Source of the DNA: an uncultured Acidobacteriia bacterium
Lineage (GTDB): Bacteria; Acidobacteriota; Terriglobia; Bryobacterales; Bryobacteraceae
Length of the DNA: 64,000 bases
Assembly: GCA_903929755.1 (NCBI GenBank)
Contig: CAIYVZ010000160.1
Coordinates: 1-64,000 of the forward strand
Direction of reading: 5' to 3'
Part shown: piece after piece, positions 1-64,000 of the stretch
How positions within the stretch are numbered: the first letter of the stretch is position 1
Layout: each line of letters begins with the position of its first letter
Made by a program: the position numbers and the translations under genes
Notes under the pieces: model-generated
What the model was told of the DNA's origin: nothing
Databases searched by the model: none
What the model saw: the letters and a program-made list of their open reading frames with translations, nothing else

Positions 1-98
<98 letters not shown>

Positions 99-106
99 TC
101 AATTTG

Positions 107-139
107 AAAAGGCCCAGCCGAAAGGTTTGGGCCTTTTTC
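107..139 (+). terminator. Rho-independent terminator of the rRNA operon
   Basis: AAAAGGCCCA (107-116) pairs with TGGGCCTTTT (127-136) around a short loop and ends in a T run. This gives a GC-rich stem plus U tract just after the 5S gene. It also separates the rRNA operon from the convergent rsmI gene. Confidence 0.9.
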
Positions 140-160
140 TTGTGCCCCCTGCTCTTCCTC

Positions 161-1009
161 TTACTCTTCCTCGTCCGCCAGACTTCTCGCCTGCCCCGAG
201 ACTAGTTTATACACATCGCGCTTCCCCAGGCCCCGCTCTTTCGCAACCGTCTTAATGGCATCCATTCGGGCCACGCCGGCTTCCATCAGCAGCGAAATGG
301 CGTCCTCAATCGGAAGGTCGGTCGAGACGGGTACCTCGCCTTTGCCGATCAAGACAACGAATTCCCCACGGATCGAGCCCTTCGCCTCCAACTGCGCTGC
401 TATTTCCGTCGCAGTCCCCCGCAGAACCTCTTCGTGCATCTTCGTAAGCTCCCGGGCAACGCAAACATCCCGACCGCCCAACACCGTGGCAATATCGTGT
501 AAGCACTCCACAATCCGGTGGGGTGCCTCATAAAAAATCAAGGTAGCCTGTTCACTTGCAAATGATTCCAGAATCCGCATGCGGGCGCCCTGCTTCGGTG
601 GAAGGAACCCGCCGAAATGGATCTGGTCCGAGGGCAGACCCGAGCAAACCAGCGCGGCAAGCATTGCAGACGGTCCTGGAATCGCTTCCACTTTAACGCC
701 GAAGTGAGCGGCACCGCGAACAATCCTGAATCCCGGATCGGAGAGTAACGGCGTCCCCGCATCTGAAACAATGGCGACGTTCTCGCCAGCCTGCAGCCGG
801 GCGAAAATTTCCGGCGCACGTTGCGACTCGTTGTGCTCGTGATAGCTCACCGTCCGGGTCGTGATCCCATAATGGTGCAGCAAGTGACCCGTCGTCCGGG
901 TGTCTTCACATGCAATCCAGTCAACTTCCTTCAGGATCCGTACGGCGCGGTACGTGATGTCCTCAAGATTGCCAATCGGCGTGGAAACAATATACAGGCA
1001 TCCGGGCAT
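161..1009 (-). CDS. rsmI: 16S rRNA (cytidine-1402-2'-O)-methyltransferase RsmI
   Basis: RsmI uses SAM to 2'-O-methylate C1402 of 16S rRNA in the decoding centre. The protein starts MPGCLYIVSTPIGNLEDIT, the family's signature N-terminus, followed by ACEDTRTTGHLL and SDAGTPLLSDPG, both typical of the tetrapyrrole-methylase fold. The middle has EAIPGPSAMLAALVCSGLP and ERELTK-like segments. The reading frame is open for 27 more codons upstream, but that extension has no family similarity. The ATG at 1009 is preferred and gives about 282 residues, the usual size. It converges on the 5S gene and diverges from the iron-uptake operon. Confidence 0.95.
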   Translation of the reverse strand: MPGCLYIVSTPIGNLEDITYRAVRILKEVDWIACEDTRTTGHLLHHYGITTRTVSYHEHNESQRAPEIFARLQAGENVAIVSDAGTPLLSDPGFRIVRGAAHFGVKVEAIPGPSAMLAALVCSGLPSDQIHFGGFLPPKQGARMRILESFASEQATLIFYEAPHRIVECLHDIATVLGGRDVCVARELTKMHEEVLRGTATEIAAQLEAKGSIRGEFVVLIGKGEVPVSTDLPIEDAISLLMEAGVARMDAIKTVAKERGLGKRDVYKLVSGQARSLADEEE

Positions 1010-1074
1010 ATCCCGAGTATAGGCCGCAACGTCTCCCAAACAATCTGCGACCCTTTTAGTCCTCGATCGTTTGA

Positions 1075-1099
1075 TACAATAAATTTGCAACTGAGTTGC
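1075..1099 (+). promoter_or_regulatory. Candidate -10 box and operator palindrome ahead of the iron operon
   Basis: TACAAT (1075-1080) looks like a -10 element, with only a poor -35 match 17 bp upstream. Just downstream lies a perfect 13-bp palindrome, GCAACTGAGTTGC (1087-1099), ending 5 bp before the ATG of the FTR1 gene. A repressor bound there would cover the transcription start or ribosome site. It does not match a classical Fur or DtxR box. The fourth gene of this operon carries a DtxR-like domain, so an iron-responsive operator is plausible but unproven. Confidence 0.4.
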
Positions 1100-1104
1100 C
1101 GATT

Positions 1105-2373
1105 ATGCTGCAGACTTTTGTGATCACACTTCGGGAGGGCGTGGAGGCCGCACTCGTTATTGCGATCGCCGTCGCCTACCTCCGCAAAACGGGCCGCGCC
1201 GCGCTTCTGTCTACGGTCTACAAAGCCTTGTTTTCCGCAGTAATTGCCTGTTTTGTGACCGCCTGGGCGTTCACCAAAATTGAGATCAACTCCGAGGCCT
1301 ACGAGGGCTACACGCTGCTGGTCAGCGCCGTATTTGTGCTCTCCATGGTCATCTGGATGAACCGCCACGGCAAGACCCTCAAGGGGGAAATTGAAAGTAA
1401 GTTGCAGGAAGGACCTGCTGCGCCCGGCGACAAAAGCGGCACCTTTGGTATTTTCGCCTTCGTCTTTTTGATGATCTTCCGCGAAGGTGTCGAGACCCTG
1501 CTCCTTCTGGCTGCGGTTCGCCTCGACACGCAGGGAATTCTCTCCTGGCTCGGAGCCATCGCGGGCATCGCACTGGCCGTACTTTTCGGTATCAGTTTTG
1601 TCCGCGGCACTATTCGCGTCAATCTGGGGCAGTTCTTCAAGGTAACGACGATCATCCTGATGGTGGTCGTAGCACAGTTGGCTATCACTGGCCTTCATGA
1701 ACTGTCCGAAGGCCGCGTGATCCCCAGCAGTAAGCGCGAGATGGCACTTATCGGCCCTATCGTAAAGAACGATATCTTTTTCTTCATCACCATTCTTGCC
1801 CTGGCCGGCGCCATGATCCTTTTTGAATGGCGAAAACGCAAAGCTCCCCGCACCGAAGGCCTCCAGGGAGCCGAACTCCGCAAAGCCGTTTGGTCGGCAC
1901 GCAGGGAACGCAACTGGATGACCGCCTCCTGCGTTGCCTCCTGCCTGTTCATCGCGATGATCACGGCAGAGTTCATCTACGCGAAACAGGCTACCGCGCT
2001 TTCAGCCGCAACACCGGTCACCTTCGACAACGGCGCTGTCCGGTTACCTGTCGCGTCCCTGAACGACGGCAAGCTCCACCGTTTCTCCATTGACGAACAG
2101 GGCGTCCATGTTCGCTTCATCGTCATTCGCCGGCCCGACGAGTCCCTGGCAGTTGCTTTCGACGCCTGCGAGATCTGCGGCACTCAGGGCTACTACCAAA
2201 AAGGCGCCGAAGTGATTTGCCGCAACTGTTCCGCCAGCATCGTTATCCCAACCATCGGAATCTCCGGTGGCTGTAATCCCGTCCCGCTGAAGGCGAAGGT
2301 CGAATCCGGCATGTTGATCATCGACGAAGCTTTCCTCAATCCCGGGGTCCGTATGTTCCGAGAGGCGCAGTGA
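1105..2373 (+). CDS. FTR1-family iron permease fused to a DUF2318 (FtrD-like) domain
   Basis: This membrane protein of about 422 residues is predicted to import iron. The FTR1 part has two REGVE motifs (residues 10-14 and 126-130), the ferric-binding signature of Ftr1/EfeU permeases, within about seven hydrophobic segments. After a last membrane segment the C-terminal ~110 residues carry CEICG, CRNC and GGCNP. This matches the DUF2318 domain, which in Campylobacter is a separate gene of the P19/Ftr1 iron system. The frame opens at TTG 1096, but ATG 1105 places the first REGVE at its usual distance, so ATG is chosen. It overlaps the next permease gene by 4 nt (GTGA) and heads the operon. No P19 gene is visible here. 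Confidence 0.88.
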   Translation: MLQTFVITLREGVEAALVIAIAVAYLRKTGRAALLSTVYKALFSAVIACFVTAWAFTKIEINSEAYEGYTLLVSAVFVLSMVIWMNRHGKTLKGEIESKLQEGPAAPGDKSGTFGIFAFVFLMIFREGVETLLLLAAVRLDTQGILSWLGAIAGIALAVLFGISFVRGTIRVNLGQFFKVTTIILMVVVAQLAITGLHELSEGRVIPSSKREMALIGPIVKNDIFFFITILALAGAMILFEWRKRKAPRTEGLQGAELRKAVWSARRERNWMTASCVASCLFIAMITAEFIYAKQATALSAATPVTFDNGAVRLPVASLNDGKLHRFSIDEQGVHVRFIVIRRPDESLAVAFDACEICGTQGYYQKGAEVICRNCSASIVIPTIGISGGCNPVPLKAKVESGMLIIDEAFLNPGVRMFREAQ

Positions 2374-3617
2374 TCATCCGCTTCGTCCGGCAATCTCTCA
2401 GCCGTTCGCCGCGCCGAAAAGTGCTGCTCATCGCGGCCATCGCCCTCGGATCAGCCGTCGCCACCTCCATGCTCGGTGTCATGCTCTCCATCGGGGATAA
2501 GGTCAACCAGGAACTCCGTGCCGTCGGCGCCAACATCGTGGTAACCGCTAAAGCCACCGCACTTGAGGGCGGCCTTGGCAGTGTCACCACCAAAGCGTCC
2601 GGCCGCGCAAATTATTTCCCAGAAGCCGACGCCCCGAAGCTAAAGGCCATCTTCTGGGGCCTTAATATTACCGCTTTCGCACCGTCGCTTTCGGTCCACG
2701 ACGGCCCCCAGCAGGTCCAGGGCGTCTGGTTCAACCGCGCCTACACCAATCCCGTGGACCACAAAGAACAGAACACCGGGCTTCGGACACTCAACCCGGC
2801 CTGGAAAGTGAATGGTTCCTGGGCGACAGACGAAGGTGACGCGTGCATGGCAGGTGAGAACGCCGCCCGCCGCAACCACTGGCAACCCGGCGCCACCGTA
2901 CACATTCTGGGCGCCGCCTGCCGCCTGACCGGCATCATCTCCGCCGGCGACGACGTTGATGAGAACGTTCTCCTTCCGCTGAGCCGGGTCCAGGCAGCCG
3001 CCGGAAAACCAGGTCTCATCGACCGTATCGACGTCGCCGCCCTTACCAAACCTGAAGACGATTTCGCGCGGAAAGACCCGAAGTTCATGACGGCCTCCGA
3101 AATGGAGCGCTGGAGTTGCACCAATTACGTTCTCTCCATCGCTCACCAGATTGAACAGGCGATTCCCGGCACACGCGCCCGCCCCGTCCGGCGCGTAGCC
3201 GATTCGGAAGGCAAGATCCTCGATAAGATCGGGGGGCTGATGGCCCTCATCACGCTGACGGCCCTGCTCTCCGCAGGCCTCACCGTCTGGAGCCTTACGG
3301 CGACCACCCTTCTGGAACGTCGCGCCGAAATCGCCATCATGCAGGCCATCGGAGGTTCCCGCTTCCTGATCGCCACGATCCTGGGCCTGGAGACAGCCCT
3401 CATCGGTGCGGTTGGCGGCACAATAGGCGCGTTCTCCGGCGTCTGGCTTGCCAGCTTCGTCGGCCGCTCCGTATTCCACGGGACCATCGAGATCTCACCG
3501 GTTCTGCCGTTCATCATTATTCTTGCCGCCATTCTGGTAGGCCTCCTTGGTGCGGCGCAGCCCCTGAGCAGCAGTCTGCGGCTGGAGCCAGCCAGCATTC
3601 TCCGGGAAGGCCTCTGA
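2370..3617 (+). CDS. FtsX-like ABC transporter permease of the iron system
   Basis: This ~415-residue protein has one N-terminal membrane helix, a large extracytoplasmic MacB-like domain (about residues 45-280) and three C-terminal helices (TLTALLSAGLTVWSLTATTL, then GLETALIGAVGGTIGAFSG, then the last ~30 residues). This is the FtsX/MacB permease layout. The segment GANIVVTAKAT also occurs, nearly unchanged, in the next gene, so the two are paralogues. It starts with GTG 2370 inside the previous stop and abuts the next gene at TGATG. Its position matches the two permeases that accompany Ftr1 and DUF2318 in Campylobacter (Cj1661/Cj1662). The transported substrate is not known from sequence. 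Confidence 0.85.
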   Translation: MIIRFVRQSLSRSPRRKVLLIAAIALGSAVATSMLGVMLSIGDKVNQELRAVGANIVVTAKATALEGGLGSVTTKASGRANYFPEADAPKLKAIFWGLNITAFAPSLSVHDGPQQVQGVWFNRAYTNPVDHKEQNTGLRTLNPAWKVNGSWATDEGDACMAGENAARRNHWQPGATVHILGAACRLTGIISAGDDVDENVLLPLSRVQAAAGKPGLIDRIDVAALTKPEDDFARKDPKFMTASEMERWSCTNYVLSIAHQIEQAIPGTRARPVRRVADSEGKILDKIGGLMALITLTALLSAGLTVWSLTATTLLERRAEIAIMQAIGGSRFLIATILGLETALIGAVGGTIGAFSGVWLASFVGRSVFHGTIEISPVLPFIIILAAILVGLLGAAQPLSSSLRLEPASILREGL

Positions 3618-4690
3618 TGTTTATCACCTTCGTCCTCCAGGCCCTGGTACACCGCAAACAACGTCTCCTGCTCGCGCTTGCTGCGCTTTCGGTGGCGGCA
3701 ATGCTGGCCACCGTCCTGTTTGCGATCAATGGCACAGTGGAACGCCGAATACGCGACGAATTCCGGGGCTACGGTGCCAATATCGTTGTCACCCCTGGCA
3801 CAGGGACCACCCTACCTCTTACGGTGGCGGAAGCAGCCGAAAAACTGGGGGCAGAAGCCGCACCCTGGCTCATAACTTCCGGCAGCATCAATAATGAAAC
3901 GGTCGCCGTCGCGGGCTTCTTTCCCGCAAAGGCAGCCAGTATGACCGGATATTGGCACGTTCAGGGCACCCGGGATATCGGCTCCGGCGATTGCATGGTC
4001 GGGGAATTACTCGCTATCCAGTTCAGCCTCAAGCCGGGCAGTCTGGTCCCGTTGGCCAACGCTCCTTGCATCGTAAAAGGCATTGTCTCGACGGGAGGTG
4101 CGGAGGACCGAGAAATCCTGGTGCCGTTCGAAATCGCCGCCCGGCTCTCAGGCCTGACCGACGCCGCCAGCGTGATCGCCCTGCGTGCGCCGGGTGAAAC
4201 GATCGACCCTACCAGCCAGGCGCTCGCGAAAGCGTTCCCCAACGCCGATGTACGTACTGTTCGCGCTGTTGCGGATACTGAATCCGCCGTAGTCATCCGG
4301 ATTCGCGCCGCACTGTTCCTGTTGACGCTGCTGATTCTCGGCATCACCACCCTCTGCGTCACCAGCAATTTCAGCGAAGCCGTCATGGAGCGAGCCAAAG
4401 AAGTGGGCATCATGAAAGCTCTGGGCGCCGCGGAAACGAAGATTGCGGCACTGTTTCTCAGCGAATCCGCGGCTCTGGCCTTGTTGGCCTCCCTGATCGG
4501 GTACGGCATCGGCGTCTTGGCGGCAGCCGCCATAGGCCGCAGTATTTTTGGCGTATTTCACCCCGAAGCGAACTGGCTGGTCTTCGCCGGAGTAGTGGGT
4601 GTCATGCTGATGGTTTCAACTCTAGCGACAGGCATCGCGGCATCACGGATCTGGGCGATTCAACCCGCAAGGATATTAAGGGGCGAGTAA
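3617..4690 (+). CDS. FtsX-like ABC transporter permease, second subunit
   Basis: This ~357-residue permease is paralogous to its upstream neighbour. It has an N-terminal helix, a periplasmic domain with GYGANIVVTPGTG, and a C-terminal three-helix FtsX domain that includes AKEVGIMKALGAAETKIAALF, the typical coupling segment that contacts the ATPase. ATG 3617 overlaps the previous TGA. The ATPase gene begins at the base after this stop. Together with the upstream permease and the downstream ATPase it would form a heteromeric MacB-like transporter attached to an FTR1 iron importer. Confidence 0.85.
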   Translation: MFITFVLQALVHRKQRLLLALAALSVAAMLATVLFAINGTVERRIRDEFRGYGANIVVTPGTGTTLPLTVAEAAEKLGAEAAPWLITSGSINNETVAVAGFFPAKAASMTGYWHVQGTRDIGSGDCMVGELLAIQFSLKPGSLVPLANAPCIVKGIVSTGGAEDREILVPFEIAARLSGLTDAASVIALRAPGETIDPTSQALAKAFPNADVRTVRAVADTESAVVIRIRAALFLLTLLILGITTLCVTSNFSEAVMERAKEVGIMKALGAAETKIAALFLSESAALALLASLIGYGIGVLAAAAIGRSIFGVFHPEANWLVFAGVVGVMLMVSTLATGIAASRIWAIQPARILRGE

Positions 4691-5824
4691 GTGGCGGCAT
4701 TCATCGAACTATCCGACGTAACCCGGGTCTACGGCAGTGGCACCACCGAAGTGCGCGCCGTGAACGGCATCACCTTCACCGCGCAACAGGGCGAATGGAT
4801 CGCCATCATGGGGCCTTCGGGTTCCGGCAAGACCACCCTTCTGAACCTGATCGGCTGTCTGGACCAGCCCAGCGGCGGAGCGCTGTGCATTGGTGGCACG
4901 AACACCGCCACCCTGTCCCGTTCTGAACTCGCCCGCTTCCGCAGTGAGACCATTGGCTTCGTTTTCCAGCAGTTCCACCTGGTGCCGCACCTCAACGCTC
5001 TCGAAAACGTGATGCTGGCTCAGTACTTTCACAGCATGACGGACAAAGGTGAAGCACTCGCCGCCCTCAAACAGGTCGGTCTGGAAGGCCGGGCCACGCA
5101 CCTGCCCTCCCAGCTCTCCGGCGGAGAGCAGCAGCGTGTCGCCATCGCGCGGGCCCTCGTCAACGACCCTAAAATCATCCTGGCCGACGAGCCAACCGGC
5201 AACCTGGACGCCGAAAATCAGCGTATCGTATTCCGCCTGCTCAGCGACCTTCACGCCCAGGGACGCACCATTGTCATGGTTACCCACGACGAAAACGCCG
5301 GTAAACTGGCAGACCGCCGCCTGAACCTGGAACACGGACGCATCCGCCAGAATCTCACCTTCTCTGCCGAAGAAAATCAGGACTTCGACGAGGTATTAGA
5401 ACACCTCTGGACTCGCACGGAGCAGTCGACACACATCGAATCCCACGACTTCACTGAAGTTCAGTGGCGGCGCCTCATCAACACAATGGCGCAAATCGGC
5501 CTCGTCACCACCGAGAACGGTAAAGATGGCTTCACGCCCAAGGGCTACACCCGCGCTCGCAACGTAATCCGTCGCCACCGGCTTGCCGAGCGGCTGTTCC
5601 GCGACGTCCTCTCCATTCAGGATGAAGCGGAAATCGAATCCAGCGCCTGCAAGTTCGAACACATTCTCAGTCCCGAAGTCACCGACCGCATGTGCACCCT
5701 GATGGGGCATCCGGAGGCGTGTCCGCATGGTAGTCCCATCCCGCGTGGCGAGTGCTGTACCTCAAACCGCCTTCCCGATACGGCTGACCTCACTTCGATG
5801 ATGCACAGCATAAAACGTGCCTAA
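4691..5824 (+). CDS. ABC transporter ATP-binding protein fused to a DtxR-type iron-dependent regulator domain
   Basis: Residues 1 to about 225 are a LolD/MacB-type ATPase: Walker [11 protein letters not shown]-loop FVFQQFH, signature [15 protein letters not shown], Walker [12 protein letters not shown] and the H-loop in MVTHD. About 140 residues follow that resemble DtxR/IdeR/MntR. There is a winged-helix-like stretch ending [22 protein letters not shown], then [14 protein letters not shown] and [10 protein letters not shown]. The regulator's metal ligands (His and Glu of RRHRLAER; Cys, Glu and His of SACKFEH) are present. The fusion implies that metal sensing acts directly on transporter ATP use, or that the tail still binds DNA. 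The start is GTG 4691, directly after the preceding stop. Confidence 0.9.
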
Positions 5825-5876
5825 ACAAACGGGCCGACACGAATGGGTTTGGTAGGCTCAGGAGTTAAGATCTCAA

Positions 5877-6800
5877 ATGCATAACGTCGTTATTATTGGA
5901 TCGGGTTGCGCCGGAAATACCGCTGCTGTTTATACCGCACGGGCGGGCCTGAAGCCGCTCGTCATCAAGGGCTGGGAGGCAGGTGGACAGCTCTCCATCA
6001 CCAGTGAAGTGGAGAACTTCCCCGGTTTTCCCCAGGGCATTCTCGGCCCCGAACTCGTTGAAAACATGAAGCAGCAGGCCGAACGTTTCGGGGCCGAATA
6101 TATGGACGGCGCGGTATCGGAAGCCGACCTCTCGAAGCGTCCCTTCCGGCTCCGTGTGGAAGACCAGTGGCTTGAAACCCGCACGCTGATCATCGCCTCC
6201 GGCGCCAGTGCCCGCTGGCTGGACCTGCCGAGTGAACAGAAGCTCATCGGCCACGGTGTCAGCTCCTGCGCCACCTGCGACGGCTTCTTTTACCGCGACA
6301 AGCAGATCATGGTGGTTGGCGGTGGAGATACCGCGATGGAAGAGGCGAACTTCCTGACCCGCTTTGGCCGCAATGTCGCGCTGGTTCATCGCCGCGACAG
6401 CTTCCGGGCTTCGAAGATCATGCTGGAACGCGCCCAGGCCAACCCCAAAATCGAGTTCATCATGAATACCGCCATCGAAGAGGTTTTCGATCTGGCACAG
6501 AACACGGTGACCGGCGTTCGGCTCAAGAATCTGGTGACTGGGGAGACTTCCATGCGCGACGTGGACGGCCTCTTCATCGCGATCGGCCACATCCCGAACA
6601 CCAAGCCCTTTGTCGGGCAGCTCGACCTCGATCCGGATGGCTACATCGTGTCGCATGGCGGAGCCCGCACCAATATCCACGGCGTTTTCCACGCGGGAGA
6701 CGTGCAGGATCGGGTTTACCGGCAAGCGATCACGGCCGCCGGCGCAGGTTGCATGGCGGCTATCGAAACCGAACGTTTACTTGAAGCAGAAGGGCACTAA
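5877..6800 (+). CDS. trxB: Thioredoxin reductase-like NAD(P)/FAD flavoprotein
   Basis: This is a 307-residue low-molecular-weight thioredoxin reductase. The FAD-binding GSGCAGNTAAVYTARAGL is near the N-terminus, the redox-active SSCATCDGFFYRDK (CxxC) around residue 135, the NADPH-binding VVGGGDTAMEEANFLTRFG follows, and the C-terminal HAGDVQDRVYRQAITAAGAG closes the FAD site. It should pass electrons from NADPH to thioredoxin or a similar carrier. It lies 52 bp after the iron operon in the same direction. Campylobacter P19/Ftr1 loci also carry redox proteins, so it may serve that system as well as general thiol reduction. RidA follows 9 bp later. Confidence 0.92.
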   Translation: MHNVVIIGSGCAGNTAAVYTARAGLKPLVIKGWEAGGQLSITSEVENFPGFPQGILGPELVENMKQQAERFGAEYMDGAVSEADLSKRPFRLRVEDQWLETRTLIIASGASARWLDLPSEQKLIGHGVSSCATCDGFFYRDKQIMVVGGGDTAMEEANFLTRFGRNVALVHRRDSFRASKIMLERAQANPKIEFIMNTAIEEVFDLAQNTVTGVRLKNLVTGETSMRDVDGLFIAIGHIPNTKPFVGQLDLDPDGYIVSHGGARTNIHGVFHAGDVQDRVYRQAITAAGAGCMAAIETERLLEAEGH

Positions 6801-6809
6801 GCAAAAGCT

Positions 6810-7196
6810 ATGATCGAAAGACTTTCGCCTCCCGGCATTGCGGCCCCTCGTGGGCCTTACTCACCCGCCGTTCGCGCCGGTGATTTCATCTTTGTCTCCG
6901 GCCAACTGGCAGTGGATCCTGTAACGAATCAGTTCGTTCCCGGCGACATCCAGCAGGAAACCCGGATGACGCTGAACAACATCAAGCGCATTCTGGAAGG
7001 TGCGGGCTCCAGCATGGCCGATGCAGTCCGGGTTGGCGTCTTCCTGGCCGACGGCACAGAATTCGCCAAGATGAACGAAGTCTATGCCGAGTTCTTCGGA
7101 GACGCCAAACCGGCACGCACCACCATCGTCTGCAAGTTCGCAGCCGATATCCGTGTGGAAATCGACTGCGTGGCTTACAGCCCAAAAACCAGTTAG
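6810..7196 (+). CDS. ridA: RidA/YjgF-family enamine/imine deaminase
   Basis: RidA hydrolyses reactive enamine/imine intermediates released by PLP enzymes such as threonine dehydratase. The 128-residue length is typical. Visible motifs are GPYSPAVRAGDFIFVSGQ at the N-terminus and PARTTIVC near the C-terminus, which contains the substrate-carboxylate-binding arginine, followed by VEIDCVAY. It starts 9 bp after the thioredoxin-reductase gene and is probably co-transcribed. Its last 4 bases overlap the convergent bicupin gene. Confidence 0.93.
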   Translation: MIERLSPPGIAAPRGPYSPAVRAGDFIFVSGQLAVDPVTNQFVPGDIQQETRMTLNNIKRILEGAGSSMADAVRVGVFLADGTEFAKMNEVYAEFFGDAKPARTTIVCKFAADIRVEIDCVAYSPKTS

Positions 7197-7807
7197 TTCT
7201 TTAGCTCGACAACGATCGCTTCCAGGGCCTGATCGCCTGTGTTTTCCAACTGGCTCGGGCCCGCGGTCACCCATTCGGCCTGATTCGCTTTCGGGCCGCT
7301 GATGTAGGCGACGACTGCGTTCCCTGTGCGGGTCACTTTACCGCCCTTTGCGTGGGCTGCGAGCTTCACGCGCAGGACGCGGACCTGATCGTTCTCAAAT
7401 TCCAGCTTTGAGTTCTTCGCATCCGCCTTCAGCGCGTCGGACGACTCTGCCGCTTTCGTGCTGCCTGGCTTCTTCACTTCCACTTCGATGATGTTGAACG
7501 AATTGTCGTCGGTCACTTCCGGCTGGTGTATACCTTCGGGTTTGCTCCAATCGACCTGTCCGGCTTTCCACGTGACATCGACGCCTTTCCTGCCGTCCTG
7601 AAAGTCAAAATGCTGTTTGCCGGCCTGCAGGTAAACCATCACCCGGTTCACCACGTGTTCGTGATACTTACCCTTTACGTGTGCCTTTTCCAGGGCGCGG
7701 AAGACCTTCACCTGGTCGTTCTCAAAGAACTGCGCGCCGGGCTCAACGGCGAATGCTGTTAACCCTGCAACGCAGAGGGCAAGCTGGACCTTCAATAGTG
7801 TTCTCAT
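7193..7807 (-). CDS. Secreted protein with two cupin-like repeats
   Basis: A 204-residue protein with a cleavable signal peptide (MRTLLKVQLALCVAGLTAFA). Two similar halves follow: FENDQVKVFRALEKAHVKG near residue 30 and FENDQVRVLRVKLAAHAKG near residue 137. Both look like small cupin barrels of the kind found in many acidobacterial exported proteins. The first half has a KYHEHVVNR segment that could bind a metal. The second lacks the histidine pair, so only one half may be active. The substrate is unknown. It ends convergently with ridA and lies 34 bp from the end of fdsD. Confidence 0.6.
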   Translation of the reverse strand: MRTLLKVQLALCVAGLTAFAVEPGAQFFENDQVKVFRALEKAHVKGKYHEHVVNRVMVYLQAGKQHFDFQDGRKGVDVTWKAGQVDWSKPEGIHQPEVTDDNSFNIIEVEVKKPGSTKAAESSDALKADAKNSKLEFENDQVRVLRVKLAAHAKGGKVTRTGNAVVAYISGPKANQAEWVTAGPSQLENTGDQALEAIVVELKN

Positions 7808-7841
7808 ATCTCGCCTATTGTATTGGATTCGCTTGCGCCGT

Positions 7842-8048
7842 TTACCTGAGCTGGCTCGACGCCTTGAGTGCTAAAGAACTTAGCCCTTCACCGCCACGCT
7901 CCAGGTGCGCCACCAGTTGCGTCCGCATGCGGGGGGGCCAAAACTTCCGCAGGTGGTCTTCAATACCCGCCACGGCTTCCGCTTCGGAGTAACTGGAGAA
8001 AAACTGAGCGATCTGATTGGCCTGATGAACCATATCTGCAGTGTCCAT
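7842..8048 (-). CDS. fdsD: NAD-dependent formate dehydrogenase delta subunit
   Basis: A 68-residue protein containing MVHQANQIAQFFSSY, then AGIEDHLRKFWPPRMR, the signature of FdsD. FdsD is the small subunit needed for assembly or stability of molybdenum-containing soluble formate dehydrogenases. The frame is open upstream to 8168, but that stretch overlaps fdsA. The ATG at 8048 fits the family size and lies 5 bp after the fdsA stop. It is the last gene of the fds operon. Confidence 0.88.
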   Translation of the reverse strand: MDTADMVHQANQIAQFFSSYSEAEAVAGIEDHLRKFWPPRMRTQLVAHLERGGEGLSSLALKASSQLR

Positions 8049-8053
8049 CGTGG

Positions 8054-10873
8054 TCAGTCTCCCGCTCGCCTGGTGGTAATTTCCCGCTCTTCGTGGTAGT
8101 GCGTTTGCCACTCGGAAGGCGTCACCGTCCGGCGGACTTCCACGGCGGTCACCTTGTATTCCGGGCAACTGGTGGCCCAGTCTGAGAATTCCGTGGTGAC
8201 CACGTTGGCTCCGGTCGCGGGGTGGTGGAAGGTCGTGTAGACCACGCCGGGCTGCATGCGTTCGCTGACCCTCGCCCGCAAAGATATCTCACCGGCACGG
8301 CTCTTCAGCGCGACCAGGTCGCCGTCCAGAATCCCTCGATTCTCGGCGTCAGACGGGTGAATTTCGAGGACATCCTCATCGTGCCAGACCACATTGGAAG
8401 TTCGCCGGGTTTGTGCGCCCACGTTGTACTGGCTGAGGATGCGGCCAGTGGTCAGGATCAGCGGGAAACGTGCCGTGGTTCGCTCGTCAGTGGGGACGAA
8501 CGCGGTGATCATGAACCGGCCCTTACCGCGCACGAAGCCGCCCGTGTGCATGATGGGTGTGCCTTCCGGGGCATTCTCGGTGCACGGCCACTGCAGAGAG
8601 CCGAGCTCGTCGAGTTTCGCGTAGCTGACACCAGAAAACGTGGGAGTCAGGCGCGCGATCTCATCCATAATCTCAGAGGGGTGCGTGTACGGCATCGGAT
8701 AGCCGAGCGCCTCCGACAGCGCACAGGTAACCTCCCAGTCGGCCTTGCCATTACGCGGCGGCAGGGCCTTGCGCACGCGACCGATACGGCGTTCGGCGTT
8801 CGTGAAGGTGCCGTCCTTTTCCAGGAACGACGATCCAGGCAGGAACACGTGCGCGAAGCTGGCGGTTTCGTTCAGGAAGAGATCCTGCACGATGACGCAT
8901 TCCATGTTGCGGAGCGCGGCGGTCACGTGGTGCGTATTGGGGTCCGACTGCGCGATGTCTTCGCCCTGGACGTAGATACCCCGGAAGGAACCCTCAACGG
9001 CGGCATCCAGCATATTGGGAATGCGCAATCCGGGCTCGCCCTCGAGCGGCACGCCCCAGGCGGCTTCGAACAGATGCCGCGTCGCATCGTCCGAGACATG
9101 GCGATAGCCGGAGAATTCGTGTGGGAACGAGCCCATGTCACAAGCTCCCTGCACGTTATTCTGGCCACGCAGAGGATTCACACCCACCCCCCGGCGGCCG
9201 ATGTTGCCGGTCACCATGGAGAGGTTCGCCATCCCCATCACCATGGTGGAACCCTGGCTGTGTTCGGTCACTCCGAGGCCGTAGTAAATAGCGGCATTGC
9301 CGCCGGTCGAGTAGAGTCGTGCGGCGCCGCGAACGTCGGCGGCGGGCACACCGCTGATGGCCTCGGTTGCTTCGGGCGAGTTCTGCGGTTGCGAGATGAA
9401 CTCTCGCCAGCGGGCGAAGTCTGCGGCCTCGCAACGCTCTGCAATAAACGCGTGATTCGCCAGACCTTCGGTGACAATCACGTGGGCCAACGCGTTGACT
9501 ACCGCCACGTTGGTGCCGGGACGCAGCGCGAGGTGATAATCCGCCCGGACATGCGGCGTTTCAACCAGGTCAATCTTGCGGGGGTCGAGAACGATGAGGC
9601 GCGCCCCGGAGCGGAGTCGGCGCTTCATGCGTGACGCGAAAACCGGGTGGGCGTCGGTGGGGTTTGCTCCAATAACCAGGATGACGTCGGCTTCATCCAC
9701 CGAGTCAAAGTCCTGCGTGCCGGCCGAGGTTCCAAACGTCGTCTTCAGGCCGTAACCCGTGGGCGAGTGGCAGACGCGTGCGCAGGTATCCACATTATTG
9801 TTGCCGAACGCGGCGCGGATCATCTTCTGAACCAGGAAGGTTTCTTCGTTCGTGCAGCGCGACGAGGTGATCCCGCCGATGGCATCGCGGCCATATTGCG
9901 CCTGAATGCGGCGGAGTTCCGACGCGGCGTGTCCAATTGCCTCTTCCCAGGAAACTTCGCGCCAGGCGTCGGTGATCTTCGCGCGGACCATCGGCTTCAG
10001 CATCCGCTCTTTGTGCGTCGTGTAGCCCCACGCGAAGCGACCCTTCACGCAGGAGTGGCCATGGTTTGCTTTACCATCTTTGAACGGCACCATGCGGACC
10101 ACGTCATTGCCGCGCATCTCAGCCTTGAAGGTGCAGCCGACGCCGCAGTAGGCGCAGGTGGTGATGACGGCATGTTCGGGTTGGCCCTGTTCGATGACGG
10201 ACTTCTCGATCAGCGTTGCGGTGGGGCAGGCCTGCACGCAGGCTCCGCAAGAGACGCACTCGGAATCAAGGAAGTCCATGTTGCCGGCCGAGACCTTCGA
10301 ATCAAAGCCGCGGCCGAGGATGGTCAGCGCGAAAGTGCCCTGAGTTTCTTCGCAGGCACGAACGCAGCGGGAGCAGACGATGCACTTGGCAGGGTCGAAG
10401 GTGAAGTAGGGGTTGGATTCGTCTTTCGTGGCGACCAGGTGGTTCTCACCCGCGTACCCGTAGCGGACTTCTCTCAGGCCTACGGCGCCAGCCATATCCT
10501 GCAACTCGCAGTCGCCATTGGCGGCGCACGTGAGGCAATCCAGAGGGTGGTCGGAGATGTACAACTCCATGGTTCCTCTGCGCAGTTTCGCCAGGCGCGC
10601 GGTCTGGGTGGCTACTTTCATACCAGGTTCCACGGGCGTGGTGCAGGAGGCCGGGGTTCCGCGCCGCCCGGCGATTTCAACAAGACAGAGGCGACAGGAT
10701 CCGAACGCTTGCAAGCTGTCGGTAGCGCAGAGTTTTGGGATCTGGACGCCTAGTTCAGCGGCGGCTCGAAGCACGGAGGTTCCGGCAGGTACGGTGACCG
10801 GCCGGCCGTCAATCTCCAGCGTCACCAGAACAGAAGATACGGACGGTGGGGTCCCCAGATCCATTTCGATCAT
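8054..10873 (-). CDS. fdsA: NAD-dependent formate dehydrogenase alpha subunit (Mo/W-bisPGD)
   Basis: A ~939-residue catalytic subunit that oxidises formate to CO2. In order it shows an N-terminal [2Fe-2S] ferredoxin domain (CATDSLQAFGSCRLC), a NuoG-like cluster region (HPLDCLTCAANGDCELQ), a two-cluster ferredoxin (CIVCSRCVRACEE and CVSCGACVQACP), the CAYCGVGC [4Fe-4S] site and the molybdopterin domains. The catalytic position in CARVCHSPTGYG is cysteine, not selenocysteine, and is followed by the usual HSPTGYGLKTTFGTSAGT block. GTG 10876 and ATG 10873 are adjacent starts. ATG is chosen and overlaps the fdsGB stop. It passes electrons through FeS clusters to the FMN/NAD module encoded upstream. 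Confidence 0.95.
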   Translation of the reverse strand: MIEMDLGTPPSVSSVLVTLEIDGRPVTVPAGTSVLRAAAELGVQIPKLCATDSLQAFGSCRLCLVEIAGRRGTPASCTTPVEPGMKVATQTARLAKLRRGTMELYISDHPLDCLTCAANGDCELQDMAGAVGLREVRYGYAGENHLVATKDESNPYFTFDPAKCIVCSRCVRACEETQGTFALTILGRGFDSKVSAGNMDFLDSECVSCGACVQACPTATLIEKSVIEQGQPEHAVITTCAYCGVGCTFKAEMRGNDVVRMVPFKDGKANHGHSCVKGRFAWGYTTHKERMLKPMVRAKITDAWREVSWEEAIGHAASELRRIQAQYGRDAIGGITSSRCTNEETFLVQKMIRAAFGNNNVDTCARVCHSPTGYGLKTTFGTSAGTQDFDSVDEADVILVIGANPTDAHPVFASRMKRRLRSGARLIVLDPRKIDLVETPHVRADYHLALRPGTNVAVVNALAHVIVTEGLANHAFIAERCEAADFARWREFISQPQNSPEATEAISGVPAADVRGAARLYSTGGNAAIYYGLGVTEHSQGSTMVMGMANLSMVTGNIGRRGVGVNPLRGQNNVQGACDMGSFPHEFSGYRHVSDDATRHLFEAAWGVPLEGEPGLRIPNMLDAAVEGSFRGIYVQGEDIAQSDPNTHHVTAALRNMECVIVQDLFLNETASFAHVFLPGSSFLEKDGTFTNAERRIGRVRKALPPRNGKADWEVTCALSEALGYPMPYTHPSEIMDEIARLTPTFSGVSYAKLDELGSLQWPCTENAPEGTPIMHTGGFVRGKGRFMITAFVPTDERTTARFPLILTTGRILSQYNVGAQTRRTSNVVWHDEDVLEIHPSDAENRGILDGDLVALKSRAGEISLRARVSERMQPGVVYTTFHHPATGANVVTTEFSDWATSCPEYKVTAVEVRRTVTPSEWQTHYHEEREITTRRAGD

Positions 10874-12837
10874 CACCGGAAATCCTCTGGGAAATGTTCG
10901 ACTGCCGAGAGGACCGGATAGGGCGTCAGGCCGCCCATGGCACAGAGCGAACCATCCACCATCAGTTCGCAGAGATCGGTGAGCAGCGTCATATTCTGGT
11001 CACGATTTTCACCTGCAACGATCTTATCGATTACTTCCACGCCGCGCGTGGAGCCAACGCGGCAGGGCGTACACTTCCCGCAGCTTTCAATGCTGCAGAA
11101 CTCCATGGCGAAGCGGGCTTGCTGTGCCAGATCGACAGTGTCATCGAAGACAACGATACCCCCGTGGCCGAGCATCCCTTTGCGGGCGGCGAACGCTTCA
11201 TAGTCGAGAGGGGTATCGAGCAACGCTTGTGGGAAGTATGCGCCCAGGGGGCCGCCAACCTGCACAGCGCGAACCGGACGGCCACTCGCCGTACCGCTGC
11301 CGAAATCCTCGATTGCCTCCCGCAGGGTCAGGCCGAAAGCTTTCTCCACCAGGCCGCCGTGGCGGATATTTCCAGCCAACTGGATTGCCAGCGTGCCACG
11401 GGAACGGCCTGTGCCGAAGTCTTTGTAGAAGGCCGCCCCGCGCTCCAGAATGAGGGGGATTGCAGCCAGGGACAGGACGTTATTCACCACGGTCGGCTTG
11501 CCGAAAAGCCCTTCGATAGCCGGCAGTGGGGGCTTGGGGCGGACCTGGCCCCGCTTGCCTTCCAGGCTTTCCAGCAGCGAGGTCTCTTCCCCGCAAATGT
11601 AGGCCCCGGCCCCGAGGCGTATCTCGATATCGAACTCTTTACCCAGCAGGCCCTCGGCGCGTGCGATCTCGATCGCGCTTTGCAGGGTCCGGTGCGCGTG
11701 CGGGTATTCGGAGCGGAGGTAAATGAAGCCCTTCGTCGCTCCCACGGCGCGGCCTGCGATCATCATGCCTTCGAGGAGCAGGAAAGGGTCGCCTTCCATC
11801 AGCATGCGGTCCGCGAAGGTGCCGCTGTCTCCCTCGTCGGCATTACAGACAATGTATTTCTGGTCGGAGGGAGCGTTCAGGACGGTGCGCCACTTGATGC
11901 CGGTGGGGAATCCCGCGCCGCCACGTCCGCGCAGCCCGGATTCTGCCACAAGCTCGACAATTTCCGCGGGCTGCAGTTCACGAGCACGGGCCAGGCCGAG
12001 GAAGCCGGAATGTGCGCGGTAGTCCTGGAGCGACAACGGGTCGATTACGCCGCAACGGGCGAAAGTAAGGCGCTCCTGGCGCGCAAACCAGGGAAGGTCT
12101 TCCGCCCGTCCCAAACGCAGAGGGTGTTCCCTGCCTTCCAGGAAGCCGGTATCGAAAAGACTGGCCACATCGGTTGCTGCCACGGCACCATACGCGATCC
12201 GTCCATCGGCAGTCGCCACTTCCACCAGAGGTTCCAGCCAGAGTGCCCCGCGCGAGCCGTTGCGCACAATCTCGACCGCAAGGCCACGCCGCAGAGCCTC
12301 TGTGTAAATCGCCTCCGCCACAGCTTCGGCTCCCACGCTGAGAGCCGCAGCGTCCAGGGGGACATACACCCGCACACCGGAGCCTCCGCGTCGCGATTCC
12401 GGATGCGCGGCACCTAAAGCGGCCTCAATAGTCTGAGGGGTTACCCGGCCAAGCAATTGCCCATTGACCATCGCCGCTGGCCCCAGAGCGCAGTTCCCCA
12501 GGCAATAGACATCTTCCACGGAAACGTCGGCACCAAGCCTGTTTTTCACATTGGCCGCAACGTCGCGGCAGCCCATCGCCTGGCAAGCTTCCGCACGGCA
12601 AAGCTGTACACGGTGTTGGGTGGGTGGAGTTCGACGGAAATCGTGGTAAAAGCTGACCACGCCATGTACTTCGGCCTTTGAAAGATTGAGTTCGCCCGCA
12701 ATAAGCGGAATGGCGGCGTCGTCAATGTACCCGAAGCCGCCCATCAACGCGTGCAGCACAGGAAGCAAGGCCCCGGCTTTATCTTTCTGCTCGCGGATTA
12801 TCTCGATTGCGCGCGAACTGGAGAAAGGTTGGGGCAT
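10873..12837 (-). CDS. Formate dehydrogenase gamma-beta fusion (NuoE-NuoF-like diaphorase)
   Basis: This 654-residue protein joins two subunits that are usually separate. Residues 1 to about 150 are FdsG/NuoE-like, with VHGVVSFYHDF and the [2Fe-2S] cysteines in LCRAEACQAMGC and YCLGNCALGPAAMV. The rest is FdsB/NuoF-like: a short NuoE-type thioredoxin-like segment, then the NAD-binding GLRGRGGAGFPTGIKW, FMN-site NADEGDSGTFADR, GAGAYICGEETSLLESLEG, and the [4Fe-4S] motif ESCGKCTPCRVG. It reduces NAD+ with electrons from FdsA. A good ribosome site (AGAGGAAG) precedes ATG 12837. The gene lies 18 bp after the AAA ATPase gene and overlaps fdsA. Confidence 0.92.
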   Translation of the reverse strand: MPQPFSSSRAIEIIREQKDKAGALLPVLHALMGGFGYIDDAAIPLIAGELNLSKAEVHGVVSFYHDFRRTPPTQHRVQLCRAEACQAMGCRDVAANVKNRLGADVSVEDVYCLGNCALGPAAMVNGQLLGRVTPQTIEAALGAAHPESRRGGSGVRVYVPLDAAALSVGAEAVAEAIYTEALRRGLAVEIVRNGSRGALWLEPLVEVATADGRIAYGAVAATDVASLFDTGFLEGREHPLRLGRAEDLPWFARQERLTFARCGVIDPLSLQDYRAHSGFLGLARARELQPAEIVELVAESGLRGRGGAGFPTGIKWRTVLNAPSDQKYIVCNADEGDSGTFADRMLMEGDPFLLLEGMMIAGRAVGATKGFIYLRSEYPHAHRTLQSAIEIARAEGLLGKEFDIEIRLGAGAYICGEETSLLESLEGKRGQVRPKPPLPAIEGLFGKPTVVNNVLSLAAIPLILERGAAFYKDFGTGRSRGTLAIQLAGNIRHGGLVEKAFGLTLREAIEDFGSGTASGRPVRAVQVGGPLGAYFPQALLDTPLDYEAFAARKGMLGHGGIVVFDDTVDLAQQARFAMEFCSIESCGKCTPCRVGSTRGVEVIDKIVAGENRDQNMTLLTDLCELMVDGSLCAMGGLTPYPVLSAVEHFPEDFR

Positions 12838-12855
12838 CCGGCTTCCTCTTAGAGC

Positions 12856-13455
12856 TTACTGGATTGTGCTGGTGCCTGGCGCGCCCATCGAATCGTCCGG
12901 GATATTCCGGTTGACGTGCTTGTCCAGGTCGATCACGTAAGTGTCGGGGTCGTCGATGAGGATCGGGGAATGGGTGGCGCAGATGATGCGGAAGCCCCGC
13001 TGGTCAACCAGTTCCTTCATCATTTTCAGGATGCGGCGCTGGTTGGAGGTGGAGAGCGCCATTTCGGGCTCATCGAGAAGCAGCGTAGTGCCGGGTTCCA
13101 GCGCAGGGAAGCTCTGCCGGAACATGGACAGCATTACCTGGCCGTGGCTCGCCAGCCGCAGAAATTCCAGCATCTGGGGCTGACCTTCAAACAGCTCCAG
13201 CCGCATGCGCGGATTGTGCTGTTCGGCGTCGAACAGGAAGACCTTTCCCTGTTTCGCGGTGCCGCGGTCCAGCCTGTAAACGAAACCGTCTACGCTCTCC
13301 CCGTTGAGAGCGTAATGAATTGAATTCAGTAAAGTTGACTTCCCGGAGCCATTTTCGCCCGTGAGCATAACCAGGGGGTGGGAAAGCTCCACCATCATGG
13401 GCATGTGGAAGTTCAAATTAACGAAGATCGGGTGTGCAAGGATCTTTAGGAACAT
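12856..13455 (-). CDS. Small AAA (ABC/OLD-like) ATPase
   Basis: A compact 199-residue P-loop ATPase. It has Walker A LTGENGSGKSTLLNSIHYAL near residue 35, Walker B TTLLLDEPEMALS near residue 130, and an H-loop-like CATHSPILIDDPDTYVIDLD near the end. This resembles the ABC-type ATPase family of predicted ATPases that share the 'DEPE.aLs' motif and often have no transporter. It lies between the M3 peptidase and the fds genes with gaps of 19 and 18 bp, so it is probably part of the same transcript. Its partner is unknown. It could be a stand-alone regulator or a helper in cofactor maturation. Confidence 0.75.
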   Translation of the reverse strand: MFLKILAHPIFVNLNFHMPMMVELSHPLVMLTGENGSGKSTLLNSIHYALNGESVDGFVYRLDRGTAKQGKVFLFDAEQHNPRMRLELFEGQPQMLEFLRLASHGQVMLSMFRQSFPALEPGTTLLLDEPEMALSTSNQRRILKMMKELVDQRGFRIICATHSPILIDDPDTYVIDLDKHVNRNIPDDSMGAPGTSTIQ

Positions 13456-13474
13456 CCGTGCTCAGCATAGCAGT

Positions 13475-15505
13475 TCAACAGGTTTGAGCCTCGGCCAACA
13501 GGCCCGAACGGAGCAGCAGGGCGTCGGGGTCGGGGTCGCGGCCCATGAAGCGGCGATAGAGTTCGGCGGGGTCTTCGCTGTCACCTTTTGACAGAATATT
13601 GTCCCGAAAAGCGGCACCGGCCTCCGGACTAAAGATGCCTTCTTTGTGGAAGCGGGTGAAAGCGTCAGCATCCAAAACTTCAGCCCACTTGTAGGAGTAG
13701 TACGCCGCGCCGTAACCCACGGGGCTGGCGAACAGGTGCGTGAAGCTGGCAATCATGGCATAGCTTTCCGGCAAGGGTGCCGGGGTGAATTGGCTCAGGA
13801 TGCCGGCACAGTACTGCATCAGATCGCCGTGGACTGCCGGGTCGTATTCCCGATGCAACTTCAGGTCCGTGATGCCAAAGCCGAGCTGACGCATCTGGAC
13901 GTTCGCTCCCCGATAGGTCCGCGCTCGCTTCATTTTCTGGAAAAGCTCATCCGGAATGGGCTCACCGGTCTCGTGGTGTCGCGCGAAGAGATCGAGAGCT
14001 TCGCGCTCCCAGCACCAGTTCTCCATAATCTGGCTGGGCAGTTCCACAAAGTCCCAGGCGACTGCGGTGCCCGAAAGGCTCTTCACTTCCACGTTGCCTA
14101 AAACATGGTGGAGCAGGTGGCCAAACTCGTGGAAAATCGTCTCCACTTCGCGGTGCGTCAAAAGCGCGGGCTTATCTCCCAGAGGAGGCGTCAAATTGCC
14201 GCAGACGCAGCCCACGTGCGGTTCGCGAACGTCGCCGCTGCGGGTTCCGGTGAGGAACGCGTCCATCCAGGCCCCGTCGCGCTTGGTTTCACGCGGGAAC
14301 CAGTCAGCGTAGAAACTGCCCAGAAGGAAACCATCCCGGTCGTGAACTTGATAAAAGGTGACATCGGGATGCCAAACGGGCACGCCGCGAACCTTTTCCA
14401 CGGTAATGCCGTAAAGATGCTCGACTATGCTGAACATGCCCTGCACGACGCGGTCGGCAGAGAAATAAGGGCGAAGCTGTTCTTCATCGAATTCATACAG
14501 GGCCCGGCGCTGACGTTCAGCGTAGTAGCTGATGTCCCAGGGCTCAATCGGGTGCCCGGCGAAGGCTTCCAGCGCACGGTTTTCCTCGGCGTATTTCGGG
14601 TCTGTCTTCTCTTTGAGGCGTTCCAGGAAGTTCACGGCGGTCTCGCCGTTGTGCGCCATACGGTCGTGCAGGATGAAGTCTGCGAAGTCGGCGGCGCCGA
14701 GGAGGCGTGCTTTGGCTCGGCGCAGCTCCAGAATGCGAAGGATGAGAGGGCGGTTGTCGCGCTCTGGTTCCGTGGCGCGGGTGGAATGGGCGCGGTATAT
14801 CTGCTCGCGGATTGTGCGGTCGTGGAGATAGGTGATGGCCGGAACGTAGCTGGGGGCCTGCAGGGTAAAGCGCCAACCCGCAACGCCGCGGGATTCCGCG
14901 CTTTGGCGTGAAGCCGCGATGGCGCTGGGAGGCAGGCCGTCCAGTTTGGCCTCGTCGGTGATCACGAGTTCGAAGGCGTTGGTGGAATCGAGGACGTTTT
15001 CCGAGAACTTCGTCGTCAGGCGCGTTAGTTCCACGTCAATCTCGGCCAGCTGTGTCTTGCCGACTGCATCGAGTTCGGCACCGTGCCGGCGGAACGAATC
15101 GAGAGTCTTTTCGAGGAAACGTTTCTTCGGCCCGGTCAGCGCACGGGCTTCACTTGTGGCGCCGTAGGCTTGCAGGCGTTTCCAAAGGCCCTCATTCAGC
15201 GGGATGGCGGAGTAAAAGGCGCTCGCGTCCGGCTCTACCTCGTTCCAGACCGCGCGAAGTTCCGGTGAGGTGGCTACAGATTCGAGGTGCCGGACCACGC
15301 CGAGGGCGTAATCGAGGTTCTCAGTGGATTTCTCCAGCGCCAGGAGGGTGTTGTCGTAGTCCGGAACGCTGAGGCAGCCCGCAATTTCGTCCAGGCGTAC
15401 CTGCGACTTCCCGATAAGTTCCCGAATTCCCGGCTCCACGTGCTCCGGGGCGATCTCGCCAAAAGGGATTTGAAATGCAATTGACAGCAGGGGATTTTCA
15501 GCCAT
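13475..15505 (-). CDS. M3-family zinc oligopeptidase (PrlC/OpdA-like)
   Basis: A cytoplasmic metallopeptidase of ~676 residues that degrades short peptides. The zinc site is IFHEFGHLLHH (HExxH), with the third ligand downstream in ENWCWE. The N-terminus, MAENPLLSIAFQIPFGEIAP followed by EHVEPGIR, matches the family's standard opening (in PrlC 'NPLL...PEHV.PA'). ATG 15505 is therefore preferred over ATG 15541, which would add 12 unrelated residues. Neither start has a clear ribosome site. It is the first gene of a leftward run that continues into the ATPase and fds genes. Confidence 0.9.
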   Translation of the reverse strand: MAENPLLSIAFQIPFGEIAPEHVEPGIRELIGKSQVRLDEIAGCLSVPDYDNTLLALEKSTENLDYALGVVRHLESVATSPELRAVWNEVEPDASAFYSAIPLNEGLWKRLQAYGATSEARALTGPKKRFLEKTLDSFRRHGAELDAVGKTQLAEIDVELTRLTTKFSENVLDSTNAFELVITDEAKLDGLPPSAIAASRQSAESRGVAGWRFTLQAPSYVPAITYLHDRTIREQIYRAHSTRATEPERDNRPLILRILELRRAKARLLGAADFADFILHDRMAHNGETAVNFLERLKEKTDPKYAEENRALEAFAGHPIEPWDISYYAERQRRALYEFDEEQLRPYFSADRVVQGMFSIVEHLYGITVEKVRGVPVWHPDVTFYQVHDRDGFLLGSFYADWFPRETKRDGAWMDAFLTGTRSGDVREPHVGCVCGNLTPPLGDKPALLTHREVETIFHEFGHLLHHVLGNVEVKSLSGTAVAWDFVELPSQIMENWCWEREALDLFARHHETGEPIPDELFQKMKRARTYRGANVQMRQLGFGITDLKLHREYDPAVHGDLMQYCAGILSQFTPAPLPESYAMIASFTHLFASPVGYGAAYYSYKWAEVLDADAFTRFHKEGIFSPEAGAAFRDNILSKGDSEDPAELYRRFMGRDPDPDALLLRSGLLAEAQTC

Positions 15506-15716
15506 GTATTGAGTCGCGTAAGTCCGGGATTTCTCCCGCATACTATACCGAATTATTTCAGGTCGAATGTTACAGCGCGGCCAGAGGGGTGTTCAGGCTG
15601 GAGTCCTGGTCAGAACCCCGGCTGGATTCCCGAAGGCGACCACCCCGGCTCCAATTGCGATTTTTCAGCTTCTGCCCACCCGGTTCAACATGCTTGTTGT
15701 AAGCTTGTGAACGCTC

Positions 15717-16967
15717 ATGGCGAAATCCCCCCGGCTGGCACAAGTCGCACTCACGAAGACGCAATGGATCTTTCTCGCGTTGCTGGTCTCTTCCATCTGT
15801 ATCAGTTATATTGACCGCGGCAGTCTGTCTGTTGCGGACCGCTACCTCCAGACCGAGTTCCACCTGAACGCGGAGCAGAGGGGCCGGATGTACTCGGCCT
15901 TCTTCTGGTCGTACGCGCCGGCGCTCGTTCTCGCCGGGTGGCTGGTCGACCGCTTTAATGTGAACCGGGTATTGAGTATTGGCTATGTGGTCTGGTCCAT
16001 CGCCACTCTCTGTACCGGTGCCGCCACGGGCTTCACCGTTCTCTTCGGCCTGCGGCTGTTGCTCGGGATAGGCGAATCGGTAGCCTATCCGGCGTACTCC
16101 AAGATCCTGGCTGCCAATTTGCAGGAACACCAGCGAGGTTTCGCCAATGCGGCGATTGACGCGGGCAGCAAACTGGGCCCCGCGCTCGGCATTTTGGTCG
16201 GCGGCTTGTTAATGGACCAATACGGCTGGCGAATTTTCTTCTTCGTCATCGGCACACTGAGTCTGCTTTGGCTGATCCCGTGGTCCATCTGGGCCCCCAA
16301 AGAGGTGGCGAAGCCGACTGCTGCCACGCCAGGCGTACCTCTGAAGCTGCCGAGCTTCGGCGAAATTCTCTCCAAACGTGCGGCGTGGGGAACCTTCATC
16401 GGCCTGTTCTGTGGGAACTACGTTTGGTATTTCATCATCACGTGGCTGCCGTCGTACTTCCGTGACGCCCTGCATTATTCCCAGCGCGACATGGCGATCT
16501 TCGGTTCGGCTCCCCTCTTCGTGCTCGCAGCTTCGTCGCTCACCTCGGGCTGGATCTCGGACCGCCTCATCGCGAGCGGTATGAGCCCCACCCTGGTCCG
16601 CAAGACGTTCACGGGCCTGGGTCTTGGCCTCTCCACGGTCATGTTCGGCGCGGTGCTGACTCGCGATCCGTTCTGGTCACTTCTCTCTCTTTGCGCCGCC
16701 TGCTTTGCTTATGGCCTGTATTCCTCGAACCTCTGGGCAATTACTCAGACTCTTGGGGGACGTCTCGCCGCAGGTCGCTGGACCGGCCTGCAGAACGCGT
16801 TCGGCAATATCTCGGGCATGATCGCCCCCTGGCTCACCGGCTGGATTGTGAAGGAGACAGGGGGCTTCTATGTGGCCTTCGTCATCACCACCTCACTGCT
16901 CATTGTCGGGATGCTGGCCTTCACCATCATCATCCCGAAGGTCGAACCCGTGCAGTGGCGGGACTAA
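15717..16967 (+). CDS. MFS transporter of the anion:cation symporter (sugar acid) family
   Basis: A ~416-residue major facilitator with about 12 hydrophobic helices. SYIDRGSLSVADRYLQTEF in helix 1 and the loop motif GWLVDRFNVNRVL are typical of the ACS/GudP-DgoT group, which import hexuronates, galactonate or glucarate with protons. RLLLGIGESVAYPAYSKI (helix 4) and the EHQRGFANAAID loop also match this group. It is encoded back to back with a transaldolase-family gene whose stop is 2 bp away, so the two converge. The substrate cannot be fixed from sequence; a sugar acid is the best guess. Confidence 0.85.
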   Translation: MAKSPRLAQVALTKTQWIFLALLVSSICISYIDRGSLSVADRYLQTEFHLNAEQRGRMYSAFFWSYAPALVLAGWLVDRFNVNRVLSIGYVVWSIATLCTGAATGFTVLFGLRLLLGIGESVAYPAYSKILAANLQEHQRGFANAAIDAGSKLGPALGILVGGLLMDQYGWRIFFFVIGTLSLLWLIPWSIWAPKEVAKPTAATPGVPLKLPSFGEILSKRAAWGTFIGLFCGNYVWYFIITWLPSYFRDALHYSQRDMAIFGSAPLFVLAASSLTSGWISDRLIASGMSPTLVRKTFTGLGLGLSTVMFGAVLTRDPFWSLLSLCAACFAYGLYSSNLWAITQTLGGRLAAGRWTGLQNAFGNISGMIAPWLTGWIVKETGGFYVAFVITTSLLIVGMLAFTIIIPKVEPVQWRD

Positions 16968-16968
16968 T

Positions 16969-18054
16969 TTATAAGGCTTTGTCGGGATTCGGCAGCATCA
17001 GTTCGCGAATCTGGCCTTCCAGTTCGTGGCAGGCTTCAATGAACTGGCGCAGCGTGCGGACGGTGGGCGGGTACGTGTCGAAATCGTCCACCGTCAGGCC
17101 GTCCTCATTGTAGGTGCGGACGAAATCCGGGAATTTCTTCAGCAGTTCGTCCACAATCTTTGGATCCACAGGCGTAGAAATGCGGTTTTCCACGGTCACG
17201 TCGCTGGCGTTGAAGCGCTTCTGCCACTTGCAGGGCGGGGAGACGACCGCGTCGCCACCAATGAACTCGCTCCAGTGCATGTGGTTGCGATAGGCCGCTG
17301 AGAGGAGCCGAATTCTGTAACCGCGTTCCTTGAAGATGGCGTAGGCCTTTTTGAACACCGCGACGCCAGCCCATTCCAGATACCCGGGGTCGGTGGTGAT
17401 GTTCTTTTTTTCCATGCAAAGCTTCAGCCAGTCATCAATGCGACCCACCATGATGGTGCAGACGGGCCCCATGGTCGAGATGTCCAGACCTTCGGCTTCG
17501 CGGCGCTTCAGGCCACGCTCCACGGCTTCCGCCACGGCGATGCACTGCGAGAGAGCGAACGACACGGTGGCATTGATGCTCACGCCGAGATACGTTACTT
17601 CTTCAATCGCCGCCACACCCGCCTTGGTGACCGGAATCTTCACGATCATGTTCGGGCCAAGCTCATTGAACCGCAGGGTCTGCTGAACCAGAGCCTCGGT
17701 GTCGCGATAGAAAAGGGGGTCCGTCTGAATGGACAGCCGCCCGTTCTTCCCCTTCTGCTGCTCAAAGATCTCCAGCAGCATGGTGGCGCGGGTGGCCGAG
17801 ATCTCTTCCACAATCTGCCACGCGATTTCACGTTCGGTGGCAGTGGGGCGCTCGGCGATGATGGCGAGAATGCGGTCCTTCCACTGCGCCAGTTCCTGCT
17901 TCAGGACATCGAGCACAATGACCGGGTTGCAGGTGGCTCCCACGGCGCCGTGTTCGATGGAATACTTCAGTTCCTCGTAGGCGGCAGAATCGTTCCACAG
18001 ACAGGTTGGCGTGGTCTGTGTCATCTCGTACAGGGGGCTCTTGTAGGCGCTCAT
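16969..18054 (-). CDS. Transaldolase-family protein
   Basis: A ~361-residue TIM barrel. Features of the transaldolase superfamily are TCLWNDSAAYEELK and GAVGATCNPVIVLDVL near the N-terminus, NMIVKIPVTKAGVAAIEEV with the Schiff-base lysine, and GVSINATVSFALSQCIAVAE. TalB would give 317 residues and the short Fsa/TalC form about 215-220. The extra C-terminal region here (about residues 250-361) contains the metal-free ISTPVDPKIVDELLKKFPDF segment. It may act in the pentose phosphate pathway or as a related aldolase in sugar catabolism. It converges with the MFS gene and diverges from an SDR gene. Confidence 0.85.
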   Translation of the reverse strand: MSAYKSPLYEMTQTTPTCLWNDSAAYEELKYSIEHGAVGATCNPVIVLDVLKQELAQWKDRILAIIAERPTATEREIAWQIVEEISATRATMLLEIFEQQKGKNGRLSIQTDPLFYRDTEALVQQTLRFNELGPNMIVKIPVTKAGVAAIEEVTYLGVSINATVSFALSQCIAVAEAVERGLKRREAEGLDISTMGPVCTIMVGRIDDWLKLCMEKKNITTDPGYLEWAGVAVFKKAYAIFKERGYRIRLLSAAYRNHMHWSEFIGGDAVVSPPCKWQKRFNASDVTVENRISTPVDPKIVDELLKKFPDFVRTYNEDGLTVDDFDTYPPTVRTLRQFIEACHELEGQIRELMLPNPDKAL

Positions 18055-18107
18055 AGGTTGTGGATTTCGTTCAGATCGTTCCGATCATATCAAGCGCGCT
18101 GGCCATT

Positions 18108-18143
18108 TTAAGATCGTGTCTTAAATGTAAGACTCAAACATTT
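18108..18143. promoter_or_regulatory. Overlapping inverted repeats in the transaldolase/SDR divergent promoter region
   Basis: TTAAGA (18108-18113) and TCTTAA (18119-18124) form a perfect inverted repeat with a 5-bp spacer. It overlaps a second one, AAATGT (18123-18128) with ACATTT (18138-18143). They lie in the 128-bp gap between divergent genes, upstream of a possible promoter (TTGTCT near 18142, TATGCT 16 bp later) for the SDR. A transcription-factor operator is plausible; no regulator gene is adjacent. Confidence 0.35.
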
Positions 18144-18182
18144 GTCTCGCGAGTCCTGAGTGATATGCTCAATCTTCTTGCT

Positions 18183-18953
18183 ATGCCTGACAACAAAGTG
18201 ATCGTCGTTTCCGGCGGTGCCAGTGGCATCGGTTCCGAAGTGAGTACCCGTCTTGCTGCTGAGGGCGCGTTCGTCGTCATCGCAGATTTGAATGCCGAAC
18301 AGGCGCAGGCGAAAGCTGCCGAGCTTGTGGCAGCCGGGGGGCAGGCCATCGGTGTCGCCTGCGATATTACGAACCCTGACCTATGCGAAGCGGTCGCGCA
18401 GGCTGCCGTGGATAAATACGGCAAGATTGATGGCCTGGTGAACTGCGCCGGTATCAGCAAGCCCCACGATTCCATTTCACTGCCCCCCGCCGACTGGGCT
18501 CGGATGGTGGACGTCCAGCTCAACGGCGCTTTCTACTTCGCGCAGGCCATTGCGAAGCGCATGGTTGGCAGTGAAAAGCCCGATACTGGTGGCGCGATCG
18601 TCTTCATCACTTCGACCAACGCCGAAGCCGCCTTCCCCCGCCGTGCGGCTTACTGCTGCGCCAAGGCCGGCGTCGCCATGCTGACCAAGGTCCTGGCCAT
18701 TGAGTGGGCGGAAAAAGGCATTCGTGTGAACGCAGTGGGACCGGCATATGTAGCCACCGAGATGACGCAGCGCAACATCGCGGCGGGCAACGTGAACGAG
18801 GGTCAGATCAAGGCACGCATCCCGTTGGGGCGCCTGGCAAAACCCGCCGACGTCGCCGACGCCGTGTCCTTCCTGCTCAGTGACAAAGCCAGCTTCATCA
18901 CGGGCCATTCGCTGTATGTGGACGGCGGCTGGTTGGCCTACGGTTATTTTTGA
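18183..18953 (+). CDS. SDR-family oxidoreductase
   Basis: A classical short-chain dehydrogenase of 256 residues. It has the NAD(P) site SGGASGIG near residue 10, the NCAGIS motif near residue 87, and the catalytic tetrad with the serine in FITSTN and YCCAKAG (YxxxK). The acidic residue in VIADLN after strand 2 favours NAD. The C-terminus ends with the typical GHSLYVDGGW. The frame is open 41 codons upstream, but ATG 18183 gives the usual family N-terminus. The substrate is probably a sugar or alcohol, judged only by the transaldolase and MFS neighbours. Confidence 0.88.
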   Translation: MPDNKVIVVSGGASGIGSEVSTRLAAEGAFVVIADLNAEQAQAKAAELVAAGGQAIGVACDITNPDLCEAVAQAAVDKYGKIDGLVNCAGISKPHDSISLPPADWARMVDVQLNGAFYFAQAIAKRMVGSEKPDTGGAIVFITSTNAEAAFPRRAAYCCAKAGVAMLTKVLAIEWAEKGIRVNAVGPAYVATEMTQRNIAAGNVNEGQIKARIPLGRLAKPADVADAVSFLLSDKASFITGHSLYVDGGWLAYGYF

Positions 18954-19041
18954 TCTCCGTCTCACCGCCGGCATGGGGGCCTGCCCGTCCGCCGCCTGGC
19001 TCGAATACCCAAGCAATCCGGCGTTCCGCCGCGTTGGTGCC

Positions 19042-19872
19042 CTACGCTAGAAATTCGCGCAACTGATCCTGGTTTTCTGCGCTGAGCTGAGTGCGGATGA
19101 AGGTATCGACGTCATACGGATCAGGCTCCCTGAGCTGCGCAGTGGTCACAGTTTCATATGTCCCGTAGTCGCCCGGCTCCGAAAATCTGATGTACCCAAT
19201 CCCATGTCGAGTGCATTCTTGCACGATCCGAATATCGTCGGTGCCTTCATCTTCCTGGATGTTGACCGCGAGAAATGCTCTGTGCGCAAAGGCTGAATGG
19301 GCCAATGCCTCATAGACCCCTTCAAAAGCTGAGTCCAGGTTTGGTTTCACCTCGAACGTGATGACTTCGAGTCGCTTACCTGGTGTGAACTGGTAGGTTC
19401 TCACTGCGGCAACGGTCAAGTCAGGTCTTGTCCATTTGCCTCCGGTCGCACGCCGTCCCTGTGCGGCGGTAATCTCGCAAACAACCCTTTTGATCCGGTT
19501 TTCTTTTACATACCCTTCCGCAATGGCCTTCAAAAATGGCGCGTAAAGGGCACTTTCTTTTTGAACGGGGGCTTCCGGGACAACAATCGTCGTCCCCTGG
19601 CTGATCGCAGCGATGGTCGTCGGGGGTTCATCAGTTGCTACAAGAACGCGATGAACCGAACCACCCCGACCGCGCCCCTGCACAATGCGCCCCTCGTCAA
19701 TGAGCGCATCCCTCAGGACCCAGTATTCACTATCAGTTAGTGGCTCCCCTCCAGACCGCGAGACTTTCGCTTTCAGCTTTTCCCGAAGTGAAACATTCCC
19801 AATGCTGTCTCCCGTTGCCGGAATCAGGTCTAGCAGCTGCTTCTGGTACTGAGCTTTTTGGGTGGTATCCAT
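19042..19872 (-). CDS. Uncharacterised protein with winged-helix-like N-terminus and PD-(D/E)XK-like core
   Basis: A 276-residue protein without a signal peptide. Residues 1-75 look like a small helical/winged-helix region (ending GRIVQGRGRGGSVHRVLV). The central part has WTRPDLTVAAVRTY followed 15 residues later by VITFEVK. This PD...(D/E)xK spacing is typical of the restriction-endonuclease fold, with an upstream helix (FLKAIAEGY). The C-terminus ends in a helical, acidic tail. I do not recognise a named family. It is 69 bp downstream of a MazF toxin gene and at the edge of an accessory island, which fits a defence or mobile-element nuclease, but activity is inferred only from the motif. 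Confidence 0.6.
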   Translation of the reverse strand: MDTTQKAQYQKQLLDLIPATGDSIGNVSLREKLKAKVSRSGGEPLTDSEYWVLRDALIDEGRIVQGRGRGGSVHRVLVATDEPPTTIAAISQGTTIVVPEAPVQKESALYAPFLKAIAEGYVKENRIKRVVCEITAAQGRRATGGKWTRPDLTVAAVRTYQFTPGKRLEVITFEVKPNLDSAFEGVYEALAHSAFAHRAFLAVNIQEDEGTDDIRIVQECTRHGIGYIRFSEPGDYGTYETVTTAQLREPDPYDVDTFIRTQLSAENQDQLREFLA

Positions 19873-19941
19873 GATGATCGATTCCAGCCCATTACAGCAC
19901 GTCTTCCGCAGGAAAGTCCGTCTCGTCTGCTGCGGGATATC

Positions 19942-20283
19942 TCAACGTGGTGCTTCATCGAAACCGCACGCAATCAACAACGCGTTGCGTACCTCTGGCC
20001 ACCGCCCCGCAGACAGGGTGCATAACACAGAGCCGAAACGATCCCGATGGCCCAACGAAATATGATCGAAGTTCATCGCACACGAGGCAGGCATTCCATC
20101 AGATTCCGTCAGAATTACCTCGGTCGTCAGCCCGCGAATCGTACGCGTGACCGGAACCACGATGATCTCGTTCAGGTGGCCAACAACTTCATTGCGTGTA
20201 AGCACCAGAACCGGACGGCGCTTGTCGGGAATACGGAATGTGTACCAGCGAATCTCGCCGCGAATCAACGGAATTCGTCCCAT
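19942..20283 (-). CDS. MazF/PemK-family endoribonuclease toxin
   Basis: A 113-residue toxin. It starts with RGEIRWYTFRIPDKRRPVLV, matching the MazF opening where G-x-(I/V)-W and the RPVLVL strand form the SH3-like barrel, then has IIVVPVTRTIRGL (VxPxT, with the catalytic threonine). The segment SCAMNFDHISLGHRDRF corresponds to the conserved 'nxDqirtvdk' region. Such enzymes cut mRNA at short sequences. The start overlaps the end of the antitoxin gene by 19 nt. The neighbouring decayed toxin pair is immediately upstream. Confidence 0.85.
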   Translation of the reverse strand: MGRIPLIRGEIRWYTFRIPDKRRPVLVLTRNEVVGHLNEIIVVPVTRTIRGLTTEVILTESDGMPASCAMNFDHISLGHRDRFGSVLCTLSAGRWPEVRNALLIACGFDEAPR

Positions 20284-20471
20284 CCATCCGCTTCCCAGGC
20301 GAGAGGCTCTTCTTCGTTCGAAAATTCGTCGCGATTCGGCGGAGTCGCCAAATACGCCAGCGAATCCGTGGCTCCAGCCGAGGCAATGCGCTTCAGGAGT
20401 TTGGCACGTTCTTTGTCCGACAGCGCGGCAACTAGCGGCATCACGTCATCGGCACTAAGTAAACGCGGCAT
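20265..20471 (-). CDS. Antitoxin partner of the MazF/PemK toxin
   Basis: A 68-residue acidic protein (MPRLLSADDVMPLVAALSDK, then ERAKLLKRI). It has a helical N-terminal half and a disordered acidic C-terminus (DEFSNEEEPLAWEADGWDEF), as in many antitoxins that wrap the MazF dimer. ATG 20471 overlaps the TGA of the preceding decayed DUF5615 gene, and its own end overlaps the toxin start, so both are translationally coupled. There is no recognisable DNA-binding motif. The role is deduced mainly from its position and charge. Confidence 0.7.
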   Translation of the reverse strand: MPRLLSADDVMPLVAALSDKERAKLLKRIASAGATDSLAYLATPPNRDEFSNEEEPLAWEADGWDEFR

Positions 20472-20686
20472 CACTCAAAGTTTATCAGGGTTTCGGCAGT
20501 CAGGCCGCCACCAGCTATGCCCAACCGATGGCCTCCTCCCAAGCCTGATGCGGCCACGTTGAATGTAATCGAATAATCGAGGGCACGCAACGCATCGGAC
20601 TTCGCGTACCCGGCAGTGTGGCAATCGTGTCCGGGAAACAGCAGTCGCAGTCGCTGGTCAACGCACTCGTCGAAAAACATCCGCAT
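20471..20686 (-). pseudogene. Decayed DUF5615 (PIN-like) toxin
   Basis: The first ~40 residues match the DUF5615 PIN-like toxin family: MRMFFDECVDQRLRLLFPGH, then DCHTAGYAKSDALRALDYS, with the acidic DEC motif. After that the family's second half, which should contain the 'T.D.n..yQQNL' active-site strand, is missing and is replaced by low-complexity glycine-rich sequence. The ATG overlaps the stop of the upstream DUF433 reading frame (TGATG), so this was once an antitoxin-toxin pair. I read it as an inactive remnant. Confidence 0.7.
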
Positions 20687-20882
20687 CAGACCCGCGCCAA
20701 ACGAAGTTCCTTACACTCCTCTAAGACCTGCACCGCAAGTTCGCGGCTGATCGTAGGGAAGCCTTCGAGAAAATCCCCCAGCCCGTCGCCATTCTCCAGG
20801 TAGTCGAACAGCGTCTGTACGGGAATACGGGCGTTCCATGCATCACTTCAGGGTCGCGAACGATAGCTTCCTGCATGCTCAT
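20686..20882 (-). pseudogene. Decayed DUF433 antitoxin (internal deletion/frameshift)
   Basis: Frame one reads MSMQEAIVRDPEVMHGTPVF, the DUF433 opening. At about 20826-20832 the frame must shift to continue ARIPVQTLFDYLENGDG, then GLGDFLEGFPTISRELAVQ and VLEECKELRLARV, the typical DUF433 body, ending in a TGA that overlaps the toxin ATG. The family normally has 'FRGTRIPV' at the junction, so a short out-of-frame deletion removed it. Reading the first frame to its own stop gives an unrelated tail. Confidence 0.72.
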
Positions 20883-21210
20883 ATTGTCCCTCACCGTGCG
20901 GCCAGCGCGATATCCCACTCACAACCAGCCTGGGGCAATCGCGCGCAGCACAGCCAAAGCACAACCTTAGAGGGTTCTGTTTCCGGGTTTGCAGTGCGGG
21001 GACTGCTTATGCCCTCTTTTCGGTTCGTGGCGGTTGACTTGCTGGCGGGGGCGTGAAATTATACGGGGGTTCAGGGGCAACTGTTTCAGTAGCCAGCGGG
21101 ACGACTGTTCGGCGGCAGGATGTGCAGTACAATACTTTAGTCGCTAAAAACGCTTTCGACCTAGACAGTGAACAGCGTCATTGAGCGCGTAGAGAAAGGT
21201 ACCGCTTTTC
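20883..21210. other. Intergenic region, no gene seen
   Basis: About 330 bases between the decayed DUF433 gene and the exported protein at 21211. No open frame with family resemblance on either strand. GAGAAAGG near 21191 may be a loose ribosome site for the downstream gene. The composition becomes less GC-rich toward its right end, marking the edge of an AT-richer segment. Confidence 0.5.
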
Positions 21211-22089
21211 ATGCCAAAAAGATATTTCGCGAAGTCGTTAATACTCTCGATCTTGTTGTCGTTGAGCTCACGTCTGGAAGCTCAGCTATTTGCAGGTGCA
21301 GATGCAAAGGCAAGAGAAATAGAGAATTTATTACAGACAGAAACGAAGTTGGTTGATGCGCTTACTCGCCTGCGCAGTATCGAGGGCAAACAGATCACGA
21401 CTGCAACGCTGATGGGAAAGCAGCCCGGAACCGCCACAGTTACGGTCACAATTACAGTTGCCGATGCGGAATGGGATGTTCTCGTTGCTGCTATTGAAGG
21501 ATACACTCATGAGAAGTTTTTGAAACCAGGGCAGATCAAGAAAGACTTCTGCCCTAGCGTGAGCAGCCTCGATGGTGCCCGCCTTTTCCTCTCAAATAAC
21601 TGGCCTAAAGACGCGATCTTCGGATTTGATTTAATCGACAATAATTTATGCCTGTTTCACCAAAACTGGATGCGAGGCAAGCTCCTGAGTGAAGAGGAAG
21701 ATCAGGTCAAATTTTACACTAACTCCGACGTCATTCGCCGTAATCCGGTCGGTCGTTTCCAGGTGGAGCTCATGTGCAGGTATGGTCGATCGGCTTGTAA
21801 GTCTGCAACGACTTTGTCGAATCCTGTGCTAGATGGCAAACTGGCCCTTATGTTTTTGGATAAGGCTGGTAAAGAAGTCTTGCCCATCGTGTCATTATAC
21901 GGCGGAGACACTAGAGACTTCCGCCGTATCGGGGGGGTAGAATTCTCTCTCGCATCGGCACGAGAGTGGCGTGGAAACCCCTACTATCCGGGTATTGCTA
22001 TCCGAAAAACCTCTGTCATCAAAGTTAATGTCGAGGGGTCTGTGGAGTTTTTCGAAAAAGCAGAGTCAGTGAAAGTAGTTGATCGGTAA
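21211..22089 (+). CDS. Exported protein of unknown function
   Basis: A 292-residue protein with an N-terminal signal sequence (MPKRYFAKSLILSILLSLSS, cleaved near LEAQ). A helical stretch (AKAREIENLLQTETKLVDAL) is followed by mixed beta sequence with TATVTVTITVADAEWDV. Four cysteines (FCPSV, NLCLF, LMCRYG, SACKS) could form two disulfides outside the cytoplasm. I do not recognise a family. It has lower GC and less biased codons than the surrounding genes, and is followed 50 bp later by a lipoprotein of similar composition. The two are probably a horizontally acquired pair. Confidence 0.6.
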   Translation: MPKRYFAKSLILSILLSLSSRLEAQLFAGADAKAREIENLLQTETKLVDALTRLRSIEGKQITTATLMGKQPGTATVTVTITVADAEWDVLVAAIEGYTHEKFLKPGQIKKDFCPSVSSLDGARLFLSNNWPKDAIFGFDLIDNNLCLFHQNWMRGKLLSEEEDQVKFYTNSDVIRRNPVGRFQVELMCRYGRSACKSATTLSNPVLDGKLALMFLDKAGKEVLPIVSLYGGDTRDFRRIGGVEFSLASAREWRGNPYYPGIAIRKTSVIKVNVEGSVEFFEKAESVKVVDR

Positions 22090-22139
22090 CCGCCCTCAGG
22101 CGTTGACATAATCACGGGGGGAGGACAGAGGAAAGGGCA

Positions 22140-22895
22140 ATGGTAATTACTTATACAAAAACAGCTTTGTTGAGTGCAGCACTATTGCTGAGTTTAGTGA
22201 CATCGGGATGTTCTTCGATGGCGGCAGAGGATAATATTAATGTCAGTACTGTGGTTTTGTCTGGCTATCCCGAGGCAACGTTAGGCGACGCTTTCGGTGC
22301 TAATTTCAAAGGCGGTACTTGGAGTACTCTGACGACCAGAAATGGAGGGCGGGAAATGCTCTATCAGGGGCACCTGGACCTGAAAGCTGTCTGGGTGGAT
22401 AAGAGGGCCCGGTGGATTTATCTTATGAGCGATTATGGCAGTTGGAAGATAGCAGGACCCCAGACCGCAAAATGTGTTGCGACCAGCAGAGCAAGTGATC
22501 CTGAAAAAGAACAAAAAAATGCAGATCTGAAAGCTGAAGTTCGCGAAGTGGACGGACAAATCGCCAGACTGGAGTCCGCTTATTCCGCAGAACAAGCAAA
22601 GAACTTGTTGCTTCAGCGGCAATCAGTGTTCGAAGAAATAACCTCTTCAGTTAAGCAGGAGAAGGCCCTGCGCGATTTGAAGATTAAATCTATTGAGACA
22701 GAAAGCGAGCATCTAAAAAACGAAGCACTTGGTGCCCTGAATCGGTGTATGTCTAACGCGTCTTTGAATGTTCGGGTTGTGTTTCCTGTCAATCTTATGC
22801 CTGATGGCCGGAAACTCCTTAGCGTTGGGTCTGTAGAAATCGACGAGATGCCTATCAATGCAAAAGCGTTTCTAGATCTCGTTTTCGGTGGATAG
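22140..22895 (+). CDS. Predicted lipoprotein with a coiled-coil region
   Basis: A 251-residue protein with a lipoprotein signal peptide (ALLLSLVTSGCSS; lipobox cysteine about residue 24). The first ~110 mature residues are mixed alpha/beta. Residues ~125-200 are a long charged helix (DLKAEVREVDGQIARLESAY and QEKALRDLKIKSIETE) likely to form a coiled coil. Two cysteines (KCVAT, NRCMS) flank it and could pair. No family recognised. Composition matches the preceding exported protein. They may act together at the envelope, but the role is unknown. Confidence 0.6.
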   Translation: MVITYTKTALLSAALLLSLVTSGCSSMAAEDNINVSTVVLSGYPEATLGDAFGANFKGGTWSTLTTRNGGREMLYQGHLDLKAVWVDKRARWIYLMSDYGSWKIAGPQTAKCVATSRASDPEKEQKNADLKAEVREVDGQIARLESAYSAEQAKNLLLQRQSVFEEITSSVKQEKALRDLKIKSIETESEHLKNEALGALNRCMSNASLNVRVVFPVNLMPDGRKLLSVGSVEIDEMPINAKAFLDLVFGG

Positions 22896-22982
22896 ATCAA
22901 GACCCTCACTGGGAGTGCTAATCGTGGGTATAGCAACTCCTCTGGGGCACCACGATGTCCACCGCTGGGGTATGATGAAGCG

Positions 22983-23305
22983 ATGGCCAGTTCTAAGATC
23001 GAGCGGGGGCACGGTGCTACTTCAGTTGCCTTTCGTGACGCCGCTTGGCAGGTCGCGCAAGCGCAAGAGAATAAGAAACTGCGCAAACTCACACTAATAT
23101 TTGGGGGTGTTTGGCGGTTTAAATGTAATTGTACAGGTAACCCCAAGCATTGAAAACGTTGAACCCCTCGCCCCCTGCGGCACCATGCAGTTCATCTTTT
23201 CCAGTACTGGACACGACTAAACCCATCCCCGCATTAACCCAGCAACCCGTCACTAAATCGGTACGGTGATGTGATCTTATGCAGCAAAACAGTACGACAG
23301 GCGCA
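22983..23305 (+). pseudogene. Decayed first copy of a duplicated small membrane-protein gene
   Basis: From ATG 22983 a 56-codon frame runs to 23153. It includes AQAQENKKLRKLTLIFGGV, resembling the region around the single membrane helix of the intact neighbour at 23586 (AQANRTARQLVWVTWILAGV). Near 23115 a frame change is needed to continue the similarity, as GGLNVIVQVTPSIENVEPL. From about 23126 to 23305 the DNA aligns with about 23702-23880, sharing blocks such as CCCATCCCCGC and CGGTGATG. This looks like an ancient tandem duplication whose left copy has lost its frame. Confidence 0.5.
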
Positions 23306-23585
23306 AACTCACTGCGGCGGCGTGGCAATCCTGAACCCCTGCTCTGGATTGTCGTGTCACACGCAGTTTATGCGATCCTGCAGGCACTGACAGATTGCCG
23401 CTCACACTTGCGATCAGCACGACAAAGCTCAGCAGCAGGTTGCCGCAGCTGGGCTAATAGGCTGAATGCTGACACGGTACCGTCGGCTGCGACACAGCGA
23501 TAACTTGCTGCGCCAGTCTACTTTTTGAGTTTCCACTCAGTGCTGAGCCGCTCCAAAGTAATGCACGTTAAGGTACAGTATTACA
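23306..23585. other. Spacer between duplicated segments, no convincing gene
   Basis: About 280 bases between the broken left copy and the intact right copy. The 74-codon frame at 23279-23503 shows no family features and starts inside the duplicated DNA, so it is not called. No hairpin terminator or clear promoter is seen. Confidence 0.4.
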
Positions 23586-23843
23586 ATGACACAGGGCGGT
23601 GGAAGTATTTCTTCTCAGACACTGACGGCACAAGCTAACAGAACAGCTCGCCAATTGGTGTGGGTCACATGGATCTTAGCTGGGGTTGGCATCGCAACTG
23701 TCATCGAACAGTTCCCCCAAGCACGGGCACTGTGGTGTCCCAAGCCCCCTGCGACGACATGTAGTCCAGTTGCTCCGGTGCTGGACGCTCCCAAGCCCAT
23801 CCCCGCGTTACCGGATCACCCCAGCACCGAATCGGGACGGTGA
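23586..23843 (+). CDS. Small single-pass membrane protein, right copy of the duplication
   Basis: An 85-residue frame with a polar N-terminus (MTQGGGSISSQTLTAQANRT), one hydrophobic helix (VWVTWILAGVGIATVIEQF) and a proline/cysteine-rich tail (CPKPPATTCSPVAPV). No known family. The layout (short cytoplasmic arm, one helix, proline-rich tail) is seen in small phage- or island-borne proteins, but nothing specific supports that here. The weakly matching left copy at ~22983 suggests it was once a conserved pair. Expression is uncertain because no good ribosome site is visible. Confidence 0.4.
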   Translation: MTQGGGSISSQTLTAQANRTARQLVWVTWILAGVGIATVIEQFPQARALWCPKPPATTCSPVAPVLDAPKPIPALPDHPSTESGR

Positions 23844-23998
23844 TGGGATCTGATGCGCGTAGTGAGCGCGACAGGTTTATATAAGGATGAGGGTGTGGCA
23901 CAAATGGAAAACGCGGACAGCGTCACACGCTCTGTTGTAAGTAGTAGTTAAGTTGTGTGTAATCAACATATAAACAGCATACGTGGAGTACTAAAACC

Positions 23999-24649
23999 AT
24001 GGCGGCAATTCAGGCATTCATCTTTGACATGGACGGCGTGATCGTTGACTCCAATCCTCTCCACCGCGTCGTCTGGACGGAATTCAATGCGCGCTTTAAT
24101 ATCATCACCACCGATGCCATGTTTGAGCGCATGTATGGCAAGCGTACCGACGCCGTCATCCGCGATTTCTTCGGCGACGATCTTCCCGAAAGCGAAGTGC
24201 TTGCCTTGGGTGCAGCCAAAGAAGCGCTGTATCGCGAGATGATGCGTCCGCAGCTGGAGGCCTGTCTGGTGCCCGGTGTCCTCGCTTTCATGGAATCTCA
24301 CGCCGCCACGCCGATGGCCGTTGCCACCAATGCGGAACCGGCGAACCTGGATTTCGTCCTCGACGAAGCCCACCTCGGCCAGTACATTCGCTTCAAAACG
24401 AACGGCTATGAAGTCGCGCTCCCCAAGCCTGCTCCCGATATCTACCTGAAAGCCGCCGCCGGTCTTGGCGTTGATCCAAAGGCCTGCGTCGTGTTTGAGG
24501 ATTCGCACTCCGGCGTTGCTGCCGCTCTCGCCGCGGGCATGCGTGTCGTCGGCATTACGACAACCCACGCAGAGCTTCCTGGCGTTTCACTCGCGATCCC
24601 GGATTTTACCGACCCCGCGCTCGAAGCCTGGCTTACAACTCTTTCGTAA
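23999..24649 (+). CDS. HAD-superfamily hydrolase (beta-phosphoglucomutase/phosphatase-like)
   Basis: A 216-residue HAD phosphatase. Motif I is FIFDMDGVIVDS (nucleophile and acid/base aspartates), motif II is AVATNAE, motif III lysine is in LPKPAPDIY and motif IV is VVFEDSHSGVAAALAAGM. The alpha-helical cap between residues ~18 and 80 makes it subfamily I. It hydrolyses or isomerises a small sugar phosphate. The ribosome site GTGGAG precedes ATG 23999. Its last 17 bases overlap the convergent M24 peptidase gene. It marks the return to typical host codon use after the island. Confidence 0.88.
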   Translation: MAAIQAFIFDMDGVIVDSNPLHRVVWTEFNARFNIITTDAMFERMYGKRTDAVIRDFFGDDLPESEVLALGAAKEALYREMMRPQLEACLVPGVLAFMESHAATPMAVATNAEPANLDFVLDEAHLGQYIRFKTNGYEVALPKPAPDIYLKAAAGLGVDPKACVVFEDSHSGVAAALAAGMRVVGITTTHAELPGVSLAIPDFTDPALEAWLTTLS

Positions 24650-25805
24650 ACGGCCCCAGAATTTCAGCGCCCGTCGCGGTCACCAGCACATCATCCTCAA
24701 TCCGGAAGCCGCCCACCGGTTTGTAATAGATCCCCGGCTCTACCGACACAAAGAAGCCTTCCTCCATCACGTCCGCTGACCCCGGAGCCAGCTTCGGCGA
24801 CGCTTCGTGATAGCCGAACCCGAGGCCATGTCCCGTGATGTGCGGGAACTGCGCTTCGAAGCCCGCCTCACGGATAATCGCGCGACCAACTTCATCCACA
24901 TAAGCGCCGGTGACGCCGGGCTTCAGCGCCGCACAACTGGCTTCCTGCGCCGCCACCAGCACTTCAAATACCCTGGCCTGTTCGTCCGTCGGTTGCCCCG
25001 CCACACGAACCCGTGTTCTGTCCGCCCAATACCCATCAGCGACCACGCCCAGCTCCAGCAACGCCACGTCGCTTCTCTGCAGGCGGCGCGTTGTGGAGAT
25101 CTCATTCATGCGGAAGGCGATGGAACTTTCCTCCGGTCCTGTGGCCACCTGCGCATAACCGCGAACCCTCTGCGCGCCCTTGTACCCAATGCCGCGCGTC
25201 ATGATCTCGGCTTCCACTGCGGCCACCAGTTCAATACCGGTCACGCCGACGTCCACCATCTTCTGGAACGCCTCCATGCCGAGGCAGGAAATCTCCGAGG
25301 CGATGCGAAGCTTCTCGGCTTCGCACGGGGTCTTCCTTCGGCGCTCATGCTGGATCAATGCGGAAGCATCCACCAGTTCACAGCCGGGCAGGGAAGCCGC
25401 GTACACCGTGCGCGTATTCTCCGAGGGAATCAGGATCTCACTCGATTGCCAGGCAGGTGCCATCAGGTTGAAGTTCGCCTCATACCCCACGCGCTTCCAG
25501 CCCTTGCCACGGCTCACGTCCGACAGGAACTCGCCCAGCTCCAACATCGGATCGCGGGCACCCAAAACGCCAAACGTGAACCAGCGCGCTTCTGCCTCCC
25601 ACAGTGCCGCCGAAGCCTCCGTCGCATAGTATGCCGGGACGCAAACCTGCGGTCGACCCTCGCGCGGAAACACCAGCGTCGTCGCCCCCAGCATGGGCCA
25701 GTAGCCGCTCAGCAGAAGCACGTTTTCCGGCAGCCGCAAAACCAGCGCGTCCAACCTGGCGGCTTCCATAGCGTGCCGCATACGGTCTAATCTTAATGAG
25801 TCCAT
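24633..25805 (-). CDS. M24-family metallopeptidase (Xaa-Pro aminopeptidase-like)
   Basis: A ~390-residue pita-bread peptidase with an N-terminal creatinase-like domain (LVLRLPENVLLLSGYWPM). Metal-site segments are ALLELGVVADGYWADRTRV, HITGHGLGFGYHE, SVEPGIYY and GFRIEDDVLVT. The first usual aspartate ligand (as in 'IDxG') is glutamate here. The other four ligands are present. ATG 25805 follows GGGGAG at good spacing; the GTG at 25823 would add six residues. It is last in a leftward cluster with SDR, ABM and Gfo/Idh genes, and may hydrolyse a dipeptide or an amide of that pathway. Confidence 0.85.
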   Translation of the reverse strand: MDSLRLDRMRHAMEAARLDALVLRLPENVLLLSGYWPMLGATTLVFPREGRPQVCVPAYYATEASAALWEAEARWFTFGVLGARDPMLELGEFLSDVSRGKGWKRVGYEANFNLMAPAWQSSEILIPSENTRTVYAASLPGCELVDASALIQHERRRKTPCEAEKLRIASEISCLGMEAFQKMVDVGVTGIELVAAVEAEIMTRGIGYKGAQRVRGYAQVATGPEESSIAFRMNEISTTRRLQRSDVALLELGVVADGYWADRTRVRVAGQPTDEQARVFEVLVAAQEASCAALKPGVTGAYVDEVGRAIIREAGFEAQFPHITGHGLGFGYHEASPKLAPGSADVMEEGFFVSVEPGIYYKPVGGFRIEDDVLVTATGAEILGPFTKEL

Positions 25806-25849
25806 TTCACACTCCCCAGGCACGTTCCAAAAGTGACCACAAAAGGCTT

Positions 25850-26710
25850 CTACCCCGCGCCGATAAACCCGGGGTACAACGTCATCCCGCCATCAATGTA
25901 AATCGTCGTTCCGCAGACGTAGTCCGATTGATCGGAAGCCAGCCAAACCGCAGCCTGCGCCACGTCCTCCGCCTCACCAATCCTTTTATTCGGAATCAGC
26001 TTTAGCAGCAGCTTTTCATACAGCTCCTGCGAGGTGAACTTCTCCATATTCATGGGAGTCCGAATCGCCCCCGGCGACACCGCGTTCACCCGGATCCGCA
26101 AATGCGCCACTTCCTGCGCCAGGCTCTTCATGAACAGCATCAGCCCGCCCTTGGCCGCCGCATAATTCGCATGGCCTTCCCACGGGATAATATCGTGCAC
26201 CGAACTCATGAAAATCAGCTTGCCCATGGCCGTTGAAACGCTGCGGTCAATGCCCTGCCGCTTGAACGCCCGCACCGCTTCCCGCGCACACAGAAACACG
26301 CCGGTCAGGTTCACGTCGATCACGTCCTGCCACTGCGCCAGCGTCATCTCGTCAACCTTGGCATTCAGCTGATGCGCGGCGTTCGGCACACAAATATCCA
26401 GCCGTCCAAACTCCTCCTGCATCACCCGAAACATCTCGGCGACTTCGGCTTCTTTCGCAACGTTGGCCTTGCACAGAACGGCCTTCCCGCCCGCCGCCTC
26501 CACCGCCGCCTTCGTCTCCAGCGCCCCGGCCAAATCCGAGTTGTAGTTAACCAGAACATCCGCCCCGGACTTGGCGAACCCAATCGCCATCGCCTGACCC
26601 AGACCCTTGCTCGCCCCCGTCACCAACGCTTTTTGCCCCACCAGAACCCGGTCAAACCTTGGAGCGGGAGCTTCATTCGGGACTACGTAGCTCACGCGAC
26701 CGCCCGCCAT
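25850..26710 (-). CDS. SDR-family oxidoreductase (glucose-dehydrogenase-like)
   Basis: A 286-residue short-chain dehydrogenase with ~25 extra N-terminal residues before the TGASKGLGQAMAIG coenzyme site. PNAAHQL replaces the usual NNAG motif, the serine is in FMSSVH and the catalytic pair in NYAAAKGG. The C-terminal end CGTTIYIDGGMTLYPGF is like glucose 1-dehydrogenases. It overlaps the ABM monooxygenase gene by 19 nt and follows the Gfo/Idh gene in the same direction, suggesting an oxidation pathway for a sugar or sugar-like compound. The changed N-N-A-G motif is a mild oddity. Confidence 0.85.
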   Translation of the reverse strand: MAGGRVSYVVPNEAPAPRFDRVLVGQKALVTGASKGLGQAMAIGFAKSGADVLVNYNSDLAGALETKAAVEAAGGKAVLCKANVAKEAEVAEMFRVMQEEFGRLDICVPNAAHQLNAKVDEMTLAQWQDVIDVNLTGVFLCAREAVRAFKRQGIDRSVSTAMGKLIFMSSVHDIIPWEGHANYAAAKGGLMLFMKSLAQEVAHLRIRVNAVSPGAIRTPMNMEKFTSQELYEKLLLKLIPNKRIGEAEDVAQAAVWLASDQSDYVCGTTIYIDGGMTLYPGFIGAG

Positions 26711-27006
26711 TTCCCCACCGCCACCGACTCCAGCGGGTCCGGCTTCGAAGCCGCCCGCACCGCTCCAAAATTCACGAACTGCGGCATGGCAACATGCGTA
26801 TCCAGCGCTGCCTGGTTCACGAACCGCTCATAGAACATGAACCGGCCAGCATCTTCCGGGTCGCGATGCAGTTCATAAATCATGCAGCCGGGCTCTGCGC
26901 GCGTCGGTTCCACCAGGGCCTGCAGAAGCCCAAACAATTCCTCTTCATGCCCGGGGACAGCCTTCATCACCACGTTCAGGATTACGTTTGTCGCATTATC
27001 TTTCAT
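26692..27006 (-). CDS. Antibiotic-biosynthesis-monooxygenase (ABM) family protein
   Basis: A ~104-residue ferredoxin-like-fold protein containing VMKAVPGHEEELFGLLQALV, TRAEPGCMIYELHRDPEDAG and FMFYERFVNQAALDTHV, the diagnostic pattern of ABM/YgiN enzymes. Such proteins act as dimers on quinones or related aromatics, or as heme monooxygenases. ATG 27006 lies 6 bases after AAAGGG; ATG 27012 is an alternative. It sits between SDR and Gfo/Idh genes, overlapping the SDR. Its substrate is not evident. Confidence 0.82.
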   Translation of the reverse strand: MKDNATNVILNVVMKAVPGHEEELFGLLQALVEPTRAEPGCMIYELHRDPEDAGRFMFYERFVNQAALDTHVAMPQFVNFGAVRAASKPDPLESVAVGKWRAVA

Positions 27007-27016
27007 GTTCATCCCT

Positions 27017-28150
27017 TTAAACCTCAACCCAGCCATGCGAAGTCGAACTCTTCAGCACCGCATCGATAATCTTCAACTGCCTCACGCCATCCGTGAATAC
27101 CGGATACTCGATCTTCGCCCCGCGATCCGCCACCGTCTGGTAGAAACGCCGCACCGTCTGCTTAAACGTATCGTCGTAACCTTCGCTGTGCCCGCCCGGC
27201 AGATCCGCAAACTTGCCCGCGCCCCCGCGCAGCAGGCTCGGGTCCTTCACCACCAGCTGATTCGGTTCGTTCCGCTTGCCGATCCACAGCTCATCCGGCT
27301 GCTCACCGTTCCACATCAGGCCGCCCTTCGACCCAAAAATCTCCAGCGCCAAACGGTTCTTCCGCCCCGCCGAAATTTGGCTCGCCGTCATTGACCCCCG
27401 CCCGCCATTCCCCATCCGGAAAATCATCGAAGCGAAGTCCTCCGTTTCAATCGCAACCTCCGTGTACTGGTCCGGCGACAGCGTCTTGCCCGAGAACGTT
27501 TCCACCGACCCCATCGGCTTCTTCCGCGTCTTATGGAACGTATTCAAATCCGCACAAAGCGCCGAAATCCGCTGCCCCGTAACAAACTCCGCCAAATCGC
27601 ACCAGTGCGTCCCGATATCGGCAAACGTCCGCGACGGGCCCTCTTCAATGCGCCAGTTCCAGTCCGTGTCATAGAGCAGCCAGTCCTGCGAATACGTGCC
27701 CTGCACCGCCCAAATCTCGCCCAGGTCGCCTGCTTCCACAATCGCCTTCATGTTCTGGACCTGCGGATACGCCCGGATGTTGTGGAACGTGCAGTTCGCC
27801 AGCCCCGTCTTCGCCGCCAGCGCGACCAGCGCTTCGCCTTCCACCACCGACGTCGCCAGCGGCTTCTCGCAGATCACATGCTTCCCCGCTTCCAGCGCAG
27901 CCTTCGCCATTGGGAAGTGCAGGTGGTTCGGCGTCAGAATATGCACCGCGTCAATGCTCTTGTCTTCCAGCAACTGCTCCCAGTTCCCTGTGGAACGCGG
28001 AATCCCTGTCTCATCCGCAAACGCCTTCGCCCGCGCGTCGGACGACCCGGCAATCGCCACCACCTCCACATTCCCCAGCCGGCGCACCGCTTCCGTATGC
28101 ACGCGCCCCATGAAGCCCGTCCCGAATAAAGCTGCTTTTATTTTGGTCAT
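27017..28150 (-). CDS. Gfo/Idh/MocA-family oxidoreductase
   Basis: A ~377-residue NAD(P)-dependent dehydrogenase: nucleotide-binding AALFGTGFMGRVHTEAVRRL at the N-terminus, the EKP motif in HVICEKPLATS, and the C-terminal beta-sheet domain with the DIGTHWCDLAEF catalytic histidine region. These enzymes oxidise sugars, inositols or related alcohols. ATG 28150 matches the family start (MTKIKAALFG). An in-frame start at 28177 would add nine residues. It leads the leftward ABM-SDR-M24 cluster, giving a plausible carbohydrate-oxidation cassette. Confidence 0.9.
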   Translation of the reverse strand: MTKIKAALFGTGFMGRVHTEAVRRLGNVEVVAIAGSSDARAKAFADETGIPRSTGNWEQLLEDKSIDAVHILTPNHLHFPMAKAALEAGKHVICEKPLATSVVEGEALVALAAKTGLANCTFHNIRAYPQVQNMKAIVEAGDLGEIWAVQGTYSQDWLLYDTDWNWRIEEGPSRTFADIGTHWCDLAEFVTGQRISALCADLNTFHKTRKKPMGSVETFSGKTLSPDQYTEVAIETEDFASMIFRMGNGGRGSMTASQISAGRKNRLALEIFGSKGGLMWNGEQPDELWIGKRNEPNQLVVKDPSLLRGGAGKFADLPGGHSEGYDDTFKQTVRRFYQTVADRGAKIEYPVFTDGVRQLKIIDAVLKSSTSHGWVEV

Positions 28151-28243
28151 CTGATTTTCTGCAATTCGATCAACCAAAATATCGCATCCCCCCGCGAAAA
28201 GCGAGACGCCGTCTTAAGCCCCGCCTCCACGCTAAAATCAACT

Positions 28244-29593
28244 ATGCGCCCGCGCCGTCTCCGCACCGTTTTTGGGCTAACCCTCCTCACGGTCTTCCAG
28301 CTTGCCGTCTCCCAGCTAAGCGTCTCTCAGTTAACGGCGGAAGTCCGCACCCTCACCATCCTCCACACCAACGACCTCCACTCCCGCCTCACCCCCCTCG
28401 CCAACCACCACGGCGGTTTCGCCAACCTCGCCACCGTCATCCGCGACCAGCAAAAAGGCTGCACCGACTGCATCCTCCTCAACGCCGGCGACCTCGCCCA
28501 GGGCTCCCCCGTCTCCACCATCTACAAAGCCGCCCCCGTCTTCGAAATCGCCAACCTCTTCGGCTTCGACGCCTTCACCCTCGGCAACCACGACTTCGAC
28601 TACGGCTGGCAGCAAACCCGCAACTTCATCCAGATGTCGAAGTACCCCATGGTCTCCGCCAACGTCGTCGATGCCCAGAACCACACCCTCACCCCCCAAC
28701 CCTGGCTCATCCTCAAAGTCAACGGCCTCCGCGTCGGCATCATCGGCGCCATGACCGATAACCTCCGCTACCTCACCACCACCGCCCTCCTGGGCGAATG
28801 GCACACCACCCCCGTCGTCGAAACCGTCCGCCGTTACGTCACCGAACTCCGCCCCCAAACCGACCTCATCGTCGTCCTCGCCCACATCGGGCCCGAAGAG
28901 GAAAAAGCCTTCCTCGCTGAACCCAATGTCCCCGTCATCGTCTCCGGCCACCTCCATAACGGAATGGACCACGCGCAGACCACGCCCGACCACATCCTCG
29001 TCCGCGTCAAAGGCTACGGCGAACAGCTCGGCCGCCTCGAACTCAAAGTCGATACCGCCACCAAATCCGTCACCTCCTTCACCTGGAAGCCCATCCTCAT
29101 CGATGCCGACACCACCAAACCCGCCCCCGACGTCGCCGCCCTCGTCAAAGTCTGGGAAGACAAAGTCGCCGAAGTCGTCGACCACCCCCTTGCCACCGCC
29201 AAACGCCAGCTCCCCAAAGCCGAAGTCCGCACCCTCCTCGAACAGGCCATGATCCAGGCCTCCGGCGCCGACTTCGCCTTCATGAACTCCGGCGGCGTCC
29301 GCGACATCCTCCCCCAGGGCCAGCTCCTCGTCCGCCACGTCTGGAACATTATGCCCTTCGACAACCGCGTCTCCTGGGGCGTCTTCAAAGGCCGCGACCT
29401 CCCCGACATCATCAAGAAGGACCGCCAGATCGATCCCGAAAAGGACTACAAACTCGCCGTCCCCGACTTCGTCGCCGCCAACCAGGAAGCCCCCGACACC
29501 CTCCACACCAAAGGCCTCAAATTCGAAGGCGACTCCGGCCTCCTCCGCGACGCCCTCGAAACCCTCATCCGCAATCGCAAGGTGATTGAATAG
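28244..29593 (+). CDS. Exported 5'-nucleotidase/2',3'-cyclic phosphodiesterase-like metallophosphatase
   Basis: A 449-residue protein with a signal peptide (ending QLTAEV) and the calcineurin-like metallophosphatase core: LHTNDLHSRL, LNAGDLAQGS, LGNHDFDYG and SGHLHNGMDH, each with metal ligands. The C-terminal 5'-nucleotidase domain has NSGGVRDILPQGQL and VWNIMPFDN. It should remove phosphate from nucleotides outside the cytoplasm. Almost every codon ends in C, more extreme than in the neighbours, and this leaves a long open frame on the opposite strand. Its stop overlaps the GTG start of miaE. Confidence 0.9.
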   Translation: MRPRRLRTVFGLTLLTVFQLAVSQLSVSQLTAEVRTLTILHTNDLHSRLTPLANHHGGFANLATVIRDQQKGCTDCILLNAGDLAQGSPVSTIYKAAPVFEIANLFGFDAFTLGNHDFDYGWQQTRNFIQMSKYPMVSANVVDAQNHTLTPQPWLILKVNGLRVGIIGAMTDNLRYLTTTALLGEWHTTPVVETVRRYVTELRPQTDLIVVLAHIGPEEEKAFLAEPNVPVIVSGHLHNGMDHAQTTPDHILVRVKGYGEQLGRLELKVDTATKSVTSFTWKPILIDADTTKPAPDVAALVKVWEDKVAEVVDHPLATAKRQLPKAEVRTLLEQAMIQASGADFAFMNSGGVRDILPQGQLLVRHVWNIMPFDNRVSWGVFKGRDLPDIIKKDRQIDPEKDYKLAVPDFVAANQEAPDTLHTKGLKFEGDSGLLRDALETLIRNRKVIE

Positions 29594-30210
29594 TGTCCCC
29601 AGCTACTGAAGAGAAATTCGCCCTCCCCCTCCACTCCCAGACCCCCCCGGAATGGGCCCGCCAGGTCCTGCAGGACCCCATCGCGCTCCTCATGGACCAC
29701 GCGTTTCTGGAAAAGAAGGCCGCCAACAATGCCATGGCGCTGCTCACGCGCTGGCCCGGTGAATGGGTCCCCGGCTGGCTCGAAGCCATGACCTCCGTCG
29801 CCCGCGACGAAGCCAACCACCTCGCCCAGGTCATCCGCATCCTGAGCCGCCGCGGGGCCCGCCTCACCCGCCACCACAAGAACCCCTACGCCAACGAACT
29901 CCGCGACCTCGTCCGCAAAGGAGTCACCGAAGAAATCCTCGACCGCCTGATGGTCACCGCCCTGATCGAAGCCCGCTCCTGCGAGCGCTTCAAACTCCTC
30001 GGAGAAATGACCGAAGACGAAGAAATCGGCAAGCTTTATAAAGCCCTCTACTCCTCCGAATTCGGGCACTACAAGGTGTTCCTGAAGCTGGCCCTGAAGG
30101 TGGAAAAGAAAGCAGTGGTGGAACGCCGCTGGCTCCAACTGTTAGCCGCCGAAGCCAAAATCCTGGAACGCCAGGAACCCGGCCCAAGAATGCACTCAGG
30201 CATAGCCTAA
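29593..30210 (+). CDS. miaE: tRNA-(ms2io6A) hydroxylase MiaE
   Basis: A 205-residue ferritin-like diiron enzyme that hydroxylates the ms2i6A base at tRNA position 37. The diiron ligands lie in DHAFLEKKAANNAM, SVARDEANHLAQV, ALIEARSCERF and YSSEFGHYKVF, with their E/ExxH pairs. The start is GTG 29593, overlapping the upstream stop. About 130 bases of its 3' half occur again, with changes, around 31985-32175 beyond the hipBA module, so the locus has been rearranged at this gene's end. The copy here appears intact. Confidence 0.93.
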   Translation: MSPATEEKFALPLHSQTPPEWARQVLQDPIALLMDHAFLEKKAANNAMALLTRWPGEWVPGWLEAMTSVARDEANHLAQVIRILSRRGARLTRHHKNPYANELRDLVRKGVTEEILDRLMVTALIEARSCERFKLLGEMTEDEEIGKLYKALYSSEFGHYKVFLKLALKVEKKAVVERRWLQLLAAEAKILERQEPGPRMHSGIA

Positions 30211-30292
30211 GCGGACACGCGACTTCAGTCGCGTCAATGCCTGGAATAACAGGCACTACAGCTCACTCTGCCTGAAATACTAGACATTTAAG

Positions 30293-30335
30293 TTGACGGA
30301 AAGCCCGGACTTCACTACAGTGGAGACTGAAGGAG
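30293..30335 (+). promoter_or_regulatory. Sigma-70-type promoter and ribosome site of hipBA
   Basis: TTGACG (30293-30298) and TACAGT (30316-30321) are separated by exactly 17 bp, a strong -35/-10 pair. AAGGAG (30330-30335) lies 7 bp before the ATG at 30343. The short distance from -10 to the ribosome site implies a very short leader. Confidence 0.7.
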
Positions 30336-30342
30336 CGCGGTC

Positions 30343-30678
30343 ATGGACATTCCGAAGGCACCTCTACCCGCTATTCGAGCCTTGCGGAAGCTCGGAGCGG
30401 ACATCCGCGCCGCTCGATTGCGGCGGCGCATCCCCATGGTCATCATCGCGGAGCGAGCGCAGATCAGCCGCGCCACTTTGGACAAAGTTGAAAAAGGGGA
30501 CGCAGGCGCTTCCATAGGTGCCTACGCGAGCGTTCTTTTCGCGCTCGGATTGGCGGATCATCTGGGCGAAGTCGCTTCTTTGCAAAACGATCCCGTCGGC
30601 CAGCGCCTCGAAGCGGAGGCCCTGCCAAAGCGCATCAAGCCGCTGGGCCGAACCACGAAAAAGCGGTCTGACGAATGA
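30343..30678 (+). CDS. hipB: HipB-like XRE-family antitoxin
   Basis: A 111-residue helix-turn-helix protein. The Cro/C1-type HTH spans about residues 18-72 (ADIRAARLRRRIPMVIIAER, then AQISRATLDKVEKGDAGASI). HipB-type antitoxins repress the operon and hold the HipA kinase inactive. The basic C-terminal tail (KRIKPLGRTTKKRS) may contact DNA or HipA. The gene overlaps hipA by 4 nt, the usual coupling. It has its own promoter and seems to have been inserted next to miaE. Confidence 0.88.
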   Translation: MDIPKAPLPAIRALRKLGADIRAARLRRRIPMVIIAERAQISRATLDKVEKGDAGASIGAYASVLFALGLADHLGEVASLQNDPVGQRLEAEALPKRIKPLGRTTKKRSDE

Positions 30679-31934
30679 GCGAAAGAGAAGTCTTCGTCCA
30701 TGTAGATCTGGAAGGCGTCTCCCATCTGGTGGGGCGGCTCTGGACGCATTCGCAGCGAGGCGCGGAAACCGCGACCTTTCGATACGACGAAAAATGGCTC
30801 GCCAATGAGGCGCGCTTCTCGCTGGAGCCAGCCCTTCATCTGGGTCCCGGACCTTTCCATGCGACGCCTGCGCAGCCATTGTTCGGCGCCATCGGCGATT
30901 CAGCGCCCGATCGCTGGGGTCAGGCTTTGATGCGCCGCGTCGAGCGGAGGCGCGCGGAGAGGGAAGGCAAAGCGCCTCGCACCCTTCTCAAAATCAACTA
31001 CTTGCTGGGCGTCAACGACGAGACACGGCTCGGCGCGCTGCGCTTCTCTGCTCAGCCGGGCGGACCGTTCCTGCAACCGCCCGAAAACGCTTTGCGAATA
31101 CCGCCGTTGATCGATCTTCCGAAGCTTCTCGCCGCCACGCAACGCGTAGCGAAAGACATCGATACCGAAGACGACCTGCGTCTGCTCCTCGCGCCTGGTT
31201 CGTCCTTGGGCGGCGCTCGGCCCAAAGCTTCGGTGCGCGACCGGGACGGCCATCTCGCCATCGCCAAGTTTCCCGGTGAGGGCGACGACTATAACGTCGT
31301 CCTGTGGGAGGCTCTTGCCTTGACGCTGGCGGCTAAAGCCGGGCTGACGACCGCAACGTGGCGCACCGTCACGGTCGCTAAACGTCCAACGCTTTTGCTA
31401 CGCCGTTTTGATCGTTCACAACAGACGCGCATTCCGTTCCTGTCGGCGATGAGCATGTTGGGCGCGAAGGACGGTGATCCTCACAGCTATCTGGAAATCG
31501 CCGACGCCCTGCGCCAAAACGGCGCTGCCCCGCGAGAGGACATGCGCGAACTCTGGGGCCGGATAGTCTTCAGCGTCTTGATCTCCAACACCGACGATCA
31601 CTTGCGCAATCACGGCTTCCTCTACGAAGGCCGAAATGGCTGGCGTCTCTCGCCGCTCTACGACGTCAACCCGGTTCCCGCCGACCTCAGGCCCCGCGTC
31701 CTGACGACCGCGATCAATGAGGACGACGGGACCGCTTCGCTCCCTTTGGCGCTGGAGGTCGCGCCCTGGTTTGGCCTGAAGCCTCAGCAAGCCCGCCAAA
31801 TCGCCAGGCGCATCGGCGATGCCGTCTCCTCATGGCGCGAAGAGGCCGCCACGCTCGGCATCAGGAAAACGGAGATCACGCGAATGGCTTCCGCCTTCGA
31901 GCACGGTGACCTTGAGGCAGCCCAAAATGATTAG
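30675..31934 (+). CDS. hipA: HipA-family serine/threonine kinase toxin
   Basis: A 419-residue kinase toxin. Visible motifs are APGSSLGGARPKAS (P-loop-like with autophosphorylation serines), HSYLEIADALR, the catalytic loop SNTDDHLRNHGFL and the metal site LSPLYDVNP. HipA kinases phosphorylate a translation factor such as glutamyl-tRNA synthetase and cause growth arrest. The N-terminal subdomain (GDSAPDRWGQALMRR) is complete, so the toxin appears intact. Codon use is less C-biased than in the flanking miaE and nucleotidase genes, consistent with transfer. Confidence 0.92.
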   Translation: MSEREVFVHVDLEGVSHLVGRLWTHSQRGAETATFRYDEKWLANEARFSLEPALHLGPGPFHATPAQPLFGAIGDSAPDRWGQALMRRVERRRAEREGKAPRTLLKINYLLGVNDETRLGALRFSAQPGGPFLQPPENALRIPPLIDLPKLLAATQRVAKDIDTEDDLRLLLAPGSSLGGARPKASVRDRDGHLAIAKFPGEGDDYNVVLWEALALTLAAKAGLTTATWRTVTVAKRPTLLLRRFDRSQQTRIPFLSAMSMLGAKDGDPHSYLEIADALRQNGAAPREDMRELWGRIVFSVLISNTDDHLRNHGFLYEGRNGWRLSPLYDVNPVPADLRPRVLTTAINEDDGTASLPLALEVAPWFGLKPQQARQIARRIGDAVSSWREEAATLGIRKTEITRMASAFEHGDLEAAQND

Positions 31935-31984
31935 CCGTTGAACGGCTCTCCAAACACGGCCGATTCTCAATCCAAAGGGGAGCA

Positions 31985-32175
31985 CGCCTCACCCGCCACC
32001 ATAAGAGCCAATTCAGCCACTACAAAGTGTTCCTGAAGCTGGCCCTCAAGGTGGAAAAGAAGGCTGTGGTCGAAACGCCGCTGGCTCCAAATGTTAGCCG
32101 CCTAAGCCAAAATCCTGGAACGCCAGGAACCCGGACTGAGAATGCACTCGGGTTTAGCGCCTACGGGACACGCCT
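31985..32175 (+). pseudogene. miaE remnant (second 3' end)
   Basis: The DNA reads CGCCTCACCCGCCACCAtAAGA, matching miaE near 29871. It then jumps to CACTACAAAGTGTTCCTGAAGC and follows the miaE 3' end (30066 onward) through CCAAAATCCTGGAACGCCAG to the stop region. An internal segment of about 170 bases is missing, and there is a 1-nt insertion (GAAACGCC for GAACGCC) and several substitutions. No functional frame remains. It forms a direct-repeat-like partner to the intact miaE end on the other side of hipBA. Confidence 0.85.
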
Positions 32176-32206
32176 CCCTGGCTGCCTGACGCATCGTGAT
32201 CTTCAG

Positions 32207-32530
32207 CTACTCGGGTATTTCCAACTCGGTATAGCTGCCTTGCGTTACTGCGTCAATGGCGGCTGTGATTCGTCCTGCGCTTGCTCTGATCAAATCCCAG
32301 TTGTTCGTGCTCAACACCAGCACCGCCATTTTTCGGTTTGTGAGGTTCTGCTGGTAGCTCAACTCCTGATCCGCTGTCAGGAACAACTCGAAACCAGCCC
32401 CTTCCGCGGCGGTCAACAGCACTCCGTTCTTCAGCCCAGACCAGCCTTGGAATGCCACGGTTACCGTCTGGTGCCCTTCGATCAACAGCCGCATTTTTGC
32501 GGCACGCTCTCATCGAGAATGATTTTCATC
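32207..32530 (-). pseudogene. DUF5615 PIN-like toxin with a frameshift near its start
   Basis: The ATG at 32530 overlaps the DUF433 stop and starts the expected MKIILDESVPQK. In that frame the sequence stops after three more codons. In the next frame, from an ATG overlapping the A5 run at about 32494-32499, the rest of the family follows: MRLLIEGHQTVTVAFQGWSG, then KNGVLLTAAEGAGFELFLTA, then DQELSYQQNL. A single base change in the A run splits the gene. It may be a real loss, a sequencing error, or ribosomal slippage. Starting at the internal ATG would lack the active-site DE of strand 1. Confidence 0.75.
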
Positions 32531-32765
32531 CGACCGGCAAGTGTTCCTGTGGGACTCGTGAGTTTTTAGCGGCGAAGTCGAGAACGGTCTGAATCTGATC
32601 GCGCGTGACGTGGAAGTTTTCCAGAACCTCTTCAATGGGCGACGTCTTCAGGTTCTCAAAAATCGCTGAAACTGGAACCCGTGTATCCCGAAACACCCAT
32701 GCGCCGCTGACCTTGCCGGGGATGCTCTCCACCACAGGGCATTGTGACCAATCGAGAGTTGCCAT
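32526..32765 (-). CDS. DUF433 antitoxin
   Basis: A 79-residue protein in the DUF433 family, a winged-helix antitoxin that pairs with DUF5615 toxins. It contains WSQCPVVESIPGKVSGAWVF, RDTRVPVSAIFENLKTSP and the C-terminal HVTRDQIQTVLDFAAKNS. ATG 32765 is used because the upstream extension to 32807 has no similarity. Its TGA overlaps the toxin ATG. The antitoxin is intact although the toxin is frameshifted. A second pair of the same type, fully decayed, lies at 20471-20882. Confidence 0.85.
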   Translation of the reverse strand: MATLDWSQCPVVESIPGKVSGAWVFRDTRVPVSAIFENLKTSPIEEVLENFHVTRDQIQTVLDFAAKNSRVPQEHLPVG

Positions 32766-32956
32766 GATCTGTGCTCCTTCCCTTCTAAGATTATCGTGTC
32801 GGCACACTCTACGGAACTTCTGTTGGTCCTGCCGTTACCTCCCCGCATTTCCGTAGATCCAGCTTTCGCCTCAGCCGTTCTGAACCGCCATGCGTTAGCA
32901 TGCGGTTGGACGTGCGAGGGTCGAACTTCCATGCAAATTTCATGTAAATTAGATGT

Positions 32957-33250
32957 ATGGCCGTCGATCTGTCCAACATCTATTCCCTCAGCGAGTTCCA
33001 GCGCAACACGCGTGATTGCATAGCGAAGCTGAAACAGACCGGGGACCCGGCAGTTCTAACGGTGAATGGACAGGCAGAAGTCGTAGTCCAGAGTGCCGCC
33101 GCCTACCAGAGTCTTCTGGAAGACAAGGAAATCCTCGATAGCCTTCGAAGCGTCAGCCGGGGACTGGAACAGGCAAAGCGCGGCGAAGGCCAACCCATGC
33201 GAGAATTCCTCGAAGCCCTCGGTGCGGAGTTCGGGATCGCCCTGAAGTGA
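32957..33250 (+). CDS. Phd/YefM-family antitoxin
   Basis: A 97-residue antitoxin with the Phd/YefM fold: NIYSLSEFQRNTRDCIAKLK, then PAVLTVNGQAEVVVQSAAAYQ (the beta-hairpin plus helix that binds DNA as a dimer), then an acidic C-terminal helix that would cover the toxin. It overlaps the GTG start of the ParE-like toxin by 4 nt. Both genes look intact, making this one of the few complete pairs in the cluster. Confidence 0.9.
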   Translation: MAVDLSNIYSLSEFQRNTRDCIAKLKQTGDPAVLTVNGQAEVVVQSAAAYQSLLEDKEILDSLRSVSRGLEQAKRGEGQPMREFLEALGAEFGIALK

Positions 33251-33576
33251 CGACGTACGCAGTGATAGTGACTCCGGAAGCGCAAGCCGGTATCCGCGAG
33301 TCCTTCCTCTACATCCACGCAAGAGCGCCACTCAACGCAGAACTCTGGCTCAAACGGCTTTACGCCCAGATCGATACCCTGAGTCGATCTCCGGAGCGGT
33401 GCGCCTTCGCTCCCGAACGAGTCTGGCTCGACGAAGACCTTCGGCATCTGATCTTCAAGTCCCACAGAATCGTCTTTCATGTCGACAAGGAAAACGAAAA
33501 GGTCTACGTCCTGCACGTCCGGCATGCCAGCCGCCGCGCCGTCGGTGAGCCTGAACTGCCCCACGAGCCGCAATAG
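33247..33576 (+). CDS. RelE/ParE-family toxin
   Basis: A 109-residue toxin with the family pattern VTPEAQAGIRESFLYIHARA, then LYAQIDTLSRSPERCAFAPE and FKSHRIVFHVDKENEKVYVL followed by HVRHASR. It starts at GTG 33247 inside the antitoxin stop. The ParE type poisons gyrase; RelE types cut mRNA; sequence alone cannot decide which. About 70 bases of its 5' region are repeated, degraded, at 34606-34680. Confidence 0.88.
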   Translation: MTTYAVIVTPEAQAGIRESFLYIHARAPLNAELWLKRLYAQIDTLSRSPERCAFAPERVWLDEDLRHLIFKSHRIVFHVDKENEKVYVLHVRHASRRAVGEPELPHEPQ

Positions 33577-33606
33577 CTCCTAACCACGCACCACCGTACA
33601 AAAGAC

Positions 33607-33627
33607 CTTCCAGACTCTTCCTGGAAG
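33607..33627. terminator. Possible hairpin between convergent toxin genes
   Basis: CTTCCAG (33607-33613) pairs with CTGGAAG (33621-33627) across a 7-base loop. It lies between the ParE-like toxin and the convergent Zeta remnant. There is no clear T run on either strand, so termination is uncertain. Confidence 0.3.
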
Positions 33628-33695
33628 AATTCCTGTTTGGGATAGTGGGGCCGACCGCGCGGAAGGTCTGCCCTGCTCCGCAGGGTGCATCAATC

Positions 33696-34297
33696 TCAGC
33701 TAATTATGGCCGACTTCGATGTCAATTTGCACAATCTCGCCAGCCAACCTGGGCAGGGGGACTGTCGAAAAGTGACCTTGCCGTTACGTGCCGACAACAC
33801 AAGTTCAATCGGTCCGCCGGGCGCGGTATTGTCGTAAACATTCAAATCGTCCACCTCGTGAATAGCGCGTGGCAGGTTTGCCAGGCTGGCCTGATGGATC
33901 CTGCGCAACTGTTCTGCGGGGGCAGAATGCCCCCCTGCCCGCGCCCGGTCTATCACGCGCTTCAGATTCCTGCTGAAGTCGCTCAGCGCTACGAACACCA
34001 TATGAAGTTCGAAGCCTTGTACCCGAGCCTGATCCATTTGGCGAAAGTGATGTCGCCGCGAAGGGTGGTTTCGATGGCGAAACTGATGCCCCGCCGGATG
34101 TGGTTCTCCACGAACTGCTCGAACTCACGGTTGACGATCAGGCGGGTTTCGAGAGAAATGCACTGGTATGACCCGCCGTTGAGTTGGGCACTCCGGTCAT
34201 CGGCATTGAAATATTCGAGCTCAAAACTGTGAACCGGGAAAATGGCCGATTTTCCGCTGCCAGGAGGACCGGCAACCACAATCATTCTCGGGCGCAT
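33696..34297 (-). pseudogene. Zeta-toxin-family kinase broken by a 1-nt frameshift
   Basis: Frame one (34297 down to 33989) gives MRPRMIVVAGPPGSGKSAIF (Walker A) and AIETTLRGDITF, a Zeta-toxin start. In another frame the family continues as TFRQMDQARVQGFELHMVF, then ALSDFSRNLKRVIDRARAGG and HSAPAEQLRRIHQASLANL. Comparing the two shows that one base is missing at about 34046-34047, after the ACT of DIT. Zeta toxins phosphorylate UDP-N-acetyl sugars. As read, the toxin is inactive unless the shift is a sequencing error. The downstream part keeps its family shape, so decay is recent. Confidence 0.8.
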
Positions 34298-34340
34298 CCA
34301 CTCACAAGCACCTCAGGTCGCCATTCTCGGTCAGCCTAAA

Positions 34341-34562
34341 TCAGCCGCCAAAGTCGCGCTTTGCTCCGGCACGCATGTCAGCAGGCAGTCCCTCGCCGAT
34401 CGAATGTCCCTGTGCGTCAATCACTCCCAGGTGCTTCAAGCGCTCGAATGCAACACGTGCCCGATCGCTGGCCAGTTGTTCCTGCTGAACACGAAACTCT
34501 GCCATCTCCGCCGAATCGGTGGTATCTACAGTCGCCCAGCTGAGTTCAATTTTCTGGATCAT
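34341..34562 (-). CDS. Small antitoxin-like protein upstream of the Zeta toxin
   Basis: A 73-residue helical protein (SAEMAEFRVQQEQLASDRAR, then VAFERLKHLGVIDAQG). It lies 43 bp upstream of the Zeta-toxin start in the same direction, the position of the antitoxin in such pairs. The final ALPADMR.GAK.DFGG-like tail is common in these small partners. I call it the cognate antitoxin mainly from position and size. It is intact although the toxin is broken. Confidence 0.6.
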   Translation of the reverse strand: MIQKIELSWATVDTTDSAEMAEFRVQQEQLASDRARVAFERLKHLGVIDAQGHSIGEGLPADMRAGAKRDFGG

Positions 34563-34605
34563 CGGCCTGATTCCATATTATGCCAACCGGCTCAGGAAAG
34601 ATGGA

Positions 34606-34680
34606 GGTACTTATCGTACGCAGGAACCGTGATTCCCGGAAGCGCAAGCCGATAGCCCCGAGTCCTTCTTCTCCATCCCC
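34606..34680 (+). pseudogene. ParE/RelE toxin remnant (duplicate of the 5' part of the toxin at 33247)
   Basis: ATCGTACGCAGGAACCGTGA, then CCGGAAGCGCAAGCCGATAG and CGAGTCCTTCTTCTCCATCC, align with the toxin gene at 33250-33320 (GACGTACGCAGTGATAGTGA, CCGGAAGCGCAAGCCGGTAT, CGAGTCCTTCCTCTACATCC). Insertions break the frame and the similarity ends before the esterase gene. It shows an earlier extra copy of this toxin in the cluster. Confidence 0.7.
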
Positions 34681-34717
34681 CACTCCTGTAGAATCACTAA
34701 AGCCAAAAGGAACCCCC

Positions 34718-35797
34718 ATGAAACTCTGCCTCGGAATCCTCTTCATCTCCCACCTCGCGATGGCGCAAACAATGCCGTCCATTCCCTGCGTTCCGCCACC
34801 GGCCCCGCCACCAGCCCCCCGCGTCGGGCAGGCCCCCCCGAATGGCCCCGGCCGAGGTCGCGGCCCCCAGGCGCCCCAGACCCCCGAAGACACCGCCGAA
34901 ATCGCCAAACTCAGCCAGCTTCCCCCCTGGACCACCGCTGCCGTTGACGGCGACTACACCACAGGCCCCGGCTATCCCACCGCCCCCGAACTTTCGAAGC
35001 GCGTCGGCGTCCCCGAGGGCAAGGTCGTCGAATTTGTGATGAATTCCGCCGACAGCAAGGCCTACCCCGGAGTCAACGGTGCGTTTCAGCGTCACGTATG
35101 CGTTTACGTGCCGGCACAATACGTAACCGGCACGAACGCGCCCGTTATCGTTGCCGCCGACGCTTACGGCATGCGGTACAACCTGCCAACAATTCTCGAC
35201 AACATGATTTACGACCAGCGTTTACCCGTAATGGTTGCCGTCATGATCGACAACGGTGGTGCCGAGCGCAGCATGGAATACGACACCGTCTCCGCCAAGT
35301 ACGTCCAGTTCGTCGAAGACGAAGTCCTGCCCCGCGCCGAGAAAGAAGCGGGCGTCAAGCTGTCGAAGGACCCCGAAGCCCGCATGACCCTCGGTGGCAG
35401 CTCCGGCGCTGCGGCCGCGCTCACCATGGCCTGGTTCCGGCCCGACCTCTACCACCGCGTCCTCTCCTACTCCGGCACCTTCGTCAACCTCCGCAACGGC
35501 CCCGAAGCGCCGCTCGGCGCCTACGAATACATCGAGAATCTGTTCCCCAAAGCCGAGAAGAAGCCTCTGCGTCTCTGGCTCCAGGTCTCCGAGAACGACA
35601 ATGGCGTAAAGTCCGCGTCCGCGAATCGCAGAAACTGGGTCACCGCCAACTCGCGCCTCGCCAGGATTCTCAAGGACAAGGGCTACCCCTACCAGTTTGT
35701 CTATTCGAAGGGTGCCGGCCATACCCAAAGGAAAGTCATCAACCACACCTTGCCGCAGGCGCTTGAATACGTTTGGCAGGGCTACGCGGCTCAGTAA
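34718..35797 (+). CDS. Exported esterase of the enterochelin-esterase/feruloyl-esterase-like family
   Basis: A 359-residue alpha/beta hydrolase with a signal peptide (MKLCLGILFISHLAMAQ) and a proline-rich linker (PPPAPPPAPRVGQAPP) before the catalytic domain. The nucleophile serine is in LGGSSGAAAALTMAW (GxSxG), the probable acid is in ENDNGV and the histidine in GAGHTQRK. The oxyanion strand is APVIVAADAYGM. The frame is open upstream to 34580 but ATG 34718, with AAAAGGA in front, starts the signal peptide. It would cleave ester bonds outside the cytoplasm, for example in plant material or siderophores. Confidence 0.82.
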   Translation: MKLCLGILFISHLAMAQTMPSIPCVPPPAPPPAPRVGQAPPNGPGRGRGPQAPQTPEDTAEIAKLSQLPPWTTAAVDGDYTTGPGYPTAPELSKRVGVPEGKVVEFVMNSADSKAYPGVNGAFQRHVCVYVPAQYVTGTNAPVIVAADAYGMRYNLPTILDNMIYDQRLPVMVAVMIDNGGAERSMEYDTVSAKYVQFVEDEVLPRAEKEAGVKLSKDPEARMTLGGSSGAAAALTMAWFRPDLYHRVLSYSGTFVNLRNGPEAPLGAYEYIENLFPKAEKKPLRLWLQVSENDNGVKSASANRRNWVTANSRLARILKDKGYPYQFVYSKGAGHTQRKVINHTLPQALEYVWQGYAAQ

Positions 35798-35902
35798 CTG
35801 GTCGCCCCTGGCCACCGCCTTCCCCCATGTCCCCACGCACAGTGGTCATCGCCAGGCACTTTGGATCGAATACCCACTTCACACTCTTTCTTCAATAAAG
35901 TG

Positions 35903-36259
35903 TCAGGAATTCGGATCCATCCGCCGGTACCCCACTGGAATATGGCGCTCAAAATCGCGCATATCATCCAGGACACGCGCGACTTCTATTGGCCCATCGG
36001 CATCATGTCGATACAAGAGAAAGTATCTTGGCTCTTTCACGCCAGGATCGCTCGCCCGCCTTCGGCTCAACTGCAGATGCCACGTACGTGCGCCTTTGAC
36101 CAGGACATCTGATCGTTCCTGCGACCCAGGCCGTTCCGGATCCTCCCCAACATCGCGCACGGCCTGCGTGATGAGCGCCCTGTAACGCGCTGCCGCCGCC
36201 GGTCCAAAGTCAAGCACTCGTTCAGCGGTTAGCTCAGCCGAACTTATCAGAATTGGCAA
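35903..36259 (-). CDS. RelE/ParE-like toxin downstream of VapC
   Basis: A 118-residue protein. The core ARYRALITQAVRDVGEDPER, then TWHLQLSRRRASDPGVKEPR and YFLLYRHDADGPIEVARVLD, looks like a ParE/RelE-type toxin. It starts at TTG 36259, 3 bp after the VapC stop, with GGTGAG as ribosome site, so it is coupled to VapC. There is no separate antitoxin of its own, which is unusual for this family. It may share the upstream Phd antitoxin, or its antitoxin has been lost. Confidence 0.72.
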   Translation of the reverse strand: MPILISSAELTAERVLDFGPAAAARYRALITQAVRDVGEDPERPGSQERSDVLVKGARTWHLQLSRRRASDPGVKEPRYFLLYRHDADGPIEVARVLDDMRDFERHIPVGYRRMDPNS

Positions 36260-36262
36260 TTC

Positions 36263-36649
36263 TCACCAAACCCGCCGCACCGCGAACGAATCAAACACCA
36301 CCTCGTTGCTGATCAACGGAACATTCTCCGCAAGCGCCTGAGCCACCAGCATCCGGTCAAACGGGTCCCTGTGTGCGCCAGGCAACTGCCCGGCACGAAT
36401 CGCATGGTCCACCGACACCGCCAGCGTCTCGAAACCTTCCCTCACCAGCAAACCCTCAAAATCCGCAACCAAAGCCACCGCCCCCGGCAACTTCCCAATC
36501 CGGACCTTCGTCGCGATTTCCCATGCGCTCGCCGCGCTCACCAAAACCGTATTTGCCGGATCAGCCATCAGCCGCGATGCCGCAGGCGACAGCGCCGGAT
36601 CGCCCGCCAGCCACCACAGGAGCGCGTGCGTATCGAGAAGAATCCGCAA
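36263..36649 (-). CDS. VapC-type PIN-domain ribonuclease toxin
   Basis: A 128-residue PIN-domain toxin with the family's acidic residues: RILLDTHALLWWLAGD (first Asp), the WEIATKVRIGKL segment with the conserved glutamate, and HRDPFDRMLVAQALAE, with the aspartates near the end. VapC enzymes cut tRNA or rRNA. It starts at TTG 36649, 6 bp after the antitoxin stop. It is in one transcript with a second, ParE-like toxin. Confidence 0.9.
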   Translation of the reverse strand: MRILLDTHALLWWLAGDPALSPAASRLMADPANTVLVSAASAWEIATKVRIGKLPGAVALVADFEGLLVREGFETLAVSVDHAIRAGQLPGAHRDPFDRMLVAQALAENVPLISNEVVFDSFAVRRVW

Positions 36650-36655
36650 CCGACC

Positions 36656-36886
36656 CTACTCCCAGCCCGCCAATTCCTCAGCCGGAAGCGGCTCAAAAAA
36701 CTCCGGTCCCAGAGCCAAAACGCCCCGCATCGACCCCGGTTGCCGTTTGCCCCGCACCTCACCAATCGGCACGAGGCGCGCCACCGGCTTCGGGCCACGC
36801 GAAATGATCACTTCCTCGCCCCCGGCGGCGGCCTGAATCAGCCGCGACAACTGTGTCTTCGCTTCGTGAATCGTAACTTGCTTCAT
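36656..36886 (-). CDS. Phd/YefM-type antitoxin of the VapC pair
   Basis: A 76-residue antitoxin opening MKQVTIHEAKTQLSRLIQAA, then GGEEVIISRGPKPVARLVPI, the Phd/YefM-like AbrB-independent DNA-binding fold, with a toxin-binding tail LGPEFFEPLPAEELAGWE. It lies 5' of VapC and ParE-like toxins in one operon and is the only antitoxin there. ATG 36886 is clear. Confidence 0.9.
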   Translation of the reverse strand: MKQVTIHEAKTQLSRLIQAAAGGEEVIISRGPKPVARLVPIGEVRGKRQPGSMRGVLALGPEFFEPLPAEELAGWE

Positions 36887-36920
36887 GCAGGCACCTGGCT
36901 AACTCAGTTTAGCCCACTTA

Positions 36921-38351
36921 TCAATCCACCGGAACCCCAAACCGATCCCCGCTATCCGCCCCCCACTGCTTCAACCGCCCAATCAGCCTCTGCCGCTCCG
37001 CCCGGTACTTGCTGTTATGCGCCAGATTCACCTGCTCAAACGGGTCCTCGTTCAAATTGAACATCATCCAGCTGATCCCCTCAAAACACGTATACTTCCA
37101 CCCGTCCCGCGTCACAATCCCCCGATACGGCTTATTCACCGAATCCGCATGCCCCGTCGGCACCACCACCTGTAAATACGCCGAATCCGGCAAACTCACC
37201 GCCGCCGTCCCCGCCTTCCGCACCCGGAAACTCGAATAATCTTTCCCCTCCATCCACCCCGGAGCCTTCACCCCACACAACCCCAGCGTCGTCGGCGCAA
37301 TATCCGGAGCATTCAGTAACACCGGCTGCCGCCCCGTAAAATGCCCCTCGTATGTCGGCTGCCCGCCCCCCATAAAAAACGGTATCCGGATCGACTCCTC
37401 ATACGCCGTCATCTTCCGAAACTGCCCCTGCGACCCCAACATATCCCCGTGATCCGCAAAAAACATCACATGCGTATCCTCTAAAATCCCCTCCTCCCGC
37501 AGCGTCTTCATCACCCGCCCGAAGTTGAAATCCAGGTTCTCGATCATCCCGTAATACCCCGACAACTCCCGCGCCGCCTGCTCCCGAATCGACTTCACCA
37601 GCGGCACATTCTGCCGGAACTCAATGTTCCCGGCGCCCAGCCGAGCCCGGTAATCCGGCGGAGCCACCGGAGGATCGTGCGGAGGCTGCACCGAACACAC
37701 CGCAAAAAACGGCTTGGCGTTCCCCGCCTGCTTTGCCGCTCTCTGCGCCGCCACCTGCTCCCGAACATATTGGATCAGCAGATCCGTCAGCGCATCCGTC
37801 TCATACCCCGGCAACCGGTAATGAAACGCGTCCTTCCCCTCGCCGCCATGCACCCACGAATCGTACTGAGAATTGTTGTTCTCGTACCCCACCCACTTAT
37901 CGAACCCGCCCCGCTTCTTCGGATCCGTAATGAAGTGCGCCGCCCTGCCCTCGCTTTCATGAAACCCGCCCAAATGCCACTTCCCGAAATACGCCGTGCT
38001 GTACCCGGCCTGTTTCAGCGGCTCCGTAATCGTCGCCTGACCGTCCGGCAGCGGATACTCATGCCCCACAACGCAATGGTGTGGATACCGCCCCGTCAGC
38101 ATCGACCCCCGAAACGGACAACACAGCGGAAACCCCGACACCGCCTGCGTAAACTGCACGCCCATCGCCTGCAGATTGTCCAGATTCGGAGTCCGAACAT
38201 TCGGATCCCCGTTGATCCCCAAAGCCTGAGCCCGGTGCTGATCCCCCAGGAACCAGATCACGTTCGGCTGCTTGCTCACCGTGCTCGTCTGTTGCGCGGC
38301 CAACTGTAAGGCCCCCGCGGCGGAAGTGGCCATGAATTCTCGGCGGTTCAT
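36921..38351 (-). CDS. Tat-exported sulfatase
   Basis: A 476-residue arylsulfatase-like protein. The N-terminus has a twin-arginine signal (MNRREFMATSAAGALQL). The active-site pattern CCPFRGSMLTGRYPHH contains C-x-P-x-R, where the first cysteine becomes formylglycine. Metal and sulfate ligands are in NVIWFLGDQHRAQALG, FFADHGDMLGSQGQF and LNEDPFEQVNLA. It should remove sulfate from a sugar or polysaccharide outside the cytoplasm. Codons end mostly in C, as in the 5'-nucleotidase gene. It diverges from the DUF3179 gene with ~68 bp between. Confidence 0.92.
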   Translation of the reverse strand: MNRREFMATSAAGALQLAAQQTSTVSKQPNVIWFLGDQHRAQALGINGDPNVRTPNLDNLQAMGVQFTQAVSGFPLCCPFRGSMLTGRYPHHCVVGHEYPLPDGQATITEPLKQAGYSTAYFGKWHLGGFHESEGRAAHFITDPKKRGGFDKWVGYENNNSQYDSWVHGGEGKDAFHYRLPGYETDALTDLLIQYVREQVAAQRAAKQAGNAKPFFAVCSVQPPHDPPVAPPDYRARLGAGNIEFRQNVPLVKSIREQAARELSGYYGMIENLDFNFGRVMKTLREEGILEDTHVMFFADHGDMLGSQGQFRKMTAYEESIRIPFFMGGGQPTYEGHFTGRQPVLLNAPDIAPTTLGLCGVKAPGWMEGKDYSSFRVRKAGTAAVSLPDSAYLQVVVPTGHADSVNKPYRGIVTRDGWKYTCFEGISWMMFNLNEDPFEQVNLAHNSKYRAERQRLIGRLKQWGADSGDRFGVPVD

Positions 38352-38418
38352 AGAAGTTTAAGTTGGACCATCTTACCTCTTTCCCTTGCCGCCCCACCCC
38401 CAACGCTAAAATCCGGAT

Positions 38419-39594
38419 ATGCGAATGGCGCGCACAGCTTTGCGAACGGCCCTGATAGTCGCGGTCTTCGCAATCCTCTGGCCGCAGCTGGTGGCCCTGC
38501 CGTTTCTGCGGCAAAATCCCCTCATTCTGGAATCTTCGATCCTGATCTCCAGAAATATGCTGGCGATAGAATCGCTCTGCGCGCTGGTGGCTGCCGTCGC
38601 CGTAATTATCCTCGCCCGCGCCAATCGCCCGTGGCGCAAACTGGGTCTCGCAGTGGTCGCCTGCGTTGTTCTCTCCCGCGTCGATATCTACGAACTGATC
38701 TTCCACCCTCTGCAGCGCCCCGCCTTCATCACGGCATCTGAAGTCAAACTCGACGGCAGGGAGAGGCTTCTCACCATCAACCTGAAAGGCCACATCCGCG
38801 CCTACCCGGTCCGCAGTCTCTCCTACCACCACATCGTCAACGACGTTTTGGAGGGCGTGGCCGTAGCCGCAACTTATTGAACGCTCTGTCACACCGGTCT
38901 GGTGTGGGGACGCGAAGTGGACGGCATGGTTCTCACCTTCCACCTTGCGGGTATTAACAATCAGAACTTCCTGATGCGGGATGACCAGACTGGCTCTTAC
39001 TGGCAGCAGGTCAGCGGCCAGGCCATTTCCGGACCCCTGAAAGGCAAGTCACTAAAGCTGATCCCCGCCGAGGAAGTAACCTTCGCTCTTTATAAGGCGG
39101 AGCAGCCCGCTGGCCAGGTTCTGAAGGGCGTCGAGGAAGACGAGAAGCACTACAGCCCGATCGACTGGGAAAAACAGTTTGAGAAGCTGCCCGTCGTGGT
39201 GGAACACCCCGGTGAGGGCTTCCAATCAAAGGATGTGATGCTCGCGATGAGCGCCTTCGGGCAGGAGCGCGCCTACCTTCTGCGCACCATCCTCACCGAG
39301 AAGCTCATCAAGGATCGAGTCGGCCCGGAGAACGTCATCCTCGTGGCCGGACCGGATAACGAAACCGTCCGGGCCTTCCGCATACCTGCCACGGATTTCT
39401 ACCGCACCAACGAGACAGCTACCTTGCTGATGGACGCGGCCACCGGCAGCAAATGGAACTTCCAGGGCTGCGCCATCGAGGGTTCATCGAAAGGGACTTG
39501 TCTCGAATCGATTCCCCTCACGCAGAACTACTGGTTCGACTGGCGCAGCTACAACCCCGAGGGCACGGTCTACCGGACGCCCGCCGGTCGATAA
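38419..39594 (+). CDS. DUF3179 membrane protein with an in-frame TGA, candidate selenoprotein (UxxC)
   Basis: One frame runs from ATG 38419 to TAA 39592-39594, interrupted only by TGA at 38878-38880. Read through, it gives ~391 residues: three N-terminal helices, then a DUF3179 domain (HIRAYPVRSLSYHHIVNDVL). Then comes VAATY-(TGA)-TLCHTGLVWG. Family members have Cys at the TGA position (typically TYCPLC), so the codon would be Sec154 paired with Cys157 as U-x-x-C. The rest of DUF3179 is intact downstream, in the same frame, with no other stop. A SECIS-like hairpin follows. The alternative is a TGC-to-TGA nonsense mutation that splits the gene. The function of DUF3179 is unknown, but a redox role would fit. 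Confidence 0.8.
38878..38910 (+). promoter_or_regulatory. SECIS-like hairpin directly after the in-frame TGA
   Basis: After TGA 38878-38880 come 9 bases, then CACACC (38890-38895), loop GGTCT (38896-38900) and GGTGTG (38901-38906). The 6-bp stem is perfect, and U38889-G38907 can add a wobble pair. The loop starts 16 bases after the TGA. In E. coli fdhF the SelB-binding hairpin also starts shortly after the UGA and its apical loop is AGGUCU. The shared GGUCU in the loop and the similar distance make a SECIS element likely. Confidence 0.72.
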
Positions 39595-39604
39595 TCTGCG
39601 CCGT

Positions 39605-40024
39605 TTAGTGCGGCAGTCTCGGCTTCAGAACACCATAGAGCCAGGTGCCTGCCAGACCGCTCAAAATTGCCACCAGCATCACGGTCATACCGTTGCCCAC
39701 CAGGGCAAACAGGGGGCCCGGACAGGCTCCCGTCAGGGCCCAGCCCAGTCCGAAGATACTGCCACCCACCGCGTATCGAACGCCCAGGCCCATCTGCCGG
39801 GGCGGCAGGTGGATCGGGTCGCCCGTGAGGGTGGTCAGCTTCAGCCGCCGAATTAATTCCACGCCCGCGCCCGCCACCAGTATCGCGGAGGCGATGATCA
39901 GATACATCCGGAGCGACTGGAACCGAAACATCTCCTGGATGCGGAACCACGACAGCACTTCCGCTTTCGTCAGCACAATTCCGAATAGGGCACCAAGCCC
40001 CAGATAGCGCAAACGGTCCATCAT
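39605..40024 (-). CDS. YeeE/YedE-family membrane protein, C-terminal half
   Basis: A 139-residue membrane protein with about four helices. The conserved half-site is GSIFGLGWALTGACPGPLF, with the family's cysteine. It belongs to the two-gene YeeE/YedE (DUF395/DUF6691) type, whose members transport sulfur compounds or related oxyanions. The ATG pair at 40024/40021 overlaps the stop of the N-half gene (ATGATGA). The frame is open to 40147, but that would run deep into its partner. Works with the upstream gene as one channel. Confidence 0.88.
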   Translation of the reverse strand: MMDRLRYLGLGALFGIVLTKAEVLSWFRIQEMFRFQSLRMYLIIASAILVAGAGVELIRRLKLTTLTGDPIHLPPRQMGLGVRYAVGGSIFGLGWALTGACPGPLFALVGNGMTVMLVAILSGLAGTWLYGVLKPRLPH

Positions 40025-40593
40025 CGGTACACCACCGGAAGCACCAGGAACGTCCCCAGCAGCCCGCCCGCAAAGAAGCCCACCACGGCAAGCAGCGATG
40101 GCAGTTGACGGTTGGCCAGGCCGGAAATCGCATGCCCGGAAGTGCATCCGCCCGCGTAAGCCGTACCGAAGCCAACCAGGAAGCCGCCCACCACCACGGA
40201 CACGAAGCCCTTCAACGTGAACAGCGTCTGCCAGCTGAACACCTCGCGTGGAGCCAGACCCGAGAAATCGTGTATCCCCAGCGCTGCCAGGGACACGCGC
40301 GTTTGCTCGGAAATGCCGATGTCATGTGGCGTGCCTATTTGCGCAGCCAGAAACCCGCCGATTCCGGTCCCCGCCACGAACAGCAGGTTCCAGAGGCCAG
40401 CTTCCTTCCAGTCGTAGCAAAAATGCTCCACGCCGCCCGGCAGCAGCGCCGCGCACATATGCCGCAGATTGCTGGAAACTCCGAATACGCGGTTGCCGGC
40501 CAACAGCAGCACCGGCACGAACAGGCCGATCACCGGACCCGCCACCCACCACGGCCAGGGGCCTGACTTTAACACTTCCAGCATGGCTTCCAT
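40021..40593 (-). CDS. YeeE/YedE-family membrane protein, N-terminal half
   Basis: A 190-residue membrane protein with about five helices. It carries the YeeE/YedE signature TAYAGGCTSGHAISGLANRQ, whose cysteine is essential in thiosulfate-transporting YeeE. It begins MEAMLEVLKSGPWPWWVAG and has a loop GGVEHFCYDWKEAG. Together with the downstream half it forms the full transporter. Homologues carry sulfur compounds; a separate YedE subgroup is tied to selenium metabolism. The neighbouring candidate selenoprotein makes that option interesting but unproven. Confidence 0.88.
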   Translation of the reverse strand: MEAMLEVLKSGPWPWWVAGPVIGLFVPVLLLAGNRVFGVSSNLRHMCAALLPGGVEHFCYDWKEAGLWNLLFVAGTGIGGFLAAQIGTPHDIGISEQTRVSLAALGIHDFSGLAPREVFSWQTLFTLKGFVSVVVGGFLVGFGTAYAGGCTSGHAISGLANRQLPSLLAVVGFFAGGLLGTFLVLPVVYR

Positions 40594-40752
40594 TCGAGTG
40601 TCAGTATATCCAGGAAAAGTCGGTCACAAATTATTTTCGTTTTAGATTCAGTGTCTTACAGGGGCAGGGAAACCATCCTTTCAGCCGCGTCTGATAAATC
40701 TTCTATCAGGAAGGGCCTCGACCAAGGGGCTCCGAAAGCGAGAACACAGCAC

Positions 40753-41307
40753 ATGCCGACCAACACAAAAAAGCACCGGTTTCAGGTCATCCAGGGTGGA
40801 AAGACCGCCACGCCCGCTCCGCTCACGGAATACCAGAAATTCGAGAAAGGCATTCTGGCATCCCTCGCGCCCGTAGGCTCCGAGGAGACGCAACTTGCCA
40901 CAGCGATCGCTCAGGGCTTCTGGCGCCAAAAAGAGATTCGCAATCTCGAATTCCGCATCTTTGCCGAGGCCGACAGCCACCCGGACCCCGCCGCCGCGCA
41001 GGTTCGCATCTTTCGCAAACACGGCAGCTACTTTGCCAAAACTGCTCTCTATGAAGAGCGCCTGCAGGGCCTGATCTATCGCATGGAGGACCGCCTTCGG
41101 GGCCTTCAGAAAGTACGCCTCGCCCAGCAAGCTGCCGCCCGTCGCGAAGCCTGCACCATCCTCCGCCGGGCCATCCGCGAAGGCTCTGTCCCGGACGCCG
41201 AACGGTCCGTCGAGCAGAATGGCTTCGTATTTTCAATCGCCGAACTTCTCATGGAGATCACCCGGGAAGAACTCCGCAAGCCTGCCAGAAAACCCAAGGC
41301 GTCCTGA
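40753..41307 (+). CDS. Hypothetical protein, helical and highly charged
   Basis: A 184-residue protein, ATG 40753 chosen because the upstream extension is low-quality. It begins MPTNTKKHRFQVIQGGKTAT and has a helical body with EEQLATAIAQGFWRQKEIRN-like segments, RIFRKHGSYFAKTALYEERL and a basic C-terminus (RKPARKPKAS). No recognised family. The many Arg/Lys residues and predicted helices could fit a nucleic-acid-binding protein. No neighbour gives a clue. Confidence 0.5.
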   Translation: MPTNTKKHRFQVIQGGKTATPAPLTEYQKFEKGILASLAPVGSEETQLATAIAQGFWRQKEIRNLEFRIFAEADSHPDPAAAQVRIFRKHGSYFAKTALYEERLQGLIYRMEDRLRGLQKVRLAQQAAARREACTILRRAIREGSVPDAERSVEQNGFVFSIAELLMEITREELRKPARKPKAS

Positions 41308-41413
41308 CCCTCTGGACGCGCCATACGCAAGCCCCGCTGCGTAATATACCCTGCAGCGTGATATAAAATGACTGGGTCGGGCGCATCGGCCCCGCTACGG
41401 AGACTTGACTCAT

Positions 41414-41791
41414 ATGAAATTCCCCCTTCTTGCCGCCTTTGCCGCCGCGGCTTTGATGTTTGCCCAGACACCGCCCCTGAAGCGCACCATTGTCGCCCAG
41501 GCCGACGTGTCTGTTCCTAACCACGAAGCCGTCATCGCTTCGGTAGAACTCGCCGCCGGAGCCTTCGGTGGCCGCCATACCCATTTCGGCGAAGAGATCG
41601 CCTACATTATTGAGGGTGAACTCGAAGTCGAAATCGAAGGCAAACCCACCCAGAAGCTGAAGGCGGGTCAGGGCTTCATCATCCCCGCCGGAGCCGTCCA
41701 CAACCCCCACAACACCGGCACCACCACCGCCAAACTGGCGGCCGTCTTCTACGTGGAAAAGGGTAAGCCTCTCTCTACTCCCGCCAAGTAG
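41414..41791 (+). CDS. Exported cupin-domain protein
   Basis: A 125-residue protein with a signal peptide (MKFPLLAAFAAAALMFAQ) and a single cupin barrel. Metal ligands are in GGRHTHFGEEIAYIIEGELE (motif 1: HxH and Glu) and PAGAVHNPHNTG (motif 2 His). ATG 41414 is used; the frame also opens at TTG 41405. The gene is 9 bp upstream of a sugar isomerase/epimerase-type gene, so a small catabolic operon is likely. The substrate is unknown. Confidence 0.82.
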   Translation: MKFPLLAAFAAAALMFAQTPPLKRTIVAQADVSVPNHEAVIASVELAAGAFGGRHTHFGEEIAYIIEGELEVEIEGKPTQKLKAGQGFIIPAGAVHNPHNTGTTTAKLAAVFYVEKGKPLSTPAK

Positions 41792-41800
41792 GCACAAATC

Positions 41801-42727
41801 ATGAATCGCAGAACCTTCACCACCACCGTCGCACTCGGGGCGGCCTCGCTGCCCCTGTTCGGCAAGAATCGCAAAATCGAGATCGGGCACACGGGTCTTA
41901 CCTGGATTCCCCTGGGTGGCCAAATGGTCCCGCCGCCGCCCGTCAACGCTATCGTTGACCCTCAGTACGTCAAGGCCGCCATCCGGGATATCGCCGGCCT
42001 CGGTTTCCGCGGCATTGAGCTCTTTGGCAATCAGCTTGAGGCCATGGAAGCGGAGGGCGGCATCGGCAAGCACCTGGAAATGCACAAGCTGCCGCTCATC
42101 TCCGCCTATTGCGGTTGCAATCTTACGGATCCCGCGCAGCGCAAAGACTCCATCGCCAAGACCCTCGGCTGGGCGAAACTCGTGAAGCAGTATGGCGGCA
42201 AAGTCATCGTCGTCGGCCCCAACGGCGTGAAGCGCGAAACTTACAAATTCGCCGAACACAAGGCCGATATTGTCGCTACCCTCAACGAACTCGGGCATCA
42301 GCTCCAGGATCTCGGCTTGACCGCCGTCCTCCACCAACACACCGGCACCTGCATCGAATCGAAGGATGAGACCTACGACATCCTGCATTCTGTCGATACC
42401 AAGGTGATGAAGTTCGGCCCCGATATCGGCCAGCTGCAGAAGGGCGGGGTAGACCCCGTTCAGGTTGTGAAGGACTTCCTCCCCATCATTCACCACATGC
42501 ACCTGAAGGACTACAACGGAGGCGATAAATTCCTCGGCTACTGTCCTCTCGGTGACGGTAAAGTGGAACTCGCCAAAATCCTCGACCTCATGGAAGGCCG
42601 CAAACTCGAGGGTCGCGTGATGGTGGAACTCGATTCCCCGCCACCCCAGCCCATCCCCGCCCTTGACACAGCCAAAACCGCCAAAGCCTGGCTCCAGAAA
42701 CAGGGCGTGAAGTTCGGTAAAGCCTAA
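41801..42727 (+). CDS. Tat-exported sugar phosphate isomerase/epimerase-like TIM barrel
   Basis: A 308-residue AP-endonuclease/xylose-isomerase-like protein with an N-terminal Tat-type signal (MNRRTFTTTVALGAASLP). It starts with the GHTGLTWIP strand, then GFRGIELFGNQ, TAVLHQHTGT, KFGPDIGQLQKGG and HHMHLKDYNGG, which carry the metal-binding His, Asp and Glu. Such exported isomerases are common in acidobacteria and planctomycetes. It overlaps the 3' end of the redoxin gene by 4 nt on the opposite strand. Confidence 0.85.
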   Translation: MNRRTFTTTVALGAASLPLFGKNRKIEIGHTGLTWIPLGGQMVPPPPVNAIVDPQYVKAAIRDIAGLGFRGIELFGNQLEAMEAEGGIGKHLEMHKLPLISAYCGCNLTDPAQRKDSIAKTLGWAKLVKQYGGKVIVVGPNGVKRETYKFAEHKADIVATLNELGHQLQDLGLTAVLHQHTGTCIESKDETYDILHSVDTKVMKFGPDIGQLQKGGVDPVQVVKDFLPIIHHMHLKDYNGGDKFLGYCPLGDGKVELAKILDLMEGRKLEGRVMVELDSPPPQPIPALDTAKTAKAWLQKQGVKFGKA

Positions 42728-43221
42728 GGCTTCCGCAGCAGCAGATCCAGTTTGTGCCGGATACTCCCGTCGGGGTCCTGGAACAGCATGTCATCTCCCA
42801 GATGCTTGCTCTCCAGGACCCCGCGCTTATTTACGAACGCCACAATCGGCACAAAGTAACCCTGCTCCAGCGGTTGCGCCAGCCACTGCATCACCGTCGC
42901 CTCGTCGGAGTACCCCAAAGGGTAGCCTTTCACAAATTGGCTTCGAAATTTCTCCAGACCCTGCTTCGCTTCTTTATCAAAAACGGCGGCGATCACCTGC
43001 ACGCCCTTCGGCCCGTACTCCGCCTGGTACATGCTGAGCTGCTTTGCGAAGGCCTGGCAATGCGAGCAGCCCGTATTCAGGAAAGCCACCACCACCACCT
43101 TGCCCCGGTACTGGCTGAGCTTCACATCCGGCCCGCTGGCCATATGAAACGCGAAGTCCGGCGAAGCCTTCTGGGCGAAGGCCAGGCTGGTTGTAAAAAT
43201 TGCCGCGATAAGCCACTTCAT
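42724..43221 (-). CDS. Exported thioredoxin-like redoxin (AhpC/TSA/TlpA type)
   Basis: A 165-residue protein with a signal peptide (MKWLIAAIFTTSLAFAQ) and a thioredoxin fold. The redox motif is FLNTGCSHCQAFAKQL (CxxC), with the cis-proline region in YFVPIVAFVNKRG. It may reduce or repair disulfides in the periplasm. An oxidoreductase partner is not obvious nearby. The stop is shared convergently with the sugar isomerase gene. Confidence 0.85.
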   Translation of the reverse strand: MKWLIAAIFTTSLAFAQKASPDFAFHMASGPDVKLSQYRGKVVVVAFLNTGCSHCQAFAKQLSMYQAEYGPKGVQVIAAVFDKEAKQGLEKFRSQFVKGYPLGYSDEATVMQWLAQPLEQGYFVPIVAFVNKRGVLESKHLGDDMLFQDPDGSIRHKLDLLLRKP

Positions 43222-43231
43222 GGCTCTTATA

Positions 43232-43678
43232 TTACGGTGTCAGAACCTTCGCACGGACCGGCCCCCCCGCTTTATCCTGCCGGTACTTCGCTAGCCGTGC
43301 CGCAGACTTCGCCTTGGCCTCTTCGGAAACCTCAATATGATTCTGCACCGCCACTGCCCCGCTCAGCTTGGCCAGTCGTGTCGCCACTCCCTTGTGCTGA
43401 ATAACGTTCGTCTTGCCGTCCAGCGTAGCCACGCCATCCTTCACGCTGACGGTGAACTTCTCTTTCCCCACCAGAGTCATCTTGGAACGCGCAAACCGCG
43501 CCCGGATATTGCGCTCAATCTGGGCATCGGAAAGGCCACGGTGGGCCGGAGCGGCTAATGCAGCTGGTGCTGCTGTAACTTTCGGTGCGGCGGTCCCGTT
43601 GGTGGGCACCGTCGCCGCCTGGCTTGATCCCGCAATCGCGGCCATCAAAAAAACCAGCGCGAACAAGTAGTTCGTCAC
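43232..43678 (-). CDS. Exported BON-domain protein
   Basis: A 148-residue protein with signal peptide (MTNYLFALVFLMAAIAGSSQ), an alanine/proline-rich linker and one BON domain (SDAQIERNIRARFARSKM, then VSVKDGVATLDGKTNV). BON domains bind phospholipid membranes and often maintain the envelope. The start is GTG 43678. It ends 10 bp upstream of the redoxin gene, so the two may be in one transcript. Confidence 0.85.
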   Translation of the reverse strand: MTNYLFALVFLMAAIAGSSQAATVPTNGTAAPKVTAAPAALAAPAHRGLSDAQIERNIRARFARSKMTLVGKEKFTVSVKDGVATLDGKTNVIQHKGVATRLAKLSGAVAVQNHIEVSEEAKAKSAARLAKYRQDKAGGPVRAKVLTP

Positions 43679-43749
43679 GATACTCCGAGACTACTACTGT
43701 CCGCGCTGGTTGTCTGTACCTCCTTTTTCGGAGGTGGTATATGCTGCCG

Positions 43750-45420
43750 CTACTGCTGAGAAACGATCCCTTTGGTTTCGTCGATCGTCACCAGCTTGTT
43801 TGCCGCAATGTTCTTGAAGCTCTGCTTCGTGCCGCTCGGCCACTCCACCGAGATGCTCGTCACCGAGGTATCCTTGCCCAGGCCGAAGGTCAGCGCCAAA
43901 TCGCTCTGCGACGCATAGCTGGAACCGCTGCGGACAGCGCTCCACTGTTTCCCACCGGCCGATTCAATCCGAACCACCGCGCCAATGCCATCGCGGTTGG
44001 ATTTCGTCCCCACCGTCTTCACGCAAAGCCAATGGTTCTTGTTCCCGCCGTCATTGCGGAACAACCGCGCCGGACCGGCGTTGTTGGTGAACAGAACGTC
44101 CAGATCGCCATCATGATCGATGTCGGCGTAGATGGCGCCACGGGCGACCATCGGTGTCTGGAAAGTCGGGCCCATCTTTGCCGAGACGTTCTCGAACTTC
44201 TTGGCACCCAGGTTGCGGAACAGGAGTGGCGGTTCACGGTACTTGATCTTCGGCTGTACGCGGCCAATTTCCTCTTCGATGTGGCCGTTCGCTGTCAGGA
44301 TGTCGGGGTAACCATCCAGGTCATAGTCGAAGAAGAACACGCCGAAAGCGAGGTACAGCAGGCTGTCGCGGCCAATCGTTGAAAGCGGAGCCTCGTCCAC
44401 GAAAAGGCCGTTGCCTTCGTTGTGATACAGGCCCAGCATCTGGTTGGAGAAGTTGCCGATCAGCAGGTGCGCCCGACCGGTGCGGTCATAGTCGGCCCAG
44501 TCGGTACCCATCGCGCCGCGCGCCACGCCATCTTCGCCGTAAGCCACGCCGGCGGACATGCCGGTTTCAGTGAAAGTGCCGTTCTTATTGTTGTGATACA
44601 GCTTGTTGGGCTGCGTGTCGTTCGAGACGAACAGATCCGGCCAGCCGTCGGCGTCGAAATCGATCACCGTGATGCCCAGGCTCTTGCTGGTGACATCGCC
44701 CACGCCGGCCTTTACGGAGACGTCTTCAAACTTGCCCCCGCCCAGGTTGTGATACAGCTTGCTCCGCGTACCTTTGTAGGATTCCGGAGTGCAGTAAGAC
44801 TTGGCAGCGCCGTCAAGAGAGCACCAGATATCGCCCTTCTGCGTCCACTGAACGTAGTTGGCGACGAAGAGGTCCAGCTTGCCGTCTCTGTCGTAATCGA
44901 ACCAGGCGGCCGAGGTGGCGAAGTTGGCATTATCAATGCCCGAACCCTTGGTAATGTCCTTGAACTTGCCGTTGCCTTCGTTGTGGAACAGGCGGTCGCC
45001 TTCGAGCGCGGTGATGTAGACATCGTCCCGGCCGTCGTTGTCATAATCGGCTACAGCGACGCCGATCCCGTACATTTCCACGTCCAGGCCACTGCCTGCC
45101 GTCACGTCGGTAAACGTGCCGTTCTTGTTATTCCGGTACAGAGCACTGATGCTCTTGCGGCCCTTCGGCGTCCAGTCCTTGCTGTTGATGAGGAGGATGT
45201 CCTGCCAGCCATCGCCGTCGAAATCGAAGAACGCCGCGCCCGCGCCCAGCGTTTCGGGCAGGTACTTCTTGCCCGACTTGCCTGCGTTGTGCACGAACTT
45301 AATCCCGGCCGGACCCGTGATTTCGGTTAACTTAACATCCGTTGCAACAGGCGCGACGACGGGCGAGGCAGCTACAGCCACCATCACCACTACGGCAGCG
45401 CCAATAAAGATCCTTCTCAC
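43750..45420 (-). CDS. CRTAC1-like protein (FG-GAP/VCBS propeller with ASPIC/UnbV domain), leftward
   Basis: A 556-residue exported protein. After a signal peptide, FG-GAP/VCBS repeats follow with calcium-binding motifs such as FFDFDGDGWQDILLIN, VADYDNDGRDDVYITAL and FDADGWPDLFVSNDTQ, which form a seven-bladed propeller. The C-terminal ASPIC/UnbV domain has GTKSNRDGIGAVVRI and VEWPSGTKQSFKNI. The biochemical role of this family is unknown; binding or display at the cell surface is plausible. GTG 45420 overlaps the cytochrome gene's stop by 4 nt, so they are co-expressed. Confidence 0.9.
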   Translation of the reverse strand: MRRIFIGAAVVVMVAVAASPVVAPVATDVKLTEITGPAGIKFVHNAGKSGKKYLPETLGAGAAFFDFDGDGWQDILLINSKDWTPKGRKSISALYRNNKNGTFTDVTAGSGLDVEMYGIGVAVADYDNDGRDDVYITALEGDRLFHNEGNGKFKDITKGSGIDNANFATSAAWFDYDRDGKLDLFVANYVQWTQKGDIWCSLDGAAKSYCTPESYKGTRSKLYHNLGGGKFEDVSVKAGVGDVTSKSLGITVIDFDADGWPDLFVSNDTQPNKLYHNNKNGTFTETGMSAGVAYGEDGVARGAMGTDWADYDRTGRAHLLIGNFSNQMLGLYHNEGNGLFVDEAPLSTIGRDSLLYLAFGVFFFDYDLDGYPDILTANGHIEEEIGRVQPKIKYREPPLLFRNLGAKKFENVSAKMGPTFQTPMVARGAIYADIDHDGDLDVLFTNNAGPARLFRNDGGNKNHWLCVKTVGTKSNRDGIGAVVRIESAGGKQWSAVRSGSSYASQSDLALTFGLGKDTSVTSISVEWPSGTKQSFKNIAANKLVTIDETKGIVSQQ

Positions 45421-48320
45421 TCGCTTCCTCCATTGGTAGAGCTCTTCACTACTGCCTTCGCCACCGCTTTTACTGCTGGCGGGGGCGTGGCCTTCTTCGC
45501 CACCACTTCCTTCGGCTTGGCTTTCGGCGACAGGTCCACGCTTTCGTGATCGTGAATCACCTGCCGCTCATTGTTTTCTTCCGGGCTGGCCAGACGCCGC
45601 TTGCCCGTCAGGGCCTGCGACGATTCCTCGGCCTTAAACCGCCGGAACAGCGTCTCTTCCCGCACTGCCGCATCTTTATCGCCCAAGCCACGGTACGCCA
45701 GCATCGCCGTATAGTGCATCTGCAGGTCTTCCGGATCGACTGCGTTCACCAGTTTCAGCGCCTCAATCGATTCCTTATACTTCCTTTGCAGGAAGAGGAT
45801 TCGGCCCACCTGGTTCTGCACCACACGATCACGCGGGTACTTGCCCGTTGCCACTGCCAGAGATTTCAGTGCGGCATCATAATCGCCGTCCGCCTTCTCC
45901 ACCAGTGCCTTGAAATAGTATGTGCGTCCCAGGCTCGCGTCCGTTGCAAGCGCCTTCTGAATAAAAGGTTTCGCCGCGTCGGTCTCACCTTCCTGCACCA
46001 GCGCGCGAGCCACGTTCAGCCAGCCATCGGCGTAACCCGGTTCCGCTTCAGTCACCTTCGTGAACGCGTATTCCGCACCCTTCAGGTCGCCCTGCAGCAG
46101 CATCCCGATGCCCCAGTCGTTCCAGCGTTCGCGGTCCGCCTTGGTGGCCACCTGATTCCACTGCGTTTCCTTCGGGTCGTTCGTCAGCCCGATCTGCGTC
46201 GTCGACTCCGCCAGAACGGTGATCGGCAGATCCGGAATCCGGTCCTTGATTTCACCCGATACATTTGCCGGGATGTTCTTCGCGTCGAAGCTGTACTCCA
46301 TGCTGTTGAAGTGCTTGTTCATCAGCGCCGGATCCTGCCCCGGCTTCGGCTCGCCCGCGTACGCAAACTTCGTGTAGTAACGGGTAAACTTCCGGTAGTT
46401 CAGCTTGGCCGACAGCGTCAGTGGCCCCTTTGCATCCTTTGGAATCCGCAGCAGGAAGTGTGACGTATCCGCCGCGCCCGGGCCAATCTGGCGAACATAA
46501 AGCACCGATCGCGCCTGCCAGGCATTGCGCTTATTGATCGGATTGCCCTCCGCATCAATCTGGTACGCCTTGAAGAAGTGCGCGCCGGTCTCCACATCGC
46601 CCTTGCCCTCATCTTCCACCTGGCCGCTCCAGTAGATCACCTTGCCGGTCGCGTCCTTTGCCTGCATCTCGACCCAGATATCGAACGAATCGAGCGTGCC
46701 GCCGGGGAACGCGTGACCAATCTTGCGCGTTCGGGTCACCACGTCAATTCGCGCAGTCGACCCAGGCGTCAGCTTCAGATTCGACTTGTTCAGCGGAGCC
46801 GAAACCTTGCCCACTTCGCGAATGAACACGTCACCCGCCTGGTCGCTTTCTTCACCCGCCTGAATGCTCGACATCAGCTGCGGACCCTTCGCCTCGCGGC
46901 GGATCATCTTCGTCCCGCCCTTCTTGTCGTCAACCGGAGAGGCCGAGAAGATGTCCATCGTGATCCAGCCCGACGTCAGGAACTTCTTCGTCAAAGCCAG
47001 CTGGACCGCATCTTTATTCACAGTCGAAAGCGCCGTGTTTGCCGCTATGAACCGGTGCGAGTGGATCTTGCCGTCTTTGTGCCCCGGCTCGCGGGAATCT
47101 TCCAGCGGCATGTGGCAATCGCCGCAGGTGGACGTCTTCGGCGGGTAGTAGAACGACCGCGCACCCTGACCGGACACGCCCGAAGCCTGCCAGTTGTCAT
47201 AGTCGTTAAAGCCACGGAACCAGCGATAGTTATTCACCGGAACGTCAAGGTGTACTTTGTGGCACGCCGAGCAGAATTCCGATGTCTGGGCCGTCATGAA
47301 GGGCTTGATGAACGTCTTCCGGTGCGGTTCCGGGTTCAGATTCACCAGGAAGTGGTTCATCGCGCGGATGTACTTGTTCTTGCTGCTCATGTACTCGTGC
47401 AGCGCCGGGTATTCCATAGTGAAGCCCGCATTACCCATCGTGCTGTCCACTTTTGAAATCGCATGGCACGAGGTGCACGCCAGGCCAGCCTGCGCTTCAG
47501 GAGTGTCGATCTGCGGCTTAATCGGCTTTTCGAACCGGCCATTAAAGAAGACTGCGTGATCGTGGCAGCCCGCGCACCACTTGCTGGCCTGCGGACCCTG
47601 CACATCCTGCATGTACTCGATCGCCTTACGGTAGAACTGGTTATTAAACGAGCCGAAGTGGTGAGACGAGCTCTTCCATTCGTCGTAAGCCGCCTTGTGG
47701 CAGTCGCCGCAGGCCTCGGAATCCATAAAAAAGTTCGAGGGGATAATGCCCTTCACGTTCGTCTGCGCCGAGGAGGGGAAGAACGGGGTGGTTGGCCCGC
47801 CGCCTTCTTCCTTCATCGTGGTTGGTACCACCAGGGGGTTCTTGATCCGGTCGTCCGGATTCGGGAATGCCTTGCGATAGCCCATGCCTGCCAGGGGCAG
47901 CCCGATGAGCGCGATCAGGGCGTAGCTGAAGGCTTTCTTAAACTGAAGCCAGCCGCCGCCTTTTTCCGAGGCCTGTTTCCACACAAACGGAATCAGGGCC
48001 AGTACGGAAAGTCCCGCAACGGCGATGTGCGCCAGCAGAATATTGCGATTCTCGTTGAGATTGCCCTTGTAGACGATGGCAAGGCCAATCGCCATTGCCG
48101 CGGTGTACAGCGCGAGCGGTATCTTCGCTCCCTGCGTCACTTCCCGCCGGTGATTCGCCGCCAGCAGCAGCGCCAACAGAAGCAGAACGCCCACAACCAA
48201 ATGGAGCAGGACGTTGCCCATGTAAAACACGGTCGCGGATGGAAATGCGGCAAGGTAGCCGGAGTTAACCACCAGGCCGATGAAGAGTGCGGGAACCCCG
48301 ATTTGCAGTAGTCGTTTCAT
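45417..48320 (-). CDS. Membrane-anchored pentaheme c-type cytochrome with TPR domain
   Basis: A 967-residue protein. The first ~150 residues have about five membrane helices. The central domain has five CxxCH heme sites: CGDCHKAAYDEWK, CAGCHDHAVFF, CTSCHAISK, CSACHKVHLD and CGDCHMPLED. The last ~230 residues are TPR repeats (GMLLQGDLKGAEYAFTKVTE, then NVARALVQEGETDAAKPFIQ). It may carry electrons between membrane and periplasm and recruit partners by TPR. It is co-transcribed with a CRTAC1-like gene and faces the CRTAC1/ketosynthase operon across 345 bp, suggesting linked function. Confidence 0.9.
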   Translation of the reverse strand: MKRLLQIGVPALFIGLVVNSGYLAAFPSATVFYMGNVLLHLVVGVLLLLALLLAANHRREVTQGAKIPLALYTAAMAIGLAIVYKGNLNENRNILLAHIAVAGLSVLALIPFVWKQASEKGGGWLQFKKAFSYALIALIGLPLAGMGYRKAFPNPDDRIKNPLVVPTTMKEEGGGPTTPFFPSSAQTNVKGIIPSNFFMDSEACGDCHKAAYDEWKSSSHHFGSFNNQFYRKAIEYMQDVQGPQASKWCAGCHDHAVFFNGRFEKPIKPQIDTPEAQAGLACTSCHAISKVDSTMGNAGFTMEYPALHEYMSSKNKYIRAMNHFLVNLNPEPHRKTFIKPFMTAQTSEFCSACHKVHLDVPVNNYRWFRGFNDYDNWQASGVSGQGARSFYYPPKTSTCGDCHMPLEDSREPGHKDGKIHSHRFIAANTALSTVNKDAVQLALTKKFLTSGWITMDIFSASPVDDKKGGTKMIRREAKGPQLMSSIQAGEESDQAGDVFIREVGKVSAPLNKSNLKLTPGSTARIDVVTRTRKIGHAFPGGTLDSFDIWVEMQAKDATGKVIYWSGQVEDEGKGDVETGAHFFKAYQIDAEGNPINKRNAWQARSVLYVRQIGPGAADTSHFLLRIPKDAKGPLTLSAKLNYRKFTRYYTKFAYAGEPKPGQDPALMNKHFNSMEYSFDAKNIPANVSGEIKDRIPDLPITVLAESTTQIGLTNDPKETQWNQVATKADRERWNDWGIGMLLQGDLKGAEYAFTKVTEAEPGYADGWLNVARALVQEGETDAAKPFIQKALATDASLGRTYYFKALVEKADGDYDAALKSLAVATGKYPRDRVVQNQVGRILFLQRKYKESIEALKLVNAVDPEDLQMHYTAMLAYRGLGDKDAAVREETLFRRFKAEESSQALTGKRRLASPEENNERQVIHDHESVDLSPKAKPKEVVAKKATPPPAVKAVAKAVVKSSTNGGSE

Positions 48321-48665
48321 TTGCTTTCACCCAGTATCACCCTCTCCCCGCATGAATCCGGGACAAGGGTCGAGATACATCATCATGAACGGCGCGCTAC
48401 AGTGGAGCAATAATAGAAACACATTAGGGGGCGCAAGTGACGGTGTGTGCGGATTGACCTCCACGTTGAGGCGGATACATCAAAAAAATGCAGCCCGGCA
48501 CGAAACGAACGGGCACCATTACGCACCAAGTGCTGTACAATGGCGGGCTAGTATCATCGTAGTGGTATGGCCTCGAAGCCAGAGGAAATGTCTCGTCAAC
48601 GTTGTAGTCAAATTGTAATTATTTCTGTCTTGTGTCGTACTTTTTTGGAGGCTTCGGAGTAAACA
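48321..48665. promoter_or_regulatory. 345-bp divergent promoter region between the cytochrome and the CRTAC1 operon
   Basis: No gene is seen. A possible rightward promoter is TTGACC (48456-48461) with TACATC (48478-48483), 16 bp apart, a weak match. A ribosome site, CGGAGTAAACA, precedes the ATG at 48666. The length is enough for shared control of both operons. No clear palindrome or riboswitch is recognised. Confidence 0.45.
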
Positions 48666-51026
48666 ATGTCCAGGGGAATCAAACGGCTTTTAATTGGGTT
48701 GGTGGTGTTCGCATTGGGCACCGTCGCGTCGTTCGCGTGGATTCAGTCCACCGGTCACCGATTTTTTGACAACGGCAAAGACGTGAAGGAGGCGCTGGTT
48801 TCGCTGGGTTTCACCCTCCGCTCCAAAGATTTCAACTCAGCCTCCGGGTTCTATGCCGCGGACTACAAGGGGACTGCGCTGGGCCTGAATTCCCGCAAGC
48901 TCTCCGAGGACAAAGACGGCGTTCACCGTCTGCTCCAGGCATCGGATGGCTCAGCCGCCGACCAGAAAGCGGCCGTTGATGAATGGCGCACCTACCTCGA
49001 TTCCTTCGATTCCGTTGAAAGCGTCTCCCTTTACGTAAACAAACTGGAAAAATGGCAGTCGCGCGACGATCTCGCCGCCCGTGTCCGCTTCGAAGTTCTC
49101 GCTACGCCGAAAGGCGCCAAGTACGCCGGCATCGACCGGGGCTACCTGCAGATGACTTTCAAAGAGGGTGGCACTCACGCCGTTCAGATCACTTCCGCCT
49201 CTCTGATCGAGGGCGACCGCTATATTTCCGACACCCCCCAGTTCCACGACGTCGCCGCCGAAGTCGGTGTCGATTTCCAGAATCAGTACTACCCCGAATT
49301 CCTGAAGCAGAAGCTTAAGTTTGCCATGATCCGTTACGGTCCAGCCGGCATCACCACCGCCGACTACGACAACGACGGGTTCTACGATCTGATGATTCCC
49401 GACGGCGTTGAGACGAAGCTCTTCCACAATCTGGGCAGCGGAAAATTTGAAGATGTCACCGCTAAAGCGGGACTCTCCGGGCTCGACGGCGTCGGCGTCG
49501 TCCTGTTTGCCGATTACGACAATGATGGCTACAAGGATCTCTTCGTCAGCCGCACCTTTAAGCCCAACCAGCTCTTCCACAACAATCACGACGGCACTTT
49601 CACTGACGTGACGGCCAAGTCGGGAATCGCCGAAGACTGCTGCACCACCGTGGCTTCCTGGGCTGATTACGACAACGACGGCTACCTCGATCTCTACGTG
49701 GGCCGCTACCTTGATCCTCGCAACGACATTCCCACCACTTTTTATGCCCGCAATGGCCTGCCGAATCAGCTGTACCACAACAATCACGACGGCACTTTCA
49801 CGAACGTCACGGTAAAAGCCGGCGTCGGCGAAGTTGGCCTCTGTCTGGGCACGGTCTTCGGCGACTACAACGACGATGGCTTCCCCGATATCTATGTTGT
49901 GAATGACTTCGGTCGCAAGACGCTCTACAAGAACAACGGCGACGGGACATTTGAAGATGTCACCGTTAAAGCCGGCGCTCTGGCCTATGGCGCCGGCATG
50001 AGCGCCAGCATGTCGGATTACGACAACGACGGCAAGCTGGATATCTACAGCACCAACATTCGCTCCGAAGAAGCCTGGTACGCCGAATGGCCCACGGTTA
50101 TGCGCTACATGGCCAACACCTGGCAACAGGGTGTTTGGGTCACCGATATGCCGCTCTACATGCAGGTGCTGCGGCAGTCCGGCCTGAAATTCGTGGAAGT
50201 GTTCCAGCAGATGGCCTCCGGCAACGTCTTGTTGCGGAACCGGGGCGATGGAACCTTTGAAGACACCAGCGCGAAGGCGAACGCCAACCCTCCCGGCTGG
50301 TTCTGGGGCGCGAGCTTTGAAGATCTTGACAACGACGGCTGGAAAGACATCTACGCCGCCGATGGTTGGGTCTACAACGACAAAGACACCGAAATCGAAC
50401 TCAGCTTCCTGAACAATGTTGTCAGCGAACAGAAGCTCTACAAGACCGGCATTTTCTTCGACCCCAAACACTTCGGGAAGATTTCCTGGCATGGCTGGGA
50501 GCGCAATCGGCATATGCGGAACCGGGGCGACGGAACCTTTGAAGAAATCGGCCGGGCGACCGGCAGCGATCTTCTGCTGAATTCCCGCGGCGTGGCAGCT
50601 GCCGATTTCTGGAATCGCGGCGTGGTGGATATCGCTGTCTCAGCTTCTACAAATAAGCACGCACTTTTGCGCAATGAACTACAGAGTGGCCGTCATTGGC
50701 TGCAGGTGGAGCTCGTCGGTACCAAGAGCAACCGCGATGCAGTCGGCGCACGCGTCACGCTGAAGATCAAAGGGAAACTCCAGATGCGCGAAGTGGTTTT
50801 GGGTGATGGATACGGTAGTCAGAACTCGCTGCGCCAGCACTTTGGGCTGGGTGCGGATGAAGTTGTGGATGAGGTCATTGTGAAATGGCCGGCGTCAAAG
50901 ATTGTCCAGAACTTCAAGGCTGTCAAGGGCGACCGCATCATCCAGATCACTGAAGGCGATGCCAATATCGCCGAAAAGCACTACTTAGCCCCGGTTGCGG
51001 ACAAAGTGAAGGTGGGAAAGAAATGA
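48666..51026 (+). CDS. CRTAC1-like protein with N-terminal accessory domain
   Basis: A 786-residue exported or anchored protein, first in the rightward operon. A signal anchor (LLIGLVVFALGTVASFAWI) precedes a ~150-residue alpha/beta domain unlike the other copies. Then come FG-GAP/VCBS repeats (TADYDNDGFYDLMIPDGVET, FADYDNDGYKDLFVSRTFKP, GDYNDDGFPDIYVVND) and a C-terminal ASPIC/UnbV domain (GTKSNRDAVGARVTL, VKWPASKIVQNF). The many DxDxDG loops should bind calcium. It overlaps the next gene by 4 nt. The ligand is unknown. Confidence 0.9.
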   Translation: MSRGIKRLLIGLVVFALGTVASFAWIQSTGHRFFDNGKDVKEALVSLGFTLRSKDFNSASGFYAADYKGTALGLNSRKLSEDKDGVHRLLQASDGSAADQKAAVDEWRTYLDSFDSVESVSLYVNKLEKWQSRDDLAARVRFEVLATPKGAKYAGIDRGYLQMTFKEGGTHAVQITSASLIEGDRYISDTPQFHDVAAEVGVDFQNQYYPEFLKQKLKFAMIRYGPAGITTADYDNDGFYDLMIPDGVETKLFHNLGSGKFEDVTAKAGLSGLDGVGVVLFADYDNDGYKDLFVSRTFKPNQLFHNNHDGTFTDVTAKSGIAEDCCTTVASWADYDNDGYLDLYVGRYLDPRNDIPTTFYARNGLPNQLYHNNHDGTFTNVTVKAGVGEVGLCLGTVFGDYNDDGFPDIYVVNDFGRKTLYKNNGDGTFEDVTVKAGALAYGAGMSASMSDYDNDGKLDIYSTNIRSEEAWYAEWPTVMRYMANTWQQGVWVTDMPLYMQVLRQSGLKFVEVFQQMASGNVLLRNRGDGTFEDTSAKANANPPGWFWGASFEDLDNDGWKDIYAADGWVYNDKDTEIELSFLNNVVSEQKLYKTGIFFDPKHFGKISWHGWERNRHMRNRGDGTFEEIGRATGSDLLLNSRGVAAADFWNRGVVDIAVSASTNKHALLRNELQSGRHWLQVELVGTKSNRDAVGARVTLKIKGKLQMREVVLGDGYGSQNSLRQHFGLGADEVVDEVIVKWPASKIVQNFKAVKGDRIIQITEGDANIAEKHYLAPVADKVKVGKK

Positions 51027-52732
51027 AACGCTTCGCGCTGGCGGTAATCCCGTTGGTCTGTTTGGGCCTGGTAGCTCAAACCAAACCTGCGGAACGTTGG
51101 TTCGAAGACATTACGAAGAAAGCCGGGGTCGATAAGAAGCACACCAACCGGGACTTCGATAACCCTTACGCCAAGATCATGGCGGGCTATACCGCGCTGG
51201 GCGCCTCCGTCGCCGTGGCCGATTACGACGGAGACGGTTTCGAGGACGTTTACACAACGGACTCCAAGGCCGGTGGCAAGAACCATCTCTGGCACAACAA
51301 CCACGACCTGACGTTCACGGACATGGCGGAGCAGGCCGGAGTCGCCAATGCGAATGAAGGTGACAACGCCGTCGCCGACTCCATGTGGCTCGACTTTAAT
51401 AATGATGGGCGGCCCGATCTGTTTGTGGTGAAGTTCGGCCACAGCCAGCTGTTCGAAAATATGGGCGGCGGCAAGTTTAAAGACGTCACCAAGGCGGCCG
51501 GTCTGGATCGCTACAGCAATGCCATCACGGCTATCGCCTTCGATTACGACCGCGACGGCAAGGTGGATCTCTTCGTTGGTTCCTACTTCCAGCCCATCAA
51601 CATCTTTCAGCCGGATTCCCCGCGCTTTTTTCCGGAGAGCTTCGAAACTGCCAACAACGGCGGCGGCCTGACGGTCTATCACAACGACGGCAAGGGCAAG
51701 TTCACCGACGTAACTGAAAAGGTTGGCCTGAAGCTCAGCGGCTGGACCCTCGATCTGGGTCACGCCGACGCCGATAACGACGGTTTCGACGATTTGTACG
51801 TCGCCTGCGACTTTGGCACCGACCATTTCTTTCACAACAACGGCAACGGGACGTTCGCCGACCTCACCGAGAAGGCGATCGGTATCGACTCCAAGAAGGG
51901 TATGAACGTCGACTGGGGCGATTATGACAACGATGGCTTGCTTGACATCTACGTCACGAACATTACCGACGACTACATGCGGGAAGGCAACTTCCTCTGG
52001 CACAACAACGGGAACCTGACGTTCTCCGACGTGTCGCGCGAAACCGGGACGTATGAAACCGGCTGGGGCTGGGGCGCCAAGTTCTTCGATTACGATAACG
52101 ATGGCTGGCTCGATCTCTACGTGATGAACGGCTGGGTTTCAGCCGGCAAAGACAGCTACGTCCCGGACATCTTTAACATGGTGACCAAGCCCGGCATCGA
52201 TTTCGCCGACGCGCGCAACTGGCCTCCGATGGGCAACAAGAGCCTGAGTGGTTACGAGAAGAAAAAGCTCTTCCATAGCGAAAAGGGCCAGATCTTTAAG
52301 GACCAGGCGGCGCGTCACGGCCTCGATTCCAATAAAGACGGTCGCGGCATCGCCATTGCCGACTTTAATAACGACGGCAAGCTTGACATCATGTCGGCCA
52401 ACGCCAACAGCGAGCCAAATCTGTATCTGAATACCATGCCCGCAGGACCACACTGGATCCAGTTTGCGCTGGAAGGCAGGCAGTCGAACCGTGGCGCCGT
52501 CGGTGCTCAGGTCCGCCTCAAAGCGGCGGGCATGACACGCCTCCAGTTCGTCAGCGGGGGCAATAGCTTTGCGGGCCAATCCAGCTCGCGCGTACACTTT
52601 GGCCTCGCGGATGTCGCGAAGGTGGATCAAATTGAAGTTCGCTGGCCGACCGGGCAGAAAGAAGTCTTTGCCAGTGTCGCGGTGGACAAACTAAACAAGA
52701 TCGTGGAAGGAACTGGTAAGAAAGTCAAATGA
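51023..52732 (+). CDS. CRTAC1-like protein, second in the operon
   Basis: A 569-residue protein with a signal peptide (FALAVIPLVCLGLVAQ), then FG-GAP/VCBS repeats (VADYDGDGFEDVYTTD, LDFNNDGRPDLFVVKFG, FDYDRDGKVDLFVGSYF) and a C-terminal ASPIC/UnbV domain (GRQSNRGAVGAQVRL, EVRWPTGQKEVF). It is very similar in layout to the fourth gene (53523), including the shared stretch GWTLDLGHADADNDGF, so the two are recent paralogues. The start overlaps the preceding TGA and the end overlaps the TPR gene, both by 4 nt. Confidence 0.9.
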   Translation: MKRFALAVIPLVCLGLVAQTKPAERWFEDITKKAGVDKKHTNRDFDNPYAKIMAGYTALGASVAVADYDGDGFEDVYTTDSKAGGKNHLWHNNHDLTFTDMAEQAGVANANEGDNAVADSMWLDFNNDGRPDLFVVKFGHSQLFENMGGGKFKDVTKAAGLDRYSNAITAIAFDYDRDGKVDLFVGSYFQPINIFQPDSPRFFPESFETANNGGGLTVYHNDGKGKFTDVTEKVGLKLSGWTLDLGHADADNDGFDDLYVACDFGTDHFFHNNGNGTFADLTEKAIGIDSKKGMNVDWGDYDNDGLLDIYVTNITDDYMREGNFLWHNNGNLTFSDVSRETGTYETGWGWGAKFFDYDNDGWLDLYVMNGWVSAGKDSYVPDIFNMVTKPGIDFADARNWPPMGNKSLSGYEKKKLFHSEKGQIFKDQAARHGLDSNKDGRGIAIADFNNDGKLDIMSANANSEPNLYLNTMPAGPHWIQFALEGRQSNRGAVGAQVRLKAAGMTRLQFVSGGNSFAGQSSSRVHFGLADVAKVDQIEVRWPTGQKEVFASVAVDKLNKIVEGTGKKVK

Positions 52733-53526
52733 GAATGCGGAATCTGAGCTTTTTAATCCTCCCCGGGCTCGTGCTAACGAGCCTGATCGCGCCGGCGTTC
52801 GCCGCCTCCGATGCGGACATCGCCAAAGCCGAACAAGCCATGGCGGCTAAGGACTATAACACCGCTATCACCGTTTTAGAAGCTGCGTTGCAGAGTGATC
52901 CGGACAACATCCGGCTGGGCAGCGATTACCGCCAGGCGATTATGCGCAAGAGCATCGCGGCGCATCCGAAGGAAGGCTCCCCTCTCGATTTCGACCGCTG
53001 CATCACGTTCTTCGAAAAAGTGGTCGCCGCGCACCCGAACGCAGCCACGGCCTACCTGAACTACGGCTTCTGCAGTGTGGATAAGATCCCCGCCGCCGGT
53101 TCCATCACGCAGGTTCTGCTGGCGAATGCCGCCCTGACCCAGTTCTCTAAGTCCATTGAACTCAAGCCCTCGTGGATCGCTCTCTACACTCGTGGCAACA
53201 GCTATCTCTACTGGCCGGTGATTTTCGGCAAGGCCGGTCTGGGCGTTGCCGATCTGGAACGCGCTTACGCTATGCAGAAGACCGAGCCGACTCGCGCCTA
53301 CCACCAGCGCCTGTACATTTCGCTCGGTGATGGCTACTGGAAACAGGACAACATTGAAAAGGCTCGCGCCATGTGGAAGGAAGGTCTGTCCCGGTTCCCC
53401 GAGAGCAAGCAGATCAAGGCTCGTCTCGACCGCAAGGACGACGACCTGAAGTCGTACATTGACGATCAGCTCGATCCGAACAAGCGCGTTGACACCGACC
53501 TGCACGAGATTTGGGAGGCGAAGTGA
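52729..53526 (+). CDS. Exported TPR-repeat protein between CRTAC1 genes
   Basis: A 265-residue protein with a signal peptide (LILPGLVLTSLIAPAFA) and TPR-like repeats (AEQAMAAKDYNTAITVLEAA, then KSIELKPSWIALYTRGNSYL and QDNIEKARAMWKEGLSRFPE). TPRs mediate protein contacts, so it could hold the propeller proteins together or link them with the TPR-bearing neighbours. The start and stop both overlap the neighbouring genes by 4 nt (ATGA and GTGA). Confidence 0.85.
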   Translation: MRMRNLSFLILPGLVLTSLIAPAFAASDADIAKAEQAMAAKDYNTAITVLEAALQSDPDNIRLGSDYRQAIMRKSIAAHPKEGSPLDFDRCITFFEKVVAAHPNAATAYLNYGFCSVDKIPAAGSITQVLLANAALTQFSKSIELKPSWIALYTRGNSYLYWPVIFGKAGLGVADLERAYAMQKTEPTRAYHQRLYISLGDGYWKQDNIEKARAMWKEGLSRFPESKQIKARLDRKDDDLKSYIDDQLDPNKRVDTDLHEIWEAK

Positions 53527-55280
53527 CGTTTTCGTTCTCGGGTACTGGCACCGGTGCTCGCTTTGCCCTGGCGGCAGGCTCGGTCTTAATCGCCGCGCCT
53601 CTCGCTGTTTGGGGCTGGGCTGAGGCGACCGCCACCATTAAGTTCACGGAGATGGCGGCCAAGGCCGGCATTCAAACGGAGCACCACACCCGCCGTTTCC
53701 CCGGCAAGTACGCCGATGTTCTGCGCATGTTCACCTCCGGTGGATCATCAGGCGCGGCGGGCGACTACGACGGCGACGGTTTCGATGATCTCTTTGTCAC
53801 CGATTCCGACAACGGTAAGCCCAACCACCTCTTCCACAACAACGGTGACATGACGTTCACCGAAGTGACAGATAAGGCTGGAGTTGGCGGCGGTAACGAT
53901 CCGAAGTCCATTGTGGCCGATGCCCTCTGGCTCGACTACGATAACGACGGCAAGGAAGACCTCCTCGTCGCCCGTTTCGGTACCCCAATTCTGTATCACA
54001 ATGAAGGCGGCGGTAAGTTCAAAGACGTCTCCGCCACTTCCGGTTTCAACCGCTTCGGCAACACCATCGCGGCTGTTGCGTTCGATTACGACAACGACGG
54101 TCGGGTTGACGTGATGCTGGGTAACTACTTCAAGTCCCAGAACCTGATCGAACTGCCCGATGTGCACGTACTGCCCAACGATCTGGACAACGCGGTCAAC
54201 GGTGGTGGCGCCACTTTGTGGCACAACGATGGCAAGGGCCACTTCACCGACGTGACCGACAAGGCCGGCTTCGGCAAGCTCACCGGCTGGACCCTCGATC
54301 TGGGCCACGGCGACTTTAACAATGACGGCTTCCAGGATATTTACCTCGCCTGCGACTACGGCACCGACCGTATCTTCTTTAATAACGGCAACGGCACCTT
54401 CACCGATGTGACCGAAAAGGCCATCGGCTTCGATACCCGCAAGGGCATGAACGCCGAGGTGATGGACTACGACAATGATGGCTGGCTCGACATTTACGTC
54501 ACCAACATCACCGACGAATATATGAAGGAATGCAACATGTTGTGGCATAACAACCACGACGGCACCTTCACTGATATCTCCAAAGAAACCAATACCTGCG
54601 CCACGCTCTGGGGCTGGGGCGCCAAGTTCGGCGACTTCGACAACGACGGCTGGCCCGATCTGTTTGTGACGAACGGCCTGCGTTCCGCAGGCAAGGAAAA
54701 CTACATTCCGGTCCTGCTCAACAACCTCCTCTTGAAGCCCGGCATGGATTTCACTGATGTGTCCAACTGGCCGGAAATCGGCGGCATGACCTGGAGCGGC
54801 TACCAAAAGAAGAAGATGTTCCACAACCTGGGCGGCCAGACCTTCAAAGAAATCTCTGCCGAAGCTGGCGTGGATAACGAGGCCGATGGCCGTGGTTTGG
54901 CGCTATCGGACTTTAACCATGACGGTAAGCTCGACATCTTCCAGGTGAACGCGGACCAGAAGGCGATCTTCTACAAGGGCGTCACCGAAGGCGGCGGCAA
55001 CTGGGCTCAGTTCAAGCTGACCGGCACGAAATCGAACCGCGACGCCATCGGCGCGCGTATCACCGTGAAGGCTGCAGGCCTCACCCAGATGCGCGAAGTG
55101 GACGGTGGCAATGGCTATGCAGGCCAGAGCAGTAAAACGGTCCATATCGGCATCGGGAAGGCAACGAAGTTCGATTCCATTGAAATCAAGTGGCCCAGCG
55201 GTCTGGTGCAAAAGATCAACGGCGCGGCAATTGGTAAGATCAACAAAATCACGGAAGGAAAGGGCCTCCAGACCAAATGA
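53523..55280 (+). CDS. CRTAC1-like protein, third in the operon
   Basis: A ~585-residue protein. The start is GTG 53523, overlapping the TPR gene's TGA as elsewhere in this operon. An in-frame TTG at 53511 is rejected. A hydrophobic leader (ALAAGSVLIAAPLAVWGWAE) precedes FG-GAP/VCBS repeats (AGDYDGDGFDDLFVTDSDNG, LDYDNDGKEDLLVARFG, FDYDNDGRVDVMLGNYF) and a C-terminal ASPIC/UnbV domain (GTKSNRDAIGARITV, EIKWPSGLVQKI). It is a close paralogue of the gene at 51023. The next gene's ATG overlaps its stop. Confidence 0.9.
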   Translation: MTFSFSGTGTGARFALAAGSVLIAAPLAVWGWAEATATIKFTEMAAKAGIQTEHHTRRFPGKYADVLRMFTSGGSSGAAGDYDGDGFDDLFVTDSDNGKPNHLFHNNGDMTFTEVTDKAGVGGGNDPKSIVADALWLDYDNDGKEDLLVARFGTPILYHNEGGGKFKDVSATSGFNRFGNTIAAVAFDYDNDGRVDVMLGNYFKSQNLIELPDVHVLPNDLDNAVNGGGATLWHNDGKGHFTDVTDKAGFGKLTGWTLDLGHGDFNNDGFQDIYLACDYGTDRIFFNNGNGTFTDVTEKAIGFDTRKGMNAEVMDYDNDGWLDIYVTNITDEYMKECNMLWHNNHDGTFTDISKETNTCATLWGWGAKFGDFDNDGWPDLFVTNGLRSAGKENYIPVLLNNLLLKPGMDFTDVSNWPEIGGMTWSGYQKKKMFHNLGGQTFKEISAEAGVDNEADGRGLALSDFNHDGKLDIFQVNADQKAIFYKGVTEGGGNWAQFKLTGTKSNRDAIGARITVKAAGLTQMREVDGGNGYAGQSSKTVHIGIGKATKFDSIEIKWPSGLVQKINGAAIGKINKITEGKGLQTK

Positions 55281-58200
55281 GACTGCGTTGGATTCTCGCA
55301 GGTGGAGCTACCCTCGTCGGTTTGACGAGTTTTGGTTTCCAGGCTACACAACCAAGGGAGGACGTTCTTGCGCAGGCCAGAAACCTGGGCAAGGCGTTCT
55401 ACGAGAATCCGACCACGCAGGCTCAGTCTGTTGACCAGTTCAAAAAAGCGCTCGACATGGAGCCGAACTCGGCCCGCGAGCGCGTGAACTACGGGATTTC
55501 GCTGCTGCACAACGCCAAGACTGCGGAAGGCATCGCGGAACTGGAAAAGGCGCAGAAACAGGACCCGAGTATTCCGCATACGTGGTTTAATCTGGCCGTC
55601 GCTTACAAGAAAGACTCGCAGTTTGAGAAAGCGATTGAGCAGTTCCAGGGCATGGTGAAACTGGTTCCGGATGAACCGATTTCGCACTACAACCTGGGTG
55701 TTCTTTACAAGCTGACGGGAAAGCCGGAGGAGTCGGTTAAAGAGGTCGAGATCAGCACAAAGCTGAACCCGAATCTGGCCGGACCCCACTTCCAGCTTTA
55801 CAACGCTTATCGCGCGGCGGGTCGGGCTGCCGACGCTACACGTGAACAGGCTACCTTCCAGGAGATCAAGAAGCGCCAGGCCGGTGCGGCGGTTCCGGAA
55901 GATTTGGAGTGGAGCTTCTACGCGGAAATTTACGATCCCATCGCGCCCGAAAAGGCTCCGGCGGTTGCCGCAGCTTCCCTGAAGGCGCGGAAGCTGGAGA
56001 GCCAGGGCGGCGCGGTGAACTCTCTGGCTGCAGACGTGGATGGTGACGGCAAGACCGATCTCATCGTTTGGTCGGGGAAAGGCGCTCAGGGTTTCCAGTC
56101 AGGCGCGAAAGCGATGGACCTGGGGCTGGGTTCGGTTGCCGACATCATTTCCATGTCGGCCGGCGACTTTAATAATGATGGTCTGGTCGATCTCGCGATT
56201 CTCACCAAAGAAGGCGCGTCGCTGTGGATCAACAAAAAGGGTAAGTTTGAAAAATCGCCGGTTGAGTTGCCGAAGGGTACCTTCGCCAAAGCGATCTGGA
56301 TCGACTACGATCACGACTACGATCTGGACCTGGTCCTGCTCGGCGCCGATTCCGCGCTGGTCCGCAACAACGGTGCGGCTGGCTTTAGCACAAAAGACAT
56401 CACCTTCCCCTTCGTAAAGGGCAACGCGATTGACGGCGTGTTTTTCGATCTGGTCCCCGACACCGATGGCATGGATCTGGTTGTTTCCTACGCCGACCGC
56501 GCCGGTGTTCTCTACCGCGACCGAATGAACGGAAAATACGAAGCCATTGACGTCGCGGCCATTCCGGCAGGCGCGAAATCCCTCACCGCCCGTGATCTGG
56601 ATAACGACAGCGCCACCGACCTCGTGCTCAGCACCGGTGCTAAAGCTCAGGTCATCTGGAACAAAGCCGGCAAGCTCGAAGCGGGTCCGGCGTGGGTTGT
56701 ATCAGGGTCGGATGCTGCCGGGCCGGTAGCCGTCGCCGATCTCCGCAACAGTGGCCTCGAAGATGTAATCACTGCTGGCAATATTTACCGCAATGACGGC
56801 CAGGGTAAGTTCACCGCCGTTCCGACCGCCAGCTTGAACGATGCAGTGGCGCTCTCCGCGGCGGGCTTCGCCGACGGCCATACCAGCCTCGCTGCCATCG
56901 GTAAGGACGGTTCCGCAGTAGTCCTCGATTCCGAAGGTGCGGCGCTTGGCTGGCTCCATGTCACGCTCGCCGGCGTCAAGAATCTGAAGCAATCTTACGG
57001 CGCAAAAATCGAAGTGAAGAGCGGCGCACATTACCAGAAAAAGACGTACCTCGGTATGCCCCTCGACTTCGGTCTTCGCGATTACAAAGACGCCGACACT
57101 GTCCGCATCACCTGGGCCAACGGCCTAATCCAGAACGAAGTTCACCAGCCGGCAGGCAAGGCCAGCGCCTACAAAGAAGCGCAGCGCCTCTCCGGTTCCT
57201 GCCCCATGATCTTCACCTGGAACGGTTCCGGCTTTACCTTCCTGACCGACGTTCTCGGTGTCGCGCCCTTGGGTGCGACGTCCGGTGACGGCACGTATTT
57301 CCCCACCGATCACGACGAATACGTCCAGATCCCCGGCGAAGCGATGGTCCAGAAGGATGGCGCGTACGAGATCCGCATCACGGAAGAGCTTCGCGAGGTT
57401 TCGTACCTCGACCGCATTCAGCTCATCGCTGTTGATCATCCGGTGAAGACCGACATCTACACGAACGATAAGTTCAAGTCGCCGCCCTTCCCCGAATTCC
57501 GCCTCTTTGGCGTGGAGAAGAAGCTTCGTCCCGAGTCGGCGCATGATGACCAGGGCAACGACGTTCTGGCACAAGTTCTGAAGAAGGACGCAACGTATCC
57601 CGACCGCTTTGAACGTCGGCCCGATGGCACTGCGACCCTGCATCATCTGGACCTCGATTTCGGCAAAGCTGCCACCGCCAACAAAGCGGTTCTCGTGCTG
57701 GCTGGCTGGGTCGACTGGGCCGATGGCAGCACCTTCCGGGGTGCCTCGCAGGAAACGCTGCCTGGTGCAAAGCAGGTCGGGCTGATCCTGCCTTACCTGC
57801 AGGTGAAAGACGCGCAGGGCAACTGGCGCACCGTGATTGAAGATATGGGCATCCCTGCTGGCAAGCCGAAGACGATCTCGGTGGACCTGACGGGCAAGTG
57901 GCTCTCGGCATCGCGCGAGGTTCGCATCATCACTAACCTCTGCGTCTACTGGGATGAGATTTTCCTGAGTGAAGAAACAGCCACGCCGCAGACAGTGTTG
58001 ACGAAGGTGGACGCAGCCAGCGCGGCGCTCGACTTCCGTGGCTTCTCGAAGGCCATAATCGACCCCGCGCGCAAGCAGCCAGAGACCTTTATGTACGATC
58101 AGGTGTCTCCGGTGTCCAACTGGAATCCGACCCCGGGAAGTTACACCCGCTACGGCGATGTCCGTGCGTTGCTGGGATCCGTTGATGACCGTTTTGTCAT

Positions 58201-58498
58201 TATGGGTTCAGGCGATGAGCTGGTGCTGAAGTTCGCTCCGGAGAAATTCCCCGCGCTGCGGGCAGGCTGGAAGCGCGACTATCTGTTGTTGGTAGATGGC
58301 TGGGCGAAGGATGCCGATGCAAATACGGCCTACTCGACCTCGGTTGGGCCGCTGCCGTTCCACAGTATGAAGAGTTACCCCTACACGGGGAACGAGCATT
58401 ACCCGGGCGACGCAGCCCACAGGCGGTACGTTGAGAAGTTCAATACGCGGCCGGCATTGAGACTGCTGCGCCCGTTAACCGAAAACAGGAGGAGTTAA
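55277..58498 (+). CDS. 1073-residue TPR / FG-GAP / ASPIC-UnbV protein with extra C-terminal domain
   Basis: The largest protein of the cluster. After a signal peptide, TPR repeats span about residues 40-190 (GISLLHNAKTAEGIAELEKA, then QFEKAIEQFQGMVKLVPDEP). FG-GAP-like repeats follow to ~560 (LAADVDGDGKTDLIVWSGKG, AGDFNNDGLVDLAILTKEG). An ASPIC/UnbV-like segment is at ~570-625 (VRITWANGLIQNEV). The last ~430 residues start with SCPMIFTWNGSGFTFLTDVL and GVAPLGATSGDG and have no domain I can name. The C-terminal part carries many aromatic and acidic residues. It ends 4 bp before the ACP gene, linking propeller genes to lipid/polyketide genes. Confidence 0.85.
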   Translation: MRLRWILAGGATLVGLTSFGFQATQPREDVLAQARNLGKAFYENPTTQAQSVDQFKKALDMEPNSARERVNYGISLLHNAKTAEGIAELEKAQKQDPSIPHTWFNLAVAYKKDSQFEKAIEQFQGMVKLVPDEPISHYNLGVLYKLTGKPEESVKEVEISTKLNPNLAGPHFQLYNAYRAAGRAADATREQATFQEIKKRQAGAAVPEDLEWSFYAEIYDPIAPEKAPAVAAASLKARKLESQGGAVNSLAADVDGDGKTDLIVWSGKGAQGFQSGAKAMDLGLGSVADIISMSAGDFNNDGLVDLAILTKEGASLWINKKGKFEKSPVELPKGTFAKAIWIDYDHDYDLDLVLLGADSALVRNNGAAGFSTKDITFPFVKGNAIDGVFFDLVPDTDGMDLVVSYADRAGVLYRDRMNGKYEAIDVAAIPAGAKSLTARDLDNDSATDLVLSTGAKAQVIWNKAGKLEAGPAWVVSGSDAAGPVAVADLRNSGLEDVITAGNIYRNDGQGKFTAVPTASLNDAVALSAAGFADGHTSLAAIGKDGSAVVLDSEGAALGWLHVTLAGVKNLKQSYGAKIEVKSGAHYQKKTYLGMPLDFGLRDYKDADTVRITWANGLIQNEVHQPAGKASAYKEAQRLSGSCPMIFTWNGSGFTFLTDVLGVAPLGATSGDGTYFPTDHDEYVQIPGEAMVQKDGAYEIRITEELREVSYLDRIQLIAVDHPVKTDIYTNDKFKSPPFPEFRLFGVEKKLRPESAHDDQGNDVLAQVLKKDATYPDRFERRPDGTATLHHLDLDFGKAATANKAVLVLAGWVDWADGSTFRGASQETLPGAKQVGLILPYLQVKDAQGNWRTVIEDMGIPAGKPKTISVDLTGKWLSASREVRIITNLCVYWDEIFLSEETATPQTVLTKVDAASAALDFRGFSKAIIDPARKQPETFMYDQVSPVSNWNPTPGSYTRYGDVRALLGSVDDRFVIMGSGDELVLKFAPEKFPALRAGWKRDYLLLVDGWAKDADANTAYSTSVGPLPFHSMKSYPYTGNEHYPGDAAHRRYVEKFNTRPALRLLRPLTENRRS

Positions 58499-58502
58499 AG
58501 CA

Positions 58503-58775
58503 ATGGCTACTTTTACCAGCGATGAGATTCGCGCCGAGATCAAGAGACTCGTCGCACGCGTTACCGAGCGGGAGCCGGAAGAAATCTCCGACGAAGCCCA
58601 CTACATGGAAGAACTCGGCGTTGATTCACTGATGGCGATGGAAGTGATGATCGCGGTGGATAAGAAGTTCAAGATCGATATCCCGGAAGAAGAATTCAAC
58701 CACGCGACGAATGTGAACGCATCGGTGGCCCTTGTTGAAAAGTGGCTCGCCCAGGGCAACGCTGTAAACGCATGA
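58503..58775 (+). CDS. Acyl carrier protein
   Basis: A 90-residue ACP with the phosphopantetheine site ELGVDSLMAMEVMIAVDKKF (DSL) and a typical acidic four-helix composition. It carries acyl intermediates as thioesters on a 4'-phosphopantetheine arm. A good ribosome site (AGGAGTT) precedes ATG 58503. Its TGA overlaps the ketosynthase start (ATGA). It is a dedicated ACP, distinct from the housekeeping one usually next to fabF/fabG, because the operon context is unique. Confidence 0.93.
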   Translation: MATFTSDEIRAEIKRLVARVTEREPEEISDEAHYMEELGVDSLMAMEVMIAVDKKFKIDIPEEEFNHATNVNASVALVEKWLAQGNAVNA

Positions 58776-59989
58776 GACGCGTTGCCGTAACGGGCATCGG
58801 CGTAGTTTCCTCGATTGGTACGGGGAAGGACGCCTTCTGGAGTGCGCTCCTCGGGGGCACGTCGGGAATCTCGACGGTCTCGTCGTTTGATTCCGCGGCG
58901 TTCCCGGTGCACATTGGCGGGGAAGTGAAGGATTTCGATCCTCTGAAATACCTGACGCCGGAGCGTGCTGCTGTCACGGGACGGGCTACCCAAATGGCCA
59001 TCGCGGCGGCGAAACTTGCCGTGGCGGACTCCCGGCTTGATTTCGATGCCGTGGATAAGAACCGTGTCGGTGTTTCCATGGGTACGACATCCGGCGAACC
59101 GCTCTTCGTGGAGCAGTACAACGACGCGAAGAAGGCTGGCGGCGAAGAGGCCGTCCCTGCGGAAGCTATGGGCCGGTATCCCTGCCACACCATGCCCGCG
59201 CAGGTGGCGCTCGAACTCGGCGCGCACGGCCCGGTCACTATCATCCCGACCGCCTGTGCCGCTGGCAACTATGCCATCGGTTACGGCTATGATCTGATCC
59301 GCACGGGTCGCGTCGATTACGTCCTTGCGGGCGGAGCCGACGCGTTCTCACGCATTACCTACACTGGTTTCTCCCGGCTCGGCGCCATTGCGCCCGAGAA
59401 ATGCCAGCCATTCGATAAGAACCGCAAAGGCATGATTCCCGGCGAAGGCTCCGGCATGTTGTTACTGGAACCCCTGGATGCTGCTGTGGCGCGCGGAGCC
59501 AAAATCTACGCCGAAGTTCTCGGCTACGGCGTCAGTTGCGATGCCCACCACATGACCGCCGCGCACCCTGCGGCCGATGGTGCCATCCGCTGCATGCAGA
59601 ACGCGATGAAGGAAGCCGGCGTCACCACCGATGACATCGACTACATCAGCGCGCACGGCACCGGAACTCCCACGAACGATCGTTTGGAATCTCTCGCCAT
59701 TCGAACTCTGTTCGGCGAGCGCGCTTCCCGCGTACCGATGAGCTCTATCAAGTCCATGCTGGGTCACACGATGGGCGCGGCATCGGCGATTGAAGCGGCC
59801 GCCTGCTCGCTCGCGCTCGATACCGGCTGGATTCCGGCCACCATGAACCACGAAGAGACCGACCCCGACTGCGGCGTCGATATTGTGGCGAACAAGTCTC
59901 GTAAAACCAACCCAAAAATCATCCTGAACAATGCCTATGCGTTTGGTGGCAACAATGCCTGTCTTTGTCTCAAGAGGTATGTAGCATGA
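58772..59989 (+). CDS. Beta-ketoacyl-ACP synthase (FabF-like ketosynthase)
   Basis: A 405-residue condensing enzyme with a complete triad: Cys162 in PTACAAGNYA, His295 in SAHGTGTPTND and His332 in MLGHTMGAASA. It joins a primed acyl chain with malonyl-ACP. FabF-like features include GIGVVSSIGTGKDAFW at the N-terminus and FGGNNACLCL at the C-terminus. ATG 58772 overlaps the ACP stop, and its end overlaps the next ketosynthase-like gene. It should be the active partner of that degenerate neighbour, like a KS-alpha. Confidence 0.93.
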   Translation: MRRVAVTGIGVVSSIGTGKDAFWSALLGGTSGISTVSSFDSAAFPVHIGGEVKDFDPLKYLTPERAAVTGRATQMAIAAAKLAVADSRLDFDAVDKNRVGVSMGTTSGEPLFVEQYNDAKKAGGEEAVPAEAMGRYPCHTMPAQVALELGAHGPVTIIPTACAAGNYAIGYGYDLIRTGRVDYVLAGGADAFSRITYTGFSRLGAIAPEKCQPFDKNRKGMIPGEGSGMLLLEPLDAAVARGAKIYAEVLGYGVSCDAHHMTAAHPAADGAIRCMQNAMKEAGVTTDDIDYISAHGTGTPTNDRLESLAIRTLFGERASRVPMSSIKSMLGHTMGAASAIEAAACSLALDTGWIPATMNHEETDPDCGVDIVANKSRKTNPKIILNNAYAFGGNNACLCLKRYVA

Positions 59990-61182
59990 TGCCCCGCGTG
60001 GTGGTAACAGGTGAAGGGATGATCACGGCTGCAGGAGCCGGCATTGATGCCGCGCAGGAAGCGTTGTGGTCGGGTAAGACTGTCATTGCTCCCAGCGAGC
60101 GCCTGAATGGCGCGCTGATGGCGGATGTGGGTGAGTTTGACCCCACGCCCTGGCTCGGGAACAAAGGCGTTCGCGTGCTGGATCGTGGCACCCGGCTGCT
60201 CTGCATTGCGGCCCAGATGGCGCTGACCGCTTCAAAATACACCGCTGTTGCGGAGGGCGATCCGGACCTCGGTCTGGTGGTCGGAACCTTGTTTGGCGGC
60301 GTCCACAGTATTGCTTCTTTTGACTGGACCGGCATCACGGAAGGCCCCAACTGGGTGAGCCCCATGGAGTTCGCCAACACCGTTATCAATGCGCCGGCTG
60401 GCCAGGCTGCCATCAAGCAGAAGCTGCGCGGCGTGAACTCTACGGTTTGCTCCGGCCTTGCTTCCGGCCTTTACGCCATGAGTTATGCGGCGGATTTCCT
60501 CCGCTTCGGCCGTGCCCGTTACCTTTTGACCGGCGGCATGGAAGAAGTCTGTGAGGAGACCTCACTCGGCTTCCGGAAACTCGGACTCTCATCGCCCAGC
60601 GGTGCCGTACACCCCTTTGCGGAAACCCGCGATGGCGCGGCTCCCGGTGAAGGCGCGGCGATCTGGATGCTGGAAACGGCGGAAACCGCGGAAGCCCGCG
60701 GCGTGGAGCCCATGTTCGAAATCCTCGGCTTTGGAGCCGTGTATGACGCGCATCCCACCATCGGTTACAACCCCCGCGGCGAAGGCGCTGCGGCGGCCAT
60801 TCGCATGGCGATTGCAAATTCTGAATTGAAGCCCGAAGACATCGGCGGTATTATTGCCAGCGCCAACGGCAGTCCGGCGGGTGACGAAATGGAAGCTCGC
60901 GCTCTGAAAGCAGTCTTCGGCGACAGCCTTACAGGGCTGCCCCTTTGCGCTCCCAAAGCTCTCTTCGGAGAATCGATGGGCGCTGGTGGAGCTATTGGCG
61001 CTCTGGTTGCCGGTTTCGCGCTCCGTCGCGGAGAGCTCCCCCCGACCGCCGGAGCGTCAGCTGCTAACGGTCTGCAGCTGTCTTCCTCCGCGCAGGCTCT
61101 GCGCGGGGAAAACATTCTGATCAATGCTTTCAGTTGTGACGGCAATAACGCGAGTCTGGTGGTCCGTTCATGGAAGAAATAA
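59986..61182 (+). CDS. Ketosynthase-like protein lacking both catalytic histidines (chain-length-factor-like)
   Basis: A ~398-residue thiolase-fold partner. The nucleophile cysteine is kept (Cys155 in NSTVCSGLASG), but the first histidine (HGTGT) is Asn294 in SANGSPAGDE and the second (GH) is Glu329 in LFGESMGAGG. Both changes should abolish normal condensation. In type II polyketide, aryl-polyene and related systems such partners pair with an active KS and set chain length. Keeping the cysteine is unusual. ATG 59986 overlaps the KS stop; ATG 59989 is an alternative. Confidence 0.88.
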   Translation: MMPRVVVTGEGMITAAGAGIDAAQEALWSGKTVIAPSERLNGALMADVGEFDPTPWLGNKGVRVLDRGTRLLCIAAQMALTASKYTAVAEGDPDLGLVVGTLFGGVHSIASFDWTGITEGPNWVSPMEFANTVINAPAGQAAIKQKLRGVNSTVCSGLASGLYAMSYAADFLRFGRARYLLTGGMEEVCEETSLGFRKLGLSSPSGAVHPFAETRDGAAPGEGAAIWMLETAETAEARGVEPMFEILGFGAVYDAHPTIGYNPRGEGAAAAIRMAIANSELKPEDIGGIIASANGSPAGDEMEARALKAVFGDSLTGLPLCAPKALFGESMGAGGAIGALVAGFALRRGELPPTAGASAANGLQLSSSAQALRGENILINAFSCDGNNASLVVRSWKK

Positions 61183-62396
61183 TTGCCCTGCCGGAACCCG
61201 AGATCGACTCGGAAGCCATTGAAATTGGCCCCGAGGATTTGTTGCCGCGGCTTCGGGATAACGGTTACGATTCCGAACGCGTAGCCCGCCGGCGCGCCTG
61301 GGTCTCCAATAAAACCGGCGCCACGCTCGAACACACCGGAGCCGTTTCCTACGACACCGAAATCTGGCGTGGCAATATCGAAAACCCCATCGGCGTCGTG
61401 CAGGTTCCCTGCGGCGTAGCCGGGCCGGTGCTGGTTCACGGTCAGCATGCCAAGGGTCTGTTCTACGTGCCGATGGCGACTACCGAAGGCGCTCTCCTCC
61501 GCAGCTATGAACGCGGCATGGTGGCGCTTACCAAATCCGGGGGCGTGCAGACCACGGTTCTTTCTGACGAAAACCAGACGGTCCCCTCGTTCTTTTTCAA
61601 AGACATCGCAGCCGCAAGGGCCTTTCCCGGCTGGGTCGATGCGAACTTTGTGAATATTCAGGCCGCCGCCAACGCCACCACGCGCCACGGCAAACTGAAG
61701 AACTTCAAGTGCTACCAGACGGGCCGTCAGGTGCTGGTGAACTTTGGCTTCTCTACGGGCGACGCGCAGGGCATGAACATGATCGTTCGCGCCACTGACG
61801 CCGTCTGCCGCTGGATTCAGGCCAACTACTCCATCGCCAGCTACTTCCTGTTCAGTGGCATGTGTTCGGAAAAGAAACCCTCGGGTTTCCTGATGACACG
61901 TGGCAAAGGCAAGCGCGTTACCGCCGGAGCCCTGCTGACGCATGACGTGATGCGGCTTTATCTCCACGTCACCGCGGACCAGATGTTCCGCATGTGGCAG
62001 TCCACCGTGGTCGGCCACATTCAGGCCGGCGCTATTGGCTACAACGGCCACGCGGCGAACGGGTTAACCGCCATCTTTATCGCGACCGGCCAGGATGTCG
62101 CTAATATCGTCAATTCGGCCCTGGCCATGACGATCTTTGAGCCGCACCCCGAAGGTCTCTACGTCTCCACCACGCTGTCCGCCTTGTCGATTGCCACTAT
62201 TGGCGGAGGTACCGGTTTACCCACGCAGCGCGAATGCCTCTCCATCATGGGCTGCGCCGGCAACGGGCACGCAAAGAAATACGCTGAAATCGTGGCTGCC
62301 ACCATTCTGGGCGGCGAGATCTCCATGGGCGCGGCCATTGCCTCGCAGGAATTCGTCGGGGCTCACGAACAGTACGGAAGGAACCGGCCCAAATGA
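61170..62396 (+). CDS. Class I HMG-CoA-reductase homologue in an ACP/ketosynthase operon
   Basis: A 408-residue protein with all four catalytic residues of HMG-CoA reductase: Glu106 in PMATTEGALL, a lysine at 235/236 in MCSEKKPSGF, Asp309 in ATGQDVANI, and His399 in VGAHEQYGRNRP. It also has ENPIGVVQVPCGVAGP and GGGTGLPTQRECLSIMG. The family reduces a CoA thioester to an alcohol with two NADPH. No other mevalonate-pathway gene is near. Its place between ketosynthases and a ketoreductase suggests it may act on an acyl-ACP or acyl-CoA product of this operon. It overlaps the previous gene by 13 nt. Confidence 0.92.
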   Translation: MEEIIALPEPEIDSEAIEIGPEDLLPRLRDNGYDSERVARRRAWVSNKTGATLEHTGAVSYDTEIWRGNIENPIGVVQVPCGVAGPVLVHGQHAKGLFYVPMATTEGALLRSYERGMVALTKSGGVQTTVLSDENQTVPSFFFKDIAAARAFPGWVDANFVNIQAAANATTRHGKLKNFKCYQTGRQVLVNFGFSTGDAQGMNMIVRATDAVCRWIQANYSIASYFLFSGMCSEKKPSGFLMTRGKGKRVTAGALLTHDVMRLYLHVTADQMFRMWQSTVVGHIQAGAIGYNGHAANGLTAIFIATGQDVANIVNSALAMTIFEPHPEGLYVSTTLSALSIATIGGGTGLPTQRECLSIMGCAGNGHAKKYAEIVAATILGGEISMGAAIASQEFVGAHEQYGRNRPK

Positions 62397-63169
62397 TGGT
62401 TGAAGTAACGCCTGCTGAAGTTACGCCTGCTGAAGTAAAGCCGGCTGAAGTAAAACCTGTCGCTTTGGTAACCGGGGGAAGTCGTGGCATCGGCCGCGCA
62501 ATCGTGGAGGCGCTGCACGCAGCCGGGTACAAAGTCGCGTTCACCTACGCGTCGAATCCGGATGTCGCCGCTGAACTGCAAACCAAACTCGGGGCCAATG
62601 CGCTGGCATTTCAGGCGGATGTGAAAGATTTTGATCGTGCCGCGGCCGTGGTCGCGGAAACGAAAGCCGCGCTCGGCCCTGTCACGGTTCTGGTGAATAA
62701 CGCCGGTATCCGGAAAGACGTTTCGCTGGCCCGGATGAGTCCCGACCAATGGAAAGATGTTATTGACACGAATCTGACCGGCGTGTTTAACTACTCCCGT
62801 AACGTTATTGGGGGGATGATGCGCAGCGGTGGATCAATCGTCAACGTCACCAGTGTCAGCGGTGTTATCGGTATGGCTGGCCAGACGAACTACAGCGCGT
62901 CCAAAGCAGGAGTCATCGGTTTTACGAAGGCGCTGGCAAAGGAAGTTGCCCGGTTCGAAGTGCGGGTCAACGCGATCGCGCCCGGGTTTATTGAGACCGA
63001 TATGACTTCGTCCATCGACGAAGCCACGCGCACCCGCCTCTATGGCGGTATTCCGCTGGGTCGCGCAGGCACCGCGCAGGAAGTCGCAAAGCTCGTCCTG
63101 TATCTTGCCTCCACCGACTCCGGCTACGTAACCGGCCAGGTATGGAATATGGATGGTGGTCTGAGCTAG
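62393..63169 (+). CDS. FabG-type 3-oxoacyl-ACP reductase
   Basis: A 258-residue SDR reductase with TGGSRGIGRAIVEAL (NADPH site), VLVNNAGIRKD (NNAG), the catalytic serine in NVTSVSG, YSASKAGVIGF (YxxxK), and the family's end TGQVWNMDGGLS. It should reduce beta-ketoacyl-ACP made by the ketosynthases. The N-terminus has an unusual EVTP/EVKP repeat ahead of the fold. ATG 62393 overlaps the HMGR stop; ATG 62396 is possible. Confidence 0.92.
   Translation: MMVEVTPAEVTPAEVKPAEVKPVALVTGGSRGIGRAIVEALHAAGYKVAFTYASNPDVAAELQTKLGANALAFQADVKDFDRAAAVVAETKAALGPVTVLVNNAGIRKDVSLARMSPDQWKDVIDTNLTGVFNYSRNVIGGMMRSGGSIVNVTSVSGVIGMAGQTNYSASKAGVIGFTKALAKEVARFEVRVNAIAPGFIETDMTSSIDEATRTRLYGGIPLGRAGTAQEVAKLVLYLASTDSGYVTGQVWNMDGGLS
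62402..62461 (+). repeat. Four imperfect 15-nt repeats in the FabG N-terminus
   Basis: GAAGTAACGCCTGCT (62402), GAAGTTACGCCTGCT (62417), GAAGTAAAGCCGGCT (62432) and GAAGTAAAACCTGTC (62447) follow one another exactly. They encode EVTPA/EVTPA/EVKPA/EVKPV, a flexible lead-in before the dehydrogenase fold. The repeat unit is a multiple of three, so copy-number change would keep the frame. Confidence 0.85.
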
Positions 63170-63202
63170 TTTTACAACGTCAGCCCGGAATCAAAATGAA
63201 TC

Positions 63203-64000
63203 ATGGCCGCGACACACACCATTTTCGGGCGTCAGTATCCGACAAGCTACGACGCGATTGTGGTTGGCGCCGGAATCGGCGGCTTGTTCTGTGCGAATCT
63301 TCTCGCCAAAGGCGGCATGAAGGTTCTGCTGCTGGAAAAACACTCGGTTCTGGGTGGTTTCTGCTCAGGCTTCCGCCGCAAGGGCTTCCTGTTCGACGCC
63401 GCCACCCACTTCTATCCTCTCCTCGGTAATCCGACAACGCTCTCCGGCCGCCTGCTGAAAGATTTGCAGGTGGAAACCGAATGGATCAAGATGGATCCGG
63501 TGGATCAGTTCCACATCCCCGGCATGAAGACCTTCACGGTCCCCGCCGAATTCGGGCCGTACATTGAGCGGCTCAAAGAATGGTTCCCGGAAGAAGCGCC
63601 GAACGTCGATAACTACTTTCAGGAGCTGAAGAAGGCCCACATGTATGGCCTTCTGTACTACTTCCGCGGTGTCGCGAACGACCAGATGGAGAAGTTCGAG
63701 AAACACACCATCGCGTCCAAACTCGACGAACATTTTAAAGATGCCCGGCTGAAGACCATCCTGATGGGTGACGCGCCGCACTGGGGTTCCTCGCCCAACA
63801 AGACTTCTTACGTTTTCGATGCGATGCTCCGCCTCTCGTACTTCCTCGGGAACTACTACCCCAAGGGAAGTTCGCAGCAATTCGCCAATGATCTGGGAGC
63901 CGCTCTGGAACGCCAGGGCGGCAAAGTTCTGAAATGCGTCGGCGTGGAAAAAATCCTGGTTGACGGCGATAAGTGCGCCGGGGTTCGGGTTGCAACGGTG
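63203..64000 (+). CDS. Phytoene-desaturase/carotenoid-isomerase-like FAD oxidoreductase (partial)
   Basis: An open frame from ATG 63203 to the window end (266 codons, C-terminus missing). The FAD site is YDAIVVGAGIGGLFCANLLA, followed by VLLLEKHSVLGGFCSGF and FDAATHFYPLLG, the start of the phytoene desaturase/carotenoid isomerase-like family. Such enzymes desaturate or isomerise long hydrophobic chains. It follows fabG by 33 bp. In this setting it may introduce conjugated double bonds in the product made by the ketosynthases. A second frame from ATG 63196 has no resemblance and is rejected. Confidence 0.85.
   Translation, partial: MAATHTIFGRQYPTSYDAIVVGAGIGGLFCANLLAKGGMKVLLLEKHSVLGGFCSGFRRKGFLFDAATHFYPLLGNPTTLSGRLLKDLQVETEWIKMDPVDQFHIPGMKTFTVPAEFGPYIERLKEWFPEEAPNVDNYFQELKKAHMYGLLYYFRGVANDQMEKFEKHTIASKLDEHFKDARLKTILMGDAPHWGSSPNKTSYVFDAMLRLSYFLGNYYPKGSSQQFANDLGAALERQGGKVLKCVGVEKILVDGDKCAGVRVATV

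Follow-up and report, generated by a model that had tools for sequence, protein, structure and literature searches.

Selenocysteine (Sec)-containing members of the DUF3179 family (PF11376/pfam11376), with the motif UxxC/T, appear in a 2022 list of prokaryotic selenoprotein families, where they are credited to Zhang & Gladyshev 2007 (PMC9312934), and again in a 2026 list (PMC13188914). As far as the entries of these two lists describe it, the DUF3179 selenoprotein of the 2007 study comes from a deltaproteobacterial symbiont of Olavius algarvensis (PMC9312934, PMC13188914). The bSECIS model specifies an apical loop of 3-9 nt with a G within its first two positions, an upper stem of 4-16 bp, an MFE of -7.5 kcal/mol or lower, and a UGA-to-apical-loop distance of 16-37 nt (PMC13188914).

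The sequence analysed here (the window) is a stretch of 64,000 nucleotides from an uncultured Bryobacteraceae bacterium, represented by a draft assembly of 212 contigs, and it contains a complete DUF3179 gene with a putative Sec codon at 38419..39594 of the forward strand. Its product belongs to the same Pfam family as the published selenoproteins, and its motif U-T-L-C fits their UxxC/T. The preliminary description of the locus had proposed a new selenoprotein family, a claim that has to be withdrawn since DUF3179 already figures in both the 2022 and the 2026 list (PMC9312934, PMC13188914); the Sec-containing DUF3179 of soil Acidobacteriota is a well-supported new example of a listed family. 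Compared by list entry, it differs from the published forms in its Acidobacteriota-wide occurrence, its membrane-anchored form of ~390 residues and its single, near-invariant SECIS. Literature searches returned no report of wide Sec DUF3179 use across Acidobacteriota with a near-invariant SECIS, or of a tandem duplication in DUF3179, and full-text searches returned no relevant paper on selenocysteine and Bryobacter, no report of a Rieske-like DUF3179 fold resembling NirD and, beyond the only three papers that name DUF3179, no paper pairing it with Rieske, nor any such pairing within those three; the literature coverage was partial, and this absence of reports is therefore weak evidence.

Reading frame and selenocysteine machinery

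The gene is read in a single frame as 153 amino acids, a TGA codon (38878..38880, +), 237 amino acids and the stop codon TAA (39592-39594, +), which gives 391 residues with Sec at position 154. The preliminary description had the two parts of the gene in one frame, divided only by this TGA, and both the translation and the Pfam profile agree. With the TGA read as a residue, the PF11376 match runs across it and covers profile positions 7-291 of 292 (E = 7e-59), scoring 200 bits against a curated cut-off of 27, and a whole-genome profile search reported the locus as a single match containing one TGA. No NCBIfam model matches the read-through protein. The TGA lies in the motif TY-U-TLC (UTLC being residues 154-157) and, in the alignment, takes the place of the first Cys in the TYCxLC motif of Cys homologues, which bears out its earlier assignment to the first position of a CxxC-type motif; TGT at 38887..38889 (+) encodes Cys157, its partner in U-x-x-C. 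The split frame by itself is weak evidence, because 35 pairs of open reading frames joined by a TGA (each at least 80+80 codons) occur within the window.

The four genes whose presence the preliminary description had left to be checked are all found in the window's genome: selA (500 bits), selB (342.6 bits), selD (360 bits) and the tRNA-Sec gene selC (69.7 bits, anticodon UCA). The selD gene (L099, G000:C46:12221-13144) has an in-frame TGA of its own at the classical Cys/Sec active-site position (KAAG-U-ASKLSP); it is itself a selenoprotein gene and provides independent evidence for Sec use. Across the 54 genomes with Sec DUF3179, both selB and tRNA-Sec were detected in 46 and at least one of them in 53, the lone genome with neither being a MAG that is 80% complete.

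Conservation of the TGA codon

DUF3179 is present in 74 of 200 genomes of the window's own family, and most full-length matches have exactly one TGA. The codon occupies the identical alignment column in 49 close homologues, so that the same-position TGA sought in the preliminary description does exist, and it recurs in further subtypes; the partner Cys is retained in all 49. Where another residue replaces the TGA in close homologues it is Cys, never Trp, and Ser is found in divergent paralogues only. At the level of the phylum, Sec forms of DUF3179 occur in many acidobacterial families, with named records from Bryobacterales, Terriglobia, Acidobacteriaceae, Candidatus Sulfopaludibacter and Candidatus Sulfotelmatobacter. 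Gene callers can be expected to split or truncate these genes, and a selenoprotein widespread in soil Acidobacteriota is thus probably hidden in annotations.

In a quickly built tree of 105 Sec and 16 Cys sequences (121 in all), two changes between the Sec and Cys states are enough. The Cys sequences comprise a clade of 15 and a single sequence, L174 (also listed as L060), which adjoins the Sec relatives closest to the window's gene and is best read as a Sec-to-Cys reversion. In several of the distant Sec subtypes, U-P-L-A or U-P-L-T stands in the place of U-x-x-C; Sec is therefore retained where the second Cys is absent, and dithiol chemistry is not family-wide.

Sec also stands in the same column in subtypes with the motifs TF-U-VVC (L092, L093), TW-U-x-Y-C (L044, L048) and TW-U-P-L-A/V (L112, L121, L123, L127, L131). 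Two genomes of the window's genus (G187, G199) contain second DUF3179 copies (L088 and L089, respectively) in which Ser takes both positions of the motif (TYSPMS, TYSLLS), and hold a Sec copy as well. One Cys-type gene (L050, G009:C48:14820-15674) has an in-frame TAA and is probably a pseudogene or an assembly error.

The SECIS hairpin

The preliminary description had located a CACACC/GGTGTG stem with the loop GGTCT nine bases past the TGA, and its coordinates are correct. The hairpin, CACACC-GGTCT-GGTGTG, occupies 38890..38906 (+), with the stem at 38890-38895 / 38901-38906, the apical loop GGUCU at 38896-38900 and an energy of -7.7 kcal/mol, and it falls within the codons CAC ACC GGT CTG GTG TGG, which encode the peptide HTGLVW. 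Its loop (5 nt), stem (6 bp), G position and energy fit the bSECIS model, and the UGA-to-loop distance, which is 15 nt when counted as intervening nucleotides and 16 by position difference, is at or just under the lower limit. The SECIS of E. coli fdhF is likewise a short stem-loop right after the UGA and has a GGUCU-type apical loop, whereas its stem sequence differs from that of the window.

As a SECIS, the hairpin is weak evidence in a single sequence and strong evidence across species. Taken from the window by itself, the 54 nt that include the hairpin are no more stably folded than shuffled copies (z = -0.35), and when synonymous codons for HTGLVW are drawn at random, 7.3% of the sequences reach the stability of the window's hairpin. 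Given these figures and the number of TGA-joined frames in the window, the earlier statement that such a combination is hard to obtain by chance was too strong; the TGA and the hairpin gain significance because homology extends to both sides of the TGA and because both are conserved across species.

Synonymous variation in the hairpin codons (+3 to +8) is strongly reduced, with a relative synonymous entropy of 0.155 vs 0.884 at 90 other conserved codons. The 18-nt core CACACCGGTCTGGTGTGG is identical in most of the 67 Sec sequences with the peptide HTG[LIV]VW, and occurs in 62 Sec sequences in total. Substitutions in the stem are rare and often preserve base pairing: an ACG...CTC change turns a C-G pair into G-C with pairing kept in L085, L087, L230, L231 and L238 (some genomes are counted twice among these five), and L136 replaces C-G with T-A, again keeping the stem paired. 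The covariation score is 0.247 vs 0.162 in shuffles, with none of 500 shuffles scoring as high (31 distinct sequences; the shuffles ignore kinship), and slid registers score worse than the register of the hairpin. The hairpin is not kept in Cys homologues that encode this peptide, among them L060 of the window's genus; the mean energy is -7.5 kcal/mol for Sec vs -2.4 kcal/mol for Cys sequences (n = 67 vs 12; p = 6.5e-14, a value that ignores kinship). Codons past the hairpin vary freely, so a conserved lower stem is unsupported. A near-invariant SECIS over many families offers a clean natural data set on SelB recognition.

The conservation of synonymous sites also extends outside the hairpin. 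TAT at codon -1 (38875-38877) is found in 49 of 49 sequences and ACG at codon +1 (38881-38883) is likewise synonymously frozen, with more variation at codons +2 and +3; an effect of UGA context on the frozen flanks is possible. Two Sec homologues (L241, L246) read CAC ACG GGT CTG GTC TGG, with two stem pairs broken, and some distant Sec subtypes have different hairpins, or a weak fold or none at this spot.

Decoding of the TGA codon

Three features expected of a bacterial selenoprotein are found together in this gene and its genome: a UGA at a Cys position, selA-selD in the genome and a conserved, covarying stem-loop. Judging from these sequence comparisons, we put at about 95% the probability that the gene encodes a genuine selenoprotein, decoded through SelB and the SECIS, with Sec inserted at TGA 38878-38880. 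The preliminary description had arrived at the same reading of the TGA and its adjacent hairpin, with which the Sec genes, the same-column TGA and the conservation of the hairpin agree. SelB loaded with Sec-tRNA(UCA) would bind the CACACC-GGUCU-GGUGUG hairpin, whose loop begins 15 nt past the UGA, and Sec would then be placed at residue 154 to yield the motif U-T-L-C.

The selenoprotein reading is preferred to a nonsense mutation or a sequencing error because of the Sec machinery, the conserved TGA, the frozen and compensating hairpin, and the loss of the hairpin in Cys homologues. Were the TGA a true stop and the gene broken, one would expect what is indeed seen in the window, a frame containing a TGA among many joined in the same manner by chance, but not the recurrence of the same TGA in dozens of species from many acidobacterial families, nor a protein conserved on both sides of it with no other stop; conservation across species rules out a random nonsense mutation, and we regard a pseudogene as exceedingly unlikely. 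The draft state of the assembly would leave room for a misread TGC or TGT, the first of which the preliminary description had itself named as a danger. The chance of this is negligible, as independent assemblies, among them the near-complete genome of Bryobacterales bacterium F-183 (AP025252.1), have TGA at the same codon, and independent genomes of the window's genus (L069, L079) share it too.

Read-through or reassignment of the UGA without Sec, by a near-cognate tRNA or under a code in which UGA means Trp or Cys, could make use of the frozen TAT and ACG as a read-through context. It is very improbable in view of the complete Sec pathway in the genome, the pattern of replacement by Cys and never by Trp in close homologues (Ser being confined to divergent paralogues), and a hairpin that is conserved in TGA genes and decayed in Cys genes.

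Protein architecture and predicted fold

AlphaFold2 gives a confident model of the read-through protein as a single unit (mean pLDDT 93.7, pTM 0.90). Three hydrophobic helices stand at the N-terminus of the model, which also has two beta-rich parts resembling each other. The N-terminal membrane part (38419..38700, +) has three predicted transmembrane helices, corresponding to helices 2-25, 47-65 and 71-85 of the model and to peaks of hydropathy; three such peaks are seen in 39 of 49 homologues and two in 9 of 49. It is followed by the first DUF3179 repeat (38710..39126, +), to which the U-x-x-C motif is confined, and the second (39202..39591, +), which has a Cys pair of its own, GC-x9-C; 46 of the 49 close Sec homologues have this pair. 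The two halves are homologous (profile comparison: 99.7%, E = 1.6e-25). Positive charges in front of the first helix and in the stretch linking the second to the third, together with the hydropathy profile, suggest that the repeats probably face the periplasm, anchored by the three helices. The protein is likely to act as a membrane-anchored, periplasm-facing selenol/thiol oxidoreductase; its activity would, by a modest balance of the evidence, be selenol/thiol redox chemistry carried out by Sec154-Cys157, with a possible relay to GC-x9-C in the second repeat.

Structural comparison of the model points to a Rieske-like fold. Foldseek searches with the full model and with the first repeat gave high-probability matches of Rieske type, notably NirD and Rieske ferredoxins; those of the first repeat were all of this type, with probabilities up to 1.00, TM scores of 0.51-0.59 depending on the target and E values of 0.013-0.7, while for the full model E = 0.0043 was attained only on a low-probability match. 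A profile sequence search of the PDB gave no match, and hhalign found no significant similarity to Rieske proteins encoded by the window's genome. We consider a Rieske-like fold likely but unproven, the structural match being suggestive and not significant. The predicted fold of the first repeat resembles the NirD structures (PDB 3c0d, 4aiv, 2jo6), and NirD has a Rieske fold without the cluster. Unlike Rieske proteins, DUF3179 is a tandem duplicate with no profile similarity to them, and the cluster ligands C-x-H ... C-x-x-H are absent from alignments A2 and A3, which speaks against a Rieske iron-sulphur protein.

The resemblance to Rieske proteins, along with residues near-invariant across the family (H137, C154 and C157 among them), might also be taken to mean that DUF3179 binds a metal or an Fe-S cluster and that U-x-x-C is a ligand in place of a redox dithiol. 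This is unlikely: the classical ligands are missing, the best fold matches include the cluster-free NirD, profile comparison with Rieske proteins is not significant, and many Sec subtypes do without a second Cys. At less than even odds stands the tentative view of DUF3179 as a Rieske-like fold, duplicated in tandem and free of a cluster, whose metal-cluster loop would have turned into the U-x-x-C site, forming a periplasmic selenoenzyme widespread in soil Acidobacteriota. We know of no Rieske-like scaffold that hosts Sec chemistry. The fold and the tandem duplication together provide the first testable structural idea for DUF3179.

Gene neighbourhood

Clustering of the gene neighbourhoods of 122 loci revealed no conserved neighbour pointing to a function, and a mechanical antisense reading frame over the DUF3179 gene itself accounts for the largest cluster (113 loci). 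In the window, two short YeeE/Sulf_transp genes (39605-40593, -) adjoin the Sec DUF3179 gene in convergent orientation; a link to selenium through these genes was considered and rejected, as the arrangement is not conserved among other loci. A gene for a Redoxin/AhpC-TSA domain protein (42724-43221, -) lies ~3 kb downstream of the Sec DUF3179 gene.
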